NCBI GenBank assembly: GCA_903897605.1
Contig: CAIUCH010000030.1
Location: 1 to 64,000 of the forward strand
Direction: 5' to 3'
DNA: 64,000 nt
Origin: an uncultured Alphaproteobacteria bacterium
GTDB taxonomy: Bacteria > Pseudomonadota > Alphaproteobacteria > Micropepsales > Micropepsaceae
In this document: one piece after another, positions 1 through 64,000 of the stretch
Position numbering within the stretch: the first letter of the stretch is position 1
Layout of the letters: each line of letters starts with the position of its first letter
Made by a program: the position numbers and the translations under genes
Notes under the pieces: model-generated
Told to the model about the DNA's origin: nothing
The model's input: the letters and a program-made list of their open reading frames with translations, nothing else
Database searches by the model: none

Positions 1-1371
<1,371 letters not shown>

Positions 1372-1391
1372 AGCCCAATATATAACTCACC

Positions 1392-1448
1392 ATGGGCGGC
1401 CTTGAGCCGCCCATCCATTTTCTGGATGGCCGGGTCAAGCCCGGCCAT
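1392..1448. repeat. BIME/REP-like pair: ATGGGCGGC-CTTGA-GCCGCCCAT and ATGGCCGGG-TCAAG-CCCGGCCAT
   Basis: Two perfect 9-bp stems with 5-nt loops in inverted orientation; the loops are reverse complements of each other. Confidence 0.75.
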
Positions 1449-1459
1449 GGAGTAGGTTT

Positions 1460-2269
1460 GTGAAAATCCTCGGCATCCTCAACATCACGGACGATTCTTT
1501 TTCGGATGGCGGGAAATTTCTCAGCCCCGATGCGGCGCTGGCGCATGGCCGGACGCTTTTGAAAGACGGCGCCGATATTCTGGATATCGGGGCAGCGTCC
1601 TCCAATCCCGATGCAAAGCCGGTGGTGCCGCAAACCGAGATCGCGCGGCTTGCGCCGGTGGTGACTGCGATGAAGGCCGCGGGCGCGTCGATCTCCATCG
1701 ACAGTTTCGCACCGCAGGTGCAGCGCTGGGCGCTCGCACAAGGCGCGGATTATCTCAATGACATTCACGGTTTCGCCGAACCCCTGCTTTATCCCGCGCT
1801 GGCGGTGGCAAAAGCCAAGCTGATCGTGATGCATGCCATCCAGGGGCAGGGCATCGCCACCCGGGATGACGTTTCGCCGGGCGAGATTTTCGAGCGTGCG
1901 GTGTCCTTCTTCGCCCAGCGGGTGGAGGTCCTGACCCGGGCCGGCATCGCGCCCGAAAGACTGATCCTGGATCCCGGCATGGGCTTCTTTGTCGGCAGCG
2001 ATCCGGAAAACTCGCTCACCCTGCTGCGCCGCCTGCCAGAGATGAAGGCCCGGTTCGGCTTGCCCCTGCTAGTGTCGGTGTCGCGAAAATCCTTTCTGCG
2101 TAAACTTGTCGGCCAGGACGATCCGGTCAGCCTGCCGGTCTTGGGCGCCAGCCTGGCTGCCGAGCTGTTCGCGGCCGGCCAGGGGGCGGACTATCTGCGA
2201 ACCCATGCCCCTGGACCCCTGGCGGCGGCCTTGAAAGCCCGCTTTGCCTTGGATTTGCCCCGGTTGTGA
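1460..2269 (+). CDS. folP: Dihydropteroate synthase, Sul1/Sul2-like type
   Basis: GILNITDDSFSDGG, DIGAASSNPDAKPV, SIDSFAPQVQRWAL, YLNDIHGF, LDPGMGFF, LLVSVSRKSFLR, GADYLRTHAPGPL; GTG start with GGAG upstream; ftsH-folP-glmM context. Confidence 0.93.
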   Translation: MKILGILNITDDSFSDGGKFLSPDAALAHGRTLLKDGADILDIGAASSNPDAKPVVPQTEIARLAPVVTAMKAAGASISIDSFAPQVQRWALAQGADYLNDIHGFAEPLLYPALAVAKAKLIVMHAIQGQGIATRDDVSPGEIFERAVSFFAQRVEVLTRAGIAPERLILDPGMGFFVGSDPENSLTLLRRLPEMKARFGLPLLVSVSRKSFLRKLVGQDDPVSLPVLGASLAAELFAAGQGADYLRTHAPGPLAAALKARFALDLPRL

Positions 2270-2356
2270 AGGATTTTTTAGAACCCAACCTTAGAATAGG
2301 ATGGCGCCCAGGAAACGCGGACATCTGCTCGCGTCCGTTGGGTCAGGATTGAGATT

Positions 2357-3703
2357 ATGACACGCAAATATTTCGGTACCGACGGCATTCGCGGCCGCAC
2401 CAACTCGTCCCTGCTGACGCCCGAGATCGCGATGAAAGCCGGCATGGCCGCGGGCCGCATCTTCACCCGCGGCGAGCATCGCCACCGGGTGGTGATCGGC
2501 AAGGATACCCGCCTGTCAGGCTATATGATCGAAAGCGCCCTGGTCTCCGGCTTCACCGCGGTGGGGATGGATGTGTTTCAGTTCGGCCCCTTGCCCACGC
2601 CCGCTGTCGCGATGCTGACGCGATCCTTGCGCGCCGATATCGGGGTGATGATCACGGCCTCGCACAATCCTTATGAGGACAACGGCATCAAATTCTTCGG
2701 CCCCGATGGGCAGAAATTGTCCGATGCGGTGGAGCTTGAGATCGAGCATCTGATGGATGGCGGCCTGGAAGCGGGCCTGGCCACTGGCGCCGGCATCGGC
2801 CGCGCCAAGCGTGTTGACGACAGCCAGGCGCGTTATATCGAATTCGCCAAGCGCACCTTTCCCCGCAATTTGCGGCTGGATGGTTTGCGCATCGTGATCG
2901 ATTGCGCCAATGGCGCCGCCTACAAGGTTGCACCGGAAGTGCTATGGGAACTGGGTGCCGACATCGTGCCGCTGGGCGTCACGCCGGACGGCCTCAACAT
3001 CAATCTCGATTGCGGTTCGACCGCGCCCCAGGCGATGTGCGCCAAGGTGCGCGAAGTGCGCGCCGATTTCGGCATCGCGCTGGATGGCGACGCCGACCGG
3101 GTGGTGATGGCGGACGAGCAGGGCCAGATCATCGACGGCGACCAGATTCTGGCCCTGATCGCCACGAGCTGGTCGAAGAACGAAACCTTGAAGGGCGGCG
3201 GCGTGGTCGGCACGATGATGTCGAATGCCGGCCTGGACCGTTATCTGGGCAGCCTCGGTCTCAAGCTGGCGCGCGCATCGGTTGGCGACCGCTATGTGCT
3301 GGAGGAAATGCACAAGGGTGGCTTCAATGTCGGCGGCGAGCAGTCCGGTCACATCATTCTGTCGGACTTCTCCACCACCGGCGACGGCCTGATCGCCGCG
3401 CTGCAGGTGCTGGCTGTGCTGGCGCAGGAAGGAAAGCCGGCCTCGGCCGCCGCCCATCTCTATGAACCCTTGCCGCAAGTGATGGAAAATGTGCGCTTCA
3501 AGAAAGGCGCGCCGCTCGACGATGCGCGGGTGAAATCCTCGATCGACGCCGCCCGCGCCAAATTGGGCGACAGCGGCCGCGTCCTGGTGCGCAAGTCCGG
3601 CACCGAACCCTTGATTCGCGTCATGGCGGAAGGCGAGGACGAGAAGACGGTGCGCGCCGTGGTGCGCGCCATCGCCGGCGCGATCGAAGAAGTGGCGGCA
3701 TAG
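2357..3703 (+). CDS. glmM: Phosphoglucosamine mutase
   Basis: [37 protein letters not shown] motifs. Confidence 0.97.
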
Positions 3704-4482
3704 TGATCCGCCGCCTGCTTGTCATTGCGGGCTCCGACTCTTCCGCCGGCGCAGGGTTGCAGGCCGATCTCAAGACGGCGCAGCGTTTCGGTGTTTATGC
3801 CCAGACGGCGGTGACCGCGGTCACGGTTCAGAATACCAGCGGCATTCGTGCCATCCAGGCGATGCCGCCCGATATCGTGCGGGCCCAGATCCAGGCTGCG
3901 CTGGGGGACATCGGCGCCGACGCCATCAAGATCGGGATGCTGGCCAATGCCGCAATTGCCGCGGTGGTGGCGGACGCCTTGATGGAAACATCGATTCCCG
4001 TGGTACTCGATCCGGTCCTGGTTTCGACCAGCGGCAGGATGTTGTTGGACCGGGCAGGTGTCGAGATCCTCAAAAATCGGCTGTTGCCGCGCGCGATGCT
4101 GGTGACGCCCAATCTGCCGGAATGCGAAGCGCTGGTGGGCGTGTCGCCGACGAACGACGGCGCCATTCGCCAGGCCGCCCAGGCCTTTGCACTGCTGGGC
4201 GCAAAACATGTTCTGTTCAAGGGCGGTCATGGCGACGGCACGATGGCGCGCGATGTGCTCGCCGGCGTGGATGGAAAATTGCTGATTTTCCAATCGCCGC
4301 GCCAGGATACGCCGCACACCCATGGGACGGGATGCGTTCTCTCAACCGCCATCGCTTGCGGTTTGGCGAAGGGAATGGAGATTGGAGAATCGGTCCGGCA
4401 GGCACATGCCTTCGTTCAGGAGGCGATCCGCACCGCGCCCGGTTTGGGGCGCGGCCACGGACCGCTCAATTTCAATACCTGA
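3703..4482 (+). CDS. thiD: Hydroxymethylpyrimidine/phosphomethylpyrimidine kinase
   Basis: GSDSSAGAGLQADLKTAQ..., HTHGTGCVLSTAIA; GTG start overlaps the glmM stop (TAGTG). Confidence 0.94.
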   Translation: MIRRLLVIAGSDSSAGAGLQADLKTAQRFGVYAQTAVTAVTVQNTSGIRAIQAMPPDIVRAQIQAALGDIGADAIKIGMLANAAIAAVVADALMETSIPVVLDPVLVSTSGRMLLDRAGVEILKNRLLPRAMLVTPNLPECEALVGVSPTNDGAIRQAAQAFALLGAKHVLFKGGHGDGTMARDVLAGVDGKLLIFQSPRQDTPHTHGTGCVLSTAIACGLAKGMEIGESVRQAHAFVQEAIRTAPGLGRGHGPLNFNT

Positions 4483-4602
4483 TTACGGATCTGCCGATCA
4501 CTGATCTCTGGGCGGGATCACATTCGCATTGCCGTTGCTGTCCACCACAGTGGCGCTGCCGGCAGGCGGAACGCAAAAGCAAGCTGCACAGGCCGGAGCG
4601 GA

Positions 4603-5892
4603 TCACCTACTGATGAATGGATCCTGCACCATGATGGTGTCGTCGCGATCGGGGCTGGTGGAGAGCAGCGCCACCGGCGCGCCGATCAGTTCCTCCACCC
4701 GCCGGACATATTTGATCGCATTGGCGGGAAGCTGCGCCCAACTGCGCGCGCCGCGCGTGGATTCGCTCCAGCCTTCCAGGCTTTCATAGATGGGCGTCAA
4801 ACGCGCCTGGGCGTTGGCGGAGGCGGGCAGATGATCCAGGATCTTGCCGTCCAGCGCGTAGCCGGTGCAGACTTTTATTTCCTCGAAACCGTCCAGCACA
4901 TCGAGCTTGGTGAGGGCGATGCCGTCGACGCCGCCGGTGATCACGGTCTGGCGCACCAGCACCGCATCGAACCAGCCGCAGCGTCGCTTCCTGCCCGTGA
5001 CCGTGCCGAATTCATGGCCGCGCTCCCCCAGCTTCTCGCCGGTGGCATCCTTCAACTCGGTGGGAAACGGTCCTTCGCCCACCCGGGTGGTGTAGCTTTT
5101 GACGATACCCAACACCGTGCCGATTTCACGCGGACCCACGCCCGTGCCCGCCGCCGCCTGTCCCGCCACCGTGTTGGAGGAAGTGACGAAGGGATAGGTG
5201 CCGTGATCGATGTCCAGCAGCACCGCCTGGGCGCCCTCGAACAAGATGCGCTTGCCGGCAAGCCGCGCCGCGTTCAACTCCCGCCAGGATGAACCGATGA
5301 ATGGCGTGATCTTGGGCGCAATTTCGCTCAGGGCTTTCAGCAGCACGCCGGGATCGGCTTCCGCATGGCCGAAGCCGCGGCGCAGGACATTGTGATGCGC
5401 CAGCAGCCTTTCGATCTTGGCCGGCAAGGCGCCCAGATCGGTAAGATCGATGGCGCGCAGCGCGCGACGGCCGACCTTGTCTTCATAAGCCGGCCCGATG
5501 CCGCGCTTGGTGGTGCCGATTTTCTGGTTCGCCGCCTCCTCGCGCATGGCGTCGAGCTCGCGGTGCAATGGCAGCACCAGCACAGCATTCTCCGCCAGCA
5601 CCAGGATATCGGGCGTAATCTTCAGGCCGGCCTGGCCAACGCGGGCAATCTCGTCCAGCAGCGACCAGGGGTCCACCACCACGCCATTGCCGATGATCGA
5701 GCGCTTGCCTTGCACAACGCCGGACGGCAGCAGTGACAATTTGTAGGTCTTGTCGCCCACCACGATGGTGTGACCGGCATTGTTGCCGCCCTGGAACCGC
5801 GCCACCATATCGGCGCGGTTGGACAGCCAGTCGATGATCTTGCCTTTGCCTTCGTCGCCCCATTGGGCGCCGATCACAGTCACATTGGTCAT
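4603..5892 (-). CDS. purA: Adenylosuccinate synthetase
   Basis: [23 protein letters not shown] and [11 protein letters not shown] motifs. Confidence 0.97.
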
Positions 5893-5996
5893 GATTTATA
5901 CCGTACCCGGATGAATTTCTGCGCTCGCCAGGGAGGCTGCGGCACGGTGACCATTTATAGCATGGTGGGGCGCGAAAATAGGGGCGTTTTGTCTTA

Positions 5997-6076
5997 CCCC
6001 GATCTGTGCGCCACGCGGGCAGGCCCGCTAGCGCACATCTTCCCCCGCTAATGGCTTTGCCATGCGGGGGAAGAAA
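5997..6076 (+). repeat. Two-hairpin dispersed intergenic repeat, copy A
   Basis: TGTGCGCCACGCGGGCAGGCCCGCTAGCGCACA + CTTCCCCCGCTAATGGCTTTGCCATGCGGGGGAAG; matches 29582..29663 and 61303..61384. Confidence 0.85.
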
Positions 6077-6093
6077 TTCCGTGCATGTTTCAG

Positions 6094-6858
6094 CTAATAA
6101 AACACACCGTAATCGACTTCGATGATTTCGCCGCTGTCTTGGTCGATCAAGAGGGCGTCGCTGCCCACCCGGACCCAGACCGCGCCGAAGGGCGGCGGCG
6201 GCAGATCATAATCATAGAAGTCGGTCAGCCAGTAATCGCGGGCCCAGAAGGTAATGGGCAGCATTTCGCCCCAGGCCCAGCGATGGGAATACCAGCCGGG
6301 AGGACGGCGATAGATCGGGGCATGAAAGCGCCGATCCGTGCGGAAATTTTGATGGAAGTTGCGGAAGCTGCTGAAATCGTGGCGTTGGCCGCCATTCTGG
6401 CGACCGCTGTCGCGCATCGCATTGTTGAAGTTGGAGCCGTTCGAATTGGGCCTGCTGGAATCTGGCCTGGGGCCATTTCCGCGGATCGCGTTGTCGCGCG
6501 GATTGTTGTTGTCGCGCGAGAAATTGTTGCCGCGCACGGCGTTGGGCGCGGCCGTCTGCGGCGCTGCCAGCGTCGCGGCGGGGGCATCGTGATGCTCGCG
6601 AATATCGCGCTGGCCGATGGCGTTGCGGCCGCCGGCAGCTGGCGGACTGGGCGCCGCTTGCGAAGCGGGATGCGGTTCGCCAGCCGGGGGACCGGCATGG
6701 GGCGCGCCGCCACCGCCCGTGTGCTGTGCGTCGCCGCCGCCCATGTGCTGCTTGTCGCCGCCGCCAGGACCGTTGCCGCGATCATGATCCTGCGCCATTG
6801 CCAGGGATGTGCCGCCAATCAGGCCGACGATCGCGGCCGAAATCAGAAATTTCCGCAT
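6094..6858 (-). CDS. Secreted RcnB-family protein with Gly/His/Asn-rich central region
   Basis: Signal peptide MRKFLISAAIVGLIGGTSLAMA; C-terminal WGEMLPITFWARDYWLTDFYDYDLPPPPFGAVWVRVGSDALLID. Confidence 0.7.
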   Translation of the reverse strand: MRKFLISAAIVGLIGGTSLAMAQDHDRGNGPGGGDKQHMGGGDAQHTGGGGAPHAGPPAGEPHPASQAAPSPPAAGGRNAIGQRDIREHHDAPAATLAAPQTAAPNAVRGNNFSRDNNNPRDNAIRGNGPRPDSSRPNSNGSNFNNAMRDSGRQNGGQRHDFSSFRNFHQNFRTDRRFHAPIYRRPPGWYSHRWAWGEMLPITFWARDYWLTDFYDYDLPPPPFGAVWVRVGSDALLIDQDSGEIIEVDYGVFY

Positions 6859-6968
6859 GGAATCATCTCTCCAGAAGGGCCCACAAACATAACACAAAGC
6901 CGCGGCAAAAGTTCCATTTCAGAACCTTGCGGCGCTGCTATGGTCGAACCCGAAACAGGGAGTGCGCG

Positions 6969-7445
6969 ATGATCACGCTGGTGTTGGCGATGGCCGAGAA
7001 TGGCGTGATCGGCAAGGACGGCGCAATCCCCTGGCGCATTGCCGACGACATGAAGCGCTTCAAGGCCATGACCTTGGGAAAACCGGTGGTGATGGGGCGC
7101 AAAACCTGGGATTCGCTGCCGCGAAAGCCTTTGCCGGATCGCACCAATATCGTGGTGACGCGGCAGGCGGCTTGGACCGGCGGCGGCGCCGTCACCGCGT
7201 CTTCCTTTGACGATGCGCTGGCGAAGACAGGCAGCGGGGCGGAGGTGATGGTGATCGGTGGCGGCGAGATTTATCGTGAGGCTCTGCCGCGCGCCGATCG
7301 CATCGAGCTGACCCAAGTGCATCGCGCGTTCGAGGGCGATGCGCGCTTTGCGTTCGATCAAAGCGGTTGGCGGCAAATCGCGCGCGAGGATCACACCACG
7401 CCGGACGGGCTGGCTTACAGCTACGTAACTCTGGTCAGAGACTGA
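6969..7445 (+). CDS. folA: Dihydrofolate reductase
   Basis: LVLAMAENGVIGKDGAIPWRIADDMKRFK, VVMGRKTWDSLPRKPLPDRTNIVVTR, VIGGGEIYREAL. Confidence 0.93.
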   Translation: MITLVLAMAENGVIGKDGAIPWRIADDMKRFKAMTLGKPVVMGRKTWDSLPRKPLPDRTNIVVTRQAAWTGGGAVTASSFDDALAKTGSGAEVMVIGGGEIYREALPRADRIELTQVHRAFEGDARFAFDQSGWRQIAREDHTTPDGLAYSYVTLVRD

Positions 7446-7501
7446 TCCCGGCCGCTCGCCCAAGCCGTCCATACGCTGGCGCCATGGACCGTTCGTCACT
7501 C

Positions 7502-7547
7502 GGAATGATCGTCGCGCTACGCTGACGCTAGCGACGGATCATTCCGT
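7502..7547. other. Intergenic inverted repeat, possible bidirectional terminator
   Basis: CGGAATGATC ... GATCATTCCG 10-bp perfect arms plus inner GTCGC/GCGAC, between convergent folA and mrp. Confidence 0.5.
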
Positions 7548-7570
7548 TCGCCTGCGGCGACCGCTCCTTA

Positions 7571-8671
7571 CTACTCGAAAATGATTTTCGGCGCCGGGCG
7601 ATCGGCTGTCTTCAGCGCCGCCGCCACTTTTTCCGCCACCGCCAGAAACGCCAGCGCTTCGGGGCCATCCGGCGCGACGGCCATCACCGGCGTTCCGGCA
7701 TCGGAGGTTTCGCGGATGCGCGGCACCAGCGGAATTTCACCCAGGAACGGCGCGCCGACTTTCTCCGCCGTCTCGCGGGCGCCGCCATGGCCGAAAATGT
7801 GATGGGCATGGCCGCAATCGGGGCAGATGAAGACGCTCATATTCTCCACCACCCCCAGGATCGGCACCTGGGTCTTCTTGAACATGGCGATGCCTTTGCG
7901 GGCATCGATCAGGGCGATGTCCTGCGGCGTGGAAACGATCACGGCGCCTTTCAGCGGCGCCCGCTGCGCGATGGTGAGCTGGGCGTCGCCGGTGCCGGGC
8001 GGCATGTCCAGCACCAGCACGTCCAGCGGTCCCCACAGCACATCGTTCAGCATCTGGGTCAATGCCGACTGCACCATCGGCCCGCGCCAGATCATGGCTT
8101 CGTCTTCCTTGACCAGGAAGCCGATCGACATGGTCTTGAGGCCGAATTTCTCGATCGGCTTGATCTTCTTGCCGTCGCTTTCGGGCTTGTGGCGGATGCC
8201 GAGCAATCGCGGCAGGCTTGGGCCGTAGATGTCGGCGTCCAGCAGGCCCACCTTCAGGCCCAGCCGCGAAAGCCCTAGCGCCAGATTGACCGCGACGGTG
8301 GATTTGCCCACCCCGCCCTTGCCGCTGGCGACCGCGATAATGTTGGCGACGCCGGGAATGCCTTGGGGTTGCGGTGGGGACTGCGGCGGCGTCGGGCGGG
8401 CGGGAGCAGGTGCCGCGCCCTGATGCGCGGTCAGAACCGCGGTGACCGAGAGAATGCCGGGGAGCTTGCCCGCCGCCGCTTCGCAAGCCGCGCGCAAAGG
8501 CTCGGACTGAGGACCGCGCGCCGGCGCAACTTCCAGCGCGAAGCCGACATGGCCCTCGCGCAGCACCAGGCCAGTGATCATGTTTTCCTGCACCACGGAC
8601 CGGCCCGACACCGGATCGATCACCTGATCGAGGGCTCGAATAACATCGTCGCGGCTGGCGGGGGCGCTCAT
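7571..8671 (-). CDS. apbC: Mrp/ApbC-type iron-sulfur carrier P-loop ATPase
   Basis: IIAVASGKGGVGKSTVAVNLALGL, VLDMPPGTGDAQLT, C-terminal CPDC. Confidence 0.93.
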   Translation of the reverse strand: MSAPASRDDVIRALDQVIDPVSGRSVVQENMITGLVLREGHVGFALEVAPARGPQSEPLRAACEAAAGKLPGILSVTAVLTAHQGAAPAPARPTPPQSPPQPQGIPGVANIIAVASGKGGVGKSTVAVNLALGLSRLGLKVGLLDADIYGPSLPRLLGIRHKPESDGKKIKPIEKFGLKTMSIGFLVKEDEAMIWRGPMVQSALTQMLNDVLWGPLDVLVLDMPPGTGDAQLTIAQRAPLKGAVIVSTPQDIALIDARKGIAMFKKTQVPILGVVENMSVFICPDCGHAHHIFGHGGARETAEKVGAPFLGEIPLVPRIRETSDAGTPVMAVAPDGPEALAFLAVAEKVAAALKTADRPAPKIIFE

Positions 8672-8866
8672 TGCCGGTTCCTATACGGTGTCGCAATGCC
8701 AAGAGCCAGAGTGGTGAAGGCCAAAAACCAGTCGCGGAACCCGGCCGCAAATCAAGCGGCGCACCATTCAAGACTCTGTCTGGCGACGTGGGGGCTGGTA
8801 TGCTGGCCTTCGATTCCCAATCTCAGGGACGCGCGGACTCTGGGCGCGGCACAAGGACAAACGAAA

Positions 8867-10300
8867 ATGCGGTTTGCGCTTGCGGTTTGTGCCCTTCTGG
8901 CACTGGGGCTTGCCCCGGGGATCAATCCCGCCATGGCGCGGCCCGCGCCGGATTCCTTTGCCGACCTGGCGGCCAAGCTGCTGCCGACCGTGGTCAATAT
9001 CGCCACCTCCCAGACCTTGAAGGCGCCGCCGCGCGCCCAATTGCCCAATGTGCCGCCGGGCTCGCCGCTGGAGGATCTGTTCAAGAATTTCCTGGGGCCG
9101 GACGGGGAAAAACCCCGCCATGTCACTTCGCTGGGCTCTGGCTTCATCATCGACCCCGCCGGGTTCATCGTCACCAACATTCATGTGATCGAAGACAGCG
9201 ACCAGGTCACCATCACGCTTTATGACGGCTCCAGCCTGCCCGCCAAGATCGTGGGCCGCGACACCAAGACCGATCTGGCGCTGCTCAAGGTCATTCCCAA
9301 GAAGCCCTTGCCCGCGACCCATTTCGGCGACAGCGACAAGGCCCGCATCGGCGACTGGGTGATGGCGATCGGCGATCCCTTCGGCCTGGGCTCGACGGTG
9401 ACGGCGGGCATCGTCTCGGCCCGCAACCGCGACATCAATGCCGGGCCTTACGACGATTTCATCCAGACCGACGCGCCGATCAATCGCGGCAATTCCGGCG
9501 GACCCTTGTTCGACATGGACGGCAATGTGATCGGCATCAATTCGGCGATCTTCTCGCCATCGGGCGGCAGCGTCGGAATCGGTTTTGCCATTCCCGCCAA
9601 CCTGGCGCGCGACGTGGTGGCCCAGATCAAGCAGTTCGGCGTCGCGCGTCGCGGCTGGATCGGCGTGCGCATCCAGCAGGTGACGGAAGAACTTGCCCAG
9701 GGCATGGGCCTGCCCGGCACCCAGGGCGCGCTGGTCGCTGACGTCACCGGCGGCGGGCCGGCGCAGAAGGCCGGGCTGCAGAATGGCGATGTTGTCATCA
9801 ATTTCGACAACAAGCCGATCTCGGACTCGCGGGAATTGCCGCGGGTGGTGGCGGCCACGCCCATCGGCAAGACCGTGAATATCGATGTGCTGCGCAAGGC
9901 CAAGAAGCAGAGCTTTCACATCGTCATCGCCAAGCTGGACGAAACGCCGCCGGACAAGCCGGGCAAGAAATTGCCGCCGCCTGTGCCGTCCAAGTCTCAA
10001 TCCAATCTGTCGCAGCTGGGCCTGACCGTGGTAACCCTGGATGAGAATGCGCGCGCCAAATACAAGCTGGCCGGCAATGTCCAGGGCGTGGTGGTGAGCG
10101 CGGTCGAACCTGCCAGCCCGGCGGCGGACAAGAATTTCCGTCCCGGCGATGTGATCGTGGAAGTCCAAAGCCAGCCGGTGAAAACGCCCGCCGATGTCGA
10201 GGCGCGGGTGAATGCCGACGTCAAGGCTGGCAAGAAAGCCGAGCTGATGCTGGTGAACCGCAACGGCGATCTGACTTACGTCGGCCTTCGGCTCGACTGA
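8867..10300 (+). CDS. DegP/HtrA-family periplasmic serine protease with two PDZ domains
   Basis: Signal peptide MRFALAVCALLALGLAPG; trypsin-like triad including GNSGGP; two PDZ-like repeats. Confidence 0.93.
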   Translation: MRFALAVCALLALGLAPGINPAMARPAPDSFADLAAKLLPTVVNIATSQTLKAPPRAQLPNVPPGSPLEDLFKNFLGPDGEKPRHVTSLGSGFIIDPAGFIVTNIHVIEDSDQVTITLYDGSSLPAKIVGRDTKTDLALLKVIPKKPLPATHFGDSDKARIGDWVMAIGDPFGLGSTVTAGIVSARNRDINAGPYDDFIQTDAPINRGNSGGPLFDMDGNVIGINSAIFSPSGGSVGIGFAIPANLARDVVAQIKQFGVARRGWIGVRIQQVTEELAQGMGLPGTQGALVADVTGGGPAQKAGLQNGDVVINFDNKPISDSRELPRVVAATPIGKTVNIDVLRKAKKQSFHIVIAKLDETPPDKPGKKLPPPVPSKSQSNLSQLGLTVVTLDENARAKYKLAGNVQGVVVSAVEPASPAADKNFRPGDVIVEVQSQPVKTPADVEARVNADVKAGKKAELMLVNRNGDLTYVGLRLD

Positions 10301-10320
10301 CTCTTTCCCCCTCTCCCTTC

Positions 10321-10380
10321 GCACGCTCGAGAGCGTGCTACGGGTATCTCCCCCGCCAGCATGCTTCGCATGCGCGGGGG
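10321..10380. repeat. Two-hairpin intergenic element, divergent member with the same architecture as copies A-C
   Basis: GCACGCTC-GA-GAGCGTGC followed by CCCCCGC-ca-GCATGC-ttc-GCATGC-GCGGGGG. Confidence 0.6.
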
Positions 10381-10409
10381 CGAAGGGGCACGACCAAGTC
10401 CAAGGATTG

Positions 10410-11276
10410 CTAGACGCAGACGATCTCGGCGTCGGAATAGCCCTGCAGATAGAGCAAAGCCGTCAGGTCATTGTGGTCGATCGAGGCGCCGGCGGCGGCG
10501 GCGACCACGGGCTTGGCGTGATAGGCGACGCCCATGCCGGCGCGCTGGATCATCGCCAGGTCATTGGCGCCATCGCCCACCGCCAGGGTTTCGGCGTAAT
10601 CGAGTTTCAAATTCGCCACGGCATCTTCCAACGCCTGCAGCTTGGCTTGGCGGCCCAGGATCGGCGTGCCGACTTCGCCGGTGAGGGCCACGCCATCATC
10701 CAACAAGGTATTGCCGCGCTCGACATGAAAGCCCGCGGCCTCGGCCACCTTTGCGGTGAAGAAACCGAACCCGCCGGAAACCAGCATGGTATGGGCGCCA
10801 TGGGCGCGCATGGTGGCGAGAAGGTTTTTGGCGCCGGGATTGAGCCTTACTCTTTCAACATAGGTGCGCTCCAGCGCGTCCAGCTTCAGGCCCTTCAGCA
10901 TGCCGACGCGTTCGCGCAAGGCGGCTTCGAATTCCAATTCGCCGCGCATGGCGCGCTCGGTGATGGCGGCGATCTGCGGCTTCAGGCCCGCCATGTCGGC
11001 CAGTTCGTCCAGACATTCGACATTGATGATGGTGGAATCCATGTCGGCGATCAGCAGCTTCTTCTTGCGCTTGGCGGTGGCGACGACATTGATGTCGAGC
11101 TTGAGGCCTTCGGCGAAGCTGCGCGCTGCCGCCAGCAACGGCATGCTGTCCTGGGTCGCGACCGGCAGATCGAAAGCGCGGCCAGGTGAAAGAACCGTCG
11201 CCCTGCCCAGACCGAGCGGCGCGAAAAGAACCGGCTGGGCGCCATCGCCAATGACATTCAGAACAAAGGCAGACAT
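10410..11276 (-). CDS. serB: Phosphoserine phosphatase
   Basis: LLIADMDSTIINVECLDELADMAG; SGGFGFFT; GDGANDLAMI. Confidence 0.95.
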   Translation of the reverse strand: MSAFVLNVIGDGAQPVLFAPLGLGRATVLSPGRAFDLPVATQDSMPLLAAARSFAEGLKLDINVVATAKRKKKLLIADMDSTIINVECLDELADMAGLKPQIAAITERAMRGELEFEAALRERVGMLKGLKLDALERTYVERVRLNPGAKNLLATMRAHGAHTMLVSGGFGFFTAKVAEAAGFHVERGNTLLDDGVALTGEVGTPILGRQAKLQALEDAVANLKLDYAETLAVGDGANDLAMIQRAGMGVAYHAKPVVAAAAGASIDHNDLTALLYLQGYSDAEIVCV

Positions 11277-11285
11277 GCTGGCCCG

Positions 11286-12197
11286 ATGATATGCGACGCC
11301 GTGCTTATTGCAGGCCCCACCGCGAGCGGCAAGTCCGCCGCGGCGCTCGCATTGGCGGATCATATCGGCGGCGTGGTGATCAATGCCGATTCCATGCAGG
11401 TCTATGCCGAAGCGCCCATCCTGACGGCACAGCCCGATGCCGAAGCGCGGGCCCGCGCGCCACATCTGTTGTACGGCCATGTCCCGGTGCGCGAGGTCTA
11501 TTCGGTCGGCCGTTACGCCGAGGATGCGCGCCGGGCGCTGGACCAGGCGCGAGCGATGAAAAAGATTCCGATCTTTGTCGGTGGCACCGGCCTCTATTTC
11601 ACGGCGCTGACGGATGGACTGGCGCAAGTGCCGCCCGTCCCGGCTAGGCTACGCGCCGAAGCGCGCGCGTTATTGGCGCAGATCGGTGTCGAGGAACTGC
11701 ACAAGCGCCTGGCGGCGCGCGATCCACAGACGGCGGCACAGCTTCGTCCCAGCGATCCGCAGCGTACCTTGCGCGCCTATGAAGTGTTCGCGGCGACGGG
11801 CCGGCCGTTGGCGCAATGGCAACGCGATAGCGGCGCGCCGTTGCTCAAGGGTCTTGCGCTGGCGCGATTCGTTCTCAATCCGCCGCGGCCGCTGCTGCGC
11901 GATCGTATCGGCCAGCGGTTCGAAGCCATGCTTGCGGCCGGCGGACAGGGTGAGGCGCTGGCCCTCGCCGGGCTCGATCCCGCCTTGCCGGCGGCCAAGT
12001 TGCTGGGTCTGCGTCCGCTGATCGCCCATGCCCGGGGCGAGCTGGACCGGGAAGCCGCAATTCTGCTTGCCGTTACCGCGACGCGACAATTTGCCAAGCG
12101 GCAAATGACTTGGTTTCGCAACCGGATGGGTGATTATGTCTGGATAGACCCATATTCAGGCAATATAGTTGCTTCATATGAGCAATTATCCGTATGA
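11286..12197 (+). CDS. miaA: tRNA dimethylallyltransferase
   Basis: AVLIAGPTASGKSAAALALA, INADSMQVY, VGGTGLYFTAL. Confidence 0.95.
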   Translation: MICDAVLIAGPTASGKSAAALALADHIGGVVINADSMQVYAEAPILTAQPDAEARARAPHLLYGHVPVREVYSVGRYAEDARRALDQARAMKKIPIFVGGTGLYFTALTDGLAQVPPVPARLRAEARALLAQIGVEELHKRLAARDPQTAAQLRPSDPQRTLRAYEVFAATGRPLAQWQRDSGAPLLKGLALARFVLNPPRPLLRDRIGQRFEAMLAAGGQGEALALAGLDPALPAAKLLGLRPLIAHARGELDREAAILLAVTATRQFAKRQMTWFRNRMGDYVWIDPYSGNIVASYEQLSV

Positions 12198-12203
12198 AAT
12201 TGC

Positions 12204-12232
12204 TTGACGGCAACCGCATCGCCCCCTTATCG
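12204..12232 (+). promoter_or_regulatory. Putative sigma70-type promoter of ilvBH: TTGACG-N17-TTATCG
   Basis: -35 at 12204-12209, 17-nt spacer, -10 at 12227-12232; expected start falls at or next to the leader ATG (12242). Confidence 0.6.
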
Positions 12233-12241
12233 TCCGGGCCG

Positions 12242-12292
12242 ATGAAAAACGCGGTCGTACTTATTGGAAGGCTGTCGCCCGGACGGGGCTGA
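12242..12292 (+). CDS. ilvB leader peptide MKNAVVLIGRLSPGRG
   Basis: 16-codon ORF with Val-Val-Leu-Ile run, followed by hairpins and a terminator, 94 nt before ilvB. Confidence 0.75.
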   Translation: MKNAVVLIGRLSPGRG

Positions 12293-12323
12293 ACCCCGTG
12301 TCACCGGACGGCGGCGTACGATC

Positions 12324-12347
12324 AAGGGGCGGAAACGCCCCTTTATC
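12324..12347 (+). terminator. Attenuator terminator AAGGGGCG-GAAA-CGCCCCTT-TATCTTT
   Basis: 8-bp perfect GC-rich stem, GAAA tetraloop, T-rich tail, between leader ORF and ilvB. Confidence 0.7.
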
Positions 12348-12385
12348 TTTGGTGCCAGAGCTACAGGCAGGAATTCGAGGGGAGT

Positions 12386-14182
12386 ATGAGCAAGAGCGAT
12401 ACATTGGCGGCTGCGCCCAAGCCCAAACAGGAAGCGGTTTCCCTGAGCGGCGCCGAGATGGTGGTGCGCGCGCTCAAGGATCAGGGCGTCACCCACATTT
12501 TCGGCTATCCCGGCGGTGCGGTGCTTCCGATTTATGATGCGCTCTTCGCGGACAATGGCATCACCCATGTGCTGGTGCGCCATGAACAGGGCGCCACCCA
12601 TGCGGCGGAAGGCTATGCCCGTTCCACCGGCAAGCCCGGCGTTGTGCTGGTGACATCTGGCCCCGGCGCCACCAATGCGGTGACCGGCCTGACCGATGCC
12701 TTGATGGATTCCATCCCCCTGATCGTCCTGACCGGCCAGGTGGCGACGCATCTGATCGGTACCGATGCCTTCCAGGAAGCCGATACCATCGGCATCACCC
12801 GCGCCTGCACCAAGCACAATTGGCTGGTGAAGGATGTGAACGATCTGTCGCGCATCCTGCATGAGGCGTTCCAGATCGCCACCGGCGGGCGGCCCGGTCC
12901 GGTGGTGGTCGATATTCCCAAGGACGTGCAATTCAAGACCGGCACCTATCTCACACCCGATGACGTGCATCATCGCAGCTACCGGCCCAAGACCGAGCCG
13001 GACGCGTCGGCGATCGCCCGCGCAGTTGAGATGATGGCTGCCGCCAAGCGGCCCATTTTTTACACCGGTGGCGGACTGATCAATTCGGGACCGAAGGCCA
13101 GCCAGGCCTTGCGCGAGCTGGCATCGCTGACCGGCTTTCCCGTGACCTCGACCTTGATGGGGCTGGGCGCTTTTCCCGCTTCCTCGCCGCAATGGCTGGG
13201 CATGCTGGGCATGCACGGCACCTACGAAGCCAACAATGCCATGCATGATTGCGACCTGATGGTCTGCCTGGGCGCGCGGTTCGACGATCGCGTCACCGGA
13301 CGGATTGATCTTTTCTCGCCCGGCTCGAAGAAAATTCATCTCGATATCGATCCGTCGCAGATCAACAAGATCGTGCGGGTTGATCTGGGCATCGTCGCCG
13401 ATGCCGGCAAGGCGATTACCGAGATGGTCAAGCTGTGGAAGGCGAAGGAAAAGAAGGCCGATGCGGCGGGGCTGAAAGACTGGTGGGCGCAGATCGAGCG
13501 CTGGCGTGCCAAACGCTCACTCGCCTATGAAGACTCCGAAGTGTTGATCAAGCCGCAATATGCCATCGACCGGCTGTATGCGCTGACGCGCGGCCGCGAT
13601 CTCTACATCACCACCGAAGTCGGCCAGCATCAGATGTGGGCGGCGCAGCGCTTCAAGTTCGAAGAGCCGAACCGCTGGATGACTTCGGGCGGGCTGGGCA
13701 CCATGGGCTATGGCCTGCCGGCGGCGGTGGGCGTGCAGATGGCGCATCCGGGCGCGCTGGTGATCGATATCGCCGGCGAAGCCAGCGTGCAGATGACGAT
13801 GCAGGAAATGTCGACGGCGGTGCAGTATAATCTGCCGATCAAGATCTTCATCCTGAACAACGAATATATGGGCATGGTGCGCCAGTGGCAGCAATTGCTG
13901 CATGGCGGGCGTTATTCCCATTCCTATTCCGAAGCCCTGCCGGATTTCGTCAAGATGGCGGAAGCCTTTGGCTGCCTGGGCCTGCGCGCCACCAAGCCAT
14001 TCGAACTCGATGCCAAGATCCAGGAGATGATCGACAGTCCCAAGCCGGTGCTGTTCGATTGCCGCGTCGACGCCACCGAGAATTGCTTTCCCATGATCCC
14101 GTCCGGGGCAGCGCATAATGCCATGATCCTGTCCAAGCTTTCCGAGGCTTCGGTGAGCGACGAAGGAAAGATGCTGGTGTGA
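12386..14182 (+). CDS. ilvB: Acetolactate synthase large subunit
   Basis: GYPGGAVLPIYDAL, RHEQGATHAAEGYARSTGKPGV, TPP-binding GEASVQMTMQE. Confidence 0.97.
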   Translation: MSKSDTLAAAPKPKQEAVSLSGAEMVVRALKDQGVTHIFGYPGGAVLPIYDALFADNGITHVLVRHEQGATHAAEGYARSTGKPGVVLVTSGPGATNAVTGLTDALMDSIPLIVLTGQVATHLIGTDAFQEADTIGITRACTKHNWLVKDVNDLSRILHEAFQIATGGRPGPVVVDIPKDVQFKTGTYLTPDDVHHRSYRPKTEPDASAIARAVEMMAAAKRPIFYTGGGLINSGPKASQALRELASLTGFPVTSTLMGLGAFPASSPQWLGMLGMHGTYEANNAMHDCDLMVCLGARFDDRVTGRIDLFSPGSKKIHLDIDPSQINKIVRVDLGIVADAGKAITEMVKLWKAKEKKADAAGLKDWWAQIERWRAKRSLAYEDSEVLIKPQYAIDRLYALTRGRDLYITTEVGQHQMWAAQRFKFEEPNRWMTSGGLGTMGYGLPAAVGVQMAHPGALVIDIAGEASVQMTMQEMSTAVQYNLPIKIFILNNEYMGMVRQWQQLLHGGRYSHSYSEALPDFVKMAEAFGCLGLRATKPFELDAKIQEMIDSPKPVLFDCRVDATENCFPMIPSGAAHNAMILSKLSEASVSDEGKMLV

Positions 14183-14670
14183 TGGCAAACGAACGTCACA
14201 CTTTGACCGCCCTAGTCGACAATGAGGCGGGCATCCTGGCCCGCGTCGTCGGCCTGTTTTCCGCGCGCGGCTACAATATCGAGAGCCTGACGGTGGCCGA
14301 GGTCGATCCGGCCCAGAGCACCTCGCGCATCACCGTCGTCACCTCGGGGCCGCCCCAGGTGATCGAGCAGATCGAGGCGCAGCTGCGGCGCCTGGTGCCG
14401 GTCCATGCCGTCACCAACTGGACCTTCGCCACCGGCGGCATCGAGCGTGAAATGGCACTGGTGAAAACCTCCGGCGCCGACCAGGCCGCGGCAAAAACGG
14501 CGGCGGCGAAATTCGGCGCCCGCATCCTGGACGATAGGGGGCAGACCACGGTGTTCGAGCTCACGGACTCGCCCGCCCGAATTTCCAGCTTCCTCGAAAC
14601 CATGCGGTCCCTGGGGCTTAGCGATGTTTCGCGCACCGGTGTGGCCGCCATCAGCCGCGACACCGCCTGA
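14182..14670 (+). CDS. ilvH: Acetolactate synthase small subunit
   Basis: HTLTALVDNEAGILARVVGLFSARGYNIESLTV; ATG overlaps the ilvB TGA. Confidence 0.96.
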   Translation: MANERHTLTALVDNEAGILARVVGLFSARGYNIESLTVAEVDPAQSTSRITVVTSGPPQVIEQIEAQLRRLVPVHAVTNWTFATGGIEREMALVKTSGADQAAAKTAAAKFGARILDDRGQTTVFELTDSPARISSFLETMRSLGLSDVSRTGVAAISRDTA

Positions 14671-14734
14671 TCATCATTTGCAACCATGTGACATAAGTGC
14701 CGAAACAATTGCCCCGCCGGGCGCAACTGGATAA

Positions 14735-15780
<1,046 letters not shown>

Positions 15781-15781
<1 letters not shown>

Positions 15782-15878
15782 GGGCTAGTCTTTTGCGCTC
15801 CGAGTTCGTCGCGCGTGCTCACGTACGTTCGTACGCTCCGCGCGACGCTCCTGCTCAGATCGCAAAATACTACGCCCC
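15781..15878. other. Long nested intergenic hairpin directly after the ilvC stop codon
   Basis: GGGGC/GCCCC, TAGT/ACTA, TTTTGCG/CGCAAAA, CGTCGCGCG/CGCGCGACG and CGTAC/GTACG nest around one axis. Confidence 0.7.
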
Positions 15879-15893
15879 AGTGAGGGGATTGCG

Positions 15894-16376
15894 ATGACAC
15901 GACGTCCGCCCATTCCATCGCCGCCGCATCATGGCGGTTGCCTGTGCGGCGCGGCGCGCGATCGCGTGGACGTGCCGCCCATGGCGATCAATGCCTGTCA
16001 TTGCCAGGATTGCCGCAAGCTGACCGGCGCCGCCAACCTGCTGATGGTGGCGGTGCCGCGCGATGGTTTCCATCATCTGTCGGGCGCGGTCGACCGTTTT
16101 CGCAAGCGGGCGGATTCCGGGCGCGAGGTCGATATCATCCGCTGCGCGGTCTGCGGCACCAGGCTGTGGCACGAACCGCTAGCGTCTCCGGCGCTGCTGT
16201 TTTTCGCGGCGGGCACCTTGGACGAGTCCGACTGGGCGATTCCGACATCGCACATCTGGATCGAAAAAGCCGCGCCCGGCACATCCTTCCAACCGGACGC
16301 GATTCAGGTGCAAGGCCAGCCGGCGACACGCGATGTGTTGTTCGACGCGTTCGCCGCCGTCTACGCCAAATCCTGA
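15894..16376 (+). CDS. GFA/CENP-V family zinc-binding protein
   Basis: GGCLCGA, CHCQDCRKLTG, CAVCGTRLW. Confidence 0.88.
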   Translation: MTRRPPIPSPPHHGGCLCGAARDRVDVPPMAINACHCQDCRKLTGAANLLMVAVPRDGFHHLSGAVDRFRKRADSGREVDIIRCAVCGTRLWHEPLASPALLFFAAGTLDESDWAIPTSHIWIEKAAPGTSFQPDAIQVQGQPATRDVLFDAFAAVYAKS

Positions 16377-16385
16377 GACACGAAA

Positions 16386-17684
16386 TTACGTCGGGTTTTC
16401 CAGGCTGAAGAGCGCCGCATCGTCATCGTAGGAGAACAGCTCTCCAAATCGCGCCCAGCTCACCACCGTCTTCAGCGAATCCTCCGCCGCGTCCTCGGCC
16501 ATATGGTCTTCCAGTTCGTCCAGGAAGCGGGTCTTGGGCGCGGAATGGCTGGCGCGTTCGTCCAGCACCCGGCGGATATGGGTCGCCAGCGGCACATTGC
16601 CGATCAGGGCGCGGGAGAAAATCTCCTTGCGCTCATTGAGATCGGCGTCGGCGAAGCGCTTGCCCATATGGGTGAGCCGGATGTCGCCGCCTTCGATCTC
16701 CGCCAGGCGCAAAAGCTGCATCGCTTCGGCGACGGGGAAGAGTTCGTCGACTTCCAGTTCCTGTTCATAGGCAATGTCGGGAAGGTCGGCCTTGCCGTCA
16801 TAGGGCGCCGCCGCCAGCGCCTCGATCAGGCCGGCGATCTGGTTGGGCGAGACATGCACCAGCGGCATTTCGATGCCGGCATTGGCCCGCGCCTGCTGTT
16901 CGCGCAGACGTTCGACCCGCCGCGCCGTCATCTCGACATAGATCTGATCGACATAATGCTCGAACTGGGGCGAGGTGCGGTCGCGCGGCTGGGGCAGGTC
17001 GATCTTGATTTCCGAACTGACCCGGCCGGGATTGGACGAGAACAGCAGCACCCGGTCGCACATCAGGACGGCTTCCTCGATATTGTGAGTGACCAGGATG
17101 ATGCCCTTGATCGGCAGCTTGCCGTTGCCCCACAGCTCGATCAGATCGGTGCGCAGATTTTCCGCCGTCAGCACGTCCAGGGCGCTGAAGGGTTCGTCCA
17201 TCAGAAGAATGTTGGGATGCACCACCACGGCGCGGGCAAAGCCCACGCGCTGGCGCATGCCGCCGGACAATTCGCGCGGATAGGCGCTCTCGTATCCGTC
17301 CAGGCCGATCAGATCGATGGCGGCCAGCGCGCGGGCGCGAATCTCTTTCTGCGGCAGGCCAAGCGCCTCCAGTCCCAGCTGCACATTCTCCAGCACCGAA
17401 AGCCAGGGAAACAGCGCGAAGCCCTGGAACACCATCGCCACGCCTTGAGCCGGGCCTTCGATCGGCGCGCCCATATAAGAAAGATTGCCCCCTTGCGGCT
17501 TCGACAGCCCGGCGATCAAGCGCAGGAGCGTGGATTTGCCCGAACCGGAGCGGCCCAGCAGGCCGACAATCTCGCCCTGTTTCAAGGTGAGATTGACATC
17601 GTCCAGCACCAGCAATTCCTCGCCCTGGCCGCGCGGGAAGGTGCGGCGGACATGGGAGACTTCGAGCAGGTTTGTGTTTGCCAT
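16386..17684 (-). CDS. ABC transporter ATPase, nitrate/sulfonate/taurine type, with C-terminal AAA-associated domain
   Basis: GLLGRSGSGKSTLLRLIAGL, LSGGMRQRVGFARA, ~180-aa C-terminal extension. Confidence 0.88.
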   Translation of the reverse strand: MANTNLLEVSHVRRTFPRGQGEELLVLDDVNLTLKQGEIVGLLGRSGSGKSTLLRLIAGLSKPQGGNLSYMGAPIEGPAQGVAMVFQGFALFPWLSVLENVQLGLEALGLPQKEIRARALAAIDLIGLDGYESAYPRELSGGMRQRVGFARAVVVHPNILLMDEPFSALDVLTAENLRTDLIELWGNGKLPIKGIILVTHNIEEAVLMCDRVLLFSSNPGRVSSEIKIDLPQPRDRTSPQFEHYVDQIYVEMTARRVERLREQQARANAGIEMPLVHVSPNQIAGLIEALAAAPYDGKADLPDIAYEQELEVDELFPVAEAMQLLRLAEIEGGDIRLTHMGKRFADADLNERKEIFSRALIGNVPLATHIRRVLDERASHSAPKTRFLDELEDHMAEDAAEDSLKTVVSWARFGELFSYDDDAALFSLENPT

Positions 17685-17692
17685 GGCCAACC

Positions 17693-19426
17693 TCAGGTCA
17701 AACGGAATTTGCGTTCGGCGTACCAGTAAAGCGGACGCCACAGGATGCGGTTCACCACCACCACGAAGAAGCTCATCACCGCCGTACCCAGGACGACGCG
17801 GCGAAAGTCGCCCACGCTGACGGCGTCGGCGATATAGGCGCCCAGCCCATGGGCGTGCAGCGTGCGGCTGCCCCAGCTTGCCACCTCCGCCACGATGCTG
17901 GCGTTCCACGAGCCGCCCGATGCGGTGATCGCGCCGGTGACGTAATAGGGAAACACCGAAGGCAGCGCCACCTTGCGCCACCATAGCCAGCCGCTGACCC
18001 CGAGATTGTCGGAGGCGTCGCGCAATTCCTTGGGCATGGCGCTGGCGCCCGCGATCACGTTGAACAGGATGTACCATTGGGTGCCCAGCACCATCAGCGG
18101 CGACAGCCAGATATCGGGATTGAGACCCCATATCACGATCACCGACACCGCCAGCGGAAACAGGATATTGGCGGGGAAGGCGGCGAGGAATTGCGCCACC
18201 GGCTGCACCCAGCGGGTGAGCCCGGGCCGCAGCCCCACATAAATTCCGATCGGCGTCCAGATCACGCTGGCCAGCGCGATCAGCACCACCACCCGCACCA
18301 GGGTGATCACGCCCAGGCCCATCGCGGTGCCGAGATCGCCCCAGGTGAGATTGGCATGAGCGAATTCATAAATCCGCCAGGCGCCAAAGGCCCCCAGCAT
18401 CGCCAGGATCGCGTACCACAGAAGATTGGCGATGCGGCTGTCATATTCGCGGGTTGCCGCGCGAAGGCCGAAGGAGGCGGGGCGCAGCTGATAGCTCCAG
18501 CGCATCATCGCATCGAACGGCGCCGTCATCACATCCACCAGATTGGACCGGCGCAGCATGGTGAGGACCCAGCTCTGCGGCTGTTCCTCGGACTGCTCAT
18601 CGTCGATGCGGAAGCGGTCGGCCCAGGCGATCAGGGGGCGGAACAGGAGCTGGTCATAGATCAGGATCACCACCAGCATGGCGAAGATCGCCTCGAAGAT
18701 GGCGGGCAGATTTTTCTGGGCGATCGCCACCGCGATCCAAGAGCCGATGCCGGGCAGCGCGATGTTGGTCTTGCCCACGCTGATGGCCTCGGAGATGGTG
18801 ACGAAGAACCAGCCGCCCGACATGCTCATCATCATGTTCCAGATCAGAGGCGGCATGGCGAAGGGCGCTTCGATCCGCCAGAAACGCGCCCATGCGCCCA
18901 GGCCGAACATGCGGCCGGCCTCTTCCAGCTCCGGCGGCACCGTGCGCAGCGACTGGTAGAAGCTGAAGGCCATGTTCCAGGCCTGGCCGGTGAAGATGGT
19001 GAAGACGCAGGCCAGTTCGGCGCCGAAGATGCGACCCGGCGACAGTGACAGGAACCACACAATGGTGACCGACAGGAAGGACAGGATCGGCACCGATTGC
19101 AGGATGTCCAGCAGCGGCACCAGCAGGTTGCCGGCACGAGGGCTTTTCGCCGCCCAGGTGGCATAGGTGAAGGTGAAGCCCAAGGACACGCCCATCGCGA
19201 TCAGCATCCGCAATGCGGTCCGCAGCGCGTATCCCGGCAAGTTGGCGGGATCGAGATACAGATCGTGGCCCGTGATGGAGCTGAGCGGATGCACCAGGAA
19301 GCGGCTGACATCGGCGAAGGCGACGATGAAGCCAAGCACCATCACCGCCGCCAGCAGGTCCCAGCGGCTGGGCAGCAGGCGGCGCGCTTCAATCGAGACG
19401 GGCGGCAGGATCTTCATGTCCGGCAA
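17693..19426 (-). CDS. ABC transporter permease with two fused inner-membrane domains
   Basis: 577 aa; two EAA-like loops (LEEAGRMFGLGAWARFWRIEAPFA and LRDASDNLGVSGWLWWRKVALPS). Confidence 0.88.
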   Translation of the reverse strand: MPDMKILPPVSIEARRLLPSRWDLLAAVMVLGFIVAFADVSRFLVHPLSSITGHDLYLDPANLPGYALRTALRMLIAMGVSLGFTFTYATWAAKSPRAGNLLVPLLDILQSVPILSFLSVTIVWFLSLSPGRIFGAELACVFTIFTGQAWNMAFSFYQSLRTVPPELEEAGRMFGLGAWARFWRIEAPFAMPPLIWNMMMSMSGGWFFVTISEAISVGKTNIALPGIGSWIAVAIAQKNLPAIFEAIFAMLVVILIYDQLLFRPLIAWADRFRIDDEQSEEQPQSWVLTMLRRSNLVDVMTAPFDAMMRWSYQLRPASFGLRAATREYDSRIANLLWYAILAMLGAFGAWRIYEFAHANLTWGDLGTAMGLGVITLVRVVVLIALASVIWTPIGIYVGLRPGLTRWVQPVAQFLAAFPANILFPLAVSVIVIWGLNPDIWLSPLMVLGTQWYILFNVIAGASAMPKELRDASDNLGVSGWLWWRKVALPSVFPYYVTGAITASGGSWNASIVAEVASWGSRTLHAHGLGAYIADAVSVGDFRRVVLGTAVMSFFVVVVNRILWRPLYWYAERKFRLT

Positions 19427-19527
19427 GCCTTCGGATTAGCGGGTGCGGTTGAAACAAGCACTTCACGTGTTCGCGTGAAGGCTATGTGACAATCCTTGGC
19501 GTTCTATTGTCGCGCCAGCACGTCAAG

Positions 19528-21099
19528 TCAATAACGCAGACGCTGGTCCAGCCAGGCCGCGGTCGCGGCAGGGGTCTGTTTGTCCTGATCGCGGTCCACC
19601 ATCAGGTTGGCCTGTTGCATCAGGGTTAAGGAAATGCCGCCGATCAGGGGCTTCAGCGCCGCCAGAAAATGCGCGTCATGGGCATGGGCCGGACCCACCA
19701 GCAGCATCGCATCATAGGGCGGCAAGGCCGCCTGGGGATCGGCCAGGATGACAAGGCCAAAGCGCGCGATGCGGCCGTCGCTGGAAAAGGCCGAGACCAC
19801 ATCGGCATCTCCGCTCATCACCGCCCGGTAGAGAAAATCAGGCTGATATTGCCGCCGCTTCAAACTGCCAAGTCCGTATGCCGTGTTCACCGCGCGCCAT
19901 TCCGGCCGGGAGAAAATCTCGAAATCGCCCCCGATCCGCAGCTGCGGATGGTTGGCGAGATCGGCAAGGCTCTTGATGTGAAGGGCCTGGGCGCGGTCCG
20001 CCCGCATGGCGAAAATGTAAGCATTCTCGAAGCCCAGCGAACCCAGCGAGGTGACCGCATAATGCGCCGCCATCCAGCCGGCGAGCTGGTCCTGCATCGC
20101 CTGGCGGCCGGGCATGTCGGTCCGATGCATCACATTGCCCCACAAGGTGCCGGAATAATCGACATAGGCATCGATGTCGCCGGCGCCGAGCGCGCGAAAT
20201 GCGATGGTCGAACCCAGATCGCTTTTCAGGCTGACGGTGAAGCCCTCGCGCTTAAGGCGCCGCGCCATCAATTCGGCCAGGATATATTGCTCGTCGAAAT
20301 TCTTGGCCCCGATCACGATGCCGTGGCGCGGACCGGACGCCAGGCCAGAGGTCAGGCCGGAGGCCAGACCCGGCACCAGCGCAGCGAAGATCACGGCCAC
20401 CAGACCGAGGCCTGCCAGGATCAAGCGCGGCCGCGAGCGCAAGGCCAATCCGGCGCCGGCGGTCGCCAGCAGCAGATCCAGCACCAGCGCCAGCACCGCA
20501 GCCGCGACGCAGCCGAACAGCACGAACACCCAATTCTCGATCTGCAGCCCGGTGAAGATGTAGTTGCCCAGGCTGGTCTGGCCGATGGGGGTGGAGAGAG
20601 TGGTGATGCCCACCACCCAGACCGTGGCGGTCCGGATGCCTGCCAGGATCTGCGGCGCGGCCAGCGGCAACTCGACCTTGAACAAAGACTGGCGCGGGGT
20701 CATGCCCACGCCCTTCGCCGCCATCAGAATGGCCGGGTCCAGTCCCTCCAGCGCGGTGACGACATTGCGCAGGATCGGCAGCATCGCATAGAGCGTCAGC
20801 GCCAGCAGGGCCGGCAGAAAGCCCAGGGCGCGGAATGAAAAGCCGAACAGATCCTGCGTCACCACCGACAGCGCCAGCAGCAGCGGATAGAACAGCGCCA
20901 AAAGGGCGAGGCCCGGAATGGTCTGGATCACGCTGACCATGGCCAGCAGCGGCGTCCCCAGACGGGTGCTGCGGGCCGCGATCATCCCCAGCGGCACGCT
21001 GATCGCCACGCCCAGGAGCAGCGCCGAAACGCTGAGAATGACATGCTGGCCTAAATAATCGGGCAGGAGCGCCCAGGCTTCGCGAAAGCTGTCGTTCAT
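19528..21099 (-). CDS. Glycine betaine/choline-type ABC permease fused to substrate-binding domain (OpuF-like)
   Basis: N-terminal permease; C-terminal IVIGAKNFDEQYILAELMARRL...DAYVDYSGTLW (OpuAC-type). Confidence 0.86.
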   Translation of the reverse strand: MNDSFREAWALLPDYLGQHVILSVSALLLGVAISVPLGMIAARSTRLGTPLLAMVSVIQTIPGLALLALFYPLLLALSVVTQDLFGFSFRALGFLPALLALTLYAMLPILRNVVTALEGLDPAILMAAKGVGMTPRQSLFKVELPLAAPQILAGIRTATVWVVGITTLSTPIGQTSLGNYIFTGLQIENWVFVLFGCVAAAVLALVLDLLLATAGAGLALRSRPRLILAGLGLVAVIFAALVPGLASGLTSGLASGPRHGIVIGAKNFDEQYILAELMARRLKREGFTVSLKSDLGSTIAFRALGAGDIDAYVDYSGTLWGNVMHRTDMPGRQAMQDQLAGWMAAHYAVTSLGSLGFENAYIFAMRADRAQALHIKSLADLANHPQLRIGGDFEIFSRPEWRAVNTAYGLGSLKRRQYQPDFLYRAVMSGDADVVSAFSSDGRIARFGLVILADPQAALPPYDAMLLVGPAHAHDAHFLAALKPLIGGISLTLMQQANLMVDRDQDKQTPAATAAWLDQRLRY

Positions 21100-21860
21100 G
21101 CGTTCAGCGTTTCGGCCAGGGCGCGGGCACGGCGGCGCGGGGTCTCGATCAACTGGGCGACGAAATCGTTGGCGGGACGGGTCACCAGCTCGCGCGGCGT
21201 GCCGATCTGCACCAGATGACCATCGCGCATCACCGCGATGCGGTCGGCCATCAGCAGCGCCTCGGTCATGTCATGGGTCACCATCAAGGTGGTGAGTTCA
21301 AGCCGCTGATGGATGGCGCGGACATCGGCGGCAACAGCTTCGCGGGTCACCGGGTCCAGGGCGCCGAAAGGCTCGTCCAGCAGCAGAATGGGAGGCTTGG
21401 CCGCCAGCGCCCGGGCCAGGGCCACGCGCTGGCGCTGGCCGCCGGACAATTCCTGCGGGCGGCGGCTGCCGAAAGTGCCGTCACCGAGCTGGACCATCTC
21501 CAGCAGCTCATGCACCCGCAGGTTGATCCGGTCCTTGTCCCAGCCCAGCAAGCGAGGGGTCACGGCGATGTTCTCCGCCACCGTCATATGCGGAAAAAGA
21601 CCAGCTTCCTGAAAGACATAGCCGATACCGCGGCGCAGCAAGACCGGGTCTGATTCGAGAATATTTTGACCTTGGATCCGGATATCGCCGCCATCGGGTT
21701 CGACCAGCCGGTTGACCATATTGAGGGTGGTGGTCTTGCCGGACCCCGATGGCCCGATCAGGACCAGGAACTCCCCCACCGGCACCGAGAAGGTGAGACC
21801 CGACACCGCCAGGGCTTCGGACCCGGCATAAGCCTTGGAAAGATTAAGAATTTCGATCAA
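21096..21860 (-). CDS. Glycine betaine/choline-type ABC transporter ATPase
   Basis: LIGPSGSGKTTTLNMVNRLVEPDGG, LSGGQRQRVALARALA; overlaps the downstream gene by 4 nt. Confidence 0.9.
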   Translation of the reverse strand: MIEILNLSKAYAGSEALAVSGLTFSVPVGEFLVLIGPSGSGKTTTLNMVNRLVEPDGGDIRIQGQNILESDPVLLRRGIGYVFQEAGLFPHMTVAENIAVTPRLLGWDKDRINLRVHELLEMVQLGDGTFGSRRPQELSGGQRQRVALARALAAKPPILLLDEPFGALDPVTREAVAADVRAIHQRLELTTLMVTHDMTEALLMADRIAVMRDGHLVQIGTPRELVTRPANDFVAQLIETPRRRARALAETLNA

Positions 21861-22025
21861 TGGAATTTGGTTACTTTTTGCCTGGCCCCATCCTGCGCGC
21901 CCTTGCTCTTTCGCGCAAATTTGGCGTAAAACCGCCCGAACGAAGGAAAAAAACGGTGATTTTCCCGCCGCTTAACCCTTCGTGGGCAGACTTGCGAATT
22001 CGGCGGGCGGAACGGCGAACGGTTC

Positions 22026-22154
22026 ATGACGAAGGGCTTACGCGGCAGAAAGACTTTGGGTGGAATTTCCGCCCCAGGTGCCGTGTGCCCAGTTTCGAAA
22101 GCCCGTCCTTCCCTCGGTTCTTCGTACGCGCTTCTTCTTCTTAGCAGCCCCTAG
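22026..22154 (+). CDS. leuA leader peptide, ...SSYALLLLSSP (42 aa from ATG, or 23 aa from in-frame GTG at 22083)
   Basis: Four consecutive CTT Leu codons (22131-22142) shortly before a TAG, 97 nt before leuA, followed by a long hairpin. Confidence 0.7.
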   Translation: MTKGLRGRKTLGGISAPGAVCPVSKARPSLGSSYALLLLSSP

Positions 22155-22197
22155 GCGCCTGATGGCGCGCGAATGATCGCGCGCGGGTGTTTAGGGG
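22148..22197 (+). promoter_or_regulatory. Long stem-loop overlapping the leader stop codon upstream of leuA
   Basis: CCCCTAGGCGCC pairs with GGGTGTTTAGGGG (G-U allowed) enclosing GCGCGCGA-ATGA-TCGCGCGC. Confidence 0.65.
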
Positions 22198-22251
22198 AGG
22201 ACGGCCAAGGAGAAACAGGAACGCCAAGCGGCGAACAGAAGGACTTATGTC

Positions 22252-23808
22252 ATGACCAGCACCGACATGAAGAGAATCAAGATCTTCGACACCACCCTGC
22301 GTGATGGTGAACAATCGCCCGGCGCGGCGATGACCCATGAAGAGAAATTGCGCATCGCCGAACTGCTCGACGAGATGGGCGTGGATGTCATCGAGGCGGG
22401 CTTTCCGATTTCCTCGCCCGGCGATTTCAAGGCGGTGAGCGAGATCACCAAGATCGTCAAGCGGGCCTCGGTTTGCGGACTGGCGCGCGCCGGCTTCAAG
22501 GATATCGATCGCGCCGGCGAAGCGCTGAAGGGGGCGCGGCAGCCGCGCATCCACACCTTCATCTCCACCAGCCCGGTGCACATGAAACACAAGCTGAATA
22601 TGGGCGAAAACGCCGTGCTGGAGGCTGTGGGCGCGTCGGTGACGCGGGCCCGCAACTGGACCTCGGATGTACAATGGTCGGCGGAAGACGCCACCCGCAC
22701 GGTGCCGGATTTTCTCTGCCGCTGCGTCGAAGTGGCGATCCATTCCGGCGCCACCACCATCAATATTCCCGACACTGTGGGCTATTCGACGCCGCAGGAA
22801 TATTTTGAGATCGTCACCATGCTGAGGAACCGCGTGCCCAATGCGGACAAGGTGATTTTTTCAACGCATTGCCACAACGATCTGGGCTTGGCGGTGGCCA
22901 ATTCCTTGGCCGGCGTGCTGGCGGGTGCGGGTCAGGTGGAATGCACCATCAATGGCATCGGCGAACGTGCCGGCAATGCCGCGCTGGAAGAGATCGTGAT
23001 GAGCCTGAAGGTGCGCAAGGACATCATGCCCTTCGCCACCGGCATCAACACCACGCTGCTGTCCAAGGCGTCCAAGCTGGTGTCGAACGTCACCGGCTTC
23101 CCGGTCCAGTACAACAAGGCGATCGTGGGCAAGAACGCCTTCAGTCATGAAAGCGGCATCCATCAGGACGGCATGCTTAAGAATGTCGAAACCTATGAGA
23201 TCATGCGGCCCGAGGATGTGGGGGTGAACGCCACCTCCCTGATGCTGGGCAAGCTTTCGGGGCGGCACGCCTTCCGCGACAAGCTGGAGAATATGGGTTA
23301 CGCGCTGGAAGACGCCGCTTTCGAGGACGCCTTCCGCCGCTTCAAGGACCTGGCCGACAAGAAGAAGCACGTCTTCGACGAGGACATTTCGGCCCTGGTG
23401 GATGACGGTTTCATGCGCGGCCAGGAAACGATCAAGGTCAAGTCGGTCCGGGTCGAGACCGGCACCGGCATCAAGCCGCAAGCGACGCTGATCCTGTCGG
23501 TGGATGGCGAGGACAGGCATGTCGCGACAGGCGGCGACGGTCCGGTGGATGCGGTTTTCCGCGCCATCCACGAGGCGTTTCCGCACACCGCGACCTTACA
23601 ATTGTTCCAGATTAACGCCGTGACCGAGGGCACCGACGCCCAGGCCACGGTCAGCGTCCGGCTGGAGGAAAATGGGCGTACGGTGACTGGTAAAGCGTCC
23701 GATACGGACACCTTAGTGGCGGCAGCTTATGCCTATGTTAACGCACTTAATAAACTATTGGTCAAACGTGAAAAGCAGGCGCCGGAAGCACTGACCGTCG
23801 CACGGTGA
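22252..23808 (+). CDS. leuA: 2-isopropylmalate synthase
   Basis: IKIFDTTLRDGEQSPGAAM, HCHNDLGLAVANSLAG; C-terminal regulatory domain. Confidence 0.97.
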   Translation: MTSTDMKRIKIFDTTLRDGEQSPGAAMTHEEKLRIAELLDEMGVDVIEAGFPISSPGDFKAVSEITKIVKRASVCGLARAGFKDIDRAGEALKGARQPRIHTFISTSPVHMKHKLNMGENAVLEAVGASVTRARNWTSDVQWSAEDATRTVPDFLCRCVEVAIHSGATTINIPDTVGYSTPQEYFEIVTMLRNRVPNADKVIFSTHCHNDLGLAVANSLAGVLAGAGQVECTINGIGERAGNAALEEIVMSLKVRKDIMPFATGINTTLLSKASKLVSNVTGFPVQYNKAIVGKNAFSHESGIHQDGMLKNVETYEIMRPEDVGVNATSLMLGKLSGRHAFRDKLENMGYALEDAAFEDAFRRFKDLADKKKHVFDEDISALVDDGFMRGQETIKVKSVRVETGTGIKPQATLILSVDGEDRHVATGGDGPVDAVFRAIHEAFPHTATLQLFQINAVTEGTDAQATVSVRLEENGRTVTGKASDTDTLVAAAYAYVNALNKLLVKREKQAPEALTVAR

Positions 23809-23896
23809 GAAGCAGCCCTCGGCCCAGGCCGGGGGACCTTTCATCGGCAATATCTTTGCCAGTCATGTGTCGTTTAAATCAGGAACGGGCAGGTAA

Positions 23897-24943
<1,047 letters not shown>

Positions 24944-24970
24944 CCGCATGGGCTGAAAGGGCCCGCAGTC

Positions 24971-25963
24971 ATGGCCAACGTCTCCTGGAAGATCGCCCGG
25001 CGCACCAATGCCCAGCTTCCACTGGTCATTGTGATGGCGCTTGCGGTGGTCCTGGTGTTGTTGGGCAAGGCGCAGTCCGGCCTGTTCGACCGGGCCCGCA
25101 TGACATTCACCGATTGGACCCAGCCGCTTCTGGCGGTGGCGCATGCGCCGCTGGTGCAGTTCGATCGCTGGGTGGGTTCGGTGGACGAGGTCTTCACCGT
25201 CTATCAGGAAAATCTGCGTCTCAAGGACGAGAATGCGCGGCTCCGCCAATGGCGCAATGTCGCCGTGGTGATGCAGGACCGGGTGGGGCGCTACCAGAGC
25301 CTGTTGCATGCGGTGCCCGATCCCGGCCTCAACTCGGTCCTGGCCCGTGTCATCGGCCGGGCCAGCCGGCCTTTTCTGGAGACCATGATCCTGGGCGCCG
25401 GGTCGTCCAACAACATCAAGCCGGGCCAGGCGGTGGTGGATGCGCGCGGGATGATCGGGCGGATCTATCTGGCGGGCAGCCGGACCAGCTGGGTGATCCT
25501 GCTCACCGATCTCAACAGCCGCATTCCGGTCAGCGTCGCCCCCGGCAACCGCCAGGCCATCATGGTGGGGGACAATACCTCCATGCCCTCGCTGGATACC
25601 TTGTCCCAGATCGTGACCCTGCGGGCGGGCGACCAGGTCGTGTCGTCGGGCGATGGCGGACTGCTGCCGCCGGGCCTGCCCATTGGCACGGTGGTCGAAC
25701 AGGGCGGAAAATACCGTGTCGCGCTGCTGGCCGATGCCGGCACCAGCGAAGACGTGGAAGTGCTGGCCTTCCGCAAGCCGCCGGAGCAACCGCCCGCGGT
25801 TTCCCAGCTTCCCGCCGTTGCGGCAGGGTTGCCGCCAGCGACCGCCACGCCATCCGTCAGCGCATCCGTCGTTGCGCCCAAGCCGGCCACCCCTGCGCCA
25901 ATCGTGAAAGCCCCGGTCGCCCCGCAACCCTCGCCGGCCGATCAGGCCGACGAAGATCGATGA
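24971..25963 (+). CDS. mreC: Rod shape-determining protein MreC
   Basis: Position after mreB; N-terminal TM, coiled coil, beta-domain (ARVIGRASRPFLETMILGAGSSNNIKPGQAVVDARGMIGRI). Confidence 0.94.
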   Translation: MANVSWKIARRTNAQLPLVIVMALAVVLVLLGKAQSGLFDRARMTFTDWTQPLLAVAHAPLVQFDRWVGSVDEVFTVYQENLRLKDENARLRQWRNVAVVMQDRVGRYQSLLHAVPDPGLNSVLARVIGRASRPFLETMILGAGSSNNIKPGQAVVDARGMIGRIYLAGSRTSWVILLTDLNSRIPVSVAPGNRQAIMVGDNTSMPSLDTLSQIVTLRAGDQVVSSGDGGLLPPGLPIGTVVEQGGKYRVALLADAGTSEDVEVLAFRKPPEQPPAVSQLPAVAAGLPPATATPSVSASVVAPKPATPAPIVKAPVAPQPSPADQADEDR

Positions 25964-25970
25964 GCGGGGC

Positions 25971-26507
25971 ATGGGGATCGCCGAGCGCGCGGGTTTTCTG
26001 GTGAGCTGGCGGTCTTTTTCCGTGCTGGTGCCGGTGCTGTGCGGGTTTGGCGCCGTGCTGATCTCCAACCTGCCGCTGTCGCTGACCAATGGTTTGATTC
26101 CGGCGCCGCTGCTGGGCCTGGCTCCGATTTATTTCTGGTGCCTGGTGCGTCCGGACCTGATGACGCCCGCCGCGGTCTTCGCCATCGGCGTGCTGGAAGA
26201 CATCATGGCGGGCGGACCGCCCGGTGTCTGGACGCTTTCCTTCGTCATCACCTATGCGGTGATCGAGCGCCAGCGCGATGCCTTTGCCGGCCTGCCCGGC
26301 CTGGGCGCGGTGCTGGGCTTCGCCACCGCCGCCCTGATCACTTGCGCCAGCGCCTATTTCATCATCGCGCTCTATTACTGGCACATACCGCTTTTGGCGC
26401 CGATCGTGGCCGAGCTGGCGATGACGGTGGCATTCTATATTCCCGCCGCCTACGTCATCGGCGTCATTCATCGCCGCCTGGTCGGACCGCTCAGGAGTGA
26501 ACCCTGA
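25971..26507 (+). CDS. mreD: Rod shape-determining protein MreD
   Basis: Small multi-TM protein in mreC-mrdA interval. Confidence 0.88.
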   Translation: MGIAERAGFLVSWRSFSVLVPVLCGFGAVLISNLPLSLTNGLIPAPLLGLAPIYFWCLVRPDLMTPAAVFAIGVLEDIMAGGPPGVWTLSFVITYAVIERQRDAFAGLPGLGAVLGFATAALITCASAYFIIALYYWHIPLLAPIVAELAMTVAFYIPAAYVIGVIHRRLVGPLRSEP

Positions 26508-28396
26508 TGCCGCTGTTCGATAAGAAGGACAAATCGCGTTACACCACCTTCACCCGCCGTTCGCTGGGGATGGGCGGCGCGATGACTCTGGTCTTTGGCG
26601 TGTTGGCGGGACGGCTCTATCAGCTTCAGATCCGCGACGGCGATCAGTACATGACCGAAGCCGAGGACAACCGCATCAATGAGCGGTTGCTGGCCCCACC
26701 GCGCGGCCGCATCTTCGACCGCTTCGGGGTCGAGATGGCCAACAACCGGCGCAATTATCGCGTGCTGCTGGTGGCCGAGCAGGCCACCGACGGCGTCGAA
26801 GAGGCCCTGGACACCATCGGCAAGGTCATCGCGCTGACCGATGCGCAAAAGAAGCGCGTGCTGGCGACCCTGGCGCAGAACAAGAAATTCGTCCCCGTGC
26901 CGGTGGCGGAGAATCTCAGTTGGGAGGAATTCTCCCGCATCAACATGCATCTGCCCTACCTGCCCGGCGTGCAGCCCGATGTCGGCGAGACCCGCGATTA
27001 CCCGTTCAATGACGAACTGGTTCACATATTGGGATATGTCGCGGCGGTGTCGCCGGAAGACAAGAAGAACGACCATGATCCGCTGCTCGACATTCCCGGC
27101 TACCGCATCGGCAAGCGTGGCATTGAGCGGCAATATGACAGCGTGCTGCGCGGCACCGGCGGCGCCTCCCGCGTCGAGGTCAACGCCTATGGCCGCGTCA
27201 TTCGCGAACTCGGTCATGAAGCGGGCGTGCCGGGCCAGGACATCTGGCTCACAATCGACCGCGAAGTGCAGCAATTCGTGGCCCAGAGGCTGGGCAATGA
27301 AAGCGCGGCCTGCATCGTCACCGATGTGGCGACGGGCGACATCATCGCCATGGCTTCGACACCGGGCTACGACCCCAATCTCTTCAATGTCGGCATCTCG
27401 CCGGATCAATGGCGCGGCCTGACCGAAGACGATCACAAGCCGCTTCTGAACAAGGTGATGGACGGCGTCTATCCGCCGGGCTCGACCTTCAAGCCGGTGG
27501 TGGCGCTGGCGGCGGTGGAAGCAGGTCTGGCGACGCCCGAATATCGCGTCTCTTGCAATGGCTCCACGACCCTGGGCAACCACACTTTCCATTGCTGGAA
27601 AAAAGGCGGCCACGGCACCTTGGACCTGGAAGGCGGACTGAAGAACAGTTGCGACGTTTTCTTTTATGAGACGGCGCGGCGCCTGGGCATCGACAAGATC
27701 CAGGAAGTGGCCCTGAAGATCGGCATGGGCGCGCCCACCGGGATCGAATTGCCAGGCGAAAAATCCGGCTTCATTCCCAGCCGGGCCTGGAAACAGAAAC
27801 GTTATGGCGTCGCCTGGCAGCAAGGCGACACCATGAGCTGCGGCATCGGCCAAGGCTATGTCACCACCACACCGCTGCAAATGGCGCTCGAAGTCAGCCG
27901 CATCGCTTCAGGCCGCAACATCAGCCCACGGCTGGTGCACATGGTGGGAGGCGAGCCGACCCGCCGCGAAGCCGCCGCGCCGCTGGATCTGTTGCCGGAA
28001 AGCCTGGCGCGGGTGCGCGAGGGGATGAACCAGGTGGCCAATGTGCCGGGCGGCACCGCCTATGCCTTCCGCATCCAGGAGCCCGGCTTCGAGATGGCGG
28101 GCAAGACCGGCACCGCGCAAGTTCGCGCCTATAGCGCCGAAGAACATCTGCACGGCGTCACCAAGAATGCCGCGCTGGACTGGAAGCTGCGCGATCACGG
28201 CCTGTTCATTGCCTTCGCGCCGGTGGCTCAGCCCAAATATGCCTGTGCCTGCATCGTCGAGCACGGCTCAGACGGCCATCCCCAGGTGCTGATGGCGCGC
28301 GACATTCTGCTATTCACTCAGAAACGCGATCCGCTGGGCATGCCCGCGGCCTATCCGATCAAGGCGGCGTCGTTGCCGGGGAGCCCCGTGCGATGA
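26507..28396 (+). CDS. mrdA: Penicillin-binding protein 2
   Basis: PPGSTFKPVVALAA active-site STFK, SCD, KTGTAQ; ATG overlaps the mreD stop. Confidence 0.96.
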   Translation: MPLFDKKDKSRYTTFTRRSLGMGGAMTLVFGVLAGRLYQLQIRDGDQYMTEAEDNRINERLLAPPRGRIFDRFGVEMANNRRNYRVLLVAEQATDGVEEALDTIGKVIALTDAQKKRVLATLAQNKKFVPVPVAENLSWEEFSRINMHLPYLPGVQPDVGETRDYPFNDELVHILGYVAAVSPEDKKNDHDPLLDIPGYRIGKRGIERQYDSVLRGTGGASRVEVNAYGRVIRELGHEAGVPGQDIWLTIDREVQQFVAQRLGNESAACIVTDVATGDIIAMASTPGYDPNLFNVGISPDQWRGLTEDDHKPLLNKVMDGVYPPGSTFKPVVALAAVEAGLATPEYRVSCNGSTTLGNHTFHCWKKGGHGTLDLEGGLKNSCDVFFYETARRLGIDKIQEVALKIGMGAPTGIELPGEKSGFIPSRAWKQKRYGVAWQQGDTMSCGIGQGYVTTTPLQMALEVSRIASGRNISPRLVHMVGGEPTRREAAAPLDLLPESLARVREGMNQVANVPGGTAYAFRIQEPGFEMAGKTGTAQVRAYSAEEHLHGVTKNAALDWKLRDHGLFIAFAPVAQPKYACACIVEHGSDGHPQVLMARDILLFTQKRDPLGMPAAYPIKAASLPGSPVR

Positions 28397-28424
28397 TTTC
28401 TCGCACTTACACTGAGGGCTCGCG

Positions 28425-29579
28425 ATGATCTCTCGCCCTTATGCCGCCGCCAAGCGCACCCTCGGCATCGCCGACAAGCTGATGGATGTGAATTGGGGGC
28501 TGGTGCTGCTGATCACCATCATCGCGGCCGGCGGCATCGCCATGCTTTATTCGGTGGCGGGCGGACAGTTCCATCCCTGGGCTTTGTCGCAGCTTTCCAA
28601 GTTCCTGGTCGGCCTGGTCATCCTGGTGGTGGCGGCGTCGATCGACGTGCGGGTGTGGATGAGCCTGGCCTATCCTGCCTATGGCGTGGCGCTGCTGCTT
28701 TTGATCGCGGTCGATGTGGCGGGCCATGTCGGCCTGGGCGCGCAGCGCTGGATCATGCTGGGGCCGATCGAATTGCAGCCATCCGAACTGATGAAGATTT
28801 CGCTGGTCCTGGCGCTTGCCCGCTTCCTGCACGGCAAGAGCGTCGAGGATGTCTCCAAGCCGCTCAATCTTGCCATCGGTCTGGTCATGATCGGAATTCC
28901 CGCCTTGTTCGTGGTGATCGAACCCAATCTCGGCACCACATTGATCATTCTGGCCGATGGCTGCTCGCTGCTCTTCCTGGCCGGTCTCAGCTGGTACTGG
29001 ATCACGCCGGCGCTGGCCGCGGTCGCCACCGCCGTGCCGCTGGCCTGGCGTTTTGTGCTGCACGATTACCAAAAGGCGCGGGTGATGACCTTCCTCAATC
29101 CGGAAAGCGATGCCTTGGGCGCGGGCTGGAACATCACCCAAGCCAAGATCGCCATCGGCTCCGGCGGATTGTCGGGCAAGGGGTTCCTCAATGGCACGCA
29201 AAGCCGGCTCAATTTCCTGCCCGAGAAACAGACCGATTTCATCTTCACCAATATCGGCGAGGAATTTGGCTTTGTCGGCAGCGTGGCGCTGCTGATCCTG
29301 TTCGCGGTGGTGATCTTCTACGGCATCCAGATCGCGACCGGCGCCCGAAGCCAGTTTTCCCGCCTCTTGGCGATGGGCATCACCTTGAACTTCTTCTTCT
29401 ATATCATGATCAACGGCCTGATGGTGATGGGGCTGATCCCAGTGGTCGGCATTCCCATGCCGCTCTTGTCCTATGGCGGCACCGCGATGCTGACCGTGAT
29501 GTTCGGTTTCGGCCTGCTGATGAGCGTGCATGTGCACCGGCAGGTGGAGATACCCCGCCACAGCGGCGGGATTATTTAA
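28425..29579 (+). CDS. rodA: Rod shape-determining protein RodA (SEDS)
   Basis: KARVMTFLNPESDALGAGWNITQAKIAIGSGGLSGKG; PMPLLSYGGTAMLT. Confidence 0.96.
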   Translation: MISRPYAAAKRTLGIADKLMDVNWGLVLLITIIAAGGIAMLYSVAGGQFHPWALSQLSKFLVGLVILVVAASIDVRVWMSLAYPAYGVALLLLIAVDVAGHVGLGAQRWIMLGPIELQPSELMKISLVLALARFLHGKSVEDVSKPLNLAIGLVMIGIPALFVVIEPNLGTTLIILADGCSLLFLAGLSWYWITPALAAVATAVPLAWRFVLHDYQKARVMTFLNPESDALGAGWNITQAKIAIGSGGLSGKGFLNGTQSRLNFLPEKQTDFIFTNIGEEFGFVGSVALLILFAVVIFYGIQIATGARSQFSRLLAMGITLNFFFYIMINGLMVMGLIPVVGIPMPLLSYGGTAMLTVMFGFGLLMSVHVHRQVEIPRHSGGII

Positions 29580-29581
29580 TT

Positions 29582-29663
29582 TTCCCCCATCTGTCTGCCA
29601 CGCGGGCAAGCCCGCTAGCAGACATCTTCCCCCGTCAACGGCTTCGCCGTACGGGGGAAGAAA
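29582..29663 (+). repeat. Two-hairpin dispersed intergenic repeat, copy B
   Basis: Same layout as copy A with paired substitutions in both stems (TCTG/CAGA; CGT..ACGGC/GCCGTACG). Confidence 0.85.
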
Positions 29664-29815
29664 GTCTTGACCAAGACGCACCGACCTTAGGTGCGAGACC
29701 CATCGAATTGACCCTTTTTCCCAGGCATGTGGACGAGCTGACGCGGTTTCTGGACAGGGGGATACCCCTCTGCTAAGAGGCCCGTCCTTGCCGGTCCTCA
29801 AGAGCCGGCGGGCGT

Positions 29816-30019
<204 letters not shown>

Positions 30020-30022
30020 TGG

Positions 30023-30075
30023 AAGAATTGGGGTCAGAGTAGATATAAAATAAATCTACTCTGACCCCAATTCTT
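30023..30075. repeat. Perfect 22-bp inverted repeat AAGAATTGGGGTCAGAGTAGAT, 9-nt spacer
   Basis: Arms 30023-30044 and 30054-30075, directly inside the left repeat copy. Confidence 0.9.
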
Positions 30076-30285
30076 ATTAAACAGCCGGTTCACGCCAGGG
30101 TCCGCGAGCAGGTCGTCATAGCCATCGCCCGTCTCCGCTGCGGTCTTCATTCGGCGCAGCACCATGATCGCGGCGGATGATCCGGCCTTGGATTCATCGA
30201 TCCGGAGAAGGTTGCGGAAGCCCAGGCGCTGATGGTGGGACAATTGTTCCGCTTCCCGAATTTCCACCATCGAATGGTCCATCAT
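30034..30285 (-). CDS. Small hypothetical protein MMDHSMVEIREAEQLSHHQRLGFRNLL...NRLFNK; tail reads through the inverted repeat
   Basis: SD-like GAGGG before ATG; C-terminus similar to ORF 32434..32709. Confidence 0.4.
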   Translation of the reverse strand: MMDHSMVEIREAEQLSHHQRLGFRNLLRIDESKAGSSAAIMVLRRMKTAAETGDGYDDLLADPGVNRLFNKNWGQSRFILYLL

Positions 30286-30295
30286 GTCGATGCCC

Positions 30296-30466
30296 TCAAT
30301 GCTTTTTCCCGGCGCGTTCCAGCGCAGCTCGAAGTTCGCCCAATAACTCCGGGTCCAGCAGGAAGCTAATCTTTCCGCCTTCCGCCATTTCCATTCCCAT
30401 GACCGTTTCAGCGGCCGGTCCCCGACCGATGGAGAATCCGGACGCATCGAACGCCTCACCAAACAT
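30296..30466 (-). CDS. Small hypothetical protein (56 aa) MFGEAFDASGFSIGRGPAAETVMGMEMAEGGKISFLLDPELLGELRAALERAGKKH
   Basis: ATG overlaps the stop of the upstream beta-helix gene (TAATG); below the supplied ORF-track length cutoff. Confidence 0.4.
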   Translation of the reverse strand: MFGEAFDASGFSIGRGPAAETVMGMEMAEGGKISFLLDPELLGELRAALERAGKKH

Positions 30467-31878
30467 TATCTTTTATGGCGCCAGACTAAATTATCGATCT
30501 TGCCACCTTCAATTCGTATTGGTGATTTACCTCGCCAATTCAAATGAAAATCGAAATGCTTCACGTGACCGACCAATTCAACTGGGATCGCGTTTCCGGC
30601 AGGATCATCTACCTCGATGTCCGCACTAAAGTTATTGATTGCTGCGTCTGGCCCAACCCAGACCAAAGGTCGTTTGTCGACTACTTTTACAGAAACGTTA
30701 TTCAGGACTAAATTTTTAATAGGACTGTTGAGAGAAAATATAGGCCGTTTAGCATCTTCAACCACATCCCAATGATTGGGGCTGTTGAGGAAAAAATCCC
30801 TTAGCCATGGATAGGTTTCCAGATATTCGGCGCTCGCAATAGGGTTCACCGCAACATTCTTGAAGGTGAGCGATCCATAGTCTCCGGTGTGCTGCGTGGT
30901 AGCAAAATGACTCAGAAGAACGACTCGCATCCGCACCGCCCCCTTGAGATCTTCAAATAATATCCGATCGATCTTTTGATCTCTGGACAGCAGGCGAATT
31001 CCCTCATGCGATTCCATGAAGGTAACATCCCGAACTGTTACATCGGTTATAGGTCCTTGCCCCACATACGGACCGATTTCATCTTTGACGGTCATGTCGT
31101 CATACGAACCATCGTTCGCGTTGAGGGCAAATGCATCGTCGATGGTACGCAGCTTTAATCTTTCGGCGAGCAAATATTGAATTGGCCCATTAAAATGAAT
31201 TCCATCGTCGTTGACGCCTTTGTTCACATAAGCCTGCTGCTCCGCCAAGCTCCCGGTATACGGATATGGCGGCAGACCAGTATCGACCGTAATCTTGTCG
31301 AGATGGATATATTTTGCATTTGCAATATGAATACCGAACGAGCGAATGTGAATTAGTGACAGGTTCTCCAACGTAAGATGTTGAACTCCGAAAAACTGAA
31401 TTCCGCTTTGGGGTGTTTTTCCGTCTTCCTCGACAGGCGAATATCGGCCCAACAGCATTGGCCCCCCGATACGTTGATTATCGCGGTTGCCGTTTAACAA
31501 GCAGCCGCGAATGGCAATATCAGTATCGATTATTTTTCCGCGCGTTCTATTTCCATTACGCAGCATTGCGCGGTTTGCGTTATCTTTGAGGTAGAGCCCT
31601 GCGCCTGCCGTACACTCTATGGTCGTATGGCCGTAGACATTCAGCCCGCTAACAAGTGCTGGTCCGTCGATAACCAATTGCACTGCGTGCCCCGACTTGG
31701 CGCGGTCAAGGACGTTTTGCAGCATAAGCGTGTCATCATGGCCTCCTCCCGTCGTAAGATTGGAGTCTAACGAAGCGCCCGCCTCGGACGCTTTGACGAT
31801 AGCCGGGCTAGGCATTGCCGCGGGGCTGAACCATAAAGCGACGCATGCGAAGGCAATTGGGGCGAGATAATACCTCAT
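30466..31878 (-). CDS. Secreted right-handed parallel beta-helix protein (pectate lyase/GH28-like fold)
   Basis: Signal peptide; repeated coil pattern GIQFFGVQHLTLENLSLIHIRSFGIHIANAKYIHLDKITVDTG; NDDGIHFNG. Confidence 0.7.
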   Translation of the reverse strand: MRYYLAPIAFACVALWFSPAAMPSPAIVKASEAGASLDSNLTTGGGHDDTLMLQNVLDRAKSGHAVQLVIDGPALVSGLNVYGHTTIECTAGAGLYLKDNANRAMLRNGNRTRGKIIDTDIAIRGCLLNGNRDNQRIGGPMLLGRYSPVEEDGKTPQSGIQFFGVQHLTLENLSLIHIRSFGIHIANAKYIHLDKITVDTGLPPYPYTGSLAEQQAYVNKGVNDDGIHFNGPIQYLLAERLKLRTIDDAFALNANDGSYDDMTVKDEIGPYVGQGPITDVTVRDVTFMESHEGIRLLSRDQKIDRILFEDLKGAVRMRVVLLSHFATTQHTGDYGSLTFKNVAVNPIASAEYLETYPWLRDFFLNSPNHWDVVEDAKRPIFSLNSPIKNLVLNNVSVKVVDKRPLVWVGPDAAINNFSADIEVDDPAGNAIPVELVGHVKHFDFHLNWRGKSPIRIEGGKIDNLVWRHKR

Positions 31879-32110
31879 AGTCCAATGCTCCTGTAATAGG
31901 GCTTGCTATATTGAAAGCGTGGCCTTGCAACCGGCCTGACGAATATTTTGTACCAGCGGGATAGAGAGCCTATTGCATAGGCGCGGCGTGATCCAGGGGT
32001 AGTGGGATGGGGCTGTGAGTCTGTGGTGCAGGCGGTCTGTATGCCAATCCGATTCCATGAACTCAGTATGGACCTTGATCCAGTCGGGTTCGGTGAGGTC
32101 GGAGTAGAGG

Positions 32111-32428
32111 TTACGCATGCGGCTTGGTCGCTAGAACAACCGGGCTTACCAGCGTCAGTTTCAGCGATTTGACCATAGTTTCCACGGTTGCCTTATATCT
32201 CAAGAAATGTTCCGCCTTGAGATGGCTCTCATAGGCCGCGCGGTCGCGATAAATCTCAAACACCGTGATGCGAGTAGGATCATCCTTATTCGCTACGGCA
32301 TTGAGCGCGAGCGCACCCGGTTCTTTTTCAATTGCGGTCTTAGCCTGCTCTTCCACCGCAAGTCGGTACGCCGCGATTTGCGACGGGTGGATTTCGAGCG
32401 TGGCAATCTGGACGTAAAGATCATTCAT
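32111..32428 (-). CDS. Antibiotic biosynthesis monooxygenase (ABM/YgiN-like) domain protein
   Basis: EPGALALNAVANKDDPTRITVFEIYRDRAAYESHLKAEHFLRYKATV. Confidence 0.8.
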   Translation of the reverse strand: MNDLYVQIATLEIHPSQIAAYRLAVEEQAKTAIEKEPGALALNAVANKDDPTRITVFEIYRDRAAYESHLKAEHFLRYKATVETMVKSLKLTLVSPVVLATKPHA

Positions 32429-32433
32429 GTCGC

Positions 32434-32709
32434 TTACTTCCACCAAATATAAATCGCGCCATTGTTGAACAGCCGATTGAAATCCAAATCGCGGAGCATC
32501 AAATCGAATGCTTCCGACCGCTCCGCCGCGAACGCGCGGATGCGGTGAAGCAGCATAATGTTCTTGGGTTTGGTGTGAGAGTAGCCAGACCCTTTGTCTT
32601 CTTCGTCGGCAATGGCGTCGGAAGATTTCGAATTACGGAATCCGTCAATAAAACAGCCATTGTTGGGCCTTCCGATTATACGCGAAATATACGCGTTGGT
32701 TGGAAACAA
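32434..32709 (-). CDS. Hypothetical protein or remnant at right end of insert
   Basis: C-terminal DEEDKGSGYSHTKPKNIMLLHRIRAFAAERSEAFDLMLRDLDFNRLFNNG resembles ORF 30034..30285. Confidence 0.35.
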   Translation of the reverse strand: MFPTNAYISRIIGRPNNGCFIDGFRNSKSSDAIADEEDKGSGYSHTKPKNIMLLHRIRAFAAERSEAFDLMLRDLDFNRLFNNGAIYIWWK

Positions 32710-32844
32710 CTAAGCTTGTTTTAGCGCGAACAGCAGCAATTAACGACCAAAATTGCTTGATTATTCAAATGCTTATCCCCGCGTAGCCTTAACAACAATC
32801 CTAAGCCCTTGGATTGAAAACAGGAAAAATTGGGGCCAAATCGA

Positions 32845-32890
32845 ACTCTTAATCAGCGGGTCGCAGGTTCGATTCCTGCATCACCCACCA
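32845..32890 (+). pseudogene. 3' fragment of tRNA-Lys(CTT), anticodon loop to CCA
   Basis: 46 nt identical to 29846..29891, without the 5' half. Confidence 0.95.
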
Positions 32891-33018
32891 TTTGCTCCAT
32901 AAATACATGGCGTTACCGCAGGTCGTTTCCAGGCGCGGGTCGCCCATATTTTCCTTGCGCGGATTTGGCGCCTCGCCCTGCCGGCGAAGAGAAAAATTCG
33001 GCCGCTGTGCTACTCTCC
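32845..33018 (+). repeat. 174-bp direct repeat, right copy
   Basis: See 29846..30019. Confidence 0.95.
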
Positions 33019-33103
33019 GGCGGTCGATGTCGGAGACCCTTGGCTCTCGAGACGAGAACGACGCACCGGCTTCGATCGCGGACCGTTTTACGAAAAACGC
33101 AAC

Positions 33104-34165
33104 ATGGGGGTTTGCATGTCCAGGAAAATACTCGGCGCGTTCGTCGCGATCTTGGCGTTAACTGAGGCTGCGGCGGCCCAGACCTGCACCCTGCCTTCTG
33201 TCGCCGACACGGTCGACCTGAAACAGGTTCCTGGAAGCGATCTGATGACCGTGCCGGTAGAGATCAATGGCACGCCCAAGCAATTCCTGCTCGATATCGG
33301 CACAAACCCGACGGAAGTCTCGCAAGCGGCGGTGACAGAACTGGGCCTGCCGGAAAACGTCAAGATGCTCGATTCCATCCAAACCGGTGGCACCGGCGGC
33401 ACGTCCAATATGGGCGGGCAACAGTCCCAGCATACGAGCGTCGCCGTCTATGACGTCAAGGGCGGCAACAGCCGTGAGCAAATACGCACGCGTGTTCGTA
33501 TCGCTTCCTTTACCATCGGAAGCGCCACCAACCACGCGATGCAATTTCTTGTTGCAAAAGACGTGGAGATGGGAAAATCGGAACCATATGACGGACTGAT
33601 GACCGGTGATTTCTTTCGGCAATATGATGTCGAGTTGGATTTCGCCGGCAAACAGATCAACTATCTCACGCCAACCAAATGCATCGACCCGGATCAGGTT
33701 GTGTTCTGGTCGCACTCGGATGTGGCGGTTGTTCCCATCACGATGGCGGACGATAAAATCCAGGTCCAGGTCTTGATCGAAGGACACGCCGTTAACGCTG
33801 TCATTGATACGAGCTCCGCGCGCACGGTCCTGCGCCGCGATATTGCGGAGCTGGTGTTGGGCTTCAAAGCCGATGCGCCGGAAATGATGTCCGAAGGCGA
33901 CCTCAAGGATGGAATGGGCGCGCAGGTCTATCATCATACCTTTTCGAAGATTGCTTTCGCGGGCGGCGTCACGGCGGTCAATGTTCCGGTGTTGATTTCG
34001 ACCAACAGCTTGGTCCACGAAGCCGAGCGGGAGGTGGTTTTGGGAAGCAAGGCAATGTCAGCCGGCGTGCGCATCCCGGACTTGGAGCTGGGCATGGATG
34101 TATTGCATCAGCTTCATCTCTATGCCGTGTTCGGTCAGAAGAAGCTTTACATCACAGCCCGGTGA
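33104..34165 (+). CDS. Secreted retropepsin-like aspartyl protease-fold protein with altered catalytic motifs
   Basis: Signal peptide; FLLDIGTNPTEVS and AVIDTSSARTVL where D-T/S-G motifs are expected. Confidence 0.65.
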   Translation: MGVCMSRKILGAFVAILALTEAAAAQTCTLPSVADTVDLKQVPGSDLMTVPVEINGTPKQFLLDIGTNPTEVSQAAVTELGLPENVKMLDSIQTGGTGGTSNMGGQQSQHTSVAVYDVKGGNSREQIRTRVRIASFTIGSATNHAMQFLVAKDVEMGKSEPYDGLMTGDFFRQYDVELDFAGKQINYLTPTKCIDPDQVVFWSHSDVAVVPITMADDKIQVQVLIEGHAVNAVIDTSSARTVLRRDIAELVLGFKADAPEMMSEGDLKDGMGAQVYHHTFSKIAFAGGVTAVNVPVLISTNSLVHEAEREVVLGSKAMSAGVRIPDLELGMDVLHQLHLYAVFGQKKLYITAR

Positions 34166-34216
34166 CTTCGAACGGACGGGACATTTCAGGCACCGGCGTC
34201 TGCTGTTCCCGGCAGA

Positions 34217-34867
34217 TCAGTGCGGCAAGGCCATCAAGCCGGTCCATCCGGTCCAGATGATCTGGATGCCGATGCAAAGCAAAATGAAGGCCGACAGCCG
34301 CACCACCACATTGGTGCCGCTCGGTCCCAGTTTCGAGACCGTTTCCTCGGCAAAGCGGTAGCAAAGATAAATCGTCGCCGCGATTGCCACCAAACCGGTG
34401 ATAGCAGCCGCGCCGACCAGCAACAGTTGCGGATAATCCGCCAGGCTGGGCCGCTGGCTTCCGAGCGCGATCGCCACGGAAATGGACCCCGGCCCGACCG
34501 TCAGCGGCATCGTGAAGGGATAGAAAGTGTCCAGCGGCTTGGGGGCCGGGCTTGCGGCTGCCGCGTCGCCGTCCGCGCTTACCCCGGCATTCAGCATCTG
34601 CCACGCGAATGCAGCCACCACCAGCCCGCCGCCGATCCGCACCACCGGCAAGCTGATGCCGAAGAATTCCAGAACATGCGATCCCACCAGCAGCGAAGCC
34701 AAGAGCAAAAAGAAACTGTTCCGCGCGACCCTGCCGGCCAGGGCGTTGCGCTCGGCATTGGTGCGAAATTGCGTCATGCCGAGAAACAGCGGCGCGTTGC
34801 CGATCGGATTGATGATGGGAAACAGAGCAGCAAAAGTGAGCAGGAAGGTGGTGGCAAACATATTCAT
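34217..34867 (-). CDS. MarC-family integral membrane protein
   Basis: FPIINPIGNAPLFLGMT, PFTMPLTVGPGSISVAIALG. Confidence 0.9.
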   Translation of the reverse strand: MNMFATTFLLTFAALFPIINPIGNAPLFLGMTQFRTNAERNALAGRVARNSFFLLLASLLVGSHVLEFFGISLPVVRIGGGLVVAAFAWQMLNAGVSADGDAAAASPAPKPLDTFYPFTMPLTVGPGSISVAIALGSQRPSLADYPQLLLVGAAAITGLVAIAATIYLCYRFAEETVSKLGPSGTNVVVRLSAFILLCIGIQIIWTGWTGLMALPH

Positions 34868-34977
34868 CCGGCGGCCCGCTATGCGATCTCGCAGACTAGC
34901 GCCCCAGCGTACCAGCGGCAAACCGAAGACTTGTCGGTTCGGCAAATCGCCGAGAGGCGGGACTTGCCGGCCTGCAA

Positions 34978-36066
34978 ATGGCATGTAAGGCTTTCGCGAT
35001 GGCCGCCGGTTCTCGAAACGATCTTCGCGTGGGCTTGATCGGGTTCGGTCTCGGCGGCGCCTGTTTTCATGCGCCGCTGATCGCCGCCACCAAGGGCATG
35101 AAACTGGCCAGTGTGGTGACCGCCAATCCGGAACGCAGCGCCCAGGCTTTGCGGGATTATCCCGATGTTCATGTCGCGCCGGACGTGGATTGGTTGTGGC
35201 GTAACGCGGGCAATCACGATCTGGTGGTAATCTCCACGCCCAATCGCAGCCATGTGCCATTGGCATTGCAGGCGCTGGCGGCGGGATTGCCGGTGGTGAT
35301 CGACAAGCCTTTTGCGGCGACGGCGGCGGATGCGCGCCGGGTGATCGCGGCGGCGCGCGAGAAACAGCTTGCCGTCAGCGCCTATCACATTCGCCGCTGG
35401 GACAGCGAATGTCGAACGCTTCGCGGTCTGATGGAACGCGAACAACTGGGCCGCGTGCTGCGGTTTGAATCGCGGCTGGAGCGCTGGCGGCCCCAGCCCA
35501 AAGGCGGCTGGAAGGAACGCTCCGCGCCGGAAGAGGCGGGAGGGCTGCTCTACGATATCGGCAGCCATCTGATCGATCAGGCGCTCTATCTGTTCGGCCC
35601 GGTCCGCGAGGTCTATGCCGAACTGGATATTCGGCGGCCCGGCACGGATGTCGATGACGATGTGTTTGTGGCGTTGACGCATATGAGTGGCGTGCGTTCG
35701 CATCTGTGGACCAGCTTGCTGGCGGCGCAGCCGGGACCGCGCCTGCGGGTGATGGGCGAGCGGGGCAGTTTTGTGAAGCAGCTTGGCGATCAGCAGGAAG
35801 CGGCGCTTCGGGACGGCGCGCGTCCAGGCGGACCCGGCTGGGGCGAAGAACCAGCGGATCGCTGGGGCATTCTAAGTGATGGCGTTCACGCCCAGGCAGT
35901 CAGAAGCGAGCCGGGCGCCTATCAGAATTTCTATGCGCAGATGGCAGCGGCCTTGCGCGATGGCGCGCCCGTACCGGTGGAGGCGCAAGATGCGGTCGCC
36001 GGACTTGAGATCATCGAAGCCGCGCAACGCGCTTCGGCGCAGCGCGGTATCGTGAAACTCGCCTAA
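34978..36066 (+). CDS. Gfo/Idh/MocA-family oxidoreductase
   Basis: RVGLIGFGLGGACFHAPLI; VVIDKPFAATAADAR; GGLLYDIGSHLIDQAL. Confidence 0.93.
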   Translation: MACKAFAMAAGSRNDLRVGLIGFGLGGACFHAPLIAATKGMKLASVVTANPERSAQALRDYPDVHVAPDVDWLWRNAGNHDLVVISTPNRSHVPLALQALAAGLPVVIDKPFAATAADARRVIAAAREKQLAVSAYHIRRWDSECRTLRGLMEREQLGRVLRFESRLERWRPQPKGGWKERSAPEEAGGLLYDIGSHLIDQALYLFGPVREVYAELDIRRPGTDVDDDVFVALTHMSGVRSHLWTSLLAAQPGPRLRVMGERGSFVKQLGDQQEAALRDGARPGGPGWGEEPADRWGILSDGVHAQAVRSEPGAYQNFYAQMAAALRDGAPVPVEAQDAVAGLEIIEAAQRASAQRGIVKLA

Positions 36067-37217
36067 CCAGACGCACCGTCGAACGGGACACCGTCGATCC
36101 AGGTGCCGTGCACCTTGAGTGCATTGTCGGCGACCACGAAATTGGCGCGCAGGCCCTTGGCGATCTGCCCAACCTCATGTCCAAGTCCCAGAAACGCGGC
36201 CGGCGCGGCGCTGGCCATGGTGATGGCCTCGATCAGGCTCACACCCAAAAAGTCCATCGCATTGCGCACGGCGCGGCTCATATCCAACGCCGATCCGGCC
36301 AGGGTGCCGTTTTCATCGACATAGACGCCGTTGTGGATCCGGATGGTGGCGCCCAGCAATTGGAACGTCTCCAGCGAGGTGCCGACATTCGCCAGCGCGT
36401 CCGTCACCAGCATGAAGCGGTCATGCGGCTTGCAGCGCAGCGCCAGTTTCAAAACCTCGGGATGAACATGGCGGCCATCGACGATGATGCCGCAATAGCT
36501 GGTCGGGCTGGACAGCGCCGCGCCGACCACGCCGGGCTCGCGGCCGGTCAAGGGCGACATCGCGTTGAACAAATGGGTGAAGCCGGTCAGCCCATGCCGA
36601 TAGGCGTCGACGATCTGATCATAAGTCGCGTTGGTGTGCCCGGCGGCAACGATGACCCCGGCGGCAGAGAGGCGCGCGATCATTTCCGGGGTCGTCATTT
36701 CCGGCGCCAGGGTGACCAGGGTCTTGGCGCCTTTCAGCGACGTCAGAATGTCGAATGCCCGCGCATCGATCTGGCGGAATTTCTCCACATTGTGCACGCC
36801 CTTGCGCGCGGGACTGATAAAGGGGCCTTCCAGATGGATGCCCAGCACCCCGGGCACGCCGTCCCGCACGGCCTGCGCAACGGCGCCTATCGCCCGTTCC
36901 ATTACGCTGAGATCGTCGCTGATCAGGGTCGGCAGAAATCCGGTGGTGCCGAATTTGCGATGCGCGGCGCTCATCCGCCGGATCGTCCCGACCGTGGGTT
37001 CGTCATTGAACAGCACGCCGCCGCCGCCATTGACTTGGGTGTCGATGAATCCGGGCAGCAGCAGAGCGCCCTTGAGATCGTGGTTCGCAATGGCGCCAAG
37101 TCGCGAATCGTTGCTCGGCACGATGTCGGCGATCCAGCCGTCTTCGATCAGCACGGCATGATGGTCGAGCATCCGGTCCTTTGCCGCGATCCGGGCGTTG
37201 GTCAGGGCCTGAAGCAT
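36063..37217 (-). CDS. nagA: N-acetylglucosamine-6-phosphate deacetylase
   Basis: GFIDTQVNGGGGVLFND, GIHLEGPFISPARKGVHN, GFTHLFNAMSPLTGREPG, LVTDALANVG. Confidence 0.94.
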   Translation of the reverse strand: MLQALTNARIAAKDRMLDHHAVLIEDGWIADIVPSNDSRLGAIANHDLKGALLLPGFIDTQVNGGGGVLFNDEPTVGTIRRMSAAHRKFGTTGFLPTLISDDLSVMERAIGAVAQAVRDGVPGVLGIHLEGPFISPARKGVHNVEKFRQIDARAFDILTSLKGAKTLVTLAPEMTTPEMIARLSAAGVIVAAGHTNATYDQIVDAYRHGLTGFTHLFNAMSPLTGREPGVVGAALSSPTSYCGIIVDGRHVHPEVLKLALRCKPHDRFMLVTDALANVGTSLETFQLLGATIRIHNGVYVDENGTLAGSALDMSRAVRNAMDFLGVSLIEAITMASAAPAAFLGLGHEVGQIAKGLRANFVVADNALKVHGTWIDGVPFDGASG

Positions 37218-38251
37218 CAAATCGTCTCTGTCACTTTGCGCAGATGCGGCGGATGATCCGGATCGAAGCCGCGCGCCACCGCCAGCATCGCGGCCCAGCG
37301 ATAGAAGCTTTGCGCCAACAGCAAGGGCGCGATCGCCGCCGGCGCTGAAATTGTGGGGAGATCGCAAACCCCGGCGGCACGGCTTCCCGCGATCAGCACG
37401 TCGACGCCGCCTGCCGCCAATTCCCGCGCCAGCGATTCCAGGCCGTCGCGGGTTTCGTCATCCTGGGCGAACATCAAAACCGGCAGGCCCTTTTGCAGCA
37501 GCGCCATCGGACCGTGCCGGACTTCCGCACTGCTGAAGGCTTCGGCGTGCAAGCCACAGGTCTCCTTGAATTTCAAAGCCGCTTCCTGTGCCACGCCCAG
37601 CCCGAGGCCGCGGCCCAGCACGAACAGGTTTTTCGCCGGCCGCAACAGGTCCACCATCGGCTGCCAATCGAGCTGCCAGGCGGCTTCCAATTGCTTCGGC
37701 AATGTCGCAAGAGCGCCGAGCAATAGATCGTTGGCGGACCAGCTCGCCACCAGATGCAGCAAAGCGGACAAGGCGCAGATATAGGATTTGGTTGCGGCGA
37801 CGCTGAGCTCCGGTCCGGCCCTGAGCGGGATGATGTGATCGGCCAATGCCGCCAAGGGCGAATCCTCGACATTGATCAGCGCCATCACCAGGGCACCCGA
37901 TGCCTTGGCGGCGGTCGTGGCGGACAAGAGGTCCGGACTGCGCCCGGATTGCGATATCACCAGGAACACGCACTGGGTCAGGTCCTGGCGCACGCCATAA
38001 ACCGAACTTACCGATGGTGAAGCCGATGACGTCACCAGCCCCAGATTGGTTTCGATCAGATAGCGGGCATAGGTCGCGGCATGATCGGAACTGCCGCGGG
38101 CACAGGTCAGCACGGCGCGCGGCTGGAATTTCCGGAGCGCTTCGGCGATGCGCGAAACGCGGGCGCGATCCTGATCCAGCTGGGCTTGCACGCGGGCGGA
38201 GGATTCCTGCGCTTCCTGAAACATGCGGGTAAGGGTGGCGGGCTGGATCAT
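37217..38251 (-). CDS. SIS-domain glucosamine-6-phosphate deaminase (NagB-II type)
   Basis: VLTCARGSSDHAATYARYLIE, VISQSGRSPDLL; overlaps nagA start (TGATG). Confidence 0.85.
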   Translation of the reverse strand: MIQPATLTRMFQEAQESSARVQAQLDQDRARVSRIAEALRKFQPRAVLTCARGSSDHAATYARYLIETNLGLVTSSASPSVSSVYGVRQDLTQCVFLVISQSGRSPDLLSATTAAKASGALVMALINVEDSPLAALADHIIPLRAGPELSVAATKSYICALSALLHLVASWSANDLLLGALATLPKQLEAAWQLDWQPMVDLLRPAKNLFVLGRGLGLGVAQEAALKFKETCGLHAEAFSSAEVRHGPMALLQKGLPVLMFAQDDETRDGLESLARELAAGGVDVLIAGSRAAGVCDLPTISAPAAIAPLLLAQSFYRWAAMLAVARGFDPDHPPHLRKVTETI

Positions 38252-38416
38252 GGCCCATAGATATCGCCGCGAAAGCGGGATTGCACCTTTGTTGGCGAAG
38301 GCGAATTTTGCGGCGACGCAATTCTTGAGAATGTGTAGTTATTTCAATGGTATATAGACGTTTTGGCGCCAAGTTGCTTCGCCCCGGATAGGGCCCCAGA
38401 ATGACACGAGGGTAAA

Positions 38417-40972
38417 TTGTCGGTTGAGGGCGAGTCAGGGGTGCGGATTTTGAAGCAAAACGATGCCGGATCGGCTGATCGGGTTCCGGATCTGGTTCTG
38501 CTGGCGCCGCTCGATGGCTGGGTCGCACCTCTGGACGAAGTGCCAGATCCGGTTTTCGCCGACAAGATGATGGGCGACGGCGTGGCGATCGATCCGACCG
38601 GTTCGATGCTCACCGCGCCCTGTGACGCCGAAGTGATCCTGCTGCATCCCAGCCTGCATGCGGTTACCTTGCGCGCGGCGAATGGCGCCGAGATTCTAAT
38701 GCATATCGGTCTGGATACCGTGGCGCTGGGTGGCGCCGGCTTCACCGCGCATGTGACCAAGGGCCAACAGGTTCGGGCCGGCGACAAACTGATTTCCTTC
38801 GATCTCGACCGGCTGGCGCAATCGGCGCGAAGTCTGATCACGCCGGTGATCGTCACCAATGGCGAGGATTTCGCCATCGCGCGCCGCTCGGTGAGTGCCG
38901 CCATCGCGAAGGGTCAGGAACTGATGACTTTGCGCCGGCTGACGCCGCTATCCGCGCTGGCGACGACCGCGCAACAGGAAGTCCGCGGCCATTTTCGTGT
39001 GCCCCTGGCGCTTGGCATTCATGCCCGGCCCGCGGCGCGGCTGGCGGGTCTGGCCAAGTCCTTCAATGCCGAGATCGTCATCCTGTTCGAGGACAAGCGC
39101 GCCAATGCCCGCAGTCCCGTCGCCCTGATGGGACTGGGCCTGACCAAGGGCGCGCGCGCCGTGGCGATCGCCAAAGGCGTTGACGCGGAAAAGGCCGTTG
39201 CCGCCTTGGTGGCGCTGATCGAAAGCGGAATGGGGGAAGCGGATCTCGCATCGCCGGATATCGCCGTGCCGGCACCGGCGCGGTCTGTGACAGCAGGCAC
39301 ATTGGCCGGCATCCGGGCCGCGCCCGGCATCGGATTGGGCGTCGCGGTACGACTGACGCGGCCCACGATCATGGTCGAGGAAATCGGCCAGAGCGCCAGT
39401 CATGAATTGAAGAGCCTCAATGGGGCTCTTGGCATGGTGAAGGAAAATCTGCGCGCGTCGATGGGCAAAAGAGGCCCGCAATCGGAGATCCTCGCCGCGC
39501 ATCTCTCTTTTCTCGACGATCCCGAATTGGTGGATTTTGCCGCACGGACAGTCGCGCATGGCAAAAGCGCCGGCTTTGCCTGGCGCCAGGCTGTCCAGGC
39601 TCAGATCGCGATTCTGCGCGGCTTGAAGGATCCCCTCCTGGCCGAACGCGCGGCCGATCTCGCCGATCTGGAAGGCCAGGTTCTGGCCGCGCTGGGCGGC
39701 GCGCCTGCCGGACCGGCGCTCGCGCTTCCGCAAAATGCCATTCTGCTGGCGGAAGACATTCTACCCTCGCAACTGATCGGCCTGGACGCGACCCGGCTCG
39801 CGGGCATCGCGACCGCCGGTGGCGGTCCCACCTCCCATGTCGCGATCCTGGCGGCGGCGATGAATATTCCGGCGTTGGTGGCGTGCGGTCCCGGACTTTT
39901 GGACATCGCCAATGGCGCGACCCTGTTGCTGAATGCCGACCATGGCGTCCTGACCGTCGATCCGTCCGAAGCGGTGCAGGAACAGATCCGGCAGAAGATC
40001 GCCGCCCGGCAGACGGCGCGCGCGGCGGCGCAAGCCAAGGCGCATGCGCTATGCCATACAAAAGATGGCGTGCGGATCGAGATCAGCGCCAATCTCGGCT
40101 CTGTCGACGACGCGGTCATCGCCGTGGCGGCGGGCGCGGAAGGCTGCGGCCTACTGCGCACCGAGTTTCTTTTTCTGGACCGCCAATCGCCACCCGGCGA
40201 AGCCGAGCAGATCGAAGTCTACCGGGCCATCGCGAAGACATTGGGCGACCGGCCGTTGATCGTCCGCACTCTCGATATAGGCGGCGACAAGCCTGCCGCC
40301 TATCTGCCGTTTCCGCCAGAAGAGAATCCCGCCCTGGGTTTGCGTGGGGTGCGGGCCAGCCTGTGGCGGCCGGAGCTTCTGGTCACTCAATTGCGCGCCA
40401 TTTTGCGCGGCATTCCCGCCGAACAATGCCGCATCATGGTGCCGATGATCGCCTCGCTGGCGGAATTGCGCCAGGTGCGCAAAATCCTGGACGATGTGCG
40501 CCGGGAGCTGGGAATCGCGGATAAGATCGCGCTGGGCGTCATGGTGGAAACTCCGGCGGCGGCGATCACGGCCGACATCCTTGCGGGCGAAGCCGATTTC
40601 CTGTCCATCGGCACCAACGACCTGACGCAATATTGCCTGGCGATGGACCGGGGCAATGCCAATGTCGCGGCCGGGTTCGATGCCCTGCATCCGGCAGTGC
40701 TGCGATTGATCGCCGCGACCACCGAGGGCGCGGATAAGCATCATCGCCGGACAGGTGTTTGCGGCGGGCTGGCGTCTGATCCGGCGGCGGCGCCAATCCT
40801 GGTCGGGTTGGGCGTGCGGGGATTGTCCAGCACCGCCAGCCAGATCGCCAACATCAAGGCCTTGCTCGGCAATGTGACCCTCGAACAGTGCCGGCATCTT
40901 GCACAAAAAGCGTTGCTTGCGACGTCGGCGGCCGAAGTGCGCGCGCTTGCGCTCAACATGGGAGAACCCTGA
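38417..40972 (+). CDS. Fused PTS protein EIIA(Glc-type)-HPr-EI
   Basis: IIA EILMHIGLDTVAL; HPr LGIHARPAARLA; EI GGGPTSHVAILAAAMNIPALV; phospho-His motifs intact. TTG start uncertain. Confidence 0.93.
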   Translation: MSVEGESGVRILKQNDAGSADRVPDLVLLAPLDGWVAPLDEVPDPVFADKMMGDGVAIDPTGSMLTAPCDAEVILLHPSLHAVTLRAANGAEILMHIGLDTVALGGAGFTAHVTKGQQVRAGDKLISFDLDRLAQSARSLITPVIVTNGEDFAIARRSVSAAIAKGQELMTLRRLTPLSALATTAQQEVRGHFRVPLALGIHARPAARLAGLAKSFNAEIVILFEDKRANARSPVALMGLGLTKGARAVAIAKGVDAEKAVAALVALIESGMGEADLASPDIAVPAPARSVTAGTLAGIRAAPGIGLGVAVRLTRPTIMVEEIGQSASHELKSLNGALGMVKENLRASMGKRGPQSEILAAHLSFLDDPELVDFAARTVAHGKSAGFAWRQAVQAQIAILRGLKDPLLAERAADLADLEGQVLAALGGAPAGPALALPQNAILLAEDILPSQLIGLDATRLAGIATAGGGPTSHVAILAAAMNIPALVACGPGLLDIANGATLLLNADHGVLTVDPSEAVQEQIRQKIAARQTARAAAQAKAHALCHTKDGVRIEISANLGSVDDAVIAVAAGAEGCGLLRTEFLFLDRQSPPGEAEQIEVYRAIAKTLGDRPLIVRTLDIGGDKPAAYLPFPPEENPALGLRGVRASLWRPELLVTQLRAILRGIPAEQCRIMVPMIASLAELRQVRKILDDVRRELGIADKIALGVMVETPAAAITADILAGEADFLSIGTNDLTQYCLAMDRGNANVAAGFDALHPAVLRLIAATTEGADKHHRRTGVCGGLASDPAAAPILVGLGVRGLSSTASQIANIKALLGNVTLEQCRHLAQKALLATSAAEVRALALNMGEP

Positions 40973-42657
40973 TGCGTGCTATCCTTGGATGGCTGCAGCC
41001 TTTGGGCGGCGCCTTGCTGCTGCCGATCGCGGCCTTGCCGATTGCCGGATTGCTGCTCAGGCTGGGCCAACCCGATCTTCTGAACCTGCCTTTCATCGCG
41101 GCGGCGGGCGATGCCGTATTCTCCAATCTGGGTTTGCTGTTCGCCATCGGCGTCGCCGTCGGTCTGGCGAAAGACAATAACGGCGCGGCGGGGCTTGCCG
41201 GCGCGATCTGCTTTCTGATCGCCAACAAGGGCGCCATCGCCTTGCTGCAGCCGCCGGCGGAATTATTGAAGGGCGTGCCCGCGGCGTTTCAGGCCATGAC
41301 CATCGCCACCTTCAAAGCCGACGCCATTGCCCGCAGCAGCGTGCCGATGGGGCTTTTGTCCGGCATCATCGCGGGCAAAGCCTATAACCGCTTCCACGCG
41401 CTGAAGCTGCCCGAATATCTCGCCTTCTTCGGCCGCCGCCGTTCGGTGCCGATCATTTCCGGCCTGGGTGGTTTGGTTCTGGCGGCGCTATTCGGCTTCA
41501 CCTGGCAGGCGCTCAATCAATTCATCGATGTCGCCAGCCGCGCCGTGCTGGCGCATGGTCTGCTGGGGGCTTTTCTGTTCGGCATTCTCAACCGGCTGCT
41601 GATCATTGTCGGCCTGCATCACATCCTGAACAATTTCGTCTATTTCATCATGGGCGATTATCACGGCGTATTCGGCGATCTGAATCGCTTCTTCGCCGGC
41701 GATCCTACGGCCGGCACCTTCATGACCGGATTTTTCCCGGCCCTGATGTTCGGCCTGCCCGCCGCCTGCCTGGCGATGTATCACGCCGCGCGGATCGACC
41801 GCAAAGCGGCGGTCGCCGGCATGTTCCTGTCGATGGCGCTGACCGTGTTCATCACCGGCGTCACCGAGCCGATCGAGTTTTCCTTTATCTTCCAGGCGCC
41901 GATTCTTTACGCCCTGCACGCGTTGCTCACCGGCATTGCGATGGTGATCATGAGCCTGTTGGGGGTTCATCTCGGCTACACCTTCTCGGCGGGACTGATC
42001 GACTATGTGATCAATTTCAAGCTGGCGACGCGGCCCTTGCTGCTGCTGCCGGTGGGATTGGCCTATTTCGCTCTCTATTACGGCCTGTTCCGCTTTGTCA
42101 TTCAGCGCTTCAATCTGGCGACGCCGGGCCGCGAAGCGCCCGAGGTCGCGGTCGCCGCGCAACGAGCATCCGCGGGCAACCGGGAAGATGGTTTCGTCGT
42201 GGCCCTGGGCGGCGCCGCCAATCTGATATCGATCGATGCCTGCACCACGCGGCTGCGATTGATCGTCGCCGACCAGAGCAAGGTTGACGAAGCCGCGCTC
42301 AAGGCGCTGGGCGCGCGCGGTGTCATCCGGCCCTCGGACAAGGCGCTGCAGGTCGTGCTGGGGCCCATCGCCGACCAGGTCGCCGGCGATATCCGCGCCG
42401 CGGTGGCGCGCGGTTCGAAAGCGGCGCCGGCCCAGGACCGGGACCGATTGCTTTTTCTCCTGGGCGGCCGCGCCAATCTGGTGAATATGGTCGCGCGCAG
42501 CAGCCGTCTGGTGGTGGATGTGAAAGACCCCGCCAAGGTTGCCGAAGCGGCTTTGCGGGATTTTGCGCCCCGCGGCCTGGTCCGCATCGCACCAGCCCGC
42601 TGGCAGATCATCATCGGGCCGGATGCGCCGGCATGGGCACAAACATCTGGCGCTTGA
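40972..42657 (+). CDS. nagE: PTS GlcNAc-type EIICB with an additional degenerate IIB domain
   Basis: PTS IIC region; IIB1 ISIDACTTRLRL; IIB2 VNMVARSSRLVV; ATG overlaps previous stop. Confidence 0.9.
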   Translation: MRAILGWLQPLGGALLLPIAALPIAGLLLRLGQPDLLNLPFIAAAGDAVFSNLGLLFAIGVAVGLAKDNNGAAGLAGAICFLIANKGAIALLQPPAELLKGVPAAFQAMTIATFKADAIARSSVPMGLLSGIIAGKAYNRFHALKLPEYLAFFGRRRSVPIISGLGGLVLAALFGFTWQALNQFIDVASRAVLAHGLLGAFLFGILNRLLIIVGLHHILNNFVYFIMGDYHGVFGDLNRFFAGDPTAGTFMTGFFPALMFGLPAACLAMYHAARIDRKAAVAGMFLSMALTVFITGVTEPIEFSFIFQAPILYALHALLTGIAMVIMSLLGVHLGYTFSAGLIDYVINFKLATRPLLLLPVGLAYFALYYGLFRFVIQRFNLATPGREAPEVAVAAQRASAGNREDGFVVALGGAANLISIDACTTRLRLIVADQSKVDEAALKALGARGVIRPSDKALQVVLGPIADQVAGDIRAAVARGSKAAPAQDRDRLLFLLGGRANLVNMVARSSRLVVDVKDPAKVAEAALRDFAPRGLVRIAPARWQIIIGPDAPAWAQTSGA

Positions 42658-42702
42658 GCCGTTCTTCTGCGAGAGGAAGGCGCCCATTTTGATGGAGTTC
42701 GC

Positions 42703-43425
42703 ATGTCCATTCTTCTGGAAGTCTGTGTCGACAGCCCGGTCGGCTTGAAGGCCGCGATCGCGGGCGGCGCCGACCGGATCGAACTCTGCTCATCCTTGTC
42801 GGTGGGCGGCTTGACCCCCAGCCCGGGCTTTATCGCCTTCGCCTCGAAAAGCTCCAGGCCCAGCCGCGCCATGATCCGCCCACGGGTGGGCGACTATGTC
42901 TATTCGGAAGACGAAATCGACGTCATGCGGCGCGACATCGATACCGTGCGCGCCGCCGGGCTGGCTGGGGTCGTCATTGGCGCGAGCCTTCCCTCCTACC
43001 ATCTGGACGAAAAAATCATTGCCCGCCTGGCGGAGCATGCCAAAGGTCTGGAACTGACCTTGAACCGCACCGTGGACATGTCGCCCGAACCATTGGCGGC
43101 AGTGGACATGGCGCTGTCATTGGGATTCCGCTCCATCCTGACATCGGGCGGCAGCCTCAAGGCGCCGGACGGCGCGGAGACCATCGCGGCGATGGTTCGC
43201 AGGGCCGGTGGCAAGCTCGAAATTCTCGCCGGCAGCGGCGTCAGTGCCGACAATGTCAAGCAACTGGTGGCAAAGACCGGCGTGCGCGAAGTGCACGGTT
43301 CCTTCAGCGCGCCCTGGCCCGGGATCGACGAGAGGCTGGTGTGCTTCGGTTATATCGGGCCGGACGCACGCGAAACCAGTGAAGCGCAAGTGCGGCGCGT
43401 GAAGTCGGCCTTGTCGGAAATCTGA
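42703..43425 (+). CDS. cutC: CutC family protein
   Basis: LLEVCVDSPVGLKAAIAGGADRIELCSSLSVGGLTPS. Confidence 0.94.
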   Translation: MSILLEVCVDSPVGLKAAIAGGADRIELCSSLSVGGLTPSPGFIAFASKSSRPSRAMIRPRVGDYVYSEDEIDVMRRDIDTVRAAGLAGVVIGASLPSYHLDEKIIARLAEHAKGLELTLNRTVDMSPEPLAAVDMALSLGFRSILTSGGSLKAPDGAETIAAMVRRAGGKLEILAGSGVSADNVKQLVAKTGVREVHGSFSAPWPGIDERLVCFGYIGPDARETSEAQVRRVKSALSEI

Positions 43426-43447
43426 GCGGGATTATTTGCGGTTGCGG

Positions 43448-44842
43448 TTAAGGCGCCGCGGCGTTCCATCCGCCGCCCAGTGCCTTGAACAAGGCGACGA
43501 CCGCGACCAGATGGGCGCGGCGGATATCGGAATATTGATTACGGACGGCATAAAGCGCCCGTTCGGCATCGGTCACCACCAGAAAGTCGGTATAGCCCGC
43601 GATATATTTGCGCTGTGCGGCGCGAAGGACTTTTTCGCTCTGCGTCGCCTGTTCCTTCAGGGCGTCCTCCTGGGCCGACAGATGCTGAATGTTGCCCAAG
43701 GCATTCTCGACATCCGCGAAAGCGGCAATGACCGCGGCCCGGTAGGCCGCCAAAAGTTCTTCTTCGCGCGCCTTGGTTTCGTCCGTCTTGGCGCGGATTT
43801 TTCCACCATCGAAGATGACCTGGACCAGCGACGCCGCCGCATTCGCAGCCAAGCCCGTGCCGGGAAGCGTATCGATGGCGGCAGCGAGTGCGGGATAGGC
43901 AAGCCCGCCATTGGCGGTCAGCGTGATGTCGGGCAGGTAGGCGACGCGGGCCGTTTCCAGGTCGGCATGCGCGGCCTTGAGGCTGGCTTCGGCCGCGGCG
44001 ATGTCGGGACGGCGCACCAGCAATTCCGATGTCAGGCCCGGCCGCACCGCCGGCGCCATCAGCTTGTCCAGATTCTCGCCCGTGACGACGAAGCCTTCCG
44101 GCGTGCGGCCCAATAGCGTCGCCAGCGCGGTGCGCGATTCCAGTTCTTGCTGTTCGAGCGCGGGCAAGGCGGCCTTGTCCGCCGCGATGGTGGCCAGCTG
44201 CTGCGTCAGTTCGGAATTCGCCGCGTATCCGGCCGTCACCCGCCGTTGCACCACATTCAAGATCTCGTCCGAGGATTTGAGATTGGCTTTCGTCACCCCA
44301 AGCCGTTCGCGCAACGACAGGAGCTGGAAATAGGCGTTGGCGACACTTGATGTCGTGGTCAGCGCCACCGTCGCGCGGTCCGCGCGGCTGGCGTCGCGGG
44401 CGAATTTGGCGGCATCGGCGGCGTCCCGGTTCTTGCCCCAGAAATCCAGCTCGTAACTGGCGCCCAGGGCGGCGCTATAGTCGGTCTCGCGCTGTGAAAC
44501 CCCGCTGGCCTGCCCATAGAAGGAATTGAGGTTGGCGCCGAAGCCCAGGCTTGGCAAAAGCGCGGCGCCCGCTTGCCTGGCGCGCGCGTCCGCCTGCCGC
44601 AGCCGGGCGGCAGCCTGGGCGATATCGAGATTGCTGGTCTGCGCTTGATCGATCATGGCCGCCAGTTGCGCATCGCCAAAACCCTTCCACCAGTCTTGCG
44701 CTGGCCAGACCGAAGCGTCTGCCGCCGCCGGCTGCTCAAAGCCAGCCGGGACGTCTTGCGGCGAAAGCTGTGGAACGGGTGTGCTCTCGCAGCCATAGAG
44801 CAGAAGCGCGCAGACCGCGGTCGATGCCAGCCCCTTCTTCAT
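43448..44842 (-). CDS. RND efflux outer membrane lipoprotein (OprM/NodT family)
   Basis: Lipobox LLLYGCES; WWKGFGDAQLAAMIDQA; LLVRRPDIAAAEASLKAAHADLETARVAYLPDITLTANGG. Confidence 0.93.
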   Translation of the reverse strand: MKKGLASTAVCALLLYGCESTPVPQLSPQDVPAGFEQPAAADASVWPAQDWWKGFGDAQLAAMIDQAQTSNLDIAQAAARLRQADARARQAGAALLPSLGFGANLNSFYGQASGVSQRETDYSAALGASYELDFWGKNRDAADAAKFARDASRADRATVALTTTSSVANAYFQLLSLRERLGVTKANLKSSDEILNVVQRRVTAGYAANSELTQQLATIAADKAALPALEQQELESRTALATLLGRTPEGFVVTGENLDKLMAPAVRPGLTSELLVRRPDIAAAEASLKAAHADLETARVAYLPDITLTANGGLAYPALAAAIDTLPGTGLAANAAASLVQVIFDGGKIRAKTDETKAREEELLAAYRAAVIAAFADVENALGNIQHLSAQEDALKEQATQSEKVLRAAQRKYIAGYTDFLVVTDAERALYAVRNQYSDIRRAHLVAVVALFKALGGGWNAAAP

Positions 44843-47800
44843 GGGCTCACCTTTCGCGGACCGCCAAAACGCTCTGCCAGGGCCGGAAGAACGATCAGGT
44901 TGAGAAGGGTCGAAGTGATCAGCCCGCCCAGCACCGTCACCGCCATCGGGCCTTCAATTTCCTGACCCGGGCGGTTGATGCCGATCGCCAGCGGCATCAA
45001 TCCCAATGCGGTCACCGCGGCTGTCATCAGGATGGGAATAAGCCGCTCCTGGGCGCCGCGCAAAACGATGCCGGGGTTCCAGGGCGCGCCTTCGACCTCG
45101 ACCAGATGCTCGTAATGCGACAGAAGCAGTATGGCGTTGCGGGCGCTGACCCCGAAGACCGTGACCAGGCCTACCATCGCGCCCAACGACAGGCCCCCGC
45201 CGATCGAGGCAAGGGCGGCCACGCTTCCGATCAGGCTGAAGGGCAAATTCACCAGAACCAGCCAGGTGTGCGCCCGCCACTGGAAGCTGACGAACAGGAT
45301 CAGTCCGATCAGCGCCAGCGCCAGCGCCGTGAATAGAAGCATCTGCAATTCGGCGGCCTGTTGCGCCTGGGCGGCGCCGCTGAATTCGACATAGACGCCG
45401 GGCCGCAGTTTGAGGGCCGCCACGCGCGCCTGGGCATCGTTGACGGTGGTCTGAAGCGAACGGCCCACGACATTGAACGTGATGACGTCGAAGCGCTGGC
45501 CGCCGTCATGGGAGATCGCGGCGCGCGTCTGGGTCGGAATGATGCGTGCGACCTGGTTGAGCGAAACCGGGCCCAGCGGCCCCGAGATCATCAGGCCGGC
45601 CATGGTTTCGGGACGGTTGCGCTGGCTGGCGGGCAGCAGCATGACGACATCGACCGTGCGGATGCCGGCATAGGTCTGGCCTACCGTGGCGCCGGAAAAG
45701 CCGGTCTGCACGGTGTCCAATACGTCCCCCGCCTTGAGGCCGCTGGCGGCAAGACCGTCGGGCCGCAATTGAACCGAAATAGTCGGCGTGCCGCTCTGGG
45801 GCTTGAATTGCAGATCCGCGATTCCCGGCGTTCCCGAAAGCGCCGCTTCGATGCTGTGCGCGGTGGCGTCCAGAGCGTCGAGCTGATCGCCAAAGACCTT
45901 GACCGAGACGTCGCCGGTATCGCCGGTCAGGCTTTCACTGATGCGGTCGCCCAGGAAGGTGACGACTTCGGTCTGGACGCCGGGATAGTTGGATAAGATT
46001 TGCCGTAGCGTGTTCTCCGCCTCGGTCTGGTCGACCCCGGAATTGGGCTTGAGCTCGATATGAAATTCGCTTTGATGCGGCCCATTGGTGTCTTCGCCCA
46101 GTTCGGCGCGCCCGATCTGCTGCGACACGGTGGCGACATAGGAAAGCGCCAGTATCTCGGCGCTGATGCGCTTGCCGATTGCGCGCATCTCCTCCAGGGA
46201 GGCGCCCGGCGTCGAGGCATCGACCTGCGAGACGAAGTGGTTTTCCTTGAAGTCGGGCATGAAGCTGGACGGCAGGAAGGGCAGCACCGCCACCGCGGCG
46301 ACCGTCAGCACCGCCAGCACCACCACGACGGAACGGAAATGGCCATAGACAAACCCGATGGAACGGCTCTGCCATTGCTTCAGCATCCGCATCCAGCCGA
46401 AATCGGCATGCGCATCGCGCGGGGTGAGCCAAAGGGCTGAAAGCGCGGGCGCCGCCGTCAAGGCGACGACCAGCGAGGCCAGCACGGCCAGGATGAAGGC
46501 CAGCGCCAACGGGCCGACAAAGTGCCCCTGGACATTGGTGGCGAAAAGCTCGGGCAGAAAGACCGCGATGACGACAAAGGTCGCATAGACCACCGGTCCG
46601 CGCACTTCCAAAGTGGCGTCACGGATGACCGCAAGACGCGGGCGCGGCAGTTCCAGGCCGGCATTTTCGCCCAACCGGCGAAGCACATTCTCGATCCCGA
46701 TGATCGCGTCATCGACCAGCACGCCCAGAGCGACCGCGAAGCCGCCCAAGGTCATCGTATTCAGCGTCAGGCCCATCCGTTCCAGGATGGCGGTTGCGGC
46801 CAGAAGCGACAGAGGAATCGCCAGAAAAGTGATGAGGGCCGAACGCCAATCCCGCAGGAACAGATAAAGCACCGCCAGGATAAGGATGGCGGCGATGACC
46901 AGCGATTGGGCCAGCGAGGTTACCGCGCTTTCAATGAAGTTGGCCGGTCTTTGCAGCGCCGGATAGACGGTTATGCCCTGCGCCTTCAAGGCGGGGGCAA
47001 GATGGGCGAGGGCCGCTTCGACCGCCCGGCTCGTCTCCAGCGTGTTGGCGCCATACTGGCTGGCAAGCGAGAGAAGAATGCCCGGTCGGCCCTGGATGAG
47101 GGCGTCGCCGGATCGCAGCCCCGCTTCCTGCTTGACGGTGGCGAGGTCGCCAATGGTCAGCGGCGTGCCGGAGCGAACTGCGAGCACGGCATGGGCGATG
47201 GTCGCGACATCGGGCGAGGGTACGGGCGTCTGGATCAACACGCGCTGATGCGCCAAATCGATGAAGCCCGCGCCCTTGAGCGAGAGAGCGGCGCGGGCGG
47301 CGTCGGCGATCTCGGTCAGGGTCACGCCATAGGACGTCATCCGCGCCAGGTCAGGCTGAATCTGGATCTGCCGCACCGCGCCGCCATAAACGATGACATG
47401 CGCCACGCCGGGCACGGCCAGCAGAGCCGGTTTCATCACCCAATCCGCCGCATCGCGCAGGGAAAAAGCGTCCAGCTTGTCGGAGGTCAGTCCGATCTTC
47501 AGCAGGTCCATGGTGCTGGAGGTGAGCGGCGAAAGTTTCGGTGTGCCCACGCCAAGTGGCAGGCTCGAGCCCAATTCACTCAGGCGTTCGGAAATGCCCT
47601 GGCGGGCATTGTAGAGATTCACATTGTCGGCGAACTGCACCTTGATGACCGACAGGCCGGGAATAGATTGCGACCGAATCGTCGCAAGGCCATTGGCGCC
47701 ATTGACGGCATTCTCGATCGGCTTGGTGACAAGCTGTTCGACCTGCTGCGCCGTGAAGCCCGGCGCCTCGGTCTGGATGTCGACGGTCGAAGGAACAAAG

Positions 47801-47922
47801 TCGGGAAAGACATCCAGCGGCGCGCTGCGCGCCGCCCAGAATCCCGCCAGCAGTGCGATCAGAGTGAGCGTCGCAATGGTGCCTGAGAAGCGGACGCACA
47901 GATCGACAAGCCAGCGCATCAC
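44839..47922 (-). CDS. RND efflux permease, CzcA/CusA-like overall
   Basis: SAPLDVFPDFVPSTVDIQTEAPGFTAQQVEQLVTKPIE; 1027 aa. Confidence 0.92.
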   Translation of the reverse strand: MMRWLVDLCVRFSGTIATLTLIALLAGFWAARSAPLDVFPDFVPSTVDIQTEAPGFTAQQVEQLVTKPIENAVNGANGLATIRSQSIPGLSVIKVQFADNVNLYNARQGISERLSELGSSLPLGVGTPKLSPLTSSTMDLLKIGLTSDKLDAFSLRDAADWVMKPALLAVPGVAHVIVYGGAVRQIQIQPDLARMTSYGVTLTEIADAARAALSLKGAGFIDLAHQRVLIQTPVPSPDVATIAHAVLAVRSGTPLTIGDLATVKQEAGLRSGDALIQGRPGILLSLASQYGANTLETSRAVEAALAHLAPALKAQGITVYPALQRPANFIESAVTSLAQSLVIAAILILAVLYLFLRDWRSALITFLAIPLSLLAATAILERMGLTLNTMTLGGFAVALGVLVDDAIIGIENVLRRLGENAGLELPRPRLAVIRDATLEVRGPVVYATFVVIAVFLPELFATNVQGHFVGPLALAFILAVLASLVVALTAAPALSALWLTPRDAHADFGWMRMLKQWQSRSIGFVYGHFRSVVVVLAVLTVAAVAVLPFLPSSFMPDFKENHFVSQVDASTPGASLEEMRAIGKRISAEILALSYVATVSQQIGRAELGEDTNGPHQSEFHIELKPNSGVDQTEAENTLRQILSNYPGVQTEVVTFLGDRISESLTGDTGDVSVKVFGDQLDALDATAHSIEAALSGTPGIADLQFKPQSGTPTISVQLRPDGLAASGLKAGDVLDTVQTGFSGATVGQTYAGIRTVDVVMLLPASQRNRPETMAGLMISGPLGPVSLNQVARIIPTQTRAAISHDGGQRFDVITFNVVGRSLQTTVNDAQARVAALKLRPGVYVEFSGAAQAQQAAELQMLLFTALALALIGLILFVSFQWRAHTWLVLVNLPFSLIGSVAALASIGGGLSLGAMVGLVTVFGVSARNAILLLSHYEHLVEVEGAPWNPGIVLRGAQERLIPILMTAAVTALGLMPLAIGINRPGQEIEGPMAVTVLGGLITSTLLNLIVLPALAERFGGPRKVSP

Positions 47923-48870
47923 TCAGTCACCGGCGCCGGTGCTGGGATTGGATTCCCGCGACAAAAGCAGGCCCGCTCCGTTGGTGACGATTTTCTGGCC
48001 TGGGGCAATGCCTGCGCCACCGGGCACGAAATAATCGTCACCCACCGGCTTGTCGGTACTGACGGGCGCGCGCAGGAAGTGAAGGTCACCGTTCTGCAGA
48101 TAAACCCAATTTTCTCCATCGCCCATGACCAGCGCGGCGGCGGGAACCAGAACGCCGTTCTGCGGCGGGCCGTCGAACACGGTGGCGGAGACATGCTCGT
48201 TCTGAGCCAGATCGCTGCCGTCGATGACGGCATAAAGCCCGGTGCCGGGCAGGGCTGGATCGGCGGGGGCCTGCCAGATTCTGGACGTCGTCCAGGTCTT
48301 GGCGCTGTCGCCCAGGCGCGCCACGGAAAGACTGGCGGGCTGCCGGTTGCGCAGGCTGCCGGCTGGAAAGGTCACTCGCACCAGGACCGATTTGCCGCTG
48401 GCAAGCCTTTCCATCAGCGCGGCGCGATCCTTGGCGTCGCGAAAGGGTGCGTTGAAGCCGAACGCCGCCTGGGCTTTGCGCTCTGCCAAATGCAGCGCCG
48501 CCTGGTCGCTGGCCGCCTTGCTTTGCGCCGTCTCCACGATTTCCTGGGACACTGCCGCTTCTTCGCCGCTGCCCAGCGATTTGGCCCGTGCCGCGGCGGC
48601 GGCGCTTTGGGCAGCTTGCGCCGTGGCGGTGCGGGTCTCGGCATCCGCCTGGGCAATGGAATCCAGCGCGGTGACCGTGCCATAGCCGGCCACTTGATGA
48701 CGAAACGCCGAAGCCCGTGCCTGGACGGTGGTGACGCCCAGGCTCTTTACTTCCTCTGCGGTGAGCGCCACGCCCGGCGCGTCGGCAGCTTCCTTCTTGT
48801 CCGCCTTGTCGGGCGCGTTCTGGCCGCAGGCGGACAGAAGGAATATCGCGGCGACCAGGTATCTGCGCAT
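47923..48870 (-). CDS. RND periplasmic adaptor lipoprotein
   Basis: Lipobox FLLSACGQ; adaptor-type C-terminal domain; within MFP-RND-OMF operon. Confidence 0.82.
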   Translation of the reverse strand: MRRYLVAAIFLLSACGQNAPDKADKKEAADAPGVALTAEEVKSLGVTTVQARASAFRHQVAGYGTVTALDSIAQADAETRTATAQAAQSAAAAARAKSLGSGEEAAVSQEIVETAQSKAASDQAALHLAERKAQAAFGFNAPFRDAKDRAALMERLASGKSVLVRVTFPAGSLRNRQPASLSVARLGDSAKTWTTSRIWQAPADPALPGTGLYAVIDGSDLAQNEHVSATVFDGPPQNGVLVPAAALVMGDGENWVYLQNGDLHFLRAPVSTDKPVGDDYFVPGGAGIAPGQKIVTNGAGLLLSRESNPSTGAGD

Positions 48871-49889
48871 TATCGGCCCAGCACGATCAATCGGAATGTG
48901 CCGGGAACCGGAACAGCGCGGGGATGCGGCTGTTCCGCCGTCGGAACGCCGGGTTTGCGATCCGCGGTGATCAGATAGACCTGATGATTTTTTTCGTTCA
49001 ACTCCATGGTGCGGGCCCCGGACGCCGTCTGGATCGTGTCCGCGACGGTATATTTGTCGGGGCTGTCCTGGTGGACGATGGTGAGCGTTCCGCTTTCGCC
49101 ATTGGAGCTGAAGATCAAACCGGTTGCCGGATCAAAGCGGCTGGCATCCGGTCCGTCGCCGATCTTCGCGGTGGCGACGACCTTTCCCGTGCTTGTGTCG
49201 GCCACGGTCATCACGCCGCCGTCACAGACCGAGAAAATCCGGCCATGGCGGGTGTCGATCGCCTGACCCGACGGTGACTCACACGGCGCCAGGGAATGAC
49301 GCGATTTCACGGTCAGGGTTTTGGCGTCAAACGCCACCAATTCGTTCTTGTCCTCGATATTCACGAAAATGGTCCCGGTTCCGTCGGAGGATGCAGCTTC
49401 CGGCTTTCCGCCCAGCGCCACCGATCCTACGCTTTTGCCTGTGGCGGGGTCCACGGCGGTGGCATCGTTGCTTTTGCCGTTGAAGGAGAAAATCCTGCCC
49501 GAGGCCTCATCATAAATAATGCCATCGGGGCGTTCGCCCACCGCGATTTCGCCGATCTTTTTGAGACTTTTCTTGTCGATCACGGCCAGACGATTGGCGC
49601 CGCCTTCCGTCACATAGGCGCGGTCCTTCACAAAGGCCGTGCCATGAATGCCCTGCAAATCCGCGATATCGCCCAGAACCGTGCCTTTGTCGGGATCCAC
49701 CACCATGACGTGGGAGCCACGCGTGATGTAGAGGTTTCCGGTCGCGGTATCGAGGTTGAGATAATCCCAGCCTCCGTCGCCACCCAACGTCACCGTGCGC
49801 AGTATGTGATAACCGGTTGGCGCGGCCTCTGCCGCCGAGATGCAAGCGAACGACGCAGCCGCGGCGAGCAACATGGATATTCTTTTCAT
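48870..49889 (-). CDS. Secreted YVTN-type beta-propeller protein
   Basis: Signal peptide; repeated blades (DTATGNLYITRGSHVMVVDPDKG..., LAVIDKKSLKKIGEIAVGERPDGI). Confidence 0.85.
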   Translation of the reverse strand: MKRISMLLAAAASFACISAAEAAPTGYHILRTVTLGGDGGWDYLNLDTATGNLYITRGSHVMVVDPDKGTVLGDIADLQGIHGTAFVKDRAYVTEGGANRLAVIDKKSLKKIGEIAVGERPDGIIYDEASGRIFSFNGKSNDATAVDPATGKSVGSVALGGKPEAASSDGTGTIFVNIEDKNELVAFDAKTLTVKSRHSLAPCESPSGQAIDTRHGRIFSVCDGGVMTVADTSTGKVVATAKIGDGPDASRFDPATGLIFSSNGESGTLTIVHQDSPDKYTVADTIQTASGARTMELNEKNHQVYLITADRKPGVPTAEQPHPRAVPVPGTFRLIVLGR

Positions 49890-49982
49890 CGCTTATACCC
49901 CTTCAAGACGGCCGGCAGCATAAGGGCGGTGGCGCTGGAAAACTCCCTAAAATCAAGCACATTGGGAATTTGTATGCGTGTT

Positions 49983-51335
49983 TCAGCTCTGCGACAGCGG
50001 GATTCGCAGAACGATGGAAAAGCCTGCCGCGGCGCGCGAATGGATTTTCACGCGCGCGCCATGCAGCTCGGCGATGGCGGAAACCAGCGCCAGGCCCAGG
50101 CCGTAACCGGGGCGGGTGCGACTGGCTTCCCGGCGATAGAAACGCTGGAACAGCTTCTGATGCTCCTCGGGCGGAACGCCCGGACCGTCATCGCTGACCG
50201 TCACCACGGCATCGTCACCCTCGCGGTCAAGCCCGACCAGGACCTGGGTTCCGGCGGGGGTATGAATGATGGCGTTTTCGATCAGGTTGGAGAACATCTG
50301 GGTGAGAAGTTCGCGGTCGCCCAGTATCGACACCGGGCCGCGAATGGCGGGATTGAGACGATGCCCGGCATCTTCCGCCACCGGACCGAAGACTTCGCAC
50401 AATTGCGCAAGCAACAGGGCCAGATCGAACGGCGCGAAAGCCGCGCGGCGGGCACCGCCTTCGATCTGGGCGATGCGCAACAGGGCGCCGAACAGGGCCA
50501 GGATATCGTCGGAGGCCGCGATCGCCGCTTCCAGGGCCTGGTCATAGTCCTGGACGGTGGCGGCTTGGCTGCGGGCCCGCTCCAGCCGATGGCGCAGATG
50601 CGTCACCGGCGTGCGCAGATCATGGGCGATGTCGTTGGTGATCTGCCCCAGATTTTCCATCAGAGCGGCAATGCGGTCGAGCATGGCGTTGATGGTTTCA
50701 CATAGCCGGTCCAGTTCGTCCTGGGTGCCGCGCACGGGAATGCGGCTGGCGAGATTGCCCGCCATGATGGCGCGGCAGGTTCTGACAATGTCGTCGGTGC
50801 GGCGCAGAAATCCGCGGCTAACTGCCATTCCGCCCAGCACCGCTAGAATCAACGCGCCGGCAAAGACCCAGGCAAGCGTGCGCAAGATGCGGCGGCGCGC
50901 CAGCCTGGCATGATAAAGATCGCTGCCGGAGAATACATAAAGGTCCGGTGCGACAAAGCTGCCAACGCCAAGTATCGCATGCCCTGCCGCGTTACCGGGA
51001 TAGGGCAGGGTGAGGATGCCGGTCCTGGGCGCCATCACCGCCAGGTTTCCCTCCAGCTTGGTGTTTGTGCCGCGCTCGAGCAGGAAGAAATCCGAGGCCC
51101 CCGGCGCCGCCATGCGCTGGCGGATGACCTCGCGCGCCTCGCCTTCGCCTTCGGTGCGATAGCCATCCTTGACGGAGGCGATATCGGCATTGGCGAACTG
51201 GACGATCTGATCCTGGAATTCCTGATTGACGATCACCAGAGTGATGATGGTGAAGACTGCCGCCGACAGCGCGAAAATCGCGACAAAGATCGCCGCGATG
51301 CGGAAACCCTCGGTATGGAACGCCCTAATCCGCAC
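49983..51335 (-). CDS. Two-component sensor histidine kinase
   Basis: HAMP; DIAHDLRTPVTHLRHRLE H-box; SDDGPGVPPEEHQKLFQRFYR. Confidence 0.95.
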   Translation of the reverse strand: MRIRAFHTEGFRIAAIFVAIFALSAAVFTIITLVIVNQEFQDQIVQFANADIASVKDGYRTEGEGEAREVIRQRMAAPGASDFFLLERGTNTKLEGNLAVMAPRTGILTLPYPGNAAGHAILGVGSFVAPDLYVFSGSDLYHARLARRRILRTLAWVFAGALILAVLGGMAVSRGFLRRTDDIVRTCRAIMAGNLASRIPVRGTQDELDRLCETINAMLDRIAALMENLGQITNDIAHDLRTPVTHLRHRLERARSQAATVQDYDQALEAAIAASDDILALFGALLRIAQIEGGARRAAFAPFDLALLLAQLCEVFGPVAEDAGHRLNPAIRGPVSILGDRELLTQMFSNLIENAIIHTPAGTQVLVGLDREGDDAVVTVSDDGPGVPPEEHQKLFQRFYRREASRTRPGYGLGLALVSAIAELHGARVKIHSRAAAGFSIVLRIPLSQS

Positions 51336-51996
51336 GCAGGATATAACCGTTGCCGCGGATGGTATGGATCAATTCGGTATCATATCCGCGATCCATCTTG
51401 GTGCGCAGCCGGCTCATATGGGTTTCCACGATATTGGTGCGGGGATCGAAATGAAGCTCCCACACATTCTCCAGCAGCATGCTGCGGGTGACCACCCGGC
51501 CCTCATTGCGCAGCATATATTCCAGCAGCTTGAATTCCTGAGGCTGCAACTCGACCAGCTTGCCGCCGCGATGCACCGCCCGGCGGATCAGATCCATTTC
51601 CAAGTCGCCGGCCCGCAATGTGACAGGCTGGCGGGCGTCGCCGCGCCGGGTGATGGCATTGACCCGGGCAAGGAGTTCCACCAGCGCAAAAGGCTTGGCG
51701 AGATAATCGTCGCCGCCGCCGTTCAGCCCCGCCACCCGGTCATCGATGCCGCTCATGGTGGTGAGGAAAAGCACGGGGATCTGGCTGCCCTCGGCGCGCA
51801 GCTGTTTGACCAGGCTGAGGCCGTCCAGGCCCGGCAACATCCTGTCCACGATCAGGGCCGCATAATGGCCGTCGCGCGCCGTGGCCAGGCCGGCCACGCC
51901 ATCCCGGCTTTCGTCCACCTCATGTCCCTGCGCGCGCAGGGCGTCGCAGACATGTTCCGCTGTTTCCGGGTCGTCTTCGATCAGCAATATCTTCAT
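51325..51996 (-). CDS. OmpR/PhoB-family response regulator
   Basis: MKILLIEDDPETAEHV, ALIVDRMLPGLDGL, winged-helix DNA-binding domain; overlaps kinase start. Confidence 0.95.
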   Translation of the reverse strand: MKILLIEDDPETAEHVCDALRAQGHEVDESRDGVAGLATARDGHYAALIVDRMLPGLDGLSLVKQLRAEGSQIPVLFLTTMSGIDDRVAGLNGGGDDYLAKPFALVELLARVNAITRRGDARQPVTLRAGDLEMDLIRRAVHRGGKLVELQPQEFKLLEYMLRNEGRVVTRSMLLENVWELHFDPRTNIVETHMSRLRTKMDRGYDTELIHTIRGNGYILRAD

Positions 51997-52241
51997 GGCG
52001 CCCATTGTCCGGGTTCGGCACGGTCGCTGGCAAGGGTGCAATGCACCCACAGGCGCGGCCGCGCGAACGCAGTAAATTGATTTTTCGTATAGTCGTTGTC
52101 ACCAGGCCGACAAACGCGCATGCGAATTCACCTCCCGCAAGAGGGCATCCATCCAGCGCATTATGCGCCCCGGCGGCTTCGCAAAATAGGCGGGGACGTC
52201 AACGGGATCGCTTACCCCCTCGGTTCGCGAAGGCGTTTTTC

Positions 52242-54629
52242 ATGTCGATTTTTTCCGGCCGTCTCAAGGGCTCCGTTGCCGTGATGGCTTTGTTCATGGG
52301 CGCGCTGCTGGCGACCCCCGCCGCCGCCCAGCAGGTGGCAGCGAGCGACCAGAGTTTGGTGACCGGAGCAGCGGCGGGCGAGCATGAGACGGTGGTGGTG
52401 ACCGGCACGGCCTTCAATGCCGATGTGGCGCCGGCCAAGGCCTCGCTCGACACCATGGAGCCGCAGACCATCATCAACCGGTCCTATATCCAGGATTCCG
52501 TCGCCAACACCTCCGACTACACCACCATCCTGGCCATCGCGCCCAGCATGACCGGCATGGACATCAACGGCCCGGGCCTGTCGGACGGCAATGTCAAGAA
52601 CACGCTGCGCGGCCTGCCGGACGGCAATTTTGCATTGCTCTATGACGGCATTCCCTTCGGCGACACCAACGGCCCCACCCACCATTCCGAGTCTTATTTC
52701 CCCGGACCGACCATCGGCAGCATCGATGTCGATCGCGGTCCCGGCAATGCCGGCAATCTGGGCGCGGCCACCTATGGCGGTTCGGTCAACATGTTTTCCG
52801 AAACGCTGACCACCGACCAGCATATCCGGGCCGGTGTCACCTATGGCAGCTTCGCCACCTCCGAGCTCGACGCCAATTTCCAGAGCGGCGATTTCAAGAT
52901 CGGCGACACCAACACCCGCGCCATGATCAATTTCGAGGATGCCAATTCGGACGGCTATCTGACGCTGCAGAGCACCGCGCGCCAGAATCTGCTGGTCAAG
53001 GTGCAGAACGAGTTCGCGCCCGGCTGGACCGTCACCGCTTTCGCCAACTACAATGGCCTGTTCCAGCATCTCAATGACAATAACGGCGCCACCGCGGCCC
53101 AGATCACCACCTTCGGCCAGAATTTCGCGCTGCAGAACACCAATCCGAATGCCGGCACCTTTCAGGCCTACAATTATATCGCCAAGAGAACCGACAAGGA
53201 TTATGTGCGGGTCGAAGGCGATCTGGCCGGCTTCGCGCTGGACGACACTGCCTACACCTGTGCCTATGTCAACAAGACGGTGACGGCGACCAATATCCAG
53301 CAGACCGCAGCCGACATCGCCAACGGTGTTACCGAGGGCTTGGGCACGAACGTGGGCGGCACAAAATTTTCCAAGGACGTGCCCGGCTATACCAAGAAGA
53401 ATGCCTATCGCGTCTGGGGCAATATCCTGCGGCTGTCGCGCGATTTCGATTTCGGCTGGCTGACCGGACAAATGCGGACCGGCCTGTGGTGGGAAATTGC
53501 CGCCACCCAGCGGGCGCGCTTCGATTTCGACATCCAAAAATGCGTCGCAGTGTCCTGCAATCCGTTCCACAGCCAGGCCTTCGCGGATTCCACGCTGGCG
53601 GGGAAAAATCCCACAAAAGCAGCGCCTTTCGACGGCGGCTTCGCCGAATATAACGAGCATTCCGGCTGGAATCAGTATCAGCCCATTGTGGAGCTGGAGC
53701 TGCATCCGGTTACGGACCTGACGGTCACGCCAGGGTTCAAATATGTGAACTGGGAGCATATCGTGAATGCGCCGCTGGAGCAGAAGACTTCACCGGTCAT
53801 TCCCTTCTCGGGCTCCTTCACCACGACGCGGTCGCTGCCCTTCTTGATGGCGAACTACAAGCTCGATCAGAGCTGGAGCGCGTATGCCCAATATGCCCAG
53901 GACATCTATATTCCCGACATCAGCGCCTTCGAGCAGAAAAGCCCGGCGCTGACCTTTCCCAAGGCGGAGACCACCACCAATTACCAGGTCGGCACGGTCT
54001 ATTACGCCGATCATTTCACCTTCGACGCCGATCTCTATTATATCGGCGTCAACAACAATATCATCGAGCAGCCTTGCAATTCGCCGCCGCTGAACGGACC
54101 GACCGGCGAGACTTGCGCCATCAATACCGGCACCGCGACCTATAAGGGCATCGAAGGCGAGACCACCTACGCCTTCAGCGATGACATGTTCAACGGCGCG
54201 CTGGACGGGTTGGTGCTATTCGCCAACGGTTCGGTCAACAATTCCAAGACCCAGGGCAAATGGGTCAAACTCGCGCCGATGTGGACCGAAGCCAGCGGCC
54301 TTGTCTACAAGATGGATGCCATCAAGTTTTCGCTGATTAACAAATTGGTCGGTCAGCAATATTCCGACGCCACCAATTCTCAGTTCTACAAACTGGGCGC
54401 CTATGACAATACCGATCTCAAGGTCAGCATGGATGTCGGCCATTTTGAACTCACTCTCGGCCTCTACAATCTCCTTAACGAGCGCAATCTGCTGGCGGTG
54501 ACCGTCAATGACAGCCAGCCGACCCAGGGCATCAATGTTCACGACCTGGCGGCACGCTCTTCAAGCCTCGATCAATATTATTTCCAACCGTCTCGCAGCT
54601 TCCAGGTTTCCGTCACCGGGCGTTTCTGA
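52242..54629 (+). CDS. TonB-dependent receptor
   Basis: Signal peptide, plug domain, terminal FQVSVTGRF. Confidence 0.92.
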   Translation: MSIFSGRLKGSVAVMALFMGALLATPAAAQQVAASDQSLVTGAAAGEHETVVVTGTAFNADVAPAKASLDTMEPQTIINRSYIQDSVANTSDYTTILAIAPSMTGMDINGPGLSDGNVKNTLRGLPDGNFALLYDGIPFGDTNGPTHHSESYFPGPTIGSIDVDRGPGNAGNLGAATYGGSVNMFSETLTTDQHIRAGVTYGSFATSELDANFQSGDFKIGDTNTRAMINFEDANSDGYLTLQSTARQNLLVKVQNEFAPGWTVTAFANYNGLFQHLNDNNGATAAQITTFGQNFALQNTNPNAGTFQAYNYIAKRTDKDYVRVEGDLAGFALDDTAYTCAYVNKTVTATNIQQTAADIANGVTEGLGTNVGGTKFSKDVPGYTKKNAYRVWGNILRLSRDFDFGWLTGQMRTGLWWEIAATQRARFDFDIQKCVAVSCNPFHSQAFADSTLAGKNPTKAAPFDGGFAEYNEHSGWNQYQPIVELELHPVTDLTVTPGFKYVNWEHIVNAPLEQKTSPVIPFSGSFTTTRSLPFLMANYKLDQSWSAYAQYAQDIYIPDISAFEQKSPALTFPKAETTTNYQVGTVYYADHFTFDADLYYIGVNNNIIEQPCNSPPLNGPTGETCAINTGTATYKGIEGETTYAFSDDMFNGALDGLVLFANGSVNNSKTQGKWVKLAPMWTEASGLVYKMDAIKFSLINKLVGQQYSDATNSQFYKLGAYDNTDLKVSMDVGHFELTLGLYNLLNERNLLAVTVNDSQPTQGINVHDLAARSSSLDQYYFQPSRSFQVSVTGRF

Positions 54630-54826
54630 AGGATGAAGCGCGCCTGGCCCTGATCCCGGTCCAAGATTTCAAGGCTCTCAACGATTATTTCCTGCTGGTC
54701 GGCAGCGACAATGATTTCATCACCCGGCACGGCATGATGGCGGGCAAACCCTATGCCGATGCATCGGGCGCCGAGGTGGATACGCTGATCCTGGCCTACC
54801 GCGTCATGCTTCCCGCCGGGCCGTGA
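54626..54826 (+). pseudogene. C-terminal remnant FLKDEARLALIPVQDFKALNDYFLLVGSDNDFIT...VDTLILAYRVMLPAGP (possibly esterase-like/phytase-like family)
   Basis: Open frame overlapping the TonB receptor stop, protein-like composition, no plausible own N-terminus. Confidence 0.45.
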
Positions 54827-55189
54827 TCAGTTCCTGAAATCCACCTCCGGATCGGGTTCGGATTCCGCGGTTTGCGCGCGCCGTCTTGTCCGTCCGGCTT
54901 GCAGTCCCAGCAGGCCATGGCGTTCATAGGCCCTGATCCAGCTATAGAATTCTTCGTTGGAGATTGCGTAGCGGGCGCAGGCATCGAATTGACTGAGCAT
55001 ACCGCCGCTGACCGCGGCAACCACTTCGGCCTTGCGCCGCGGCACCCATCGCTTGATGTTTGGAGAGGGCAGATCATCCCAACTCAGGATTCCGCCGTCG
55101 GGACCGATCACATGATTGATCACCTGATCAATCCGATGATCCGCGATGCGGCCGATGGCCCGGCCGGACTGTCTGCTGTTGCTTCCCAT
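54827..55189 (-). CDS. sciP: SciP-like (DUF1153) CtrA-inhibitor family protein
   Basis: DLPSPNIKRWVPRRKAEVVAAVSGGMLSQFDACARYAISNEEFYSWIRAYERHGLLGL. Confidence 0.88.
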   Translation of the reverse strand: MGSNSRQSGRAIGRIADHRIDQVINHVIGPDGGILSWDDLPSPNIKRWVPRRKAEVVAAVSGGMLSQFDACARYAISNEEFYSWIRAYERHGLLGLQAGRTRRRAQTAESEPDPEVDFRN

Positions 55190-55261
55190 TGGGCGGCCTC
55201 CTCGCGCCGCCCCAGCCTGTGATGAAATTAAACCCGCACTGTTAACGGATGGTCAATGCGA

Positions 55262-55290
55262 AAATTGAAAGTTCCCTTGGGAACTTTTTG
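55262..55290 (-). terminator. Hairpin AAAGTTCCC-TT-GGGAACTTT after the TPR gene
   Basis: Perfect palindromic stem in A/T-rich context. Confidence 0.65.
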
Positions 55291-55292
55291 TT

Positions 55293-57344
55293 TCAACTTG
55301 CGCGCGTCAGCAGAATTTCAGCAAGCGCGAATTCCATTTTCGCAAAAACGCCAGTCCAATCGCCGCGCTCCGCCTGACGGAACAAGCGCATGCCGGGATA
55401 CCAGGGGCTGTCCTCACGCTCGAGCAACCAGCGCCAGTCCGGCGCGTAACGCAATGCCGTCCAGGTTGGCCGCCCCAGCGCGCCCGCAAGATGCGCAACC
55501 GAGGTGTCGCAGGTGATGACGAGATCCATCGTTTGCATCGCGGCAGCGGTGTCGGCGAAATTTTCCGGGAAATCTCCACCCAATGCCTGCACGGACATCC
55601 CGCCGGGCAAGGCGTCCAGCTGCTCGAGCCCGCCGCCTTTCTGCAGACTGATCAGGCGCACACCCGGCAGGCGCGAGATTCCTTCCAGACAGCGCAAGGC
55701 AAAGGACCGGTTGCCGGCGATGTAGGATCCCTGCCAGCAGATGCCGATCTTGAACCCGGCATCTCCGATTCGTGTCCGCCATCGCTGCGCACGCTCCGGT
55801 TCGGCGCGCAGATAGGGAATGTTTGCGGGAATGGTCGTGAGACCGGTCTGGAATGCCAGCGGCAGACTCAAAAGCGCGATGTGATAGTCGAACTGAGCCG
55901 GGATATCACCGGCCGTAACGACATCGATACGCGGGTCCAGGGTTCGCAGCACGGGCGCCAGGCTGTCTTGCGCCGACAGAATGACGCGCGCGCCCAGATC
56001 CGCCGCCATGGGGGCATAGCGGCAGAACTGAATCGTATCGCCCAATCCCTGTTCAGCCTCGATGAACAAGCGCTTGCCGGAAATATCTTGCTTTCCAGTC
56101 CAGGCGGGCCGGCCCTGCGCATGGAACGCATCTTCGGCGACGCGGCGCTTGCGCCATTCATAGGGCGGCCAGCCCTCCGCGAAGCGGCCATTGGTCAGGA
56201 GGATCAGGCTCCTGCCGAAATGCGCCTCCGCCGATTGCGGATCGATCGCCGCGGCCTGGCTATGGCTCGCCAGGGCTTCGTCATAGCGTTTGAGTTCGGC
56301 GAGAAAATTGCCGCGATTGGTATAAGCCTGGACGAGATCGGGCTTGAGCGTGATGGCGTGGTCCAGGCTTGCAATCCCTTCATCCAGCCGGTCCAGCAGC
56401 GCCAATGTGGCGCCGCGATTGCTGTGCGCCGCGGCGGAATTGGGATCGAGCGCCAGCGCGCGCGCATTGCTTTTCAGCGCGTCCTCAAGCCGGCCAAGCG
56501 TCGCCAGGGCGCTGCCACGGTTGTTGTGGGCGGTGGCGAAATCGGGATCGAGGGCCAGCGCCCGGTCATGGCTTTCCAGCGCGTCCTGCGGCCGGTTCAA
56601 TCTCGCCAGCGTGGTGCCGCGCCCGTCATGCGCGCTGGCGAGCCTGGGATCGATGGCGATGGCGCGGTCAAAACTCTCAAGGGCTTCCTGGGTCCGTCCC
56701 AGATTCGTCAGCATCGTGCCACGCTGGTCATGGGATTGCGCGCTTTGCGGATCGAGCGTGATGGCGTTGTCGATATCCTTGAGCGCGTCTTCGTGGCGGC
56801 CCAGATCGGTCAACACGCTGGCGCGATTGGCGAATGCCTTGGCATAGCCAGGCGCCAACATGATGGCCTTGCTGAAATCGGCAAGCGCTTCGGCGCCGCG
56901 CCGCTGTGCGGACAGCACGGTGCCGCGATTGTTATAAGCTTGCGCGTTATCGGTCTTCAGAGCGATGGCGCGGTCATAGCTCGCCAGGGCGTCGTCGGGC
57001 CGCCGCAGGGCGGCAAGCGCGGCGCCGCGATTGTTGTGCGCGTCCGCCAGGTCGGGCCTCTGCGCCAGCGCCTTGTCATAGCTGGCGAGGGCTTCGGCAT
57101 AACGGCCCTGCTGCTGCAAAGCATTGCCGAGATCGCGGTGGGCCAGCGGCTGACGCGGCTCGAGCTTGAGCGATTGGCGCAACAATTCGATGCTGCGCTC
57201 GATCTGGCCGCGCTGCAGCGCCAAGACGCCCAGAAGATGCAGTGCCTGGAAATTCCTGGGCTGGCGCGCGAGGAGTTCGGTATAGGCCCGTTCCGCCTCG
57301 GCGAACTTGCCCTGGCTGTGCAACGCGAAAGCTTCCTTGAGCAT
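55293..57344 (-). CDS. TPR-repeat protein with C-terminal glycosyltransferase-like domain
   Basis: More than 10 tandem 34-aa TPRs; C-terminal LVITCDTSVAHLAGALGRPTWTALRYAPDWRWLLEREDSPWYPGMRLFRQ. Confidence 0.9.
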   Translation of the reverse strand: MLKEAFALHSQGKFAEAERAYTELLARQPRNFQALHLLGVLALQRGQIERSIELLRQSLKLEPRQPLAHRDLGNALQQQGRYAEALASYDKALAQRPDLADAHNNRGAALAALRRPDDALASYDRAIALKTDNAQAYNNRGTVLSAQRRGAEALADFSKAIMLAPGYAKAFANRASVLTDLGRHEDALKDIDNAITLDPQSAQSHDQRGTMLTNLGRTQEALESFDRAIAIDPRLASAHDGRGTTLARLNRPQDALESHDRALALDPDFATAHNNRGSALATLGRLEDALKSNARALALDPNSAAAHSNRGATLALLDRLDEGIASLDHAITLKPDLVQAYTNRGNFLAELKRYDEALASHSQAAAIDPQSAEAHFGRSLILLTNGRFAEGWPPYEWRKRRVAEDAFHAQGRPAWTGKQDISGKRLFIEAEQGLGDTIQFCRYAPMAADLGARVILSAQDSLAPVLRTLDPRIDVVTAGDIPAQFDYHIALLSLPLAFQTGLTTIPANIPYLRAEPERAQRWRTRIGDAGFKIGICWQGSYIAGNRSFALRCLEGISRLPGVRLISLQKGGGLEQLDALPGGMSVQALGGDFPENFADTAAAMQTMDLVITCDTSVAHLAGALGRPTWTALRYAPDWRWLLEREDSPWYPGMRLFRQAERGDWTGVFAKMEFALAEILLTRAS

Positions 57345-57444
57345 CAGACGGTTTCTTCCGCGCCTCGCTGGGACAGGCCGTTATGGGGCGTGGAAGTGAT
57401 ACCATGGCCGCCGGTCTCGGGTCACCCGGGCATTGCGGCGGCGC

Positions 57445-59421
57445 TCAGGCTGCCGCGTCGGATGCCTTGTCGATGGCCTGTGTCATCGGCAATTCGCAGG
57501 TCACGGCCGTGCCGACGCCTTCATGGCTTTCGATCGAGAGCCTGCCGCCATGCTGATTCACCAGGGCCCGCACCAGCGACAGTCCCAGGCCGGTGCCTTC
57601 ACGGGTATGGGCTGGATCATTGATCGCCTGCTCAAAGGGCTGGCCGATGCGCGCCAACAGGCTTTCCGGCATGCCGATACCATGATCCTTCACGGTCAAC
57701 GCCAACCGATTGGCGATGATCCGCGCGCTAACCTCCACTTCGTCGCCGGGGCGGGAGAATTTGATCGCATTGGAAAGAAGATTGATCAGGATCTGACGGA
57801 AGGCGCGCTGGTCGGCCGAGAATATAAGACCTTGTGCAGGCAATTGCGTCGCCAGCCGGATGCCCAACTCGTCGGCGCGCTTTTTCACCAGCCGCATGCA
57901 ATAGGCGACACTTTCGGTAAGGTCGACATCCTGGATGTCGAGAACGAATTTTCCCGCTTCGATCTTGGCGATGTCCAGAATGTCGGAAACCAGGTTCAAG
58001 AGATGATTGCCGGACTCATGGATGATGGTGGCATAGTCGCGATATTGCTTCTGCACCGGCCCGAACATCTGGTTCTGCATCAGGTCGGAAAAGCCGATAA
58101 TCGCATTGAGCGGCGTGCGCAATTCGTGGCTCATATTGGCGAGGAATTGCGACTTGACCTTGCTGGAGGCTTCGGCGGTTTCCTTGGCGACCCGGTTGTC
58201 GCGCAGAGCTTCCTCCAGGGTGCGCTTTTCGATGACATTGTCGCGGAAGAGACGCAATGCCCGCGCGAACTGGCCGATTTCGTCGCGCCGGCTCTGGTAC
58301 GGAATGGCATGATCCAGATTGTTGCCCGCCACCGCCTGCATTGCCTTGGTGATATGACGCAACGGCCGGATCACGCGCAAAATGGCATAGAGCGAGGTGA
58401 AGGATGCCAGGCTGATGGAAAGGATCATCAGCATCACGGCCAGGTTCAACTTGCGGCTGGCTTCGGCCAGGGTCTCCACCACGCCTGCGCGCGTGAGGAC
58501 GAAGGCGGCACGCGAAACATCGGTGACGGTGAGCAGGCCGCGATCGGACTCCGCAAGCCAATTCAATGCCGTGAGAGGCGCCGGTTTGCCGTTGCCAAGC
58601 GCATCCAGGATATTCCGCCTTATGCCGCGAACCTCGCCGAAATAAACTTTCGCGACATTGTCCACGTCACGCCCCAAGCTCTCCGGGAAGGTCGGCAGAT
58701 CGGTCCGGTCGCTCGAAAGCACGGCCCAGGGATAATTGACGTTGCCGTCCTGTTCGGCGAATTGCTGCAATTGGTTCGAGGTCAATTTTCGCCCGGCGAT
58801 GATGGCTTGGGCGATGAGCACACGATCGCGGCCCAGCGTTTCGCGCATCGACCAGACCATGCGGATGATCTTGGTCATCTCGTTGTTGAAGGCGCTGGCG
58901 TCGGCGATATACATGGATCGCACGCGCGTGCGCAGGTTAATCGCGGCGAGCAGCGTGTTCATCGCCGCCGGCCAGTCGGCTTGAATGGTGGCCGTCCGGC
59001 GCGCCAAGGGCAGCCCGAGCTCGGTCATGGCTTCGGCATAGCGCTTTTCGTAGATATCCCAGGCGCCACGGATTTTCTCAATATTGGGTATCGGGCCGTC
59101 TGTCTCCAACTGCGATCCCTGATGGGTTTCGCGCAAACTGCGTTCCGATGTCTGGTGCAGCGTTTGCAGCTTGGCGCGCGTGGCTGGATCCAACGGGCCA
59201 TCCAGGGTCAGCGCGGTGCTGATCTCGCCTTGCTCTAATCGCAACGCCTCCTGGGCGGCAAAAACATCGCTCAAGACATCGACGGTCTTGAGCAGCTGGA
59301 CGGCATTTTCCCGCTGGTCATAGGCCTGTTTGGCGGTAAAGGCGAAAACGGAAACCAGCAGAACGACCAGCACGGCGGTAATCGCCGACAACAGCACGCC
59401 GATCGACTGAAATCTCTTCAT
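57445..59421 (-). CDS. Membrane sensor histidine kinase
   Basis: HAMP; FLANMSHELRTPLNAIIGFSDLMQNQMFGP; ATPase N/G boxes. Confidence 0.95.
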   Translation of the reverse strand: MKRFQSIGVLLSAITAVLVVLLVSVFAFTAKQAYDQRENAVQLLKTVDVLSDVFAAQEALRLEQGEISTALTLDGPLDPATRAKLQTLHQTSERSLRETHQGSQLETDGPIPNIEKIRGAWDIYEKRYAEAMTELGLPLARRTATIQADWPAAMNTLLAAINLRTRVRSMYIADASAFNNEMTKIIRMVWSMRETLGRDRVLIAQAIIAGRKLTSNQLQQFAEQDGNVNYPWAVLSSDRTDLPTFPESLGRDVDNVAKVYFGEVRGIRRNILDALGNGKPAPLTALNWLAESDRGLLTVTDVSRAAFVLTRAGVVETLAEASRKLNLAVMLMILSISLASFTSLYAILRVIRPLRHITKAMQAVAGNNLDHAIPYQSRRDEIGQFARALRLFRDNVIEKRTLEEALRDNRVAKETAEASSKVKSQFLANMSHELRTPLNAIIGFSDLMQNQMFGPVQKQYRDYATIIHESGNHLLNLVSDILDIAKIEAGKFVLDIQDVDLTESVAYCMRLVKKRADELGIRLATQLPAQGLIFSADQRAFRQILINLLSNAIKFSRPGDEVEVSARIIANRLALTVKDHGIGMPESLLARIGQPFEQAINDPAHTREGTGLGLSLVRALVNQHGGRLSIESHEGVGTAVTCELPMTQAIDKASDAAA

Positions 59422-59547
59422 TCCCGCAAGGTCCCGAATAAGGCGCGAAGTTAAATTGAAAGAATGGAAGATGCTTTAATGGGCAAGTCGCGGGTGCACG
59501 GCATTGGTTGAACGCCGTTAACCGTACTTCTCGGGCCTGCGCTGGCG

Positions 59548-60087
59548 TCAGCGGTTCCCGCCGGGTGCGGACTTGTCGCCCTGGCTGCGCCATTCGTTCA
59601 AGACCAGCACCAGGGTCAACAGGTCGAACAGGGCAAAACCCAGCAACCAATCGGACCAGCGAATGGTGAGGCGCCAGCTCATATAGGCAACGAACCCGGC
59701 GAGGATCGCGGATGCGAGCGGAAACACCCAGCGTCCGCCGCCCCGCAACAGCGCCATCACGATGCCTAGCTTCAAGAGCCCGTGCACCAAAAGATAGAAG
59801 ATGATGAATTGGTGCGGGCTTTGCTCCAGCCGGGTGGCGCCGCTGCGAATCGCATGCAGCGCGGGATGATGGCCCGTCAGTTCCGGTGCGGTGAGACGGA
59901 TGACCCATCCATAGATCCATTCCGGACCCGCGGCGGCAATGATCAGGCCGGCCAGCGCCTCGACCGCGCCGTCGAATCCCTTGATCAGGATCACCGCCAG
60001 ATAGGCGCGATGCAGCAGAGGCGTGCGCTTGACCAAAGTGTTTCCCATCCGCCGGACGCCCTGCGTTATAGAGGGCGGGCGGGGCAC
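59548..60087 (-). CDS. DUF2127-type membrane protein
   Basis: Multi-TM; HQFIIFYLLVHGLLKLGIVMALL. Confidence 0.7.
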   Translation of the reverse strand: MPRPPSITQGVRRMGNTLVKRTPLLHRAYLAVILIKGFDGAVEALAGLIIAAAGPEWIYGWVIRLTAPELTGHHPALHAIRSGATRLEQSPHQFIIFYLLVHGLLKLGIVMALLRGGGRWVFPLASAILAGFVAYMSWRLTIRWSDWLLGFALFDLLTLVLVLNEWRSQGDKSAPGGNR

Positions 60088-60233
60088 TATAAAAGATTCA
60101 TCCTTTTCATATGGTTATTGTGTCCCGCGGCAGAGGGGCGCGGCATGAAGGTCGCCGACCTCTTTGCCCTCGCCACCGGAACTTGGGCTCGCTAGGGTCG
60201 CGGCCGCAAGAAGCGCCTGCGGAGATATTCGTG

Positions 60234-61277
60234 ATGCAATACCGGATCGGACTTTATGGCGTCCTGTGCGCCGCCTTGTTTTTGGCGGCGGCGCCGGCTT
60301 TCGCCCAGACACGGGATCAACCGGATGCCGACCCCAACGCCTATCCCGATCCCTATACCCAGGTGAATGAATTCCTCAAGCCGCCGGCCGGCCGCACCAT
60401 GGGCTCGACCAGCGCGGTGGCGGTGGATCACCAGGGCCATATCTGGGTCGCCGATCGCTGCGGCGCCAATGACTGCAAGGGCTCCAAGCTCGATCCGGTC
60501 ATGGAGTTCGACGCCAATGGCAATTTCATCAAGGCCTTCGGGGCGGGAAAATTGCTGTTTCCGCATGGCATGTTCATCGACAAGGACGATCACATCTGGC
60601 TGACCGACGGCCATGTTGGCGACGGCATTGGTGATGACGTTCTGGAATTCGACCGCGACGGCAAGGTGCTGCGCACCCTGGGCACCCCCGGCGTGGCGGG
60701 CAGCAGCGAAAATACCTTCAATGAACCCAATGCGGTGATCGTTTCACCGCAAGGCGAAATTTTCGTTTCCGATGGTCATACGCCGGATGCGGGCAATCCC
60801 CGCATCCTGCATTTCGACAAGAACGGCAAATTCGTGAAATTCTGGGGCGGCCACGGCATCGGCGTGGGCCGGCTCGAAGTCCCGCATGCGCTGGCGATGG
60901 ACAGCAAGGGCCTGCTCTATGTCGCCGACCGCTACAACAACCGCATCCAGATTTTCACCCAGGACGGCATGCTGGTCGATATCTGGAGCCAGTTCGGCCG
61001 GCCCAGCGGCATCTATATCGACGAGAACGACATTCTCTATGCCACCGACTCCGAATCGCGCACACCGGTGGAATATGGCTTTCATCCCGGCTGGGGCCGT
61101 GGCGTCCGCATTGGCAGCGTCAAGGACGGCATCGTCCGCGCCTGGATTCCCGACATCGACCCGGAAGCGGATCGTCACATCACCAGCGGCGGCGAAGGTA
61201 TCTGGGCCCGCGACGGCGTGGTCTACAGCGCCCAGGTGCGTCAGCACACGATCGTCAAATACGTACCTAAAAAATAA
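60234..61277 (+). CDS. Secreted NHL-repeat beta-propeller protein
   Basis: Signal peptide; repeated VEVPHALAMDSKGLLYVADRYNNRIQIFTQDG-type repeats. Confidence 0.85.
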   Translation: MQYRIGLYGVLCAALFLAAAPAFAQTRDQPDADPNAYPDPYTQVNEFLKPPAGRTMGSTSAVAVDHQGHIWVADRCGANDCKGSKLDPVMEFDANGNFIKAFGAGKLLFPHGMFIDKDDHIWLTDGHVGDGIGDDVLEFDRDGKVLRTLGTPGVAGSSENTFNEPNAVIVSPQGEIFVSDGHTPDAGNPRILHFDKNGKFVKFWGGHGIGVGRLEVPHALAMDSKGLLYVADRYNNRIQIFTQDGMLVDIWSQFGRPSGIYIDENDILYATDSESRTPVEYGFHPGWGRGVRIGSVKDGIVRAWIPDIDPEADRHITSGGEGIWARDGVVYSAQVRQHTIVKYVPKK

Positions 61278-61302
61278 CCGGGCCGACAATTCAGTCACAG
61301 GC

Positions 61303-61384
61303 TTTCTTCCCCCGCATGGCAAAGCCATTGGTGGGGGAAGATGTGCGCTAGCGGGCTTGCCCGCGTGGCGCGCAGATGGGGGAG
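61303..61384 (-). repeat. Two-hairpin dispersed intergenic repeat, copy C (inverted)
   Basis: Reverse complement closely matches copy A. Confidence 0.85.
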
Positions 61385-61490
61385 CTTAAAGATACTTCAA
61401 GATGTTCTCAGGACGCGCGGGCCGTGCATAATAAGCGGATATTGTGAAGCGACATTTGAGCCGGGCTGTTGCGGCGGCGAGGGAGTTTTC

Positions 61491-62480
61491 ATGCAGATCG
61501 GCATCATCGGTCTTGGCCGGATGGGCGCCAATATCGGCCGCCGCCTGATGGGCAAGGGCCACAAGGTGGTGGCCTTCGATCGCGAGCCCAAGGCGGTCGC
61601 GGCGCTGACCGGCGCAACCGGCGCCGCCTCTCTCAAGGAACTGGTGGAAAAACTCACGCCGCCGCGCGCCGTCTGGGTGATGCTGCCGGCAGGCAAGATC
61701 ACTGACGACACGATTTTCGCGCTGGGCGATCTTTTGGCGTCCGGCGATGCGGTGATCGATGGCGGCAATACTTATTACAAGGACGATATTCGCCGCGCCA
61801 AGGAATTGAAGAAGAAGAACATCGCCTATGTCGATTGCGGCACCTCCGGCGGCGTCTGGGGCCTGGAGCGTGGCTATTGCATGATGATCGGTGGCGACAA
61901 GGTGGTGGTCGACCGTCTCGATCCCATCTTCGCGGCTTTGGCGCCGGGCGCCGGCAGCATCGACAAGACGCCGGCGCGCGATGGCCGTGATCCGCGCGTT
62001 GTGAACGGTTATCTGCACGCCGGACCTGCCGGCGCGGGCCATTTCGTCAAGATGGTTCACAATGGCATCGAATATGGCCTGATGCAGGCCTATGCCGAGG
62101 GCTTCGACATTCTGCGTGGCCGCGGCAGCGACAAACTGCCGGAAGATGAGCGCTTCACGCTCGACACCGCCGACATCGCCGAAGTGTGGCGGCGCGGCAG
62201 CGTGGTGGCGTCCTGGCTGCTCGACCTTACCGCCATCGCGCTGGCCAAATCGCCGGAGCTGAAGGAATTCGAAGGCGCGGTGGACGATAGCGGCGAATGC
62301 CGCTGGACGGTCGAGGCGGCAATCGACGAAGCCGTGTCGGCGCCGGTCATCACTTCGGCGCTTTATGCCCGCTTCCGCTCCCGGCTCGACCATAGTTTCG
62401 GCGAGAAGCTGCTGTCGGCGATGCGCAACGAATTTGGCGGCCATGTCGAAAGCCTGGCTCCGAAGGCCGAGGGCAAATGA
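61491..62480 (+). CDS. gnd: 6-phosphogluconate dehydrogenase (decarboxylating)
   Basis: [47 protein letters not shown]. Confidence 0.95.
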
Positions 62481-63985
62481 GCGCGCCGCACAAGGAACCG
62501 CCGCCCAGCTGTGCCATCGTCATCTTCGGCGCCAATGGCGATCTCACCAAAAGACTGATCATACCGGCGCTTTACAATCTGGCGCGCGCCGGCAATCTGC
62601 CCGAGCAATTGGCGCTGATCGGCGTCGATCACAACGACAGGACATCGGCGCAATGGCAGGGCGCGTTGCGCGATTTCCTGGCGCAGTCGCTTGCCAAGGG
62701 CGGTGGCGGCGCGATTGACGATAAACTCTGGAACCCCATTGCCGAGGACATGACCTTTCTCAAAGGCGATTTCGAGAAAGACGAAACCTACAAGCAGCTT
62801 GGCGATCTGCTGGCGGATCTCGACAAGAAAAGGAATCTGGGCGGCAATGTCCTGTTCTACATGGCGGTGGCCGACCGGTTCTTCGGTCCCATCGCCGGCA
62901 AGCTGGGCGAGGCCGGTTTGGTCCGCCAGGATCAAGGCGGTTTTCGCCGCCTGATCGTGGAAAAGCCGTTCGGCCATGATCTGGAATCGGCCAAGGCCCT
63001 CAATGCCTGTCTGCTCAAATATCTCAAGGAAGAGCAGATCTATCGCATCGACCATTTTCTGGGGAAAGAGACGGTGCAGAACATCATGGCGCTGCGCTTC
63101 GCCAACGGCCTGTTCGAACCGATCTGGAATCGCGACCGCATCGATCATGTCCAGATCACGGTGGCCGAAAATATCGGCATCGAAGGCCGCGGCAATTTCT
63201 ATGAAAAGACCGGGGCGCTGCGCGACATGGTGCCCAATCATCTGTTCCAGCTTGTCGCCATGACGGCAATGGAGCCACCGGTCTCCTTCGATGCCGAGGA
63301 TATCCGCGCCAAGAAGGCCGAGATGTTCAAGGCCGTGCATGCCCTGACTTTGGGCGATGTCGTGCGCGGCCAATATGATTCCGGCGTGGTGGCAGGCCAG
63401 CAGGTCGCGGCCTATCGCAAGGAAGAGAATGTCGCGCCGGATTCCAACATCGAGACTTTCGTGGCGATGCGGGTGCTGATCGAGAATTGGCGATGGGCGG
63501 GCGTGCCTTTCTATCTGCGCACCGGCAAGCGGCTGGCGGCGCGGTCCACCGAAATCGCCATCCGTTTCAAGCGCGCGCCTTATGCGCTGTTCCGCGAAAC
63601 TCCGGTGGAAGAGCTGGATGCCGATTGGCTGATCCTGCGTGTCCAACCCGACGAAAGCATTCGCCTGCGCTTCAACGCCAAGCGGCCAGGCCCGGCCATG
63701 GCGCTGGAAAGCGTGGCGATGGAATTCAAATACAAGGACTGGTTCCATCAGGCGCCGGCGGTCGGATACGAGACCCTGATTTACGATTGCCTGATCGGCG
63801 ATGCCACTTTGTTTCAGCGCGCCGATCAGGTCGAAGCGGCCTGGGGCGTGGTCGAGCCGGTATTGAAGGGCTGGGCCAATACCTCGCCGCGACATTTCCC
63901 CAACTACAATGCCGGCAGCGAAGGACCCAGCGCCGCCAATGATCTTTTGGCGCGCGACGGGCGTTCCTGGCGCACCATAAAATGA
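62477..63985 (+). CDS. zwf: Glucose-6-phosphate 1-dehydrogenase
   Basis: [37 protein letters not shown] overlaps the gnd stop. Confidence 0.97.
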
Positions 63986-64000
63986 GGCGCGCATGAAGAT

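Follow-up and report, generated by a model that had tools for sequence, protein, structure and literature searches.

A putative leader-peptide attenuator upstream of ilvBNC in an uncultured member of the Micropepsaceae, with a leader predicted to be translated from a leaderless mRNA

Results

The 64,000-nt stretch of DNA analysed here (the window) is part of the 2.8-Mb draft genome (G000) of an uncultured alphaproteobacterium of the family Micropepsaceae. On its forward strand, to which all coordinates refer, miaA (11286–12197; NCBIfam TIGR00174, E = 3e−64) is followed by genes for the acetolactate synthase large subunit, ilvB (12386–14182; NF006581, E = 0; TIGR00118, E = 2e−236), its small subunit, ilvN/ilvH (14182–14670; NF008864, TIGR00119), and ketol-acid reductoisomerase, ilvC (14765–15781; NF004017, TIGR00465). 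A first-pass annotation had described a promoter, a leader ORF, a hairpin over the leader stop and a terminator between miaA and ilvB, and checking the letters found all four at the positions given. The −35 hexamer, TTGACG (12204–12209), lies within a conserved sequence, AAATTGCTTGACG, which is kept in nearly all family members. The −10 had been read as TTATCG, but pattern scanning and family comparison place the conserved hexamer one base to the right, at TATCGT (12228–12233), with a spacer of 18 nt. Given the 8 nt between this hexamer and the leader ATG, the predicted transcription start is the A of this ATG or a position 1–2 nt upstream of it (12240–12242).

The leader ORF (12242–12292), read directly and recognizable in orthologous leaders, encodes the 16-codon peptide MKNAVVLIGRLSPGRG (ATG AAA AAC GCG GTC GTA CTT ATT GGA AGG CTG TCG CCC GGA CGG GGC TGA). 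Its putative control codons, GTC GTA CTT ATT (Val-Val-Leu-Ile, 12254–12265), form a conserved LVLI-type run with rare-codon bias. The stop hairpin had been described as the pairing of ACGGGG (12283–12288) with CCCCGT (12294–12299); this pairing is there, but it is merely the top of a longer stem formed by 12271–12288 with 12294–12315 (hairpin 1). In the predicted fold, 12271–12277 pairs with 12309–12315, whose strand carries a conserved GCGGC element, CCGG at 12279–12282 pairs with 12304–12307, and 12283–12288 pairs with 12294–12299. The 3′ strand of the hairpin top belongs to CCCCGTG (segment 2, 12294–12300), which could alternatively pair with CAAGGGG (segment 3, 12323–12329) to form a putative antiterminator. 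Segment 3 overlaps the 5′ arm of an intrinsic terminator hairpin, AAGGGGCG-GAAA-CGCCCCTT (12324–12343), identified by reading, pattern scan and covariation and followed by the tail TATCTTT (12344–12350). The sequence GGGGCGGAAACGCCCC occurs once in the genome, at this terminator. A Shine-Dalgarno (SD)-like sequence of ilvB, GAGGGGAG, was read at 12377–12384.

Pattern scans of the window found three promoter-like sites against 0.3 expected and two terminator-like sites against 0.8 expected. Taken by itself, the window sequence thus provides moderate evidence and is suggestive only. Chance is nevertheless excluded, because the pattern is conserved in 129 loci. IlvB was detected in 81 of the 96 family genomes, and we read the upstream DNA of 75 family loci as well as of about 80 named alphaproteobacterial loci. 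By an automated rule, a leader together with a terminator is present in 73 of the 75 family loci and in 56 other alphaproteobacterial ones. At locus L143 both can be seen by eye, and L139 (G004) has no clear branched-chain amino acid (BCAA) leader but two terminator-like hairpins upstream of ilvB in a shifted arrangement. Genera among the 129 loci include Caulobacter, Phenylobacterium, Devosia, Rhizobium, Sinorhizobium and Bradyrhizobium, and a related leader occupies the same position in Caulobacterales and Hyphomicrobiales. Aligning orthologous leaders, a check proposed in the first-pass annotation, showed that both the leader and its BCAA codon run are conserved across the 129 loci. The family consensus is approximately M-x-x-x-L-V-L-I-x-x-P-L-x-G-R-G, and the distance from stop codon to terminator is 23–33 nt in family loci.

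The control run is kept not only as peptide but also as DNA, reading CTC-GTA-CTT-ATT or nearly so in the family leaders. Compared with the 32 long ORFs of the window, which served as the codon-usage reference, the leaders are enriched in GTA (71% of Val codons vs 2.0%), CTT (38% of Leu codons vs 9.7%) and ATT (73% of Ile codons vs 18%). Attenuators are known for such bias in their control codons, for which selective charging of tRNA isoacceptors has been offered as the explanation (PMC1183508). In the minimum-energy fold of the window the control codons pair with 12316–12323. We rejected this pairing as a constraint: it occurs in the nearest relatives only, and, in a permutation test over family and named loci, the control-codon region fitted its own terminator arm no better than those of other genomes (p = 0.76), so that a pairing constraint on these codons is unsupported.

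Hairpin 1 and the terminator were assessed together in a 51-sequence alignment of close relatives, where 90.9% of cells are paired. Two-sided compensatory cells number 58, compared with 16.1 ± 4.2 after shuffling (0 of 500 shuffles as high), with related sequences treated as independent; all slid registers are far worse. Five of the seven pairs of the outer stem show two-sided changes. The terminator is nearly invariant within the genus and variable in other genera, and inside the genus its covariation is therefore little informative. A search of Rfam up to E = 10 gave no plausible match, the two matches listed falling far below the gathering scores of the snoRNA families concerned.

The between-genera changes of the terminator arm were exploited by pairing upstream regions with the 5′ arm of their own genome or with those of other genomes. 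The stop-codon region, which holds CCCCGTG, fits its own arm with −6.84 kcal/mol compared with −6.31 ± 0.13 kcal/mol for permuted arms, a value reached in none of 2000 permutations, in which relatedness among the sequences is ignored. For the middle of the leader the own-arm preference is weak (p = 0.055). The GCGGC element (12311–12315) was considered as an antiterminator and discarded, since its own arm fits worse than permuted ones; it is part of the outer strand of hairpin 1. In relatives that lack the C-run (the L105, L107 group), segment 2 can pair only by means of two G-U pairs.

To follow the ribosome along the leader, we folded transcripts ending at the terminator 5′ arm, that is, before the 3′ arm, with the ribosome masked at successive positions. 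In the family, mean pairing of the arm with segment 2 is 0 at early positions of the 3′ ribosome edge, 0.18 with this edge at −12 relative to the end of the stop codon, 0.50–0.56 between −6 and 0, and 0.02 at +12. In the window it is already 0.56 at −12 and falls to 0 at +12, and in more distant loci it is weaker, with a maximum of 0.27. In these models the pattern is that of an attenuator: an antiterminator would form with the ribosome inside the leader, and the terminator with the ribosome at the stop codon or with hairpin 1 undisturbed. If the ribosome stalled at the final control codon and had a footprint of standard size, its edge would be at about −16; the antiterminator appears from about −12, which leaves the geometry 1–2 codons short. 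When the full terminator is included, it folds in every masked state, and we therefore abandoned the thermodynamic fold of the full leader as a model of the switch; the choice must be kinetic, made during RNA polymerase transit. The antiterminator proposed in the first pass, CCCCGTG with CAAGGGG, thus holds up as to region, where own-arm fit beats 2000 of 2000 permutations, and less well as to geometry. That the antiterminator is exactly this pairing of segment 2 with the terminator 5′ arm seems to us somewhat the better bet.

A further proposal of the first-pass annotation was that the leader mRNA is leaderless. In 117 loci we measured how far the leader start lies from the −35, and the distribution is bimodal: 36–39 nt in 52 loci, 51–74 nt in 65, and none in between. 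The short class, to which the window belongs with its 8 nt, has 7–10 nt between the −10 and the start codon, which would therefore coincide with the expected transcription start or lie 1–3 nt inside it; 8 nt is compatible with a 5′ UTR of 1–3 nt in the window. All 52 short-class leaders start with ATG, compared with 36 of the 65 long-class ones, the other 29 of which use GTG or TTG. Fisher's exact test gives p = 1.5e−9 for all loci and 2.8e−5 for the family alone, related loci being counted as independent. Mean pairing energy with the anti-SD sequence is −1.4 kcal/mol in the short class vs −5.3 kcal/mol in the long class, an SD site being absent from short-class leaders and present in most long-class ones. 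The prediction is thus supported by the fixed distance, the missing SD and the uniform ATG, and we consider leaderless translation of the window leader very probable.

On an IlvB tree of 84 loci, the start class changed at least three times, each change being forced by well-supported branches, and the Rhizobiaceae-type loci are separate from the window's genus. Phylogenetic pairing yielded three independent contrasts, each neutral or in the expected direction, and with just three the association of ATG with the leaderless form cannot reach significance on the tree. The AUG-only rule for leaderless leaders is accordingly suggestive, not proven. Leaderless mRNAs are widespread in Alphaproteobacteria (PMC4117421), and in E. 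coli and Caulobacter start codons other than AUG work poorly on such mRNAs (PMC9031893).

Short-class locus L111 groups on this tree with the SD-led loci L097 and L102. Compared with these, it is missing a 14-nt stretch, AAATGGGGCAGCCC, ahead of the start codon, so that its ATG adjoins the −10; L111 is thus of the leaderless type next to SD-led neighbours, apparently through loss of these 14 nt. Among loci L052–L086, those of the Rhizobiaceae/Phyllobacteriaceae type have an ATG 7–8 nt behind the −10 and no SD, and their ilv leaders, such as MKNFAVILVVGRRMGRMV in Sinorhizobium, are predicted to be leaderless for this reason.

A second candidate attenuator was noticed upstream of leuA (22273–23751), where an ORF running from GTG at 22083 to TAG at 22154, MCPVSKARPSLGSSYALLLLSSP, contains four CTT codons (22131–22142) and is followed by CCCCTA/TAGGGG and CGCGCG hairpins. 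An LLLLS(C/S)P run is also found 5′ of leuA in several relatives of the genus (e.g. L168, L173, L177–L180, L185 and L188).

Discussion

The conserved leader, its rare codons, the covarying stem, the constant spacing and the ilvB-ilvN-ilvC operon support the first-pass reading of the element as an ilvB attenuator with a BCAA leader, and the region is almost certainly a ribosome-mediated transcription attenuator of ilvBNC. All of these, as well as the co-variation of segment 2 with the terminator arm, come from comparison of sequences, and the mechanism they suggest is as follows. Transcription would start at the leader ATG or 1–2 nt before it, and a ribosome would load on the 5′-terminal AUG and read MKNAVVLIGRLSPGRG. 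With ample Val, Leu and Ile, the ribosome would reach the UGA at 12290 and cover hairpin 1 and segment 2 (12294–12300); the terminator (12324–12343) could then form and transcription would end. Were charged tRNA for GUC-GUA-CUU-AUU scarce, the ribosome would stall upstream, hairpin 1 would not fully form, segment 2 could pair with the terminator 5′ arm (12323–12329) and RNA polymerase would enter ilvB. If the leader were not translated at all, hairpin 1 would form, making termination the default. This full account, combining an ilvBNC attenuator, a leaderless leader peptide and the segment 2 switch, we regard as likely.

Several other readings of the region have to be weighed. The hairpin might be a plain miaA terminator next to a chance ORF, given the end of miaA at 12197 and the presence of this gene ahead of ilvB in 93 of the 129 loci. 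We rejected this very improbable reading because the other 36 loci keep leader and terminator with no miaA found in the fetched upstream DNA; a conserved promoter also separates miaA from the hairpin, and neither the conserved BCAA run with its rare codons nor the covarying hairpin would be expected of it. Since the RNA ahead of this biosynthetic operon is structured, a ligand-binding riboswitch or a T-box might be considered in place of a leader peptide. The Rfam result and a conserved coding run with codon bias speak so strongly against this that we give it the least credence of all.

Two further readings accept the attenuator and differ in how it works. In one, the leader is not leaderless, transcription starting upstream at a distal promoter or by read-through from miaA and translation starting at an ATG at 12194 or at the internal ATG. 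The upstream ATG, which in the window and in L088–L091, its nearest relatives, is in frame with no intervening stop, would give a 32-residue form, MKLLDGNRIAPLSSGP-MKNAVVLIGRLSPGRG, whose KLLDG letters are conserved, and a second promoter-like match lies at 12141–12169. However, the extension is closed in many relatives (L093, L095 and L103, for example, list the short ORF only), the letters KLLDG result from translating AAATTGCTTGACGG, the conserved −35 sequence, no SD precedes 12242, and ATG-only starts at a fixed distance from the −10 in 52 loci would be unexpected for leadered translation, all of which renders this reading improbable. In the other, the switch is a different one, for example leader UCGCCC (12275–12280) pairing with the terminator 5′ arm, or ribosome–RNA polymerase coupling. 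When the ribosome is masked to about 12273, the window does fold UCGCCC with the arm; the leader middle has a weak own-arm preference (p = 0.055), and the footprint is slightly short for segment 2. Yet among the sequences folded this pairing occurs in the window and L088 only, and the permutation result for segment 2 is much stronger; a different switch is rather unlikely, if less so than a leadered start.

Leader-peptide attenuation of ilvBN has been reported in Caulobacter crescentus (Tarleton et al. 1994, as cited in Zhou et al. 2014, PMC4117421). That attenuator and the one in the window share operon function and position, a short Val/Leu/Ile leader, a stop hairpin and an intrinsic terminator, and the letters of Caulobacter leaders (e.g. 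VRNTMIVLMERPFTT) are related to those of the window leader. The Caulobacter leaders that we examined begin with GTG, behind a GGAG-type SD and a longer 5′ UTR, whereas in the window leader the start codon is ATG, without an SD and at a distance of 8 nt from the −10. By 2005 an ilvB leader peptide was counted among the described alphaproteobacterial elements (PMC1273637), and an ilvIH element of S. meliloti has been listed as cis-regulatory (PMC2573895), both papers citing Vitreschak et al. 2004. As far as these citations describe it, the window element belongs to the alphaproteobacterial ilvB/ilvIH leader-peptide class defined there by comparative genomics. The label 'unannotated' is thus apt for the window sequence, which has no Rfam match, and not for the class; the element is a well-supported addition to the known alphaproteobacterial ilvB leader-peptide attenuators. 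We found no description of the leaderless/leadered split or of the ATG-only pattern in the searchable literature, which includes few subscription papers and does not extend to Vitreschak et al. 2004. In Corynebacterium glutamicum, a different phylum, the attenuator of ilvBNC (PMC11857589) precedes the same genes and is of the three-hairpin BCAA type.

The closest counterpart for the start is trpL of Sinorhizobium meliloti (rnTrpL/peTrpL), a leaderless attenuator leader for which the transcription start and translation have been measured (PMC7298713, PMC10117765). Both systems involve attenuation and a peptide made from an RNA that begins with the AUG, as predicted in the window; the S. meliloti system, however, responds to tryptophan and controls trpE(G), and what was measured there is predicted here. 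In the window's own genome, trpE (L166, G000:C8) almost abuts the preceding gene and leaves no room for a trpL-type leader, unlike in S. meliloti.

Taken together, the start classes and the IlvB tree probably reflect one orthologous attenuator whose initiation mode changed repeatedly while codons, hairpins and terminator stayed constant. Caulobacterales, Devosia and some members of the window's genus would have the SD-led form, with AUG, GUG or UUG; Rhizobiaceae/Phyllobacteriaceae-type loci and many members of that genus would have the leaderless form, with AUG only, L111 having possibly acquired it through the 14-nt deletion. The terminated product of the leaderless form would be a small leaderless mRNA, as rnTrpL is, and the encoded peptide might act in trans.

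The attenuator as such is an ordinary, expected one, and describing it adds an annotation that is missing from the window genome and its family. The leaderless and SD forms, with otherwise the same parts, occur in sister species and amount to a natural experiment. Attenuation of this kind requires a ribosome to load close behind RNA polymerase, and the two forms permit testing of leaderless loading against the basal level or sensitivity of attenuation, as well as of AUG-only selection on leaderless start codons in Alphaproteobacteria.
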